This document shows positions 1 to 34,771 of a stretch of DNA of 34,771 nucleotides, piece by piece. The notes under the pieces were generated by a model. The model ran no database searches. It saw only the letters and a program-made list of their open reading frames with translations, and had not been told where the DNA came from. Source of the DNA: a virus. The translations under genes and the position numbers were made by a program. How positions within the stretch are numbered: position 1 is the first letter of the stretch; every line of letters starts with the position of its first letter. The stretch spans positions 1 through 34,771 of the IMG/VR virus record IMGVR_UViG_3300017724_000027. The stretch is one strand, 5' to 3'.

Positions 1-2
1 TT

Positions 3-530
3 GAAAAATTATACATTGATTGTCTAAATAGAAATATGTTTGGTAGAAGCCAATACGAAGCAAGAGCAACCGCAGTTGTTTATTATGCTCTAAAAGAGAA
101 CGGAACACCGCACACTATCAAAGATGTATGCGAAGAATTTAGTCCTAATGTTAAATCAGTTAAAAGATTAGTAAGGAAGATTAATCAGTTTCATAGAAAT
201 AGTATTAATTACAAACCGATTAATCCGCAGTATGCTTTGATACAGACATTAGCAAAAATAACAGATGACATGACATTTAGAAATCAATGTATTAGGGTAT
301 TAGAGCATTTTGAAACAGTGGTCTTGAACTCAACCTTCAATAAAGGTAGGTCATACTATGCCTCTATTATTTGGATAGCGGCTAATGTATATGTTAAGGA
401 TAATATTACTAAAGAGAGAATATGTGAGAAAACAGGATTCTCAAGATGGATTGTTTGGAAACAAACAAAAGCAATACTGGATTTAATCGGTGTTGAATTA
501 GTTGAGGAACTAAAAGGAAAGGAATTATAA
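3..530 (+). CDS. tfb: TFIIB-like transcription initiation factor (TFB), 5'-truncated by window edge
   Basis: The reading frame has no stop back to the window edge, so the N-terminus is missing and the first ATG at 36 is probably internal. The visible 175 codons hold parts of two cyclin-fold repeats. The first contains FGRSQYEARATAVVYYA, matching the TFB pattern GRS-x-E-x-x-x-AAA-x-Y that follows the helix before it (LYIDCLNRN here). The second contains RSYYASIIWIAANVY followed by a helix-turn-helix-like segment (TKERICEKTGFSRWIVWKQ), as in the C-terminal TFB repeat that reads the BRE. TFB recruits archaeal RNA polymerase to TATA/BRE promoters, so a viral copy could redirect host polymerase. 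Any zinc ribbon or B-finger would lie outside the window. It overlaps the next gene by one base (TAATG). Confidence 0.75.
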   Translation, partial: EKLYIDCLNRNMFGRSQYEARATAVVYYALKENGTPHTIKDVCEEFSPNVKSVKRLVRKINQFHRNSINYKPINPQYALIQTLAKITDDMTFRNQCIRVLEHFETVVLNSTFNKGRSYYASIIWIAANVYVKDNITKERICEKTGFSRWIVWKQTKAILDLIGVELVEELKGKEL

Positions 531-793
531 TGTTGAATAATAAAAATGGAAAATTGTATGCAGGAGATAAAGAAGTAATCAAAGCCTACGAATCGTTTAG
601 CGGTTGGTATTGGTTTGCTACTGAAATAGAACAAGAAGATTATGGAGGACACCCTCTATATTTTGGCTATGTTCAAGGCTTTGAAAATGAATGGGGTTCT
701 TTTTGGTATGGCGAACTTGAACCACTGATTAAACAAGGCAGAATTTGGGAAATTAAACCAATTGATTTACCCCATGCAGGAAGGAGAGATTAA
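530..793 (+). CDS. DUF2958-like small protein
   Basis: An 87-residue acidic, aromatic-rich protein. The middle has the layout I associate with DUF2958: a WYWFATEIEQED segment, then FGYVQGFENEWGSFWYGELE, where a glycine-rich turn leads to a G-x-F/Y-x-x-x-ELE helix. DUF2958 proteins are found on phages and plasmids and have no established function that I can name. The start overlaps the TFB stop by one base, so the two are probably translationally coupled. No membrane segment, cysteine pair or nucleotide-binding motif is visible. Confidence 0.45.
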   Translation: MLNNKNGKLYAGDKEVIKAYESFSGWYWFATEIEQEDYGGHPLYFGYVQGFENEWGSFWYGELEPLIKQGRIWEIKPIDLPHAGRRD

Positions 794-794
794 T

Positions 795-1031
795 ATGTGG
801 CGAGGAACAGAAGAAGAATTGAAAAAACTAAAAGAGAGCAGACATAGAATAGAAATGATGTTCTTAGAGAATAAAGATAGAATAGTAAAAGAAATAAATC
901 AAATGTATCAAAATGATTTAGAACAGGATATGACTATTCTAAAGAAAGAAGATTGGCTAACTAATTTCTTTATGGAATTATATATGGCTGTTAATATGTT
1001 TAGATTAGAAGAAGAAAGCATGGAGGAATAA
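795..1031 (+). CDS. small charged helical protein
   Basis: 78 residues, starting at the ATG at 795 because AAGGAGAG (781-788) sits just upstream; an in-frame ATG at 762 lies inside the previous gene and has no such signal. The protein is rich in Glu, Lys and Met and should be mostly helical, with a possible short coiled coil in the first half. I do not recognise a family. It lies directly before the ThiF-like gene with a 2-nt gap, so it is co-transcribed with it. It does not end in a Gly-Gly that would suggest a ubiquitin-like partner. Confidence 0.6.
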   Translation: MWRGTEEELKKLKESRHRIEMMFLENKDRIVKEINQMYQNDLEQDMTILKKEDWLTNFFMELYMAVNMFRLEEESMEE

Positions 1032-1033
1032 AA

Positions 1034-1597
1034 ATGAAAAGAAAAATATTAGTAATTGGAGCAGGTGGTATCGGGAGTTTCTTTATACCGCTTTTAGATA
1101 AAGTAGAATTATATGACATAACGGTGGCAGACCCCGATACGGTAGAAACAAAGAATCTACCATATCAAAACTTTAATGTTGATGATGTAAGAGAGAATAA
1201 AGCAAAGGTCATGTATAACAAACATAAGAGTGTTGGGAACTGTAAACCCTATCCTATTCTAACTGAAAAACAAATGCAAGGATATGACTTGGTTATTTGT
1301 TGTGTAGATAACTTAGGCGTTAGAAAGACCTTATACAACACAAGTGTTAAATGGCTTGATTTACGAGCGCAAGGCAGGAATGCCGCTTTAGTAAGTTATA
1401 AGGCCGACCCGAAAATGTATGATATGCTTTTAGCGGGTGAAGAACGGTCTTTTTCTTGTCAAGGTGATTCTTGGAATGGTTCAAATGAGGGAGTTCACTT
1501 TATGCAAGTTGCTATTGCAGGAATGGGCGCACAATGGACTCAAAGATGGTTTCAAAATAATGATGAAGTTAGAGATTATATGGTGGTGAATCTATGA
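1034..1597 (+). CDS. ThiF/MoeB/E1-like adenylating enzyme
   Basis: A 187-residue Rossmann protein with the nucleotide-binding loop GAGGIGS at residues 9-15, the acidic pair DPD at 33-35, Asn41, and the later strand LVICCVDNLGVRKTLYN, which matches the E1/ThiF pattern C-x-D-N-x-x-x-R. Family members adenylate the C-terminal carboxylate of ubiquitin-like or sulfur-carrier proteins. The usual Arg after the Asn (NLxRQ) is Tyr here (NLPYQ), so activity may be altered. A cysteine in the segment SFSCQGD is a possible acceptor. It is shorter than cellular MoeB (about 250 residues). The JAMM protease-like gene two genes downstream suggests the two act on the same conjugate, but I found no obvious ubiquitin-like protein or E2 nearby. 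Confidence 0.8.
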   Translation: MKRKILVIGAGGIGSFFIPLLDKVELYDITVADPDTVETKNLPYQNFNVDDVRENKAKVMYNKHKSVGNCKPYPILTEKQMQGYDLVICCVDNLGVRKTLYNTSVKWLDLRAQGRNAALVSYKADPKMYDMLLAGEERSFSCQGDSWNGSNEGVHFMQVAIAGMGAQWTQRWFQNNDEVRDYMVVNL

Positions 1598-2733
1598 GTT
1601 GGTTAAGTAAATGGTCTAATGAAGAAATAGCATATGTTGTTTCAGCATCAGCAAGGAGCGTATCTTGGGATAAAATGGCGAGAAACTTTAACAGAAAGTT
1701 TGACACAACTGTTTCGGGCAACACTCTAAAAAAGTTATATAGAGTTTTAACTGAAAACAATACTTATACTCAAGAAGAAGTTGATTTTATACATAAGTGC
1801 CATCATAATCTTATGACTGAAAAACAAACCGTCATGGCTTACAGTGAAGTATTTGGTAAGCCTCTTGACCGTAAAAGATGGAAAGGACTTTTGGTTTCAA
1901 CTCCATCAAAAGAAATTCAAGAGATAGTAAAGTCTCAAAAAGAAAATAAAAATAAGGAAGTGAAAAATATGAAAAGAAGTAAATATACGAAAGAAGAAAT
2001 TAAACAAATAAAGGCTTGTAGAAGTGCAAAGGAAGCAAGAGTTCTTGCACAGTCATTTGGCAGAAACCCTCCGGCAGTTGAACGCCAATGGTATATTGTT
2101 AGAAATAAACCAAAAAGCAATTCTAAGAAAGAAAAACAAATGCGAACTGTTACCGCTAAATTGCTAAAAGCCGGATTATCTAATAATAATGGCTATTCAA
2201 AGAAACAAAGAGAACTGCTTGGCCTCGATTATTGGCCTCCAAGAAGATTTGATATGGAATCTAAAATTGGTGATAAGATAACAAAGAAAGATGCAGAAAA
2301 ATTTGTAGCATTAAAGAATGCTCATATTAAAAATATGGGAACAAGAAAGAAAAGAAGTGAATCAAAGTATTTAGATGTAGAAACAGTAAATCGTTCTATT
2401 GTCGTAGAACCTAAGAAATCTAAAAAGGTTTTTTGGACTGACGAAGAAGATTTTGATATTCTTTGTAATTTTTATGAATTATCAATAGATGAAGCAAGAG
2501 AGAAATTCAATAAATCTTATGCTGAAATAGCAGGTAGATTAGAATACATCGTTGATAGCACAGAACCCCGACACCATTCAATGCTTATAGAAGCCTCTAA
2601 GGTCATTAACAAGCGTAAGGCTAAGTCGGCCAAGCCGTCAAAACCAAGCCGTAAAGAGCGAAGGAAAGCAAGAAAAGAAGCAAGATTACAGAAGAGACTT
2701 GATAAAATTAAGAAACAACTAAGGAGAGATTAA
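1594..2733 (+). CDS. Myb/SANT-like repeat DNA-binding protein with basic tail
   Basis: A 379-residue, strongly basic protein with four degenerate Myb/SANT-like helix-turn-helix units, each opening with an aromatic-x-(T/S/N)-x-E-E signature: SKWSNEE near residue 5, NTYTQEE near 56, SKYTKEE near 128 and VFWTDEE near 279. Each is followed by helices and a late aromatic residue (for example VERQWYIV near 165). The last 40 residues are Lys/Arg-rich and probably bind nucleic acid. The start overlaps the ThiF-like stop (ATGA). An in-frame ATG at 1969 (Met126) is preceded by AAGGAAGTG, a good Shine-Dalgarno sequence, so a shorter 254-residue form lacking the first two units may also be made. Role unknown; a DNA- or chromatin-binding regulator is plausible. 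Confidence 0.55.
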   Translation: MSWLSKWSNEEIAYVVSASARSVSWDKMARNFNRKFDTTVSGNTLKKLYRVLTENNTYTQEEVDFIHKCHHNLMTEKQTVMAYSEVFGKPLDRKRWKGLLVSTPSKEIQEIVKSQKENKNKEVKNMKRSKYTKEEIKQIKACRSAKEARVLAQSFGRNPPAVERQWYIVRNKPKSNSKKEKQMRTVTAKLLKAGLSNNNGYSKKQRELLGLDYWPPRRFDMESKIGDKITKKDAEKFVALKNAHIKNMGTRKKRSESKYLDVETVNRSIVVEPKKSKKVFWTDEEDFDILCNFYELSIDEAREKFNKSYAEIAGRLEYIVDSTEPRHHSMLIEASKVINKRKAKSAKPSKPSRKERRKARKEARLQKRLDKIKKQLRRD

Positions 2734-2734
2734 A

Positions 2735-3319
2735 ATGAGTAAAATAAAAGACCACTATTTTAAAGAAATTGATAGTGATGATGATGGATATGATAAGTAT
2801 TTAGAAGAAATAGAAGTAGCAAGATTTGATGCTGAACAATATGTTATGTCAGCATATGAAGATATTCTTAAAGAAAGATTAGATGGTGTTCCACATCATG
2901 ATAAAGCATTATTAGAAATGGTAGCATTTCATAATACAGAATTTCATAATGCTATTTGGCATGCTTCAACAGTAATACTACCTAATTTAGAAGTTCAAGT
3001 TGTTATTGATGCAAAGAATGATTGTTATGTTTCATCCGGTTCATCAGGTTTTGTTGATTTTGGTTCTGTTCCTAAAGGAATGAAAATGCCTGTTAGGTGT
3101 TGGATTCATACACACCCATTCGGTAGTGCTTATTTTAGTGGAACAGATATTAGAACTGTATCAATTTGGGAACAACTTATGGAAAGTGCTTATGTTTTAG
3201 GCGGTGAAGGCCACTATGGTTTTTGGGAGAACGATAGACCCAAGCAATTAGATATTTATGTTAAACATGAATTAGAAAGAACCCAAACATGGAATCAATA
3301 TGGAAATGAAGAGGAATGA
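2735..3319 (+). CDS. JAMM/JAB-domain metalloprotease-like protein
   Basis: 194 residues with a complete JAMM zinc motif, His-x-His-Pro-x6-Ser-x-x-Asp, at His125, His127, Ser135 and Asp138 (IHTHPFGSAYFSGTD). JAMM enzymes cleave isopeptide bonds or process the tails of ubiquitin-like proteins; phage relatives also occur in tail-assembly proteins. The catalytic upstream Glu is less certain (a candidate lies in HNTEFHNAIWHAS). The N-terminal 50 residues are acidic and helical. A RadC-type DNA-repair role is unlikely because there is no HhH region. One non-coding base separates it from the SANT-like gene, and it sits in the same operon as the E1-like enzyme, which favours a conjugation/deconjugation pairing. 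Confidence 0.8.
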   Translation: MSKIKDHYFKEIDSDDDGYDKYLEEIEVARFDAEQYVMSAYEDILKERLDGVPHHDKALLEMVAFHNTEFHNAIWHASTVILPNLEVQVVIDAKNDCYVSSGSSGFVDFGSVPKGMKMPVRCWIHTHPFGSAYFSGTDIRTVSIWEQLMESAYVLGGEGHYGFWENDRPKQLDIYVKHELERTQTWNQYGNEEE

Positions 3320-3321
3320 AT

Positions 3322-3588
3322 ATGTATAATAAAAGAAAACAAAAGAAAAAGGAATACGGAGATACGATTGTAGAAGAAGAACCAAAAACTCTTCTTGAAA
3401 GACAAAGAAGGCATCAAGAAAGACACCCTAATGATAAAAACATTAGAAAGGAAGATAAAGGAGTCACTTGGTCTAAAGAAACAGAAAGAGACAAAAGACT
3501 GAAACAGTTTTACAAAACTCATACATCAGTATGGGTTTCCGAAACTGCAAGAGGTTGGGTTGCTTTACCATCGGAGGAAGAGGAATGA
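3322..3588 (+). CDS. small highly charged protein
   Basis: 88 residues, start chosen at the ATG at 3322 because GAGG at 3311-3314 then lies 7 nt upstream; the in-frame ATG at 3316 is only 1 nt from it. The sequence is almost all Lys, Arg and Glu (KRKQKKKEYGD, then RQRRHQERHPNDKN), looks disordered, and ends in an acidic EEEE tail after a Trp-containing patch. No family recognised. It overlaps the GroES-like gene by four bases (ATGA). Confidence 0.55.
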   Translation: MYNKRKQKKKEYGDTIVEEEPKTLLERQRRHQERHPNDKNIRKEDKGVTWSKETERDKRLKQFYKTHTSVWVSETARGWVALPSEEEE

Positions 3589-3833
3589 AGGCTATTGGAG
3601 ATTATTGCATAATTAAACTTGAGAACTCAACTTCTTCAAGTGGTATTCAAATTAAAACTGATGGAAGAGGGCTTGTTGTTTCATGTCCTAAATATCCCGA
3701 ATTAGAAGGTCAAGAAGTTCTATTTGATGATAGACATAGATTTCCAACTCATGAAGATATGATTTTTGTTCCAACGGAAAACTTGTTGGGAGTATTTTCT
3801 AAAACAAAACAAACTAAGTTGGTGAAAGAATGA
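3585..3833 (+). CDS. groS-like: GroES-like co-chaperonin (Cpn10 fold)
   Basis: 82 residues from the ATG at 3585, which has GGAGGAAGAGGA just upstream; a longer in-frame start at 3531 lies inside the previous gene. The sequence follows the Cpn10 pattern: MKAIGDYCIIKLE for the first strand, then a flexible loop NSTSSSGIQIK that matches the GroES mobile loop (Ser/Gly-rich with an Ile-Val-Leu-like tripeptide, here I-Q-I). A GRGLVVSCP strand, GQEVLFDD and a final MIFVPTENLLGVF strand follow. Cellular GroES is about 97 residues; the roof-loop region is shortened. It would cap the GroEL-type chaperonin encoded 150 bases downstream, as T4 gp31 caps host GroEL. The domain is inferred from pattern, and the neighbour supports it strongly. 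Confidence 0.72.
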   Translation: MKAIGDYCIIKLENSTSSSGIQIKTDGRGLVVSCPKYPELEGQEVLFDDRHRFPTHEDMIFVPTENLLGVFSKTKQTKLVKE

Positions 3834-3988
3834 AGCAGATAAATATTGATTCATTACCATTTACAGAACAACAATGGAGTTTTATAATGAAGATGAGAGA
3901 CGACTTAAATATGACAACAAATGAGATTCTTGTTTATTTACTACAAGAAGGAATTAAAGAAACCCAATACAGGAGAGGAAAAGAATGA
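3830..3988 (+). CDS. 52-residue protein, ribbon-helix-helix-like
   Basis: This short ORF starts at the ATG overlapping the GroES-like stop (ATGA) and its own stop overlaps the chaperonin start (ATGA), which argues that it is real. It reads MKQINIDSLPFTEQQ, a short strand, followed by two helices (QWSFIMKMRDDLNM and TNEILVYLLQEGIKE). This is the length and layout of a ribbon-helix-helix DNA-binding protein such as an Arc/MetJ-type repressor. Its position between the two chaperonin genes suggests a regulator or simply a passenger. Function not established. Confidence 0.5.
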   Translation: MKQINIDSLPFTEQQWSFIMKMRDDLNMTTNEILVYLLQEGIKETQYRRGKE

Positions 3989-5529
3989 TATTAAATGACC
4001 ATATAGAAGTTAAAAGAAAATTATTAGAAGGAATTAATTTAGTTGCTAATACTGTAAAACCTACACTTGGCCCACAAGCCAAAACAGTTATACTACAAGG
4101 TAATCCTCCTATTATCATTAATGATGGAGTTACTATTACAAAGTATATTTCTCACGAAGACCCTTATATTCAAATGGGGGTTCAATTAGTTCAAAACTTA
4201 GCAAGTAAAGCACAAGATAATTCGGGCGATGGAACTACTACTGCTTGTATTTTAGCACAGGCTTTTTGTAATAATTTGGTTGAGTTTGGAGAAGATAAAT
4301 CAATCCATGATTTTAATGTCTTGGTTAGTGAACTAAGAGATAAGATGATTAATCATTTAGATGAGCATGTTATTGAAGTAGATAATGATGATATTCTAAA
4401 TGTTGCTACAATAGCGGCAAACAATGACAGGCATCTTGGTAGTCTAATCAAAGGAGCAATTGATGAAGTCGGAAGAGACGGTATTATCACCGTTGAAGAA
4501 TCTAACAATTATAATACAGAAATTGAGATTAGAAAAGGTATGGAAATCAATGAAGGCTATCTAAGTCATTTGATGTGCAATACTGAAAATGGCCGTGTTG
4601 AGTTTGATAATCCATTGGTGTTTATGTCTAATGTTTCTATTAGAAAGTTTAGCGATATTATGCCACTATTGGAATTTAGTTCAGCAAACAACCGACCCCT
4701 TGTTATTTTCTGTAAAGGGTTTGATGGTTCAGCCATGAATAATTTAGTTATGAATCTTTTACAAAAGACTATTCAATGTGCAGTTGTTCTTTCACCTAAT
4801 TTTGGTGATGAACAAATAAATGAATTAGGAGATATGGCTTGTGCATTAGGTGGAAGAGTTTTTGTTGAAGAAAGCAAAGACGACCCTAAAGTTTTCACAC
4901 TTTTAGATTTAGGAACTTGTAAGAAAGTATCTATTACTAAGGAATCAACCACCTTTATTGGAACAAATGAAGAAAAACAACATGAAGTTCTAAGTAGAAT
5001 TGAAACGCTTAAGAAACAGGCGAAAGATGTTAAAGGACATGAATCATCAAGAATCAAAAGCAGAATAGCGAAACTTAGCGGTGGAGTTGCTACAATTAGA
5101 ATTGGTGCTTCTTCATCTATTGAAATGCGAGAAACTAAAGAAAGACTTGATGATGCTTTACATGCAACAAAGGCCGCATTAGAAGAAGGCATTGTTGTTG
5201 GTGGAGGAACATTATATGCTTCATTATCCAAAGACGAAACATTACCTAAATGGTTTAGAAGTTCTTTAATTAGACCAATGCTAACCTTAGTTGAGAATAG
5301 CGGAGATATAAAGTTTATAGGAGAAGTTGGTAGCGTAAGCAGTTTAGAGAATATAATTAATGTTTCTTCCGGTATGGGCTACAATGCTCTTACTAATAAA
5401 ATAGAAAACTTAGAAGAAGCAGGAGTCTTTGACCCATATAAGGTAGTTAAGAATAGTTTCTTAGCGGCATTATCAATAGCGTCTTTATTCTATTCGACAG
5501 ATGTAGCAGTATTATTACCGGAGGCTTAA
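3985..5529 (+). CDS. groL-like: Group I chaperonin, GroEL/Hsp60 type
   Basis: 514 residues aligning by eye along the length of GroEL. The equatorial ATP-site elements are present: VKPTLGPQAKTVIL (24-37), INDGVT with Asp47 (GroEL Asp52), SGDGTTTA with Asp82 (GroEL Asp87), and near the C-terminus ERLDDALHATKAALEEGIVV followed by GGG, which keeps the catalytic Asp of GroEL position 398. The hinge segment RDGIITVEES and GYLS are also GroEL-like. It is therefore group I, not the archaeal thermosome. The Gly-Gly-Met tail of GroEL is absent; the protein ends LLPEA. It should form a folding ring with the adjacent GroES-like cap, perhaps for capsid or tail proteins. The start has an AGGAGAGG signal and overlaps the previous stop. 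Confidence 0.93.
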   Translation: MILNDHIEVKRKLLEGINLVANTVKPTLGPQAKTVILQGNPPIIINDGVTITKYISHEDPYIQMGVQLVQNLASKAQDNSGDGTTTACILAQAFCNNLVEFGEDKSIHDFNVLVSELRDKMINHLDEHVIEVDNDDILNVATIAANNDRHLGSLIKGAIDEVGRDGIITVEESNNYNTEIEIRKGMEINEGYLSHLMCNTENGRVEFDNPLVFMSNVSIRKFSDIMPLLEFSSANNRPLVIFCKGFDGSAMNNLVMNLLQKTIQCAVVLSPNFGDEQINELGDMACALGGRVFVEESKDDPKVFTLLDLGTCKKVSITKESTTFIGTNEEKQHEVLSRIETLKKQAKDVKGHESSRIKSRIAKLSGGVATIRIGASSSIEMRETKERLDDALHATKAALEEGIVVGGGTLYASLSKDETLPKWFRSSLIRPMLTLVENSGDIKFIGEVGSVSSLENIINVSSGMGYNALTNKIENLEEAGVFDPYKVVKNSFLAALSIASLFYSTDVAVLLPEA

Positions 5530-5531
5530 GT

Positions 5532-5636
5532 ATGGAAAAAGAAATTGTAAGAATGACTACTGTTTATTCCGATGGTTCAATGATTATTCTTGTAAAAGAC
5601 GGGAATGTATTTAGAATTGAACGGAGGAACAAATAA
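5532..5636 (+). CDS. 34-residue beta-rich microprotein
   Basis: ATG at 5532, two bases after the chaperonin stop, running to a TAA that overlaps the next ATG by one base. It reads as alternating strands (KEIVRMTTVYSDGSMIILV, then a GNVFRIERR strand), suggesting a small beta sheet. The Shine-Dalgarno sequence is probably GGAGG inside the end of the chaperonin gene. No family recognised; the tight coupling is the main evidence. Confidence 0.45.
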   Translation: MEKEIVRMTTVYSDGSMIILVKDGNVFRIERRNK

Positions 5637-5737
5637 TGGACTGTTCAAGATGTAAAAGGCGTATAAGAACAACAGATGCTTATTATGTAAAACGGTATGG
5701 TGTATGTGAAAAGTGCATAAAGGTGATGAGAAAATGA
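5636..5737 (+). CDS. 33-residue zinc-ribbon microprotein
   Basis: Starts at an ATG overlapping the previous TAA, preceded by CGGAGGAAC. It holds two cysteine knuckles, CSRC near residue 3 and CEKC near 24, spaced as in a minimal zinc ribbon, with basic residues between them (KRRIRTTDAYYVKRYG). Its stop overlaps the next start (ATGA). It could bind nucleic acid or a protein partner; nothing more specific can be said. Confidence 0.55.
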   Translation: MDCSRCKRRIRTTDAYYVKRYGVCEKCIKVMRK

Positions 5738-6132
5738 AAAAGAAAGCAATAACAGTTAATTTACCTGCACCGCATAAAGCAAGAGTAAAATGCCCTATTT
5801 GTTTAGGAAATAAATGTAATGTTTGTAAAATGACAGGTGAATTAGCAATTGAAGTTGCACCGAAAATTCCAATTCAAAGAGCGCATATCATAAAATATGT
5901 TGCCGAAAACATACATGAGGTTGCTCAAGAATTAACTCTTAAGTGGGGATTAGTTCCTAAAATAAATACTAAAGAAGTTATAGAAGTAAATAGCGGTCAA
6001 TACGAAGTGGTTCAAGTTTCTTCATTAGGAGGCGCATGTTGGATAGTTAATCGTATAGATGAATTAGATACGCCAAGATACTTTACATCAAGACAAGATT
6101 TAGATAAATTCAAACAGGGGTGGATGAATTGA
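5734..6132 (+). CDS. zinc-finger protein of unknown function
   Basis: 132 residues from the ATG at 5734, which has AAGGTGATGAG upstream; an ATG at 5713 lies inside the preceding microprotein. Residues about 19-35 form a compact C-x2-C-x4-C-x2-C module (CPICLGNKCNVCKMTGE), like the DnaJ/CxxCxGxG type of zinc knuckle. The rest is a helical segment (HIIKYVAENIHEVAQEL) and a C-terminal beta region ending in a helix (SRQDLDKFKQGW). No enzyme motif is visible. Confidence 0.6.
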   Translation: MKKKAITVNLPAPHKARVKCPICLGNKCNVCKMTGELAIEVAPKIPIQRAHIIKYVAENIHEVAQELTLKWGLVPKINTKEVIEVNSGQYEVVQVSSLGGACWIVNRIDELDTPRYFTSRQDLDKFKQGWMN

Positions 6133-6329
6133 CCGATGAGTTTGAAGTTATTGGAACAATTATCCGTGATGATAGCATGGAGTGTAAAATTAAAAAAGGT
6201 AAATATTGGAATATCGAAGTCTTGGATATTCGATGGTTTAAAGATAATAAACCAACAAATAAGGGTGTTCGGTTGAACATGGAAGAAGCAAAATTATTAT
6301 TACAAATATTAGGGAGAGAAATAGAATGA
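6129..6329 (+). CDS. PC4/Sub1-like ssDNA-binding coactivator protein
   Basis: 66 residues if started at TTG 6129, which forms a TTGA overlap with the previous stop and lies 8 nt after GGGG; a GTG at 6120 is in frame but sits on that Shine-Dalgarno sequence. The C-terminal half resembles the PC4 core: YWNIEVLDIRWFKD, then KPTNKGVRLNMEEAKLLLQIL, matching the PC4 pattern D-I-R-x-(F/Y)-...-P-x-x-KG-(I/V)-x-L followed by a helix. PC4 proteins bind ssDNA as dimers and act in transcription and repair, and are rare in archaea. Here it would be a second viral transcription or ssDNA factor beside TFB. The family call rests on this pattern alone. Confidence 0.55.
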   Translation: MTDEFEVIGTIIRDDSMECKIKKGKYWNIEVLDIRWFKDNKPTNKGVRLNMEEAKLLLQILGREIE

Positions 6330-6592
6330 GAAGAATTAGTGAAGTTCAAGCAAAAAAGAGTTTGAAGAAAGCAAACGGAGATAGACAGTATGGGCATGGT
6401 TCAGTAGATTTATTCATTAACTGTTCAGCAGATTTAATGGATTTATTTGCACAGTATTTAGAAAGTCAAATGACTGTTCCACCAAGAAAGGGAGCAGGAA
6501 GTAGAGTTCAAAGACTTCATGTTGAATTAGCATACAGTAGATTTTACAAAACATTGAGAGATTTTATGGATGGTGAAAAAGATGAACAATAA
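6326..6592 (+). CDS. 88-residue basic helical protein
   Basis: Starts at an ATG overlapping the previous stop (ATGA) with GGGAGAG upstream. The N-terminus is basic (RRISEVQAKKSLKKANGDR); the middle is a helix (CSADLMDLFAQYLESQM) and the C-terminus another (RLHVELAYSRFYKTLRDFMDG). No family recognised; a nucleic-acid or replisome accessory role is possible from its basic character and neighbourhood. The end overlaps the next gene by 11 bases. Confidence 0.55.
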   Translation: MRRISEVQAKKSLKKANGDRQYGHGSVDLFINCSADLMDLFAQYLESQMTVPPRKGAGSRVQRLHVELAYSRFYKTLRDFMDGEKDEQ

Positions 6593-6938
6593 ATTATTTT
6601 TAATAACAACAAATGATAAGAAGTTTGATGAATGGGCTAAGAAACAAAAGAAAGCACTTAATGATGTTGAATTAGAACATTTTAATATGGGATATGCAGG
6701 TATCGCTAAAGGTAATTACTTAGCAAGAGCCTCTTTTGTTTGTTATTGGGAGATTTATTCCCATAACGATTTAGCAAGATTAGCACCTGCTATTACTCAA
6801 GCAACTTTTATTCATATGATGCACCGCTTTATTGAAAGAGGTAATCAAGAGGAAATACATACCATACAACAAATTATGGCTAACTTCTTGAGATTGCTTC
6901 AAAGATTAGATGGGGAAGAATCAAATGAAGAAGAATGA
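6582..6938 (+). CDS. 118-residue helical protein
   Basis: Start chosen at ATG 6582, which follows GGATGGTG at a normal distance; an ATG at 6570 is in frame but closer to that signal. An N-terminal strand (LFLITTNDKKFDEWAKK) is followed by several helices, with aromatic residues in the middle (FVCYWEIYSHNDLARLAPAI) and an acidic tail. No recognised motif. It overlaps the next gene by 14 bases. Confidence 0.55.
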   Translation: MNNKLFLITTNDKKFDEWAKKQKKALNDVELEHFNMGYAGIAKGNYLARASFVCYWEIYSHNDLARLAPAITQATFIHMMHRFIERGNQEEIHTIQQIMANFLRLLQRLDGEESNEEE

Positions 6939-7143
6939 ATGGATTTACTTAGCAAATGCTATGTGGACATATGCTGAAAAGCATGACGGGAAAATCAGTA
7001 GCCTGTTAAAAGAACTGATAAAAAATATAAATGAAAATATGGAAGTGATTATAGATGACATGGGAACGAATGGCAAGGTTATTAGAAGCGAGCGATACTC
7101 TAACACCAACGCAACAAATAAAAATGATAGGAAACGCTCTTGA
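6925..7143 (+). CDS. 72-residue protein with long overlap into the ligase gene
   Basis: ATG at 6925, preceded by GGGGAAGAA. The first 50 residues are helical (NEWIYLANAMWTYAEKHDG, SLLKELIKNINENMEV). The last 30 residues are read from DNA that also encodes the ligase N-terminus in another frame, an 89-base overlap, and they look low-complexity (SNTNATNKNDRKRS). Either the overlap is genuine or only the first part of the protein matters. No family recognised. Confidence 0.45.
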   Translation: MKKNEWIYLANAMWTYAEKHDGKISSLLKELIKNINENMEVIIDDMGTNGKVIRSERYSNTNATNKNDRKRS

Positions 7144-8590
7144 GAATTTTGAAAATAAAGGATTGGTATTATCTATTTTAGATAAAGATAATCTTATGGC
7201 TAATAACTTAGGATTAGCAAAGGCTAAGAAATGGTTAGCCAAAATATTTGATGTTTTTGAAAGTGAAATAGATGGACTGTTAGCGGCTCATAATGATTTA
7301 GGAGATGCGATATATTATCTTGATGTTTCAGCAGAAACAGAAATAAAAGACGGTATGCCTTTATTAAGTGCTAAACTAATATTGGAATTTAATTGTGGTA
7401 AGATTGATTCCGATGTTTTCACAAATGTAGAAACGGCCTTAGTTGGTATGTCTGCTAATGGCCGAAGATGGTTTATTAGGTATCTTCTAAGAACACCAAG
7501 AAACGGTATCAATAGAGGAACAGTCACGAAAATTATGGCTCATTACTACAAGAAGAAAGTTAAAGAGGCTAAGAAACACTTGAACTTTAATTCTATTGAA
7601 GTAGTTTGTTCTGCCTATGAAAGAGGAATAGAACCTCCATGTAATTTAACACACGGAAAGTTTGTAGCACCTATGTTAGCAAAAGAAGTGCCTATGAATA
7701 AGTGGCCAACTAACTTTGTTGTTGATTACAAGTATGATGGTAATAGGTATCAAATTCATATTGAAGATGGCAAGGTAATGATTTTTAATCGTAAAGGTAA
7801 ATTAGTAACAGTTCAATTTCCTGATATTGTTTTATTATGTTCAAAATATAATGTTAAGAATGCAATACTTGATGGGGAAATATATCCAATAAAAGATGAT
7901 GGAACACCTGCACCACATAAACTAATGGCTACAAGAGTTCATTCTAAGAATCATTTAGAAGCGGCAGAAAAGGTAAAGGTTGAATGGGTTATCTTTGATT
8001 GTCTTATGCTAAACGGTGAAACTATTATGGATTTACCATACAATGAAAGACTTGAGAAGATGAAAGATTTACCGAATCAAGCGCACCGAATAACAGAAGG
8101 TGATATTATGGCTTTTTATCATCAAGCAATTAATGATGGTTTTGAAGGTATTATCGTCAAAGATTCTTCAATGGCTTATGAAGCAGGGAAAAGAAGTGTT
8201 GGTTGGGCTAAATACAAACCACCACAAATTAATCTTGATGTAGTTATATTATCTACTAAATACGGTGAAGGCAAAAGAGCAAATGTATTTGGCACATTTG
8301 AATTAGGAGTAAAGTCCGACAATGGTTATCAAAGCGTTGGTTGGTGTGGTAGTGGATTTTCCGACCAAGATTTAGTTGTATTAACTAATACTCTAAGAAG
8401 AAATGTTGAGAAATTTGAGAATGGACAGTTCTTTGTTTCACCTGTTGTAATCTTAGAAGTTAAGGCTGATTTAGTTTCAAGAGATGAAAAGGGCAACTTA
8501 GGATTAAGATTCCCAAGATGCGTTAGAATTAGAGACGATAAATTTGTTGCTGATATTAATACCTTAGAAGATGTGGAGAGATTAGAATGA
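7055..8590 (+). CDS. lig: ATP-dependent DNA ligase
   Basis: 511 residues, the usual size of archaeal ATP-dependent ligases (about 550). All nucleotidyltransferase motifs are visible in order: motif I KYDGNR with nucleophile Lys226, motif III LDGEIYP with Glu275, motif IIIa VIFDCLMLNG, motif IV EGIIVKD with Glu364, and motif V AKYKPP with Lys386 and Lys388. An N-terminal helical domain (residues 1-200) and a C-terminal OB domain (FGTFELGVK ... GWCGSGFSD) complete the fold. It seals nicks by enzyme- and DNA-adenylate intermediates, joining Okazaki fragments. The start at 7055 has GGAAGTGAT upstream. No PIP box stands out. It is followed by a coupled gene (ATGA). Confidence 0.95.
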   Translation: MTWERMARLLEASDTLTPTQQIKMIGNALENFENKGLVLSILDKDNLMANNLGLAKAKKWLAKIFDVFESEIDGLLAAHNDLGDAIYYLDVSAETEIKDGMPLLSAKLILEFNCGKIDSDVFTNVETALVGMSANGRRWFIRYLLRTPRNGINRGTVTKIMAHYYKKKVKEAKKHLNFNSIEVVCSAYERGIEPPCNLTHGKFVAPMLAKEVPMNKWPTNFVVDYKYDGNRYQIHIEDGKVMIFNRKGKLVTVQFPDIVLLCSKYNVKNAILDGEIYPIKDDGTPAPHKLMATRVHSKNHLEAAEKVKVEWVIFDCLMLNGETIMDLPYNERLEKMKDLPNQAHRITEGDIMAFYHQAINDGFEGIIVKDSSMAYEAGKRSVGWAKYKPPQINLDVVILSTKYGEGKRANVFGTFELGVKSDNGYQSVGWCGSGFSDQDLVVLTNTLRRNVEKFENGQFFVSPVVILEVKADLVSRDEKGNLGLRFPRCVRIRDDKFVADINTLEDVERLE

Positions 8591-8976
8591 AAGGTGCATC
8601 ATGGAATACTAAATACTTAACAGATGCTTTTGGAAGAAGTTTAAAGATAAGCAATATGTCAATGAATCAAACTAATCGTGAAATTAGAAATATCATGAGA
8701 AGAATAAAAACACATTATGTTCATCTTGTTGGATTATATCAAAGAAGGTTTATTCTTTTACATCAACAAGGCGAAACAAACTATCAAAGAAAAGATGCTA
8801 AAAAGAAGATTGCTCAAACTTTAGGTATGCTTGAGAATGATAAATACGCTCTTGAAGACCAAAGACATAAGCATATTATACTAACTGCTCTTAATTTTAT
8901 AGAGAATGGAAATGATGATATTGGCTTAATTAAAGCAGTATTACAACAGGCGTTAGAACCATTGGAAGAGGAATGA
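8587..8976 (+). CDS. 129-residue helical protein
   Basis: Overlaps the ligase stop by four bases (ATGA) with GGAGAGATTAG upstream. It is almost entirely helical and basic in the middle (EIRNIMRRIKTHYVHLVGLYQ, QRKDAKKKIAQTLGML), with an acidic C-terminus. The length and charge would fit a structural or DNA-organising protein, but there is no recognised domain. It sits directly upstream of the histone-fold gene. Confidence 0.55.
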   Translation: MKGASWNTKYLTDAFGRSLKISNMSMNQTNREIRNIMRRIKTHYVHLVGLYQRRFILLHQQGETNYQRKDAKKKIAQTLGMLENDKYALEDQRHKHIILTALNFIENGNDDIGLIKAVLQQALEPLEEE

Positions 8977-8978
8977 TT

Positions 8979-9422
8979 ATGATTCAAGCAGGAGAAATGA
9001 CAATTATAGATACGACAACTTATAGATGTATTAAAATTGATGAAGAAGGTTATGCTCATCTTAAAAACATATTACATGAACAAGGCAGACCTAAATTAGT
9101 ATTGCAGAAGTATTGTCCTTATCTTAAGGATAATGCAATCGTTATTCCGGAGAAGCCACAAATACCAAAACATAAACCAAAAACAAAGGTGAATATAACA
9201 AAACTGTTTAAGGAAAATACAGATTTACAAGTTTCTAATCAAGCAAGGTATTTCGTGGGTGAATGGGTCAAAACGGCTTTATGCAACTTAATAGCCAACG
9301 CAGAAGAAAACGCTATAAGCAGGGGCGATAGTCGGATAACTGCCGCACATTTCTTTTGGTTAGAAACAAATACTGCACCTAATGGATATTGGCCGTCAAA
9401 CATGGAATACATGAAGGAATGA
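8979..9422 (+). CDS. protein with C-terminal histone-fold-like domain
   Basis: 147 residues from ATG 8979, 7 nt after GAGG; the in-frame ATG at 8973 is only 1 nt from it. The N-terminal 60 residues are a small alpha-beta region, followed by a Lys/Pro linker (PKHKPKTK). Residues about 72-129 match the archaeal histone pattern: ITKLFKENTDLQVSNQARYF, like I-x-R-I-x-K-x-x-x-...-RVS-x-x-A, then a long central helix, then SRGDSRITAAHFFWL, like GRKTI-x-x-x-DI. Histone folds dimerise and bind DNA or other histone-fold partners. This may compact viral DNA or mimic or antagonise host chromatin. The match is by eye. Confidence 0.5.
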   Translation: MIQAGEMTIIDTTTYRCIKIDEEGYAHLKNILHEQGRPKLVLQKYCPYLKDNAIVIPEKPQIPKHKPKTKVNITKLFKENTDLQVSNQARYFVGEWVKTALCNLIANAEENAISRGDSRITAAHFFWLETNTAPNGYWPSNMEYMKE

Positions 9423-9427
9423 TTATT

Positions 9428-9784
9428 ATGTTCAATGACCTTCATATTCAAGAATGGATAGAAAGTCATGGAACGGCTACGAGTTTTACATTTGTAGTTT
9501 TTGGAGATTTAAAAGAAGAAGAAGTTGAACTCTTGATTAAGGGTGTAGTTATTCATCTCCAACAGATTAAGAAATACTCGGAAATGGCAGTATTTTTTGA
9601 CCCAATAGATGAGAAGCAAGCAGTTGCTTGGAATACTTATCAAGGAACAAGTTTAGCGTTTATCTTTGCAGGAGACGCTTCGGAAACAGAAAATACCATC
9701 AAAGGAATAATCTTAGATGGGCTAGATTTTCTTAGATACAAATGCGAATACTTAGGAATAAAAGTAAGTGAGAATTATGTTTAG
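9428..9784 (+). CDS. 118-residue alpha-beta protein
   Basis: Start at ATG 9428, 9 nt after AAGGA; ATG 9419 abuts that signal. Alternating strands and helices: SFTFVVFGDL, EEEVELLIKGVVIHLQQIKKY, MAVFFDP, SLAFIFAGD, and a final helix TIKGIILDGLDFLRYKCEYLG. This layout resembles a small ferredoxin-like domain. No catalytic motif is seen. Its end overlaps the LAGLIDADG-like gene by eight bases. Confidence 0.5.
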   Translation: MFNDLHIQEWIESHGTATSFTFVVFGDLKEEEVELLIKGVVIHLQQIKKYSEMAVFFDPIDEKQAVAWNTYQGTSLAFIFAGDASETENTIKGIILDGLDFLRYKCEYLGIKVSENYV

Positions 9785-10175
9785 TAAAGATATGTTAGTA
9801 GGAATTTTATTATCATGTGCAAAAGTTCAGTTCAAGATTATTAGAACAGATGAATTAAAGATTGGCTACAAACCGATAGTGGGTTTGAGCATAAGAGGAA
9901 CGGCTAAGTTTCTAAATGGTGTGCAACGGTCTTTGTTGCATTGGGGAGTATATTCTTCTTATCATAATGAAGAATCATCTTCAAGACCAAAGCCGATACT
10001 CTATATTAGCGGGATAATGAACCTTAAAAAAGTAATAAATAACATTCCCGACAATTTAGAAAGTCGTCAAGGGGAATGGACAACAATGGACAAGGTAGTT
10101 AAAATGTTGGTGAACAAAGAACATCTAACACAAAAAGGATTAGATAAATTATTAGAATTAAAAGGGGTTATTTAA
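9777..10175 (+). CDS. LAGLIDADG-family protein lacking the catalytic acid (likely inactive)
   Basis: 132 residues from ATG 9777 (a GTG at 9768 is also in frame). The C-terminal WTTMDKVVKMLVNKEHLTQK plus GLDKLLELK matches the hallmark end of LAGLIDADG homing endonucleases (KEHLT-x-x-G-L-x-x-(I/L)-x-x-x-K). The N-terminal LVGILLSCAKVQFKI aligns with the LAGLIDADG helix (x-x-G-L-L-x-D-G-x-I), but the metal-binding Asp/Glu is replaced (SC in place of GD). A single motif would require homodimerisation, and without the acid it probably cannot cut DNA. It may persist as a DNA-binding or regulatory protein, or be a relic of a mobile element. It sits immediately before the clamp-loader genes. Confidence 0.6.
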   Translation: MFSKDMLVGILLSCAKVQFKIIRTDELKIGYKPIVGLSIRGTAKFLNGVQRSLLHWGVYSSYHNEESSSRPKPILYISGIMNLKKVINNIPDNLESRQGEWTTMDKVVKMLVNKEHLTQKGLDKLLELKGVI

Positions 10176-11017
10176 TGGGATTAACAACAATGAATCAAAT
10201 TAGAGCAATTTTAATAACAGGCAAAATAGGAACAGGAAAATCAACTCAAGCATTAACATTAGTAAAAGAACCAATGATTGTTTTTGCTAATGATATTGAT
10301 ATTGATGTAGGTTCTTTTCCTATGGAAAATGGTATTATCATAGAAGATGTTCATTATAAACCAGATAAACAAGCAATTCTATTCATTTTAAGAAATTATA
10401 GAGGACAAATTGTATTAACTTCTATTAATGAGAAATCAGTTCCTAAAGAAATAAAAGATATGTGTCGTATAAAAAGAGCCGGTTCTTATAACTTTCTTGA
10501 AGAGTCAATTAAATCAATTGCTCCTAATTCAGAAAAACCGTTCTCTTTTGAAAGAGATACCTATTCCCTCGTAAGGGGCTACCTGAAAGAGAGAGATAGA
10601 GATTTAGTTGCTAAGTTATTAGTTTATAACAAACCTCCGGACACCCAAATAGTATCTTGGTTAAGTGAAAATATGCACCCGCATAGATTAATCTTTGTTG
10701 ATGGTGTAGTAAAAAGAAGATGGAGTCAAAAATACTTTTATGAAATGTTAGCCTATGCACATGAAGGTGGTTCTTTTGATAGATTAAATATGCCTAAAAG
10801 AAGGAAGTATTCTGTATTGCCTAAGTTAGCAAGAAGGCTTGGAGTTAAGAATCCAAGAGTCTTACGGCAACTTTGTATGGATAAGACCGTTGCTTCTCAT
10901 TTCAAAAAGAAATTAAATAACGGGGAATGTCGTTTGTTAGGCTTAGGTGAAAAAAGAAAGAGAAAAAAGACAGACCCGATAAGAGCAAAACAAACCTCTT
11001 TGGAGGACTATTTTTGA
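10175..11017 (+). CDS. RFC large-subunit-like clamp loader ATPase with C-terminal PIP box
   Basis: 280 residues. The P-loop is GKIGTGKST (16-24) and a Walker B-like strand is GIIIEDVH. A sensor-like strand, QIVLTSINEKSVP, is followed by a helical lid and a C-terminal helical region (PKRRKYSVLPKLARRLGV). The last eight residues, QTSLEDYF (273-280), are a consensus PCNA-interacting peptide (Q-x-x-L-x-x-aromatic-aromatic), after a Lys/Arg-rich stretch; archaeal RFC large subunits end in such a peptide. Together with the RFC-S-like gene 225 bases downstream it should load the PCNA-like clamp. At 280 residues it is much shorter than cellular RFC-L (about 400-500). The RFC-L assignment rests on context plus the P-loop and PIP box. 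Confidence 0.65.
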   Translation: MGLTTMNQIRAILITGKIGTGKSTQALTLVKEPMIVFANDIDIDVGSFPMENGIIIEDVHYKPDKQAILFILRNYRGQIVLTSINEKSVPKEIKDMCRIKRAGSYNFLEESIKSIAPNSEKPFSFERDTYSLVRGYLKERDRDLVAKLLVYNKPPDTQIVSWLSENMHPHRLIFVDGVVKRRWSQKYFYEMLAYAHEGGSFDRLNMPKRRKYSVLPKLARRLGVKNPRVLRQLCMDKTVASHFKKKLNNGECRLLGLGEKRKRKKTDPIRAKQTSLEDYF

Positions 11018-11274
11018 AAACAAGAAAATTAATTTTTAGAATAGAATCTGTTTTACAAGATAAAGAAATGACTTGTAGGCAGATAATGGATGAATTAAAT
11101 AAAGAAAATTCAAGGAAGCGCAATTCTTCCAATAGGTCATGTTCATTTACCTCAAATCAAATTGCACAACTACTTAGAAATAAAAGATTTGAAAAGATTG
11201 GAAAATGTAAAAATAAAGATGTTAATATATGGAGGAATAGAAATGTTATGGACAGAAAAATACAGGCCAAATAA
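11014..11274 (+). CDS. small winged-helix-like protein
   Basis: 86 residues beginning at TTG 11014, which forms a TTGA overlap with the previous stop and lies 7 nt after GGAGG (11002-11006). The order helix, recognition helix and wing is suggested by IFRIESVLQDKEMTCRQIMDEL, then SFTSNQIAQLLRNKRFEKIG and a beta strand KDVNIW. It is basic. It could be a DNA-binding regulator of the clamp-loader/RPA segment. It overlaps the RFC-S gene by 32 bases. Confidence 0.55.
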   Translation: MKTRKLIFRIESVLQDKEMTCRQIMDELNKENSRKRNSSNRSCSFTSNQIAQLLRNKRFEKIGKCKNKDVNIWRNRNVMDRKIQAK

Positions 11275-12151
11275 GTTAAATGACTTAATAGGACAAGAAC
11301 ACTTTACTTTAGACGCTAAAACATGGATAGAAGAAAGAAACATGCCTAATGTTTTAATTCATGGAAATCCCGGAAATGGGAAAACAAGTGCTTCTTTAGT
11401 ATTAGCCCAAGAAATACTCGGTGAATCTTTTATTGATAATTATATAGAAGTAAATGCTTCCGATGATAGAAGATTAGAAACAGTAAGAACAACAATAAAG
11501 AATATTGCTCAAAGTGCAACAATAGGTGATGCACCATTTAGAATCGTATTATTAGATGAAATGGATGGAATGACTAATGATGCTCAAAATGCATTGAAAA
11601 GAATCATGGAAAGATACTCAAGTAATATAAGATTTATTATTACTTGTAATGATAGAAATAAGATTATCTTTGCATTACAAAGCAGATGTGCTAACTATCA
11701 TTTTAAGCCATTGAGTAATGAATCAGTATTGGAAGTAATACAATCAATCCTTCAAAAAGAAGGTATAACTCGTTTTGAAACCAATGATTTGAACTCCTTT
11801 ATATATGCTATGAACGGTGATATGCGGAGGGCGATTACAGAATTACAGGCCGCAAAAGCAAGTGATTCTTCCCTCAAGGCACAGGTGGATAACAGTTTAG
11901 ATGAATATAGCAAAATACTAATGAAAATAATTGATAAACAGGCAGATTCTTTACAGGCAATACATAACTTACTTTACGATGGATATACTATCCGTGAAAT
12001 TTGTATTGGCTTGCATGACGCAGTATTAATTGCTGAATTAGATAGCAATTTGAAATTTAAAGTCCTTAGAACGATAGGAGAAAGTGAATGGCGTTCAACT
12101 ACTATGACTCCTAGAGTATTAGCCTCATGGTTAATTGGCCAACTATCATAG
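11243..12151 (+). CDS. rfcS: Replication factor C small subunit (clamp loader)
   Basis: 302 residues from ATG 11243, which has GGAGG 7 nt upstream; the longer in-frame start at 11162 lies inside the previous gene. Features of archaeal RFC-S (about 320 residues) are clear: an opening WTEKYRP motif, Walker A GNPGNGKTS with Lys47, NASDDRRLETVR (RFC box), Walker B LLDEMD with Asp105/Glu106, sensor 1 TCND, and the SRC arginine-finger motif at 147-149. A C-terminal helical collar follows. It forms the clamp-loader core that opens PCNA with ATP. Confidence 0.95.
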   Translation: MLWTEKYRPNKLNDLIGQEHFTLDAKTWIEERNMPNVLIHGNPGNGKTSASLVLAQEILGESFIDNYIEVNASDDRRLETVRTTIKNIAQSATIGDAPFRIVLLDEMDGMTNDAQNALKRIMERYSSNIRFIITCNDRNKIIFALQSRCANYHFKPLSNESVLEVIQSILQKEGITRFETNDLNSFIYAMNGDMRRAITELQAAKASDSSLKAQVDNSLDEYSKILMKIIDKQADSLQAIHNLLYDGYTIREICIGLHDAVLIAELDSNLKFKVLRTIGESEWRSTTMTPRVLASWLIGQLS

Positions 12152-12199
12152 AATTGAACAAAACAAAAAAAAACAAAAAAAAACAGGAAAGTGAAAAAT
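12152..12199 (+). promoter_or_regulatory. A-rich leader before the RPA-like gene
   Basis: A 48-base gap whose positions 12157-12185 contain only A and C apart from the final Shine-Dalgarno region. A 10-base unit AAACAAAAAA occurs at 12161-12170 and 12171-12180, with a partial third copy. As RNA it would be unstructured and a good site for a single-strand-binding protein just before the RPA start. A role in translational self-control is inference; it could equally be a promoter spacer. Confidence 0.4.
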
Positions 12200-13423
12200 A
12201 TGAATGAAGATATGAAAGCAGAAGTGATTAAAAGCGCACAATATATTGGTTTGAGCGAAGAAGAAGCGTTAGCAAAATTCGTTGAAGTTTGCGAAGAAAA
12301 CGGCATTGAAACAACAACCCCAATTGCTAAAGGTGTATGGAGAAACTATGTTGCGAATGTTAGAAGAACCCAAGAGGGAGATTCAAATAATAACAATAAC
12401 AACAGTAATGATTCTTTTTACAAGGCAGCATTTGGATTCTTTGTTGCTTTAGAAGAACCAAGAGATATGATGGCGTGGAATAGAATGAAAGCAAAAGAAG
12501 AGTTTATGCGTGATGCTGATAATGCCCTTGAAAAAGGAATTGTGTCAATAGCAAGTGAAAACGCTTTAGGTAAGTGGGTTGTTTCCCGTTATCAACATGG
12601 AGAATATCAAGAGAAAACCATTTCGTCTCTACCTGCGGGAGCAGAAGAAACAGAAGATGGCCGATATTATATTCCTTTAGATAACACACCCGTTTATATG
12701 AATGGTGGAAAGAATGCACAATACGGAAAACCACTACCACCACAACAAATGAGAAGAAGCGGTGTATTTTACGGTTCTGTCGGAACAAGTGAAATGAAGC
12801 CTTATTTCTTTTCTTATAAGAATCAAGGCGGAGTAGATTTTGCACCTAATACATTTGAATGGGTGCATTTTCTTTGCGTTGCTAACGATGCCGGAACAGA
12901 TATTTATGGGGCTAAAGATTTAACATCTAATAGTCTTTCATTGAATAGTGAAATGAGTCCGGACAATGAATTATTTAGGGATATGTCTAACTTTGGCTTT
13001 GAAGATTGTCTAAGAAATAACTTTGGTTCTCATCTAACTCCACTTATGGAATTAGATAGAGCGCATATTCAAAGACAGGAATTACCTTCTAAGGAAAGAT
13101 ATGTAATTACAGATGGAACAGTAACTAATATGAACATGACTCCAACAAAGAACGGTAATAGAATTATCAATATAACAGATATTGATTATGAATTGGATTA
13201 TTCCGATGGTTCGGGAATTGTCACTTGTTGGATTCCTCCACATTTGAATATTGATTTCGGGATTCAATCATCAGTTATTATTGTTGGCCGAACAAGTCAA
13301 AGAACAACCGATGAAGGAGTTGAACCGACAACAATTAATGTTTCGGGTATTTATTGCACCCTAAAGCATGGTTCAGCCGTTGAAGTTTCCCAACCCGTTG
13401 AGGATAACTTTGATTGGTTTTGA
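12200..13423 (+). CDS. rpa: RPA-like single-stranded DNA-binding protein
   Basis: 407 residues from ATG 12200 with CAGGAAAGTG upstream (GTG 12191 is also in frame). The N-terminal helical part (EEEALAKFVEVCEENGIE) leads through an Asn-rich linker (residues about 66-73) into beta-rich OB-fold regions. The best of these is near residues 300-390: ERYVITDGTVTNM, NRIINITDIDY, IVTCWIPPHLNIDFG, SVIIVGR and TINVSGIYC, typical of archaeal RPA OB folds. The last residues VEDNFDWF are acidic and aromatic, like the protein-binding tips of bacterial SSB and T4 gp32. It should coat ssDNA at the fork and recruit partners. It directly follows RFC-S and sits between an A-rich leader and a hairpin cluster. Confidence 0.7.
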   Translation: MNEDMKAEVIKSAQYIGLSEEEALAKFVEVCEENGIETTTPIAKGVWRNYVANVRRTQEGDSNNNNNNSNDSFYKAAFGFFVALEEPRDMMAWNRMKAKEEFMRDADNALEKGIVSIASENALGKWVVSRYQHGEYQEKTISSLPAGAEETEDGRYYIPLDNTPVYMNGGKNAQYGKPLPPQQMRRSGVFYGSVGTSEMKPYFFSYKNQGGVDFAPNTFEWVHFLCVANDAGTDIYGAKDLTSNSLSLNSEMSPDNELFRDMSNFGFEDCLRNNFGSHLTPLMELDRAHIQRQELPSKERYVITDGTVTNMNMTPTKNGNRIINITDIDYELDYSDGSGIVTCWIPPHLNIDFGIQSSVIIVGRTSQRTTDEGVEPTTINVSGIYCTLKHGSAVEVSQPVEDNFDWF

Positions 13424-13488
13424 TTGATTATTCAATCATTGTGTAGTCGTTGGCGTTAATGACGGTCATATAGGTGCGAAGCCTATAT
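13421..13488 (+). promoter_or_regulatory. three consecutive hairpins after the RPA-like gene
   Basis: The 81-base gap 13424-13504 is the longest non-coding stretch in the rightward block. Hairpin 1: 13421-13427 pairs with 13432-13438 (7 bp, TTAT loop), starting at the RPA stop codon. Hairpin 2: 13446-13451 with 13458-13463 (6 bp, one G-U). Hairpin 3: 13468-13474 with 13482-13488 (7 bp, 7-base loop), ending just before the AAGGAG of the next gene. Possible roles are mRNA processing, attenuation or shielding a translational start. No U-tract follows hairpin 1, so it is not a simple terminator. Confidence 0.5.
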
Positions 13489-13504
13489 TTAAGGAGAAAT
13501 TAAT

Positions 13505-13729
13505 ATGATAAGAATTTTTAAAAATGCACTAAAAACAGATAGAGCGTTTATTCACTACGATAAAATCCAACACATTTCATGGAATCAAAATGGAGTGTTA
13601 GGTATGGAATTGAAAGTGTATTCAAGCGCAGGAACAATAATCCAATATTTAGAACTTGAAGACCTTGAGAGGTTTTTAGATTCTTATGTTCGTGATTGGT
13701 TAGGAGTAGGGGGATTTACCTATGAATGA
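13505..13729 (+). CDS. 74-residue protein, tandem paralogue 1
   Basis: Starts at 13505 after AAGGAG. The layout is strand, ISW motif, strands and C-terminal helix: RAFIHYDKIQHISWNQNG, a beta hairpin, then LEDLERFLDSYVRDWLG. The next gene has the same plan (MIDLSKVDFITWKEN, then GIEELRTVLQTWAKLNG), so the two look like a tandem duplication. No known domain; possibly a small replisome accessory dimer. Overlaps the next gene by eight bases. Confidence 0.6.
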   Translation: MIRIFKNALKTDRAFIHYDKIQHISWNQNGVLGMELKVYSSAGTIIQYLELEDLERFLDSYVRDWLGVGGFTYE

Positions 13730-13979
13730 ACTAAAAGAAGATAAGTATTTAATAAAGACTAATAGTTATATGATTGACTTGTCTAAAGTAGATTTTATTA
13801 CTTGGAAAGAAAATGACAAGAAAGAAAATACCTATTGGGCTAAGTTTCACATTGGAACTAAAGAGGCAAGATATGTTTGTGATGGTATTGAGGAATTAAG
13901 AACAGTATTACAAACATGGGCTAAACTAAATGGAAAGACAGTAAACATAGAAGATGAAGATATAATAGAGGAATGGTGA
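13722..13979 (+). CDS. 85-residue protein, tandem paralogue 2
   Basis: Preceded by a GGAGTAGGGGGAT signal inside the upstream paralogue. It shares the I-x-x-x-K-(I/V)-x-x-I-(S/T)-W core and the C-terminal helix ending in a Trp with the previous gene, and adds an acidic tail (NIEDEDIIEEW). Function unknown. It lies four bases before the RecA-like ATPase gene. Confidence 0.6.
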   Translation: MNELKEDKYLIKTNSYMIDLSKVDFITWKENDKKENTYWAKFHIGTKEARYVCDGIEELRTVLQTWAKLNGKTVNIEDEDIIEEW

Positions 13980-13983
13980 TATA

Positions 13984-14805
13984 ATGAGTTTAACAAGTAA
14001 GAATAAACAACCCGCAGTAGCGAATGAAATGATAGAGAACCAAAGAGTTGTCGCATTTCAGGATAAATTAAAGAAACAAACAGAAGGTAGATTAGCAAGA
14101 AGTAATCGTTTAGTCTGTGGTATTTGGGGAGAACCCAAAACAGTCAAAAGTGGATTAGCCCTTGATTTCCCTAATAAACAAATTTATGTTTTAGATTGGG
14201 ATAATGGTTGCGAACCTACATGGAGACAAAACCATGAGATGACTGAAAGAATTACTTTGTGGAATCCCGAAGTAAGAAATGAAAATGGCGAATTAGATAT
14301 TCAAAAGTCGGAAGCAAATTCCGAAGATTTTGTTTTATTCGTTAAGTCTAAAATAGCAGAAGGAGAAGATGTTTTGTTTGTATTTGATGGAGTAGATAAG
14401 TGGCTTGATTGTTGCACATTAAATGTGACTGGAAGTTCTAAAATCGGCAAACCACAAAAGATGAAATTTGAATGGGGCAAAAGAAATGCACCATTTTATT
14501 CTCTATTGATGATGTGTAAGAATTTGGATTGTGACCAAATTTACATTACTCATGCTAAAGCAGACTATGGAGCAACAGGAGAAGTAATTGGTTCTAAACC
14601 TAATTGGCACAATTGGGGAGATTATATGTTCCAAATTATTTCAACAAGAAGAACTCGCAAGAAAAACGATGTAGTGTATAAGGCTGAATTACTAAGTAGT
14701 AAAACCAATACTGCACTTGTCGGTAAAACTTGGGAATCATTAACTGTCGGAACAGGTAAAGTTTCTTGGACAGGTATTCCCGAATTGCGAGAGGGATTGA
14801 TTTGA
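13984..14805 (+). CDS. RecA-like P-loop ATPase, Sak4/AAA_24-like
   Basis: 273 residues. The P-loop region is IWGEPKTVKSGLALDFP (residues about 47-63). The layout is that of Sak4-type phage recombinases, with a P-loop, a downstream strand IYVLDWDNG, and a Walker B strand VLFVFDGVDKW. The glycine normally preceding the catalytic Lys (GKS/GKT) is Val54 here (VKS at 54-56), so ATP binding may be altered. A strand IYITHAKADYG resembles the sensor motif. Sak4 proteins promote ssDNA annealing with an SSB partner, and RPA is two genes upstream. Its stop overlaps the next gene at a TTGA junction. Confidence 0.6.
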   Translation: MSLTSKNKQPAVANEMIENQRVVAFQDKLKKQTEGRLARSNRLVCGIWGEPKTVKSGLALDFPNKQIYVLDWDNGCEPTWRQNHEMTERITLWNPEVRNENGELDIQKSEANSEDFVLFVKSKIAEGEDVLFVFDGVDKWLDCCTLNVTGSSKIGKPQKMKFEWGKRNAPFYSLLMMCKNLDCDQIYITHAKADYGATGEVIGSKPNWHNWGDYMFQIISTRRTRKKNDVVYKAELLSSKTNTALVGKTWESLTVGTGKVSWTGIPELREGLI

Positions 14806-15260
14806 AGTCAATACAATGTATCGGAGTTAGTAATGAGAAAAATAATAATCAATACGCCAAAGACAACAGATGTAAAGTAATGGTAAAACAAGATTCTGCT
14901 CGCTCTAACTTATGTCAAAATCCGGAAAAAAATATGTGCTTTATGCACTGTAATTGTGCATATTGTTCTTCGGAGTATATACCAACTGTAAATAGAGGGA
15001 AGATACATAAAGATTTTGAAGAAAATAAAAAGCAAGAGGAATCTAAGTTTAGTGGCATTACATTGAAAATTATTCAAGAAGAAACTGATATAGATAAATT
15101 AAAATGTCTATTGGAGATAATTGCTAAAGAAATGCCTTTAACTACTTATTTGCGTCAAGCAAAAGAGTTATACCAAAAAAGACAAAAGAATAAATACCTC
15201 ATAGAAAAAATACAGTCTTTGGAAGTTGAAATCAACAAATTAAAAGAGGAATTAATATGA
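14802..15260 (+). CDS. cysteine-rich protein with C-terminal coiled coil
   Basis: 152 residues beginning at TTG 14802 (TTGA overlap; GAGGG at 14791-14795 lies 6 nt upstream). The first 65 residues hold clustered Cys/His (C-x6-C, then CFMHCNCAYC), probably a zinc-binding module. The C-terminal 90 residues are helical, ending in a coiled coil (NKYLIEKIQSLEVEINKLKE). This suggests a dimeric adaptor. No family recognised. It overlaps the clamp gene by four bases. Confidence 0.55.
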   Translation: MKSIQCIGVSNEKNNNQYAKDNRCKVMVKQDSARSNLCQNPEKNMCFMHCNCAYCSSEYIPTVNRGKIHKDFEENKKQEESKFSGITLKIIQEETDIDKLKCLLEIIAKEMPLTTYLRQAKELYQKRQKNKYLIEKIQSLEVEINKLKEELI

Positions 15261-16030
15261 AATTTACAATTGAAACAGATAAACTAAAAAACGGATTAGA
15301 GAGCGTTCAAGTTAAAGGAAAGGGAACAACCAATAATGGATTTGGTAATACTAATCTTGGAGCATATGCTCTCTTAGAAGTTAAGGATAATAATTTGAGT
15401 ATTTGGAATGGAAACCAAACTTTCTTTGTATCACTAACTATTCCATTAGAAGGTGAATCCGAAGAAGGAGTTTGCTGTCTTGATAGCGCAAATGTCCTTC
15501 CTTATTTGAAATCATTTTCTAATGAGATAACATTTGCAGTTGGCGATTTTATTACTATTACAAGTGGTGATTCAAAGAAGGCTTCAATACCTTTAGTTGT
15601 TAATCACCCCCAAATTGAGCCATTAACAAGAATTAAGGGAATGCTAAGTCATGTTAGATATGAAGTAAATCCGAATAGACTATGGACATTTGGTAAAGGA
15701 CAGTTTGAAACGGCATTTACTATTACACAGGCACAATTCAAAAGTGCGATTAAAACTTGTGAATTAGTTAAAAGCGGCATCTACAAATTAGATAAGAATG
15801 AAACAATAACACTTTCAACAAGACAAAGCATTACTAACAAGTATGAAGAAACGCTAACTCCGTTGTTTATTACTAATCCAAATGAAGGGGCAACTATTGA
15901 ATTTAGTAGCCCTATTTATGCTTTCTTTGAGAAAGACCAAATGTTAAACATATACATGAAAGATGAATTTCCGCTTTTAGTAGTGGCTAATGATAGAATA
16001 CTATTGAAAGCACCACATATAGGTGCGTGA
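15257..16030 (+). CDS. pcn: PCNA-like DNA sliding clamp
   Basis: 257 residues, the size of PCNA (about 245-260). It opens MKFTIETDKLKNGLESV, a strand-helix typical of clamps. The C-terminal segment MLNIYMKDEFPLLVVANDRIL followed by LKAP matches the PCNA end (x-(D/E)-x-P-L-...-(L/F)-x-AP). The middle contains TITQAQFKSAIKTCELV, as in the second-domain helix. Partner genes with PIP boxes (RFC-L-like, polymerase C-terminal half) and the RFC genes support the call. The sequence is diverged, and the interdomain connector was not resolved. It would tether polymerase, ligase and nucleases to DNA. Confidence 0.75.
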   Translation: MKFTIETDKLKNGLESVQVKGKGTTNNGFGNTNLGAYALLEVKDNNLSIWNGNQTFFVSLTIPLEGESEEGVCCLDSANVLPYLKSFSNEITFAVGDFITITSGDSKKASIPLVVNHPQIEPLTRIKGMLSHVRYEVNPNRLWTFGKGQFETAFTITQAQFKSAIKTCELVKSGIYKLDKNETITLSTRQSITNKYEETLTPLFITNPNEGATIEFSSPIYAFFEKDQMLNIYMKDEFPLLVVANDRILLKAPHIGA

Positions 16031-16036
16031 ATATTA

Positions 16037-17686
16037 ATGATAATAAGTAAGATGAATGATGGTAAAAGAATCTACAAATCATGGAGAGAGAACGGTGAAA
16101 AGAAGTTTGAAATGGTGGAAGTCAAACCTTATTTTTATGTTAAAGAAGATGAGAAAGAACCTTCCAAGTATAAGGCATCAAAGTATATTGATAGAGACTT
16201 TGAGTATATTCGTGGTGATTGGGTTAATATTGATAATGAGCCGCTAAAGAAAGTAGTTGTTGATACTTCTTTTGATATTAGAAAGGCTAAAGATATGTTT
16301 AAGAAAACCTATGAGGCTGATGTGCCTTTTCACTTTAGATATGCAGTTGATGAAGTAAAAGAAATGCCGGAGTATAAAATGCGTAAATGGTATTGGGATA
16401 TGGAATGGCAACAAGGCGGAGAACACCATGATGAGATTACTACTATTGTAGTGTATGATAACTGGGATAAGCATTATTATCAGTGGGCTTGGTTTCCAAA
16501 TGATAGGGCATTAGATACTGTTTTTGATAACGGAGTTAGATTTATTTTTGATAATGAAAAAGATATGCTTGAAAACTTTATGACAACTATGGTTGTAAAA
16601 GACCCCGATATGTTAATTGCATGGTTCGGTCATTTTGCAGATATTCCTAAGTTATTAGAAAGAACCTGCGCTCTTGGTCTTAATCCACAAATAATGTCGC
16701 CAACAGGACACATTAAAGGTATTAAGAAAAAGAAAGATAGTTTTTCCTTTGTTTATGGTGAAAAGGGCTTTAGTCCTATTGAACAACCTATTAATGGAAG
16801 AATTACTTTATCTTTAGATTTAGCATTTGAAAGACAATGGAATGATTCACAAAGAGGAACATTACCTTCTTTGTCTCTTAATTATATTGGTGAAACAGTC
16901 TTGAACAAGAACAAACTTGTCTCGGAGAAGTTTCCCGACACAAATGAATTTTATCGTAGGGCTTGGTTGGAAGATACAGAAACTTATCTTGATTATGCTT
17001 TACAAGATGTAAAGTTGATAGTTGAGATAGATGAAATGAATTATTGTAGTGAAGCAATATTATCACTACAAAGATTACTAAAAGCACCATTTGATGCTTG
17101 TTTCTATGCTTCTCACATGGGAAGTATTTATTTTATGAGAAATGCTTGGTGGAAATGCAAGACAGGAAGTAGAGTAGAGAAAAGAGAAACTTATGAAGGG
17201 GCTATGATTTATGACCCTCTAAGTGAACAAACTCAAGGATTACATCTTAATGTTGCGGCTTTTGATTTTGCAGGTCTATATCCTTCAATGATGATTGCTC
17301 GCAATATAAGTTGGGAAACTATTAGTGAAGAACCCACAGAATTTGCAGTTAATATTCTAACACCGAGAGATTTTAGCCCTGTTAAAATGAAACATATGTT
17401 GTATTTTAAAACAGATGAATTAGGTCTTTTGCCAAGAGCAGTATTAGAACTAAAAGAGTTAAGAAACGACTACAAGAAAAGAATGAAAGCCACTAATGAT
17501 AGTGGCGAGTATCAAAAATGGTATAATAATCAAATGGCAGTAAAGCGTTTAATGGCTTCATTTTATGGAATTATTGCCTTTCAAGGATTTGGTTGGGCTA
17601 ATGTTAATTTAGCGGCTTCTATAACAGCAAGTGCAAGAGAGGCTATTAGATTAGCAGCGTTTAAGGCGAAGGAGATGAAAATATGA
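16037..17686 (+). CDS. polB: Family B DNA polymerase, N-terminal part (exonuclease, motifs A and B)
   Basis: 549 residues. The 3'-5' exonuclease is intact: Exo I WYWDMEW with Asp121 and Glu123, Exo II PDMLIAWFGHFADIP, and Exo III YLDYALQDVKLI. The polymerase palm starts with motif A, FDFAGLYPSMM, with Asp410, and reaches motif B, KRLMASFYG, with Lys503 and Tyr510 (canonical KxxxNSxYG has Asn where Ala is). The chain stops after ASAREAIRLAAFKAKEMKI, just before where motif C would follow. The missing C-terminal part is a separate gene at 18491, and the two halves join without a visible loss. The stop overlaps a minigene start (ATGA). Confidence 0.93.
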   Translation: MIISKMNDGKRIYKSWRENGEKKFEMVEVKPYFYVKEDEKEPSKYKASKYIDRDFEYIRGDWVNIDNEPLKKVVVDTSFDIRKAKDMFKKTYEADVPFHFRYAVDEVKEMPEYKMRKWYWDMEWQQGGEHHDEITTIVVYDNWDKHYYQWAWFPNDRALDTVFDNGVRFIFDNEKDMLENFMTTMVVKDPDMLIAWFGHFADIPKLLERTCALGLNPQIMSPTGHIKGIKKKKDSFSFVYGEKGFSPIEQPINGRITLSLDLAFERQWNDSQRGTLPSLSLNYIGETVLNKNKLVSEKFPDTNEFYRRAWLEDTETYLDYALQDVKLIVEIDEMNYCSEAILSLQRLLKAPFDACFYASHMGSIYFMRNAWWKCKTGSRVEKRETYEGAMIYDPLSEQTQGLHLNVAAFDFAGLYPSMMIARNISWETISEEPTEFAVNILTPRDFSPVKMKHMLYFKTDELGLLPRAVLELKELRNDYKKRMKATNDSGEYQKWYNNQMAVKRLMASFYGIIAFQGFGWANVNLAASITASAREAIRLAAFKAKEMKI

Positions 17687-17784
17687 AAAGAATTAAATGT
17701 AAAAAACCATTAGCACATAACCCTCAATTTGAAGGCAAATATCATTGTAAAAGATGTGCCGTAGAACAGGAGATGAAAAAATGA
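17683..17784 (+). CDS. 33-residue zinc-knuckle-like minigene inside the split polymerase
   Basis: ATG overlaps the polymerase stop (ATGA) and has AAGGAG upstream. Reads as a basic peptide with CKKPLAH in the first half and CKRC in the second, possibly binding one zinc. Its stop overlaps the next start (ATGA). First of six coupled minigenes between the polymerase halves. No family recognised. Confidence 0.5.
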   Translation: MKRIKCKKPLAHNPQFEGKYHCKRCAVEQEMKK

Positions 17785-18008
17785 ATACCCATATTAAAAG
17801 ATGGATAGATGAATTAGTTTTATCCCTTGATATTGGCGAAGAATTTTTCGCTATGTCAATAAAAGAAAAACTAATTGAAACAAGAGGAACAAATTTTGTT
17901 TGTGATAATGCCGCTATCGGGTGGTATTTAAATAGACAAAAATATGTTGAGCCTATTAAAACAACTAAAGGAAGAAAGATTTACAGGAGGATTAAACATG
18001 AGAACTAA
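17781..18008 (+). CDS. 75-residue winged-helix-like minigene
   Basis: Starts at ATG 17781 (four-base overlap; CAGGAGATG upstream). Helical N-terminus (IKRWIDELVLSLDIGEE), then EKLIETRGTNFVCDNAAIGWY and a basic end (KTTKGRKIYRRIK), like a small winged-helix DNA-binding domain. Overlaps the next gene by 11 bases. Confidence 0.5.
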   Translation: MNTHIKRWIDELVLSLDIGEEFFAMSIKEKLIETRGTNFVCDNAAIGWYLNRQKYVEPIKTTKGRKIYRRIKHEN

Positions 18009-18171
18009 AATTGTAAGTGTAAAGGTATCGTATGATACCGAAGAAACATGGGATATTACTTTAAAAGAAGTAAAGGAGATATTTCAAATGATGAATAATT
18101 TAAAGCGTAATGCGGTCATTATTGATATTGAGCAAGGAGTGAATAAAAATGATGATGGACAAGACGAATGA
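17998..18171 (+). CDS. 57-residue minigene
   Basis: ATG 17998 follows CAGGAGG at a normal distance, a strong signal. Reads strand (RTKIVSVKVSYDTEE), helix (LKEVKEIFQMMNNLK), strand (AVIIDIEQG) and an acidic tail. Unknown. Overlaps the next minigene by 23 bases. Confidence 0.5.
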   Translation: MRTKIVSVKVSYDTEETWDITLKEVKEIFQMMNNLKRNAVIIDIEQGVNKNDDGQDE

Positions 18172-18280
18172 ATTATTAGAAGAATTGCTGGCTATGATAG
18201 CAAAATCAAATAAGATATTAATGATGGTAAATATCGTGAACATAGCGACCATTATAACAATTATGACGGTGATAGTATGA
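18149..18280 (+). CDS. 43-residue single-pass membrane minigene
   Basis: ATG 18149, with AAGGAGTG upstream. A helical N-terminal half (KTNELLEELLAMIAKSNK) is followed by a hydrophobic stretch of about 19 residues (ILMMVNIVNIATIITIMTV), a likely transmembrane helix at the C-terminus. A holin or membrane-tether role cannot be judged from sequence. Overlaps the next gene (ATGA). Confidence 0.4.
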   Translation: MMMDKTNELLEELLAMIAKSNKILMMVNIVNIATIITIMTVIV

Positions 18281-18348
18281 ATAAAGATAAAGAATTAAAA
18301 GAACTAAAAAATAAGATAGCAGTTTTAGAGCAAAAGATTAGAGGCTAG
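18277..18348 (+). CDS. 23-residue coiled-coil minigene
   Basis: ATG 18277 overlaps the previous stop (ATGA) with GGTGATAGT upstream; ends at TAG. Lys/Glu/Leu-rich with a heptad-like pattern (KELKELKNKIAVLEQK). Very short, so the call rests on the coupled start and the surrounding array. Confidence 0.3.
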   Translation: MNKDKELKELKNKIAVLEQKIRG

Positions 18349-18357
18349 GAGAGAGAC

Positions 18358-18486
18358 TTGGATTATATTGTAGAGAATAGCCCCGATTTAGGAATGATAA
18401 AATATTGTATTGAAGAATTACAAGAAGAAGTTGCTAAGTCAGCAAAGCAACCTGTTGGAATGTTATTTACTCGCATAAAGAGATGA
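18358..18486 (+). CDS. 42-residue minigene with TTG start
   Basis: TTG 18358 follows AGGAGAG (18347-18353) closely. Helical (LGMIKYCIEELQEEVAKSAK) with a basic end (MLFTRIKR). Four non-coding bases separate its stop from the polymerase C-terminal gene. Not recognised; it does not look like missing polymerase sequence. Confidence 0.35.
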   Translation: MDYIVENSPDLGMIKYCIEELQEEVAKSAKQPVGMLFTRIKR

Positions 18487-18490
18487 TATT

Positions 18491-19381
18491 ATGAAAGTAG
18501 TTTATGGGCATACGGATTCTATTTATGTTCAAATAGATTCTGTTGAAAAAGCGCAGACGGCTATCAAGGAGATAGAAGAAAGCGTAAGAGAACATTTTCC
18601 AAATGTTATGGGGTTAGATGAACACCCCGTAGTATTGGAGTTTGAAAAGTATTTTTCAGCATTAGGCGTTGGAACTGTTAGAAACAGAAATGCAGGTTTA
18701 GTATCTTGGGAAGATGGAGAATGGCTTGATGAGCCTAAATTCAGCATGACCGGATTTACTGCCAAAAGAGTTAGTGAAACTAAGTTGGCTAAAGAAGTTC
18801 AAACAGATGTATTAAAAATGTGGGTGAACCAAAATTCACAGGCACAAATAGTCCAATATCTGCATAATAAATATGCAGATGTTTTAGATGGTAATTTAGG
18901 ATTAACGCCTCTTATTAAAAGAAGTAGATTGAGAACTAATAGACTCATGGTTAAATGTCCGGATTGTAATGCTAAATATCATCTAAAAGAATGTTTAGAA
19001 TTAGAGCATTCTGTATGTAGTAAATGCGCTACACATACAAAGAAATTCACAACTCTTGAAGGTAAAAAACCAACAATAGGTTCGGGTATCGCAGGAGTTA
19101 TTTATGCTTGGAGTAAAGATACGGAATTTGATGATTCCTATATCTTTATGAAAGTATTAAACAATAGTGAGTATTATATTCACCCTTTAACAAAGGAAAG
19201 AAAAGTAGTTGAGTATGTATCATGCACAACTGCGAAGGAGTTTGAGGGTTGTAATCCCGACCTCAAGCACTATGCCGAGCAGGTAATAAAGAAGGCCGAG
19301 CCTATTTTTAGTGCTATGGCATGGGATTTAACATCAATAAGAACGGGAACAATACAAAGAAGTTTGGAGGAATGGTTTTGA
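18491..19381 (+). CDS. polB: Family B DNA polymerase, C-terminal part (motif C, thumb, PIP box)
   Basis: 296 residues starting MKVVYGHTDSIYV, which is motif C at the very N-terminus. The first motif Asp is His7 (YGHTDS rather than YGDTDS), while the second, Asp9, the main metal ligand, is kept. Thumb sequence follows (TGFTAKRVSETKLAKEVQTD). Cys pairs CPDC (156, 159) and CSKC (176, 179) form a zinc ribbon in the thumb region. The last eight residues QRSLEEWF (289-296) are a consensus PCNA-binding peptide. The two polymerase chains must assemble for activity. Start: ATG 18491 with a weak AGATGAT signal. Neither an intein nor missing sequence is seen at the junction. Confidence 0.92.
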   Translation: MKVVYGHTDSIYVQIDSVEKAQTAIKEIEESVREHFPNVMGLDEHPVVLEFEKYFSALGVGTVRNRNAGLVSWEDGEWLDEPKFSMTGFTAKRVSETKLAKEVQTDVLKMWVNQNSQAQIVQYLHNKYADVLDGNLGLTPLIKRSRLRTNRLMVKCPDCNAKYHLKECLELEHSVCSKCATHTKKFTTLEGKKPTIGSGIAGVIYAWSKDTEFDDSYIFMKVLNNSEYYIHPLTKERKVVEYVSCTTAKEFEGCNPDLKHYAEQVIKKAEPIFSAMAWDLTSIRTGTIQRSLEEWF

Positions 19382-20307
19382 ATAAAGATGAAAAATATAA
19401 AGCAAGAATAGCAAGTATGCAGGATTTTACATATAAATGGGAATGGGAAAATTTTGATGACCCATCTAAACCAATATTGAAGATTAGTAAATCTTCTTTA
19501 GGTTCATTTAATTGGTGTCCTAAAAAGTATCAATTTAATTATATTGAGAGAAGGCCACAAGACCAAACCGAAGCCATGCGTAAAGGAACGGTATTACATA
19601 ATCATCGTGAAGATTTCTTTAATGTTTTTGATATTAAAAAGGCCGAGAATATGAATAATAGTGAAGTCTTAGAATATTGCACAAGTCTAATGCCTGTTGA
19701 TGATTATTTTGACATTACACTAAATGTAGCGGCATTTGAAGCACAACGATTTATTGAAGCAAAATCAGAAGAGAAACTACATGAGTTTCTTCCTATTGTT
19801 AATGAAGAAATGTTTGATACAGAAATAGTTATTCCAATTGGCCCATATAAAGGCGGAGCATGGAATAATTATCAAGAATTTACTCTTAACAGACCATATA
19901 CGGTTAGACTTCAAGGTATTATTGATAGAATATTTATAGAGAATGGTAATTTAATTCCTTTTGAATATAAAACAGGAGGTTGGAAAGATTACAAAACAAC
20001 TTCTATGCGTCAAGAAATGGCTTTTTATCAACTAATGATAGAGAATTGTAGTGAAGAAGTTTTGGCTAAACATGGTTTAAACAAAGATATGAAGGTCACT
20101 CATTGGGGTTGGTATTATCCTGCGGCTAATCATATTACAGTTGAAGAAGTAAAGAAAAGGTCTATGTCTTCTGTTAAATTAAATATTGCTAAACTGATAA
20201 AAGCATATGAAATAAAAGAATTTACACCAACTTTCTTTTACAAGATGTGTTCTTCATGCTCTTATTTTGGTATTTGTCCTGCGGCACAAGAAGATACATG
20301 GGGTTGA
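19378..20307 (+). CDS. Cas4/RecB-like PD-(D/E)XK exonuclease with Fe-S cysteines
   Basis: 309 residues from TTG 19378, a TTGA overlap with the polymerase stop lying 7 nt after GGAGG; ATG 19372 is only 1 nt from that signal. The Cas4/RecB hallmarks are present: Cys47 in NWCPKKYQFNYI, an RKGTVLHNHRE helix, the nuclease core LQGIIDRIF (Asp) and IPFEYKTGGW (Glu-x-Lys), QEMAFYQLMIE as the Q-motif helix, and a C-terminal C-x2-C-x5-C (MCSSCSYFGIC). The four Cys should hold a 4Fe-4S cluster. In viruses such nucleases resect DNA ends for recombination or replication; an adaptation role is unlikely because no CRISPR array or Cas1/2 is near. Confidence 0.85.
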   Translation: MNKDEKYKARIASMQDFTYKWEWENFDDPSKPILKISKSSLGSFNWCPKKYQFNYIERRPQDQTEAMRKGTVLHNHREDFFNVFDIKKAENMNNSEVLEYCTSLMPVDDYFDITLNVAAFEAQRFIEAKSEEKLHEFLPIVNEEMFDTEIVIPIGPYKGGAWNNYQEFTLNRPYTVRLQGIIDRIFIENGNLIPFEYKTGGWKDYKTTSMRQEMAFYQLMIENCSEEVLAKHGLNKDMKVTHWGWYYPAANHITVEEVKKRSMSSVKLNIAKLIKAYEIKEFTPTFFYKMCSSCSYFGICPAAQEDTWG

Positions 20308-20311
20308 TAAA

Positions 20312-20485
20312 ATGTATGAAAGTTGCGTAGTTCACGATGAAGGAAGTCTACTTATGGGTTCTTTAATAGTGTATATGATAGGATTAATTACGATACCCTT
20401 TGTAGTAAAATTAAAAACTACTATAACTGAAATAAGAGCCGGTGTAAAGATTTCAAAAGTGCTAAAAAATAAGGTGAGAAAATGA
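20312..20485 (+). CDS. 57-residue single-pass membrane protein
   Basis: ATG 20312 after GGGGTTGATA. A hydrophobic segment (LLMGSLIVYMIGLITIPFVV) follows a short N-terminus and precedes a basic tail (KISKVLKNKVRK), giving one probable transmembrane helix with the basic end inside. Unknown role. Overlaps the next gene (ATGA). Confidence 0.5.
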   Translation: MYESCVVHDEGSLLMGSLIVYMIGLITIPFVVKLKTTITEIRAGVKISKVLKNKVRK

Positions 20486-20775
20486 ATACTAATGTAATAG
20501 AATGTAAATTATGTAATGAAAAAATGATAGAATTTGAAAGTAATAATCCACAACCTCTTCTTGAGAATTTTGAAGATAGAGTTTGTAGAGACTGTAATGA
20601 TTATGTTACTGCAAGTAGAATATTACTTAGAGGATTAGACCGTGAAGCCCATGAGGGAGTTTGTTCTATAATAGCATCAGTTATACAAATGGCTAATTCA
20701 TTAAAACAAAGCAGACTACAAGCATATGAACAATTAGAAACATGGAATATTCCAATAAAGGAGAGGAAAGAATGA
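20482..20775 (+). CDS. 97-residue zinc-ribbon protein
   Basis: A CKLC pair near residue 8 and CRDC near residue 35 form a probable zinc ribbon. The rest is helical (AHEGVCSIIASVIQMANSLK, RLQAYEQLETW). Start coupled by an ATGA overlap; GGTGAGA upstream. No family recognised. Confidence 0.55.
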   Translation: MNTNVIECKLCNEKMIEFESNNPQPLLENFEDRVCRDCNDYVTASRILLRGLDREAHEGVCSIIASVIQMANSLKQSRLQAYEQLETWNIPIKERKE

Positions 20776-21143
20776 AAGAACTAATTAAGAAAAAAGTTTT
20801 ATCTAAACAATGGTCTTTTGTTGAAGTTAGCGATTTAGCAAATTCTATTGGTGCTTTAGCCAATGATATTTATATTGAATTATCACTTCAAGAAAGATTT
20901 GAATTGATTAGAGATATTAGAATAAATGAAAATATGGTAGGAAGAACCTACGAAGATATGTTTAGAGATATTGGATTAATACAAATACAAGCAGATGTAG
21001 CGGAAGTAATTAAACAGATGCTTAATACTGCAACAGTTAATTTTGGAGGTAATAACAATGAAGTTTCCGAGAATGGTTTGGGCGGGGAGTCAAGTAAAAA
21101 ACGCTCCGCAAATGAAAAGAAAAAAGATGACAACAAAGAATGA
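20772..21143 (+). CDS. 123-residue protein with low-complexity tail
   Basis: ATG 20772 with AAAGGAGAGG upstream. The first 90 residues are helical (FVEVSDLANSIGALANDIYI, QADVAEVIKQMLNTA). The last 30 residues are Gly/Asn/Ser then Lys-rich and are read from DNA that also encodes the primase N-terminus (86-base overlap). The tail may be dispensable. Unknown. Confidence 0.5.
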   Translation: MKELIKKKVLSKQWSFVEVSDLANSIGALANDIYIELSLQERFELIRDIRINENMVGRTYEDMFRDIGLIQIQADVAEVIKQMLNTATVNFGGNNNEVSENGLGGESSKKRSANEKKKDDNKE

Positions 21144-22098
21144 ATACTTTGAGTTTGTTAAATCTCATAACAACCGAACTAATGTATATACTACCGTTTA
21201 TGATTTTGAACATTTTACAGAAACTATGCCTGTTGAGGATAGTGTAATTATTGATAGAATCTTTTTAGATTTTGATGCTCATGAAGATAATTTAGATATG
21301 GCGTGGAGAGATGTTAAGGTTGTGATGGAAATGGTTATTGAAAATAATTATTTACATACCTTGTTTTTTTCAGGTCGTGGATTTCATTTATTTTTATTTG
21401 GTAAGACAACAAAAAATATGAGAAATGTTCAAACATTTTTTAGAGAAATAAAACAATTGCTGGATTTAAAAGTCGGTAAGAAAAATTCATTAGATGAAAG
21501 AGTTGGACAGAAAACAAGATTGAGAAGAGTTCCTAATACTGTTAATATGTCCTCTTCCGATGGTAAAGGAAATGCTCGGTATTGCATACCCTTAACAATT
21601 AATGACTTAAGATTAGATATTGAAGAAATACTAACAATGGCTCTTGAGCCACGCCTTTTACCGTTCAAAAAAAGCGGGAAAAAAGAGGTAGTTTTCCCCG
21701 AAGCACCCCCTATCGAGGCTATGGAAGGCTCGATTTCTGTGCCTTCAACAGTTGGTAATTTGCCTATGTTGCCTTGTTTGCATAATGCCGTTATGGTAGA
21801 AAATCCAACGCATTTAGCAAGAGCCTATTTGGTATCTTGGTATCGAGATTTATTATCAGGCTATACTGATTTAGTAAATCAAGCAGATAAAACACAAGTG
21901 CATAAATTAGTAGTTGAAGAATTAGAAAGAGTGTTTGCTGAATCCGATTCAGTATGGTTGGATTGGGATAAAAGCGAAACTATCAAGCATTCTAAATTTA
22001 CTGTATATAATAATTATAATACCCCTCATTGTGATAAACTGATTAGTGATGGGTTTTGTGTTGGGAAATGTTGGAGGTATTCAAATGCTAATAATTGA
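21058..22098 (+). CDS. DNA primase: PriS-like catalytic domain fused to a PriL-like Fe-S domain
   Basis: 346 residues from ATG 21058, 7 nt after GGAGGT. The archaeo-eukaryotic primase active site is visible: FLDFDAHED with Asp71 and Asp73, then TLFFSGRGFHLFLFG (residues 102-115), the SGxGxH nucleotide-binding motif. The C-terminal third resembles the PriL iron-sulfur domain: LPCLHN with Cys240, THLARAYLVSWYRDLL, then TPHCDKLISDGFCVGKCWRY with Cys325, Cys334 and Cys338, which would give four cluster ligands. Cellular archaea use two subunits; fused forms are known from plasmids such as pTN2. It would prime DNA synthesis for the virus. Confidence 0.75.
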   Translation: MKFPRMVWAGSQVKNAPQMKRKKMTTKNEYFEFVKSHNNRTNVYTTVYDFEHFTETMPVEDSVIIDRIFLDFDAHEDNLDMAWRDVKVVMEMVIENNYLHTLFFSGRGFHLFLFGKTTKNMRNVQTFFREIKQLLDLKVGKKNSLDERVGQKTRLRRVPNTVNMSSSDGKGNARYCIPLTINDLRLDIEEILTMALEPRLLPFKKSGKKEVVFPEAPPIEAMEGSISVPSTVGNLPMLPCLHNAVMVENPTHLARAYLVSWYRDLLSGYTDLVNQADKTQVHKLVVEELERVFAESDSVWLDWDKSETIKHSKFTVYNNYNTPHCDKLISDGFCVGKCWRYSNANN

Positions 22099-22774
22099 TT
22101 CAAGAGAAAAGTCTAAATTAGCCGATTTAGTAATGAAAAAAGCAAAAGCCCTATTCATTCCACATGAGAAAAAATGGATTGAGATAGGCGACTATGTTTA
22201 TGATGATGTTTGCTTTGAAGCAAAATCCACTATTGATTTCATCGGGTCTGTAATGTCAAAGAGGCTTTGGACTCAACTTGATAACATGGATAGACATTAC
22301 CAAACTAATGTAGTAATCATCTATGGCTCTCTTGACGAGGCCATACTAAATATAATTGAACATTCCAGCAGTAAATTACCCGTAGCCGCAAGAAGCGTGA
22401 TGTTAAACAATAAGTTTCTTGGAGCATTAGGGAGAATAGTATTAGACACAGACATAAAGCCCTTTTGGGTAAAAACAGAAGAAGAAGCGGCATCAATAAT
22501 AACAGCAGTAAGTAAAATGAAACCAAGAACAAGAGAAACAATAGCACCACAAGTATTTAAAAGAATAACAACAGATGATTTAAGATTAGATTTATTAACA
22601 AGTATTAAAGGAATATCAGTAAAAAAAGCAAAAGAACTAATAAAGCAATTCGGCTCTATTATGGAAATTGGTGAATGTTCAGTTTTTGAACTGCAAGCAA
22701 TTGAAGGTATTGGGGAAACCTTAGCCAAAAGAATACTCTCCACATTAAACTCGGAAGAGAAGGTGAAAATATGA
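22085..22774 (+). CDS. XPF/ERCC4-family structure-specific endonuclease
   Basis: 229 residues from ATG 22085 (GGAGGT upstream; overlaps the primase end by 14 bases). It starts with the ERCC4 nuclease motif LIIDSREK (Asp5, Arg7, Glu8), then IGDYVY (Gly35-Asp36) and FEAKSTIDF, where the signature ERKxxxD has Ala in place of Arg (Glu45, Ala46, Lys47, Asp51). SKRLWTQLDNM completes the nuclease core. A tandem helix-hairpin-helix domain follows (TSIKGISVKKAKELIKQFG, then AIEGIGETLAKRIL). Archaeal relatives (XPF, Hef C-terminal half) cut branched or 3'-flap DNA, often with PCNA. No helicase domain is present. Confidence 0.9.
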   Translation: MLIIDSREKSKLADLVMKKAKALFIPHEKKWIEIGDYVYDDVCFEAKSTIDFIGSVMSKRLWTQLDNMDRHYQTNVVIIYGSLDEAILNIIEHSSSKLPVAARSVMLNNKFLGALGRIVLDTDIKPFWVKTEEEAASIITAVSKMKPRTRETIAPQVFKRITTDDLRLDLLTSIKGISVKKAKELIKQFGSIMEIGECSVFELQAIEGIGETLAKRILSTLNSEEKVKI

Positions 22775-24234
22775 ATGAAGAATATAATGAAGACGAATAT
22801 ATGGAAATGCTTGAAACTAATGCAGGTGTTTTCAGTGAAGCCCTACCGAGAGTCGTTAGAGACTTTCAAAAATCAGCAATTGAAGTATCGCACTATAATG
22901 AGATACCTGCCGCAATAAGTTTCTTTACTATCTTAGGACAGATTTGTAAAGATTTTATTACTATTCCTAACGGAAGAAACCATGAAGATACAAGAATACA
23001 CTTTTGTTGGATTCAAACTTCAGGAACGGGTAAATCAACTCTATGGAATTTTGTTGGCCCTGTTGCTAATAGAGTATTTAAGAGAATAAACACACAAAAC
23101 GCACACCCACCATATTTAAATGAAAACAATATACCTATGAATAGAATCTTTGATACTTTTGGTATTACTGATTATACCGATTCTGTTTTAATTGGTGGTT
23201 TTACTAAAGAACAAGATGATGATGGAGAAGTTGAATATGAAAGAAATCCGGGCGTTTTAGAAGGAAACGGTTTAGCCCATTGGGATGAATTTGAATACTC
23301 CGGTATCTTTAAACAAACTCAACATAAAGAAAATTCAATTGTTTATCTAAACACTTTAATGAACTCATTATCGGGTAATTCTTGGATAATATCAAAAGCA
23401 TTAACTTCTTTTGGTGGCATGGTTATGGAATGTTTTTGTGAGCGTTCAGTAATTGCTATGACTTACCCTCCAAGTAATCTTAATCAAGTAATGGCTGAAA
23501 AAGGAGTATTACAAAGAATGCTTGTTTATTGTTGGGAAGTTCCCGAATTTATTCAACATAAAATGAGACTTGAGCAAATAGCAAAAGCAGGAACAATAGA
23601 AGAAGTAAATGCACCGATTGATAGATATGTTGAGGCTTTAATGACTATTTACAACATGACTAAGAAAAGATGGGAAGATGCGAATAAGAACTCCCTTGAA
23701 ACAATGACATTTACTCCGGACTTTAACCAAGTTCTAACATTAGAATATGAAACATTAAGAAAAATCATGCAAGATGCAAGAGAAGATGTTGCGGTTATTG
23801 CAGGAAACTTTACTACTCGATTGATGAAGATATTGTATAAAATGTCTGTTCTTTGTAGCGTTGCTTCCGCACCATCTATTAACAATGAAGAAGATAGATT
23901 CAAAGTGACAGGACATAATGTGCGTCAAGCCGCAACTATTATCAAACAATGCTACATGACATTAGTTGATTGGCTTGAAAGAACCATGAGACAGAAGAAG
24001 CGAAGCATCGCAGAAAACAATTTAGAGCCGATTTTCGTCGAAATCTACGATAAGTTAAATAAAGATGATGAGGGATTCGTGAATAAGACCAACCTCTTAA
24101 CCGAAGTCAAGACCAAAGCAAAGAAGTCAAGGGCGCAGATTTACAGATATTATGAAGTTATTAGACATAAGTTTGCAGAAAAGAAGGAAGGCAGAACAAC
24201 ATATATTAGAATGATAAAAGGTGATGATGAATGA
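22771..24234 (+). CDS. AAA+/DUF3987-like ATPase, candidate replicative helicase
   Basis: 487 residues. Walker A is QTSGTGKSTLW with Lys88, and Walker B is LAHWDEFEY with Asp172-Glu173. A sensor-like strand SVIAMTYPPSN and an arginine-containing segment GVLQRMLVYCWEVPEF follow. The C-terminal 80 residues look like a winged-helix domain (FVNKTNLLTEVKTKAKKSRAQ). It is not a clear MCM, as the MCM Walker A (GDPGxAKS) is absent. It lies after the primase and nuclease genes and no other replicative helicase is visible, so it is the best candidate to unwind the fork. A packaging or maintenance ATPase is an alternative. Confidence 0.5.
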   Translation: MNEEYNEDEYMEMLETNAGVFSEALPRVVRDFQKSAIEVSHYNEIPAAISFFTILGQICKDFITIPNGRNHEDTRIHFCWIQTSGTGKSTLWNFVGPVANRVFKRINTQNAHPPYLNENNIPMNRIFDTFGITDYTDSVLIGGFTKEQDDDGEVEYERNPGVLEGNGLAHWDEFEYSGIFKQTQHKENSIVYLNTLMNSLSGNSWIISKALTSFGGMVMECFCERSVIAMTYPPSNLNQVMAEKGVLQRMLVYCWEVPEFIQHKMRLEQIAKAGTIEEVNAPIDRYVEALMTIYNMTKKRWEDANKNSLETMTFTPDFNQVLTLEYETLRKIMQDAREDVAVIAGNFTTRLMKILYKMSVLCSVASAPSINNEEDRFKVTGHNVRQAATIIKQCYMTLVDWLERTMRQKKRSIAENNLEPIFVEIYDKLNKDDEGFVNKTNLLTEVKTKAKKSRAQIYRYYEVIRHKFAEKKEGRTTYIRMIKGDDE

Positions 24235-24461
24235 AATGGGAAAATACATATTTAGTTTTTCAAGTAGAAAAAGGGCCAAAAGTAATAATTGACACATTAA
24301 ATACTTATGGAGACGATGGTTGGGAATGTTGTTCTCAACTAATTGTGGCTAATAAACAGATAGTTTGTTTCTTAAAAAGAAGAACTGACATAGATGAAAA
24401 ACCTAAAGTAAATAAAGAAGAGGAAAAGATTAGCAAACTTTGGTCTAATGCTGGTGAATAA
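24231..24461 (+). CDS. DUF4177-like small protein
   Basis: 76 residues, ATGA overlap with the previous gene, GGTGATGA upstream. The first 50 residues (NTYLVFQVEKG, IIDTLNTYGDDGWECCSQL, IVCFLKRR) match the DUF4177 layout: strand, helix with LN-x-x-G-x-x-GWE, strands, and a final LKR. DUF4177 proteins are common in phages and plasmids; the function is unknown. Confidence 0.5.
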   Translation: MKWENTYLVFQVEKGPKVIIDTLNTYGDDGWECCSQLIVANKQIVCFLKRRTDIDEKPKVNKEEEKISKLWSNAGE

Positions 24462-24463
24462 GT

Positions 24464-25057
24464 ATGTCAGTATTGGCTATTGACTTAGAAACTAAAAATA
24501 TGTCTTTTGACATAGGCGGTTTTGGTAATACTCATATGTTCCAAGTATCTACTGTTGCTACTTGGGATGGTAAAATTGGAAAAGTCTATGTTGATGAGAA
24601 AATGGATAGTTTTGCTAAGTCCGGTCATATTATTAAACCATTATCCGAACTAAAATATGATTTAGATGAGCATTTACAAAAAGGCGGAGTCCTCTTAGGA
24701 CATAACATTAAGGCTTTTGATTTACCTATATTGAGAGACTCTATGGATATTTATTGTATTAATAAGTATTTAAAGGAAGAGAAGTTTATAGATACAAGTC
24801 GCATCTTAATGAAAGAACATAAAGAAAGATTTCAATTAAAGAATTTAGTTAAATGCACTATGAATGATGCAAAACTAATGGATAGTGCAGATGCTCCTAA
24901 GTTATGGAAAATGGGTCAATATGATGAAGTTGTTGAGTATTGCATGAAAGATACACAATTAGTCTATGACCTTTGGAAATATGGACAAGATAATGGATTA
25001 GTTAAAGGCTTTTCTATGGAAAAGGGAGAACATAAAGAAATGGAGGTTGATTGGTAA
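24464..25057 (+). CDS. DEDDy-type 3'-5' exonuclease (RNase H-like fold)
   Basis: 197 residues. Exo I is LAIDLET (Asp6, Glu8), Exo II is LGHNIKAFDLPIL (Asp in the FDLP motif), and Exo III is YCMKDTQLVYDL (Y-x-x-x-D), so all four acidic residues and the Tyr of the DEDDy class are there. It resembles stand-alone exonucleases like those of T7 and other phages, and is separate from the exonuclease of the polymerase. A proofreading or DNA end-trimming role is likely. The next gene begins by overlapping its stop by one base (TAATG). Confidence 0.88.
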   Translation: MSVLAIDLETKNMSFDIGGFGNTHMFQVSTVATWDGKIGKVYVDEKMDSFAKSGHIIKPLSELKYDLDEHLQKGGVLLGHNIKAFDLPILRDSMDIYCINKYLKEEKFIDTSRILMKEHKERFQLKNLVKCTMNDAKLMDSADAPKLWKMGQYDEVVEYCMKDTQLVYDLWKYGQDNGLVKGFSMEKGEHKEMEVDW

Positions 25058-25206
25058 TGACTGGTTGGGAATGGTTCGGCTTGTTTGTTTTCGTCGTAAT
25101 TCTTATGCTTCTTTTCTTTGCCGCTTTCGGTGGAACTAATATCACCGATGAAAGCGTTGAAGAATATATGAAGCGTTTGATGAGCGAAGATAACAAAAAC
25201 AAGTGA
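25057..25206 (+). CDS. 49-residue single-pass membrane protein
   Basis: ATG 25057 overlaps the exonuclease stop; GGAGGTTGAT upstream. Residues 6-24 are very hydrophobic (WFGLFVFVVILMLLFFAAF), then an acidic-basic tail. A small holin-like or membrane-anchor protein is possible but unproven. Confidence 0.5.
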   Translation: MTGWEWFGLFVFVVILMLLFFAAFGGTNITDESVEEYMKRLMSEDNKNK

Positions 25207-25210
25207 TTGT

Positions 25211-25354
25211 ATGAGTTTAAAACAAGAATGCCGCTACTGTGGCGAAAAAACAGTGGCGAGAAGGCTATTAGGCTTTTATGTAGGTTCGCCCGAACAAGTA
25301 AAATTGTGGGAATGCAGGGCTTGTAATGGAATATGGTCGGATAAAACTAAATGA
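25211..25354 (+). CDS. 47-residue zinc-ribbon protein, last gene of the rightward block
   Basis: ATG 25211, four bases after the previous stop. CRYC (residues 7-10) and CRAC (35-38) form a probable zinc ribbon with a basic, aromatic middle. Codons end at TGA 25352-25354, inside the first stem of the terminator hairpin. Unknown partner. Confidence 0.55.
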   Translation: MSLKQECRYCGEKTVARRLLGFYVGSPEQVKLWECRACNGIWSDKTK

Positions 25355-25384
25355 GGGGGGCTTCGGCCTCTCTCATTTTTTTTT
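25351..25384 (+). terminator. UUCG hairpin terminator of the rightward block
   Basis: 25351-25360 pairs with 25367-25376 (10 bp including two G-U), closed by a C-G pair around a TTCG tetraloop, followed by T at 25376-25384. This is a very stable hairpin plus U-tract. Archaeal polymerase terminates at U-tracts, and the tetraloop stem adds stability. Confidence 0.85.
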
Positions 25385-25415
25385 GGTTTTTTAAAAATCA
25401 CGATTTTTTGTTCGC
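25385..25415. other. A/T-rich hairpin between convergent transcription units
   Basis: Sequence at 25393-25408 is AAAAATCACGATTTTT, a self-complementary hairpin flanked by T- and A-runs, downstream of the leftward genes. With the preceding UUCG hairpin it may terminate transcripts from both sides. No gene here. Confidence 0.45.
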
Positions 25416-25559
25416 TTATTTTGAATTTTGTTCGGGTAAATCAAAATCATTTTCTTGAACAAAAATAATTCCGACCTTTTCACTATCTTTTAATAATAAT
25501 GACATAGTAAAATAGCCAAAAATAAAACTAATAATAAATGCTAATATTAAGTAAATCAT
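25416..25559 (-). CDS. 47-residue single-pass membrane protein, last gene of the leftward block
   Basis: On the minus strand, ATG at 25559 is five bases after the stop of the Gly-rich fibre gene. The first 20 residues are hydrophobic (MIYLILAFIISFIFGYFTMS), a transmembrane helix or signal anchor, followed by a hydrophilic acidic tail (VQENDFDLPEQN). The upstream signal is weak (TTGAG). Placement after tail genes fits a small lysis or entry-related membrane protein, but this is a guess. Confidence 0.5.
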   Translation of the reverse strand: MIYLILAFIISFIFGYFTMSLLLKDSEKVGIIFVQENDFDLPEQNSK

Positions 25560-25564
25560 GTTTC

Positions 25565-26224
25565 TCAACTTAAAATCACTCTTAAATAATAACTATCGGA
25601 AGTTGCCGCATTTCCAGCAAGTACATTAGCATCTGTATCTGTTGTTCCTCCTGCTATGTGTAATTTAAAAATAAGAGTACCTGCCGAAGCACTTGGACTA
25701 ATTTCTATACGACCTATATTAAAAGCCGACCTATATGGTTGAGTTAAATTAAAAGTTACACCGCCAGCAATATTAATTCCATTAATACCAATATGGCCAT
25801 TTGATACATTATTAGCAGTATCTTGTATTACTGAAACAGTTAATTGTTCTGTTCCTGTGGGGTTTACTGAACTATGGCCACTGTAATAAGCCTCCGGTGC
25901 TATTTCATATGCATTACCAGCACTTAATGTAGCAGTACCGTTAGTTAATACAGTAGAAACTCCAACAACAGAATTAGCAATAGCAACAAAATCACTAACA
26001 CGATTACCTATAATTAAAGAACCGCTAATTGGGTCTGCATAGAATTGTCCGTTGGTCGTATCTTCTATATGTAATCGTAAATGAGAATGATTTGAAATCG
26101 GCCCTTGTTTACTTGTATCTCCAATTAATTTAGTTCCAGCAGAAATACCACCGCCACCACCGCCACCTGCTAATCTTTTCTTTTTGGCTTTAATGCCTTT
26201 AGTAATTAGAAACAATGGATTCAT
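25565..26224 (-). CDS. Gly-rich tail-fibre-associated protein
   Basis: 219 residues, start at ATG 26224 after AGGTTGAT (minus strand); a TTG at 26233 is an alternative. Residues 13-28 run from basic KAKKKR into seven consecutive glycines, a possible hinge. The rest is beta-rich and Ser/Thr/Asn/Gly-rich (SLIIGNRVSDFVAIAN, TVLTNGTATLSAGNAYEI, GTLIFKLHIAGGTTDTDA), as in fibre or receptor-binding domains of tailed viruses. No catalytic motif. Encoded right after the long fibre, with which it probably assembles. Confidence 0.55.
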   Translation of the reverse strand: MNPLFLITKGIKAKKKRLAGGGGGGGISAGTKLIGDTSKQGPISNHSHLRLHIEDTTNGQFYADPISGSLIIGNRVSDFVAIANSVVGVSTVLTNGTATLSAGNAYEIAPEAYYSGHSSVNPTGTEQLTVSVIQDTANNVSNGHIGINGINIAGGVTFNLTQPYRSAFNIGRIEISPSASAGTLIFKLHIAGGTTDTDANVLAGNAATSDSYYLRVILS

Positions 26225-26229
26225 TTTAA

Positions 26230-28353
26230 TCAACCTATTACTTGATAGCCCCTCGTACTTCCTTGTTGAGATGTATAAGCAACAAAAGTACGGGTATCTC
26301 CGGCAGTTAAAATTATACTTGAAACAGGGTTTGTACCTGCTTCAAAAAATGCAGGTGGTAAAAAGTTTTGTCCAAATTGAGTGACTGAGTTTGCCGCTTG
26401 TGGTAAAGTAATTGTTGTCGTACCTTGTATACATAAAAAAGCAAATTGCGTACCATTTTCGGGATTGTCAGGCAATACTACTTCATTATCTCCTTCGCAA
26501 ATAAAAGTTGTTCCGGTATAATGAACGGGTACATGCATAAATGAATCTAATAATTCAACCATTTGTGCTTTATCAGTACCGTTAGAAGAAGAAGTAATCA
26601 TCCATTGAGAATTTTCATATTGGCCTCCAACAACATTACTTAATAATCCTTGTTGAGTATGCCAATCTATTTCAAAGTCATTACCTATTTCTCCTGCCGA
26701 GGCTTTCATCGCAGTTAGCCTTACTGATTCTCTTGGTTTTATTAGCATAGCATCTTTATTGTAAGGATTAGAATGAGGTAATGTGGGCGGAGAAGGTGCA
26801 AAATTATAAAGAGAAGAAGAAGGATTACCTAATAATAGCCTTCCTAAATTAAAAAGTCTATCATTACCAGTAATATTAGCAAACTGGGTATGATGATGAT
26901 AACCTCCATTAAATCTATTTCTTGATATAAAGTCAGGTACGCTTGGGTCTAAAGTAGGATTAATAACAATAACATATAATGCAAACCCTGTCACATTATG
27001 TATAATTACTTCTGTATTTGATACTAATTCCGGTGCTATTAATGGTACAAATATTGCTCCGCCTCCAAAAACACTTTCTGCAACATAAGTATGGCCATTT
27101 ACTACATCACCGGAGTTTAATACATTGTAATTTGCTTCTGTTATTGTATAAAAATCCGAAGGGTTATTTGAACCGGCTGGTACTGGCATTCCATTAAAAA
27201 ATAGCGGGCCGCTTTGTATCATTTGATGAGAAGCACCACCATCAGTATTCATACCAACATAATATATTTCTTTTGCGGCATCAATCATACCGCCATGTTG
27301 TACTGCTTGACTTATAGTTGCATGTGCATATACAGTAGAAGCGGCATGTCCTTGAACTCTTGCGGATTTTAAGATACTTTTAACTCTTGCACCACTATTA
27401 CCTAAAGTGGTTGTTGCTGAAATAACATTTCCACTAACACTTCCATTATTTGCTGAAATATCTGTTAAACTTACAATATTAGCAGAAGTCCTAAGTCCTC
27501 CATTTGCTACATCTAATGCAAAGGCAGGAGTAGATGTTCCTATTCCTACATTTCCAACATTATCAATAATCATTCTTTCATTGTTAGCAGTATCAAAACG
27601 AATTTTATCTTCATCAGCAGATTCCTCAACCTGTATCTTTGTATCTCCATCAGCATCAGTAATAGAGTTAGAACTAATAGTGCTGAAAAATAGACCATTA
27701 TTGCCATCTGTTGTTAAGACTTGAGCCGCATTTCCGTCAGCAATAGGCCAATTCAATCCATCAAGGACAATTTTACCGTTTCCGTTTGGTGTGATGTTAA
27801 TATCTGCATTAGTCGGAGTAGAAACAATATCTAAACTGTTAGAATCTCCTGTAATTTTTCCCGATTCTACATATTCTCCATTTGCGATATGCCCTACGCT
27901 TAAAGATTTAGAAGTTTGATTAAAAGTCAAATATTGTATTTGCATAGGGTTGCTACCTGTATATTTTAGAAGGGCTATAATTACATCTCCATCAGCAAAA
28001 GAAGGCACTACATCAGAAGCAGTTCCTTGAATCAAAACTACAGTACCGCCTCTTGCTACAAGTAAATGTTGATTATATGAAGTAGCAGTTATAGTGACTG
28101 TTGCACCTGTTATTGGAACTAATTCTCCTTTTAAGAAAACATCGCCTCCCGCAAATGTAGCCTGTGTAGCGTTAATATTTGTTCCATTAAAACCATTAAT
28201 AGCATAACTTCCTGCACATGCTAAATTGAATGCTTTGATTAATCCGGTATGTGGAAAATCAAACCCATCAACTATTTGTCCTGTTATCGGTGCTTGTGCT
28301 TCCGGTTCATCATTTGTGGCTATAAAATTCGGATTATTGATTGCTTTACTCAT
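26230..28353 (-). CDS. tail fibre protein
   Basis: 707 residues from ATG 28353, with GAGGTTGAG upstream (a TTG at 28362 is in frame). The N-terminal third has GNGKIVLDGLNWPIADGN followed by QVLTTDGN, and near residue 270 the typical fibre motif ERMIIDNVGNVGIGTSTP followed by ALDVANGGL, which recurs in phage fibres. The rest is Gly/Ser/Asn/Thr-rich beta structure. These proteins form trimeric fibres that bind the host surface. The N-terminus would attach to the baseplate, and the C-terminal region is likely host-specific. Three adjacent structural genes form one operon. Confidence 0.8.
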   Translation of the reverse strand: MSKAINNPNFIATNDEPEAQAPITGQIVDGFDFPHTGLIKAFNLACAGSYAINGFNGTNINATQATFAGGDVFLKGELVPITGATVTITATSYNQHLLVARGGTVVLIQGTASDVVPSFADGDVIIALLKYTGSNPMQIQYLTFNQTSKSLSVGHIANGEYVESGKITGDSNSLDIVSTPTNADINITPNGNGKIVLDGLNWPIADGNAAQVLTTDGNNGLFFSTISSNSITDADGDTKIQVEESADEDKIRFDTANNERMIIDNVGNVGIGTSTPAFALDVANGGLRTSANIVSLTDISANNGSVSGNVISATTTLGNSGARVKSILKSARVQGHAASTVYAHATISQAVQHGGMIDAAKEIYYVGMNTDGGASHQMIQSGPLFFNGMPVPAGSNNPSDFYTITEANYNVLNSGDVVNGHTYVAESVFGGGAIFVPLIAPELVSNTEVIIHNVTGFALYVIVINPTLDPSVPDFISRNRFNGGYHHHTQFANITGNDRLFNLGRLLLGNPSSSLYNFAPSPPTLPHSNPYNKDAMLIKPRESVRLTAMKASAGEIGNDFEIDWHTQQGLLSNVVGGQYENSQWMITSSSNGTDKAQMVELLDSFMHVPVHYTGTTFICEGDNEVVLPDNPENGTQFAFLCIQGTTTITLPQAANSVTQFGQNFLPPAFFEAGTNPVSSIILTAGDTRTFVAYTSQQGSTRGYQVIG

Positions 28354-28354
28354 A

Positions 28355-28690
28355 TTACTCAACCTCTACTGTCAAAAAAATCTGTATTCTTTCTGTTTCG
28401 CTAAATGGCCCAACTGCTTCAAAATTGACTCTACCAAGCATATCTGTTCCATCAAAAAAAGCCATTTCTCTTATCATTTTTCCTGTTATATTAGAACCTA
28501 CTTCCTCAACCATTATCTGCACCACATTAGTATTTGATTTTTCAACACTAATTGTTGGCGACCCTGTTATTGGAACATCTAAATCAAGGGCTAACGGGCT
28601 TGTAGTATTTCCACCTAACCCTAACTTGCCTTCATCAACTATGTCTTTTATTCGGGTTGCTAATATTTCTTTTAATTTATCTGTTATCAT
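28355..28690 (-). CDS. small tail-fibre or baseplate-associated protein
   Basis: 111 residues. It opens with a helix (ITDKLKEILATRIKDIVDEG), then GLGGN, then beta strands ending in MIREMAFFDGTDML and GRVNFEAVGPFSETERIQIFL, like the E-x-x-(F/L)-x-D-G-x-L-x-x-R core seen in phage fibre N-terminal domains. Probably a connector between the hub and the long fibre. Overlaps the giant gene by four bases (ATGA). Confidence 0.6.
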   Translation of the reverse strand: MITDKLKEILATRIKDIVDEGKLGLGGNTTSPLALDLDVPITGSPTISVEKSNTNVVQIMVEEVGSNITGKMIREMAFFDGTDMLGRVNFEAVGPFSETERIQIFLTVEVE

Positions 28691-31600
28691 AAACTTTCCT
28701 CCTTTAAAGTAGTGTAAGTAATGCTTGCTCCACCAAACCCAAGTGGGTTTGTGTTTGTATTTAACTGTGTTCCGAAACCGAAAAAGAATCCTCCCGAAAC
28801 AGCCTTCTTTCTAATCAATAGGTGTAGTTCATTTATTTTCATACCGTCAAAGAAATCAAAACCGTTTTCATTAACATTGAAATTTTTATTTCTTATATAC
28901 GATTTAGTCTGCTTACTATCAAGAAGTAAATCAGCAATTGTATCTTCTATTCCTTTAATGTATTTACCTAACTTTAAACCAACTAATCCGTTAAAACTTT
29001 GTATTTTTTCTAATATCATAAACGGTCTTGGCTTTATTCCTGCAACTTGAGACTGTAAAATAATAGTTTCTCCTACATCTAAACATTTAATTTTAGAAAC
29101 AGGTATTTTACACTCAACCAATTCTTGTAATTGAGTGTGCATAATTAACTTTTCTTGTGCTTCTCTTTCAACATCTTCTTTTGTAGTTAATTTGTCTTCA
29201 AATATTTCTAATGTCTTTTTTCCGTTTTTCTTTATCTCTCTAAAGTCTTTTCTAATAGCCTTATGCTTACTGCCATAAACAATTACTTCATTAAAATAGT
29301 TAAAATTAGATGTAGTAGTATTTATTTCTGTTATATCATCATCATTAAAAGAATATTTAGCATCAAAGGCTGAATCATCATAATTTATTATTTTGATTTG
29401 GCCTCCTACATTAACCATTTTTTTATCTTTTAGTTTTAATAAATAATTAAGCAAGTTAAATAAATTTGTTCCTTGAAAATTAGGAGAAGCAAATAACTTA
29501 TAATCTTCCTTTGTTAATTGAAAATCAATATCATTTTCTATCAATAGTTCTTCAACTGTCTCTTCTATTTCTTTGCATATATCAACAGTTGTGCCTATTA
29601 CTGCTCTTGTTGCTTTTTCATTTATATCACCATTAACTGATAGTTCAAATGTTTCGGAAACAGAAATAACCCCATTTAATTTCTTTATGTCTGCTAATTC
29701 TAAATAATATCCTAAATTGTCATTTTGGTCTATTCCTCTTACATTACAAACTAAAGAATTATCTCCATCGGATAAACAAAATTCACCTTCTAAATTGTTT
29801 AAAATAGCAGATAAAGCAGAAGTTGTTCTTACCACTAAATCATGTTGTCCTCCTAAATTATCTAAATCGGCTATTACATACATTGATTGAACACCTTCTT
29901 TAGAGGATTTTCCATCTCCTTCGGAATTTAGATAATTACTCCATGAAGGCGGTTCGGAAATCATATTTTCATTATCCATGTTTTTTGTATATGCAGAACT
30001 TAATGTATTAAGTTTTATTTCTTTTGGTGTTTTCTCCCAAAAACAAACAGGATTAGGTTGCATAATTTTATATTTTCTATTGTCTAATGGTTTATCTGTT
30101 ATAATACGACAAGAATTACCATAAACAAGCCCTGATGCTGTTGAAATAGAATTTTCAGTTGTCATATCATTTTCATGAGCGACCACATATATTAGTTCAT
30201 TATCATTATGCATTAATTCATTATCGGAAGAAAAGTTCCCACTTGCCGCATTTCCTCGTATGTATTTTTTTCCTCTTCCTGCGGGAACAAGATAACAACC
30301 TGTTAAATCAACAAATTTCAAAAAAGTATTTTCTTCCGTCATCATAAGTGAATGATTATAATTACCAATAGAACCTGTTCCGGAAATAGGCAGATTTTGT
30401 TGATTAGTCATATCTAAATGTAATTTAATTCCCATATATCCACTTATGGTAGTTTGCTCTTTATCTGTTGATTCCGATGGTATTCCATACCCACAATTAG
30501 TAGTAGTTCCAAGCATAGGATAAACAATACTGCGCCCTGTGTTAATAGCGACTTCACCGTGTCTAAACACAAAACCTAATGAAGCATATGTGCAAAACGG
30601 GCTTACCATATGTGAATTAATTTTGGCCTCTTCGCTTCCTGTTCCTATTGGTCTAAGATTAACCATTTTTATTGACGATACTAATTTATCATCATCTTTT
30701 GCGCCACCATCAAATCTTAATCTATCTAAAAACCAAACCATATCAAAATCATTTATGTCTCTATATAAACGATTTAATTGCTGACCTTGTTGATTATACA
30801 AATAATCTCCATAATAATCCCAATGTTCAATAGTATCATTATCGGAAGCATCAACTGTTTCAACTCTCCAAAAACCTTCGGGGTCGGAAGCGGAAGAATT
30901 TGTAGGGTCAGGAGTTCCCGTAGTATTAGTCGGGTGGTTATTATTTGCTCCAAAAAATGCGTAAGGAAGTAATATGCTTTGTTTATCATAAATAGTGGTT
31001 TTTCTTATAGTTCTCATGCTTGTTGGAAAATCTCCCGCAGATGGGTTTTTCTCAATATAATAATCACTCCAAGATGAAGGAGTTATGCGATTATCTGCAT
31101 TATTTTGTCCAAGAGGGTCATTATTTCCTGTAAATATGTCGTTTTTATTCATTATTGTTCCATATAATAAATGAATATTAGTTGCTTTAAATCTAAAATC
31201 TGTAAAATTATTAACACCCATAGGATATTCATATATTATTGAACCAATTTCTCTTCCACCAATAGTTATGGGATTTACTATATCTGCATTTTTAATATAC
31301 AATAAATTATCTCCGGCAACATAAGCAAATCCTGACAACATTTCTTGTGAAGAAGTATAATGATTATTTGCAGTTGAGCCTCCTAACCCATCATTTATAC
31401 GAGTATAAAATAAACCATCTCCACAAGTAATTGTTGCACCGTTTATTGCAGTAATTCTCCCTACAATTTTATTAGTTAAACGGTCATAAATAAAACAACC
31501 AACACTAAGACCTACTGATGGCGGGGAGGATAAAATAATATCATTACTACCAATAGCGGGTATTGCGGTTATAGTTTCCGGTGTTTCATGCACCTTTATA

Positions 31601-34600
31601 GAATTAATAACTGTTGATTCAACGGTAGCATCTTCCGAAACCTCAAACTCAGGATTTATAGGATTAAAAAATGAATCATAAACACATTCAGTTAATCTCA
31701 TCAATGAAAATCTTTTAAGGTTAGATAATGTTTTATTACTGTTAATAATATTAGAATGTTTATAACTTGTATCAAAATGAACAGATGAAACAGTATTTCC
31801 ATAAGCATCGCTTTTACCTGCTGAATGTGTAGAACTAATAGGAGAATCAATAGAAAATAATCCATAACTACTTAATGTTCTTGTAGCACTATTTAATAAA
31901 CTATCTTTTCTTCTTGAAGTGTAAAATTCTATATCCCTATTACCATATAAAAATAACCTTGCCGCTTTATTATCAATTTGATGCAATTTATCCCTTACTA
32001 AAAGAGGATTAAATATGCTTTCTATTCCCGAACCGGAAGTCGGTTTGTGTCCGTATATATTACTCGGAGTATTTGGTAAAAGAACTTGATAAGTGTTGTC
32101 TTTGGTATTGACCTTGTATTGTTTAATAAAAACTAAAGTGTTAGTGCCGTTAGCATTAGCATTTACATCTAAAGTTATTTCTGTTGTATTATTACTATTT
32201 ATAGATTGAATTTTAGCGGCAAAATTTCCATTCAAAGGAATACCGACTCCACCAACAGTCATTCCAACAACTAAATTAGATGAATCCTCAACATCTACAT
32301 CAGGGCTTCCATTAGTAGTTGTGCAGGTTTGTTGTATTGTTCCCATCAAACTTTTAGAGGTTGGAGGAACAAACTTTTTATCGGCAAAATTAGAATATGT
32401 TATTGGTCTAACCCCTCTTTGGCCAATTGGTAAAGACCTATTTTTTACAGAACTTGTTTGGCCAATGTGTTCAATTATATTTGAAACTGCATAGTTAGGG
32501 TGCTTATTATATGTATCAGCATAATAATAAAAAATAGGAGAGAAAGAATAAAATGGCTTATTTACTCCCTTTAGGGGTGTAGAATTTCCTCCAATAGTAT
32601 CTTCTTTAACATTAACAAGATTATATTTTTTATCTCCTATTTGACCCTTTTCTAAATTAAATATTCTGTAAAATTGGTCGGAGTATCTTTTTATATTATC
32701 TACTTCGGTTGTATAAGTATTTTGTCCTATTTGCTGACTTGTAGTTCCGTAGTCTAATTTATAATTATATTTTCTAACACTATCGCTCGTTGCTCTTTGT
32801 CCAATTAAGCCTATCATTTTATTTAGATGTAAATGCGCTCCATTTACTAAATGTAATGGTATGTTTCTATTACCATAGCCAGCAGGTAAGCAAGTTATTG
32901 TGTCTCCCGCAGTTAAACTTACGGTTCTATCTATAAAAATACGAGTAGAGTCGGCCACATTTCCTATACTGTTAGATGCGGAAACCTGTCTTGTTTGATA
33001 CCCTGTAAATCTACCAATAAATTGATTATTACAAAATAAAGGGTCGCCAATTCGTAAATAGTATAACTGATTCATTTGAGTAGAGTGTCCAAAACTTTCA
33101 GTAGTTAATAAAATATGTCTATTCCCATTTGTTGCATCTGTTTCAACATAACTGCTAACATTACCTAAACTTACCAAAGAAGGCGGTTCAAGATTTAAAT
33201 AATTAACTGTCTCTCTTCCTAAAGTTAATGGCATATAAGGAGCAAGTTTTACAGTAGTTAATGATTTGTCTTTATTAACTCCAATAATTGTAAAATCAAT
33301 CAAAGTATTAATTACTTCATCAGTAAATCCATCAATAGTTGCTTGGAATGGTAAATCGTTTAGTAAATTTTCAGTTTTGTTAATGTTAAAACCTTGAGCC
33401 TTTATGTTAGCATCTTCGGCAGAACCGACTAATGGGGTTGATTCAACCAAATTATCTATTCGTGTTCCGCTAAGTTTCATACCATCATTAAAAAATAAAC
33501 CTTTATCACTTGCTCCTGCTAAACTTGTAACTGAATTAGTATAAGAATTTGAAGCCATCGCTTTTCCAAAAATATAATGTTTATTTGTTTCTTTATAGAC
33601 CTTTTTATCATTAGTAGTTGGCCCATTTTCATGTGAAGCAGGATTAATTAAAAAATAATTTGTTATATTAGAGCCACTTGCGGAAATTTGCCCTATATAT
33701 CCACTATCCGACCATAAGTGGTCGCCTTCGGATAAAGTCACTCCACTTGTAAAAGTAATATTTGTTGCTCCGCCTCCCCATGTAGCCTGTCCAACCAATG
33801 AAAGGTCGTTATATGGACTAAACCCTGTTGTAATAAAATCAGCACTAAATAAAGTATCTCTATTAATAATAATATCTACTAATTTAGACAATGTGTTTCT
33901 TCCTTGAATTTTAAAAACGCTTTGTTGGTTTTCTAAACTTTTATCTATTTGTTCAATCTTTCCAAAAAATATTTGATAATTTAACAAAAATTCACCAAAA
34001 ACATATCTTAAAGCAGTTTCGCTATCCATTAAATTATTTTCAAAAGTTAAAGTCAATAATCCGTAATCTTCATCAGCATTTGACACAAAACTACCCATGT
34101 GACAATAAAAGTTTTTATATTCATTTGAAATAATTATTGAATTTAATCTTTCTAATTTATCTCCTGATATATTTGTTCCGGTAAAGAAAGTGCTATCAAC
34201 AGAATTTAATCTTCTTCTATATACTTTTGTTCCATTAGAGAAAGAAGTTAAAGAAGTAGCATTTGTAAAAATTGATTCTGTTGCTAAACGACTATGAGTT
34301 TCTAAAGAAATGTTATGAGTTGATGCAACACTATTAACAATACAAATCCTATCGCCTATTTTTATTTCATTAGTAGCACTAAAATATAAATTAGGTCTTT
34401 CAACTGTTCCTTCTAAAGAATAAGTCCGTGTTCCTGCATTCACTAAAGTATTAATAGTTCCAACTTCAACCCATTCATTTAAATTTTCTTCACTTAATTT
34501 TTGATTAACAAATAATCTATCATTATTAAAAACCTTATTTGATAAATTTTTAGTGCTATCAATTAATTTAAGAGAAGCATAACCCGCTTTAGCGTCAAAT

Positions 34601-34771
34601 GAATCTGCAATATTGCATTCATAAACATTAGGCATTCTATTGTTATCTTCCGGTGAAAAATTATAATAAACATACCGCATTTGACCTGTTAAATTTAAAG
34701 ATGAAGAAATGTCATCAATATCCCGTCTTGCATTTATAAAACAATCATTGTAGTCTGTTGTATCAGTAAAA
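28687..34771 (-). CDS. giant tail hub/baseplate-like protein, 5'-truncated by window edge
   Basis: From the first visible Met at 34680 it is 1997 residues, but the frame stays open for the remaining 91 bases to the window edge, so the true N-terminus is probably outside. The C-terminal 260 residues look like a tailed-virus hub or minor tail protein: FNYFNEVIVYGSKHKAIRKD, a helix EDVEREAQEKLIMHTQLQEL, then KCLDVGETIILQ and PFMILEKIQSFNG, the layout of gp27/siphovirus tail-hub proteins. The rest is beta-rich and Asn/Ser/Thr-rich, with recurring short modules around a G-D motif (for example near residues 109, 315, 543, 592, 1057 and 1122). A length of about 2000 residues suggests a combined hub, spike or fibre. 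Identity is inferred from pattern. Confidence 0.7.
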   Translation of the reverse strand, partial: FTDTTDYNDCFINARRDIDDISSSLNLTGQMRYVYYNFSPEDNNRMPNVYECNIADSFDAKAGYASLKLIDSTKNLSNKVFNNDRLFVNQKLSEENLNEWVEVGTINTLVNAGTRTYSLEGTVERPNLYFSATNEIKIGDRICIVNSVASTHNISLETHSRLATESIFTNATSLTSFSNGTKVYRRRLNSVDSTFFTGTNISGDKLERLNSIIISNEYKNFYCHMGSFVSNADEDYGLLTLTFENNLMDSETALRYVFGEFLLNYQIFFGKIEQIDKSLENQQSVFKIQGRNTLSKLVDIIINRDTLFSADFITTGFSPYNDLSLVGQATWGGGATNITFTSGVTLSEGDHLWSDSGYIGQISASGSNITNYFLINPASHENGPTTNDKKVYKETNKHYIFGKAMASNSYTNSVTSLAGASDKGLFFNDGMKLSGTRIDNLVESTPLVGSAEDANIKAQGFNINKTENLLNDLPFQATIDGFTDEVINTLIDFTIIGVNKDKSLTTVKLAPYMPLTLGRETVNYLNLEPPSLVSLGNVSSYVETDATNGNRHILLTTESFGHSTQMNQLYYLRIGDPLFCNNQFIGRFTGYQTRQVSASNSIGNVADSTRIFIDRTVSLTAGDTITCLPAGYGNRNIPLHLVNGAHLHLNKMIGLIGQRATSDSVRKYNYKLDYGTTSQQIGQNTYTTEVDNIKRYSDQFYRIFNLEKGQIGDKKYNLVNVKEDTIGGNSTPLKGVNKPFYSFSPIFYYYADTYNKHPNYAVSNIIEHIGQTSSVKNRSLPIGQRGVRPITYSNFADKKFVPPTSKSLMGTIQQTCTTTNGSPDVDVEDSSNLVVGMTVGGVGIPLNGNFAAKIQSINSNNTTEITLDVNANANGTNTLVFIKQYKVNTKDNTYQVLLPNTPSNIYGHKPTSGSGIESIFNPLLVRDKLHQIDNKAARLFLYGNRDIEFYTSRRKDSLLNSATRTLSSYGLFSIDSPISSTHSAGKSDAYGNTVSSVHFDTSYKHSNIINSNKTLSNLKRFSLMRLTECVYDSFFNPINPEFEVSEDATVESTVINSIKVHETPETITAIPAIGSNDIILSSPPSVGLSVGCFIYDRLTNKIVGRITAINGATITCGDGLFYTRINDGLGGSTANNHYTSSQEMLSGFAYVAGDNLLYIKNADIVNPITIGGREIGSIIYEYPMGVNNFTDFRFKATNIHLLYGTIMNKNDIFTGNNDPLGQNNADNRITPSSWSDYYIEKNPSAGDFPTSMRTIRKTTIYDKQSILLPYAFFGANNNHPTNTTGTPDPTNSSASDPEGFWRVETVDASDNDTIEHWDYYGDYLYNQQGQQLNRLYRDINDFDMVWFLDRLRFDGGAKDDDKLVSSIKMVNLRPIGTGSEEAKINSHMVSPFCTYASLGFVFRHGEVAINTGRSIVYPMLGTTTNCGYGIPSESTDKEQTTISGYMGIKLHLDMTNQQNLPISGTGSIGNYNHSLMMTEENTFLKFVDLTGCYLVPAGRGKKYIRGNAASGNFSSDNELMHNDNELIYVVAHENDMTTENSISTASGLVYGNSCRIITDKPLDNRKYKIMQPNPVCFWEKTPKEIKLNTLSSAYTKNMDNENMISEPPSWSNYLNSEGDGKSSKEGVQSMYVIADLDNLGGQHDLVVRTTSALSAILNNLEGEFCLSDGDNSLVCNVRGIDQNDNLGYYLELADIKKLNGVISVSETFELSVNGDINEKATRAVIGTTVDICKEIEETVEELLIENDIDFQLTKEDYKLFASPNFQGTNLFNLLNYLLKLKDKKMVNVGGQIKIINYDDSAFDAKYSFNDDDITEINTTTSNFNYFNEVIVYGSKHKAIRKDFREIKKNGKKTLEIFEDKLTTKEDVEREAQEKLIMHTQLQELVECKIPVSKIKCLDVGETIILQSQVAGIKPRPFMILEKIQSFNGLVGLKLGKYIKGIEDTIADLLLDSKQTKSYIRNKNFNVNENGFDFFDGMKINELHLLIRKKAVSGGFFFGFGTQLNTNTNPLGFGGASITYTTLKEESL

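Follow-up and report, generated by a model that had tools for sequence, protein, structure and literature searches.

The polymerase locus

The DNA analysed here, hereafter called the window, is the whole stretch of 34,771 nucleotides that makes up the IMG/VR virus record IMGVR_UViG_3300017724_000027, which we identified as a magrovirus fragment (an archaeal Poseidoniales virus). It carries replication genes of the magrovirus type, namely an RFC-like AAA ATPase, an ATP-dependent ligase, an ERCC4 nuclease and a PD-(D/E)XK nuclease, and Cpn60 is also present. Beside these archaeal-type replication genes and GroEL (Cpn60) lie separate PolB-NTD and PolB-CTD genes (PolB-N and PolB-C), the hallmark of the magrovirus split polymerase. 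The two genes are 804 bases apart in the window, and a chain of minigenes lies between them. The features are as follows.

15257..16030, + strand: 257-aa gene directly upstream of PolB-N; putative sliding clamp, named from the published magrovirus gene list
16037..17686, + strand: PolB-N, 549 aa, with the N-terminal and exonuclease domains, the first part of the palm and the fingers (motifs A and B); ends ...AFKAKEMKI and stop
17670..17687, + strand: Shine-Dalgarno plus stop/start element AGGAGATGAAAATATGAA, first exact copy, at the end of PolB-N
17683..17784, + strand: minigene A, 33 aa, Cys-rich and Zn-ribbon-like by eye; its start overlaps the PolB-N stop as ATGA
17768..17785, + strand: the same element, second exact copy, at the end of minigene A and start of B
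17781..18008, + strand: minigene B, 75 aa, winged-helix-like by eye
17998..18171, + strand: minigene C, 57 aa, conserved
18149..18280, + strand: minigene D, 43 aa, a near-invariant single-TM peptide (hydropathy maximum 2.2)
18277..18486, + strand: minigene E, 69 aa in relatives, coiled-coil-like; the window copy is interrupted by TAG at 18346-18348
18491..19381, + strand: PolB-C, 296 aa, with the second part of the palm, motif C (YGHTDS), the thumb, a CxxC-containing insert and a C-terminal PIP-box-like QRSLEEWF
19366..20307, + strand: PD-(D/E)XK / Cas4-like nuclease directly downstream of PolB-C (PDDEXK_1, E=4.9e-16)

The upstream 257-aa gene gave no Pfam match and no notable PDB sequence match, and its identity as a clamp is without sequence support.

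Content and junction of the two genes

Taken together, the two genes hold the exonuclease domain and motifs A, B and C of a family B DNA polymerase. In Pfam, PolB-N is matched by DNA_pol_B_exo1 and DNA_pol_B and PolB-C by DNA_pol_B; the latter family matches each half separately, at profile positions 38-212 in PolB-N and 217-347 in PolB-C. The exonuclease lies wholly within PolB-N and motif C wholly within PolB-C, with motif B in the variant KRLMASFYG and motif C as YGHTDS. The PIP-box-like motif at the C-terminus was found in 135 of the 136 PolB-C halves with a readable end.

We aligned the junction with four unsplit haloarchaeal PolBs, from HRTV-27 (811 aa), Natronorubrum (818 aa), L445 (859 aa) and L446 (853 aa). 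The end of PolB-N and the start of PolB-C fall on adjacent columns, with no residue missing or added. An earlier note on this DNA had held that nothing was lost at the break and had proposed such an alignment with unsplit homologues; this claim is borne out, and the gap ORFs do not encode missing polymerase sequence. The AF2 model of PolB-N (residues 1-549, mean pLDDT 74.2) superposes on residues 2-533 of the KOD-type polymerase 6wyb (Z 26.9, rmsd 3.4, 477 aligned), and that of PolB-C (residues 1-284, mean pLDDT 78.5) on residues 534-756 of KOD 4k8z (Z 12.8, rmsd 5.6, 211 aligned); the entire PolB fold is covered by the two chains (KOD-type 2-533 plus 534-756). Both halves are shown by these comparisons to be full, collinear and catalytically furnished. 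AF2 confidence is low at the expected contacts between the halves (PolB-N 512-549; PolB-C 5-9, 59-66 and 86-94), and since the models are poor where the halves should meet, they locate the break and do not prove assembly of the chains. The break separates the palm helix on the finger side from the strand that bears motif C.

The junction is within ten residues of motif C, six residues upstream of the serine of YGHTDS and nine upstream of the motif's end. It is near, but not at, what we take to be the motif-C intein site of PolB. The earlier placing of the insertion at the PolB intein position is right as to proximity, but not as to the site itself, since the break is upstream of YGHTDS.

Genes in the gap

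Between the halves, ORFs of 33, 75, 57, 43, 23 and 42 aa had been described. Two of these are counted from inner starts: the 75-aa ORF within a frame of 84 aa and the 57-aa ORF within one of 75 aa. The last two, of 23 and 42 aa, belong to a single gene, E, which is uninterrupted in the near-identical records L003 and L004; relative to these two, the in-frame TAG is private to the window. Over 9.6 kb, L004 differs from the window only by the TAG base and by two bases at the contig edge. The window has five minigenes, not the six first counted. Apart from this, the coordinates and ORFs are as described, and the polymerase, with minigenes between its halves, is genuinely split, as it also is at the 85 and 59 related junctions described below. 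The ORFs had also been said to be led by Shine-Dalgarno signals; clear motifs do precede the 33-, 75-, 57- and 43-aa ORFs, but those before E and PolB-C are weak by eye. The element that combines a Shine-Dalgarno motif with a stop/start overlap occurs in two exact copies in the window, against none expected.

None of the minigenes in the window gave an intein or endonuclease match in Pfam. Minigene A has no Pfam match; its relatives, in single-linkage clusters, are ORFs in 32 of 85 gaps. Minigene B matched no Pfam or PHROG family and C no significant one, and the only match to C in phages is at chance level. D matched no Pfam or PHROGs family at E<=0.01, and a tblastn search of 50,697 phage records gave no match to it either.

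Distribution of the split

A scan with PolB-N returned 522 related stretches, 80 of which were kept, and a scan with PolB-C returned 84 stretches. In the clade of the window, 136 loci have both halves and reduce to 86 distinct junctions, one being the window's own. Each of these ends in AxKE[ML].. and then restarts at motif C. A Maricaulis-bin contig, with a PolB-N 56% identical and a PolB that is also split, pointed to a sister clade. Here, 68 of 81 loci have both halves, giving 59 distinct junctions, all split at the same place; the other 13 were set aside, 11 having no PolB-C in the record and two an incomplete PolB-N (contig ends).

A scan for DNA coding for VYGHTDSIY, which is independent of PolB-N, matched at least 120 stretches. 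Among the matches listed, 118 of 118 loci are split, and 9 of the 80 checked have no PolB-N in the record. When 26 virus records were searched whole, the PolB matches fell in separate N and C genes in all 26. One record (G015) holds two sets of separate PolB-N and PolB-C genes. No unsplit magrovirus PolB was met among the 85 and 59 junctions and the motif-C scan matches listed. A search of genome contigs for close unsplit magroviruses turned up three unsplit PolBs, all haloarchaeal, and a single further contig, which is split; tblastn with PolB-C had no match in phages. To judge by these sequences, all the magrovirus relatives examined share the split, which is old: it predates the common ancestor of those sampled and has been kept since.

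Inheritance of the two halves

PolB-N and PolB-C are largely inherited together (Spearman 0.88, 144 loci). Some pairs of loci depart from this. L061 and L068 share 98.1% DNA identity up to the PolB-N stop and about 69% beyond it; L097 and L148 break at the same point, and L506 and L502 at the start of PolB-C. We considered whether such swapping is special to the split, counting as discordant those pairs with at least 93% identity on one side of a boundary and at most 78% on the other. There are two such pairs between the upstream gene and PolB-N, four between PolB-N and PolB-C and two between PolB-C and the nuclease; this idea was rejected, as the counts do not show an enrichment at the split.

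Conservation of minigenes C, D and E

The minigenes recur beyond chance. Among the 85 related junctions (the window's own excluded), HMMs derived from the gap ORFs recognise C and D in 84 junctions each, E in 82 and B in 63, in a fixed order; the HMMs of B, C, D and E have no match outside the gap in the flanks examined. In the tree set, B, C, D and E are absent from all 33 sister rows, and D is absent from one of the 47 rows of the window's clade (L061). The gap of L061 lacks C as well as D. The tree comes from a short search without bootstrap, with very distant outgroups (branch length 5), and the D-bearing rows are paraphyletic in it as drawn with these outgroups.

C, D and E are under purifying selection, and pN/pS of the minigenes is below 1 in every identity bin (0.11-0.36 for C and 0.07-0.18 for D); B and E change much faster (up to 0.73 and 0.76, respectively). 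Across the 73 loci that have both PolB halves together with C and D, close relatives conserve D and PolB-N to about the same degree. Among distant ones, D is 86-87% identical where PolB-N is 69-77% identical, with pN/pS of 0.16-0.18 versus 0.25-0.33. Twelve chosen variants of D are 76-98% identical to that of the window.

Three scans with C or D gave 205 loci, which overlap and in many cases come from the same contigs. At 203 of them, a PolB half is on the expected side; the remaining two are one 279-bp locus and one chimera-like contig. In usable records, D is never away from PolB. A candidate independent context for C-D-E, the T5-like L223 with the cassette after a DnaB-like helicase gene, was set aside as chimeric or a recent recombinant and is uncounted: its relatives have a different ORF there, and the switch lies in an A-rich stretch common to both sides near nt 5035. 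That C, D and E became fixed in the window's clade suggests a replication-linked function. For D, a role in the membrane would be a guess from its one hydrophobic stretch.

A variable gap at an ordinary gene boundary

The gap is 424-2819 nt long in the window's clade, and it ranges from -4 nt (L482) to 2819 nt across all loci. In the sister clade, it holds chains of ATGA-overlapping ORFs, namely a 28-aa Zn-ribbon-like ORF, ORFs of 30 and 34 aa, and TM-like ORFs of 38 and 68 aa. Gaps of 79, 82, 85, 168 and 180 nt consist of one or two such ORFs, and in three of the 59 sister gaps the single 28-aa Zn-ribbon-like ORF is the only one. An ORF with a TM-like stretch, counted with no chance control, is present in 41 of the 59, and 18 fall below the hydropathy cut. 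In L482, no gene separates the two PolB halves, which lie in different frames and share an ATGA overlap. Since the nearest neighbours of L482 in the tree carry inserts, its empty gap is most plausibly either a clean loss or the result of independent gains around it. The split thus needs no insertion to persist, and the micro-gene array, which had been thought of as the separator, is not needed as one. As no minigene type is universal (three sister gaps with a single Zn ribbon, none in L482), an essential role of the minigenes is weakened.

The PolB-N stop lies within ATGA in 100 of 144 loci, and PolB-C starts with ATGA in 133 of 144. Median gaps are 4 nt between the upstream gene and PolB-N (n=140), 814 nt between PolB-N and PolB-C (n=144) and 28 nt between PolB-C and the nuclease (n=129). 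These data show that the break is a normal operon boundary, often with an ATGA stop-start overlap.

Endonucleases and repeats in the gap

The gaps of some relatives contain members of an HNH cluster (four loci) or a T5orf172/MUG113 cluster (four loci); weaker HNH or endonuclease VII-like matches were found in gap genes of L043 and L127, and a CRESS-type Rep domain in one gap gene (L503). When the 91 gap ORFs of at least 70 aa other than B, C, D and E were reduced to 34 cluster representatives, Pfam matches to HNH, T5orf172 or Rep were seen in three of them and matches to intein families in none. No intein-bearing magrovirus PolB was met. The earlier view that this is not an intact intein holds for the window minigenes and for these representatives.

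In 14 of 143 gaps, copies of the 3' end of PolB-N reappear (p<=2/301). The mean best match of a direct repeat at the insert ends is 15.05 of 24, compared with 14.27 in shuffled gaps. We rejected the direct repeat as a mark of insertion, since it is significant in those 14 of 143 gaps only and a common translation signal (Shine-Dalgarno plus ATGA) can explain it.

Discussion

We consider it very probable that this magrovirus makes its family B DNA polymerase, which is of the B5 type, as two chains, an old split which has been kept while its boundary gained and lost small genes. By coupled re-initiation, ribosomes would read PolB-N, then the minigenes and then PolB-C, the two chains would fold into one polymerase, and the PIP-like tail of PolB-C may tether this polymerase to the clamp. 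Small genes could come and go at the break because it is an ordinary boundary between genes of an essential transcription unit; at stop-start overlaps, it would collect and shed Zn ribbons, TM peptides, winged helices, and endonucleases of the HNH and GIY-YIG types. Within the clade of the window, C, D and E would have become fixed; they probably work with replication, in which D would be a membrane peptide and E a coiled coil. Owing to L482 and the changing inserts, we read the minigenes as entrants into an existing gene boundary. We infer that they are passengers or partners of the split and not the cause of its persistence. As to how the break may have arisen, we rank a small frame change making ATGA first, a lost endonuclease second and a lost intein third.

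The best surviving alternative, possible but unlikely, is that a mobile endonuclease made and maintains the split: a homing gene (HNH, GIY-YIG or another type) would have entered the polymerase gene ahead of motif C, divided it and later been lost or replaced by minigenes. Homing-gene splitting is the origin proposed for split genes of T4-like phages. Homing genes typically target sites beside catalytic motifs (PMC2988022, in excerpt), as would have been the case here. The endonuclease clusters in the gap, the weaker matches in L043 and L127 and the recurring PolB-N ends would fit such an event. However, most gaps, including that of the window, have no endonuclease; those present are scattered over the tree and could have come in later; the recurring PolB-N end is the Shine-Dalgarno plus ATGA signal, which translation alone could explain; and the split of L482 stands without an insert.

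It is doubtful that D, together with C and E, serves the polymerase as a dedicated partner, its gene being kept between the halves so that the membrane peptide, the coiled-coil adaptor and both enzyme chains come from one coupled ribosome run and the replisome is tied to a membrane, with unrelated short TM or Zn-ribbon peptides filling the slot in the sister clade. Such a role is suggested by D lying between the halves in every usable record and being more conserved than PolB among distant relatives, and by the TM-like stretch in 41 of the 59 sister gaps (no chance control); it is weakened by the 18 of 59 sister gaps below the hydropathy cut, by those with a Zn ribbon only, by the empty gap of L482 and by L061, which is without C and D.

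The division of the exonuclease and motif C between the two genes would also suit separate regulation, in which PolB-N alone acts as a putative exonuclease or decoy and the polymerase awaits delayed translation of PolB-C after the minigenes. The length of the gap would then tune PolB-C output, but as this length varies from -4 to 2819 nt we regard the proposal as improbable. Two genes could likewise be what remained when an intein was erratically lost from the motif-C site, an origin that has been proposed for the split PolB3 of Methanobacteriales (PMC4104785, in excerpt). The junction is within ten residues of motif C, but it is upstream of YGHTDS rather than inside it, no residue is missing or added, and neither an intein family among the 34 gap-ORF representatives nor an intein-bearing magrovirus PolB was met; we consider this origin very improbable. 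Finally, although the window is a metagenomic contig whose stop in E is private relative to L003 and L004, a local assembly error or sequencing frameshift is excluded as the cause of the split by the same architecture in independent contigs from many samples and in the published map; the earlier note had likewise held that it is not a frameshift.

The split itself is already known. In the ICTV profile of the Aoguangviridae, magroviruses of the same virus order that share the two-gene polymerase, GroEL and the replication genes, the map legend labels PolB-NTD/CTD (PMC10768690). The split is not peculiar to this contig, being general among the magrovirus relatives examined and already present in that legend. 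Unlike the present description, the profile (text and figure legend) does not mention the gap, the minigenes or the junction. We found no description of the gap genes in the excerpts of the magrovirus literature searched (including PMC7544198, PMC10160649, PMC5628999 and PMC5332604; without Philosof 2017, Zhou 2023 and Prabhu 2025), and the conserved minigene cassette is apparently undescribed.

Several other systems are comparable. Gene 43 of Aeromonas phages 25 and 44RR (43A/43B) is also a replicative family B polymerase of a tailed virus in two genes, and the split gp43 chains of phage 25 co-purify and polymerise, a functioning precedent for a two-chain polymerase (PMC2988022, in excerpt). 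The earlier note's parallel with split phage genes holds for the kind of split, but not for its position: gene 43 of 44RR breaks elsewhere, at about RB69 residues 511-519, before motif B, with a 49-nt spacer, and the Aeromonas phage gene 43 split has no conserved minigene cassette such as that of the window's clade. The broken nrdA gene of Aeromonas phage Aeh1 also gives a two-chain enzyme, and in that gene a mobile endonuclease lies in the break; the enzyme is different and the separator is a mobE insert (PMC2988022, in excerpt). Methanobacteriales (Methanothermobacter) also have an archaeal PolB in two polypeptides (PMC7776575, PMC4104785, both in excerpt), but this is the cellular PolB3, with a proposed intein-loss origin. 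The PolB of Nanoarchaeum equitans is in two genes too, but with trans-splicing intein halves, none of which were seen here (PMC4104785, in excerpt).

The magrovirus loci would provide a natural and abundant set of predicted two-chain replicative polymerases, with gaps from -4 to 2819 nt. As the halves are sometimes exchanged between lineages, their interface may be tolerant. The set allows one to ask how a split essential gene persists over the long term and how an operon gains and loses small genes where stops and starts overlap. Furthermore, the D peptide would be a promising entry point to some as yet unknown step in the replication of archaeal viruses.

Polymerase motifs and inserts

The split family B DNA polymerase retains motif B as KRLMASFYG (window 17540-17580) in its N-terminal gene, PolB-N, and motif C as YGHTDS (window 18503-18520) in its C-terminal gene, PolB-C, both nearly or fully invariant among the aligned magrovirus sequences (39 and 37, respectively). 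Motif B in its usual form carries an Asn, which is replaced in the magrovirus KRLMASFYG. In the thumb region of PolB-C there is an insert with a CxxC (window 18950-19030); two of its Cys residues are invariant and another is nearly invariant across 37 sequences. A Cys-rich insert also occurs N-terminal of motif A in PolB-N of two deep-branching magroviruses (L171 and L201).

The gap between the polymerase halves

Minigene E is broken by an in-frame TAG at window 18346-18348, which is seen in the window record only; the frame is uninterrupted in two loci near-identical to the window (L003 and L004). Gap content varies among relatives: a Viral_Rep match (CRESS-virus Rep-type domain; E=4.4e-17) lies inside the gap at L503:5410-5751, and in the sister-clade locus L482 (5600-5700) an ATGA overlap joins the halves, which are in different frames, with zero genes inserted.

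A PIP-box-like motif elsewhere in the window

A Pfam search gave zero matches for the following gene:

Window 10175-11017: gene with the PIP-box-like C-terminal sequence QTSLEDYF, adjoining an RFC-like gene

Atypical contigs and exchange of halves

Contig L443 (NZMJ01000151.1) is a magrovirus contig assigned to a Maricaulis metagenome bin, presumably through a binning error. The 184,733 bp record G015 (IMGVR_UViG_3300021958_000021), about twice magrovirus size, holds two complete split PolB sets and is perhaps two genomes joined. At L223:5035-5488, a T5-like phage contig switches to magrovirus minigenes C-D-E within an A-rich stretch common to both; the contig is treated as a chimera or a recent recombinant. 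Between L061 and L068, loci with both PolB halves, DNA identity is 98.1% upstream as far as the PolB-N stop and ~69% downstream, representing an exchange of polymerase halves.
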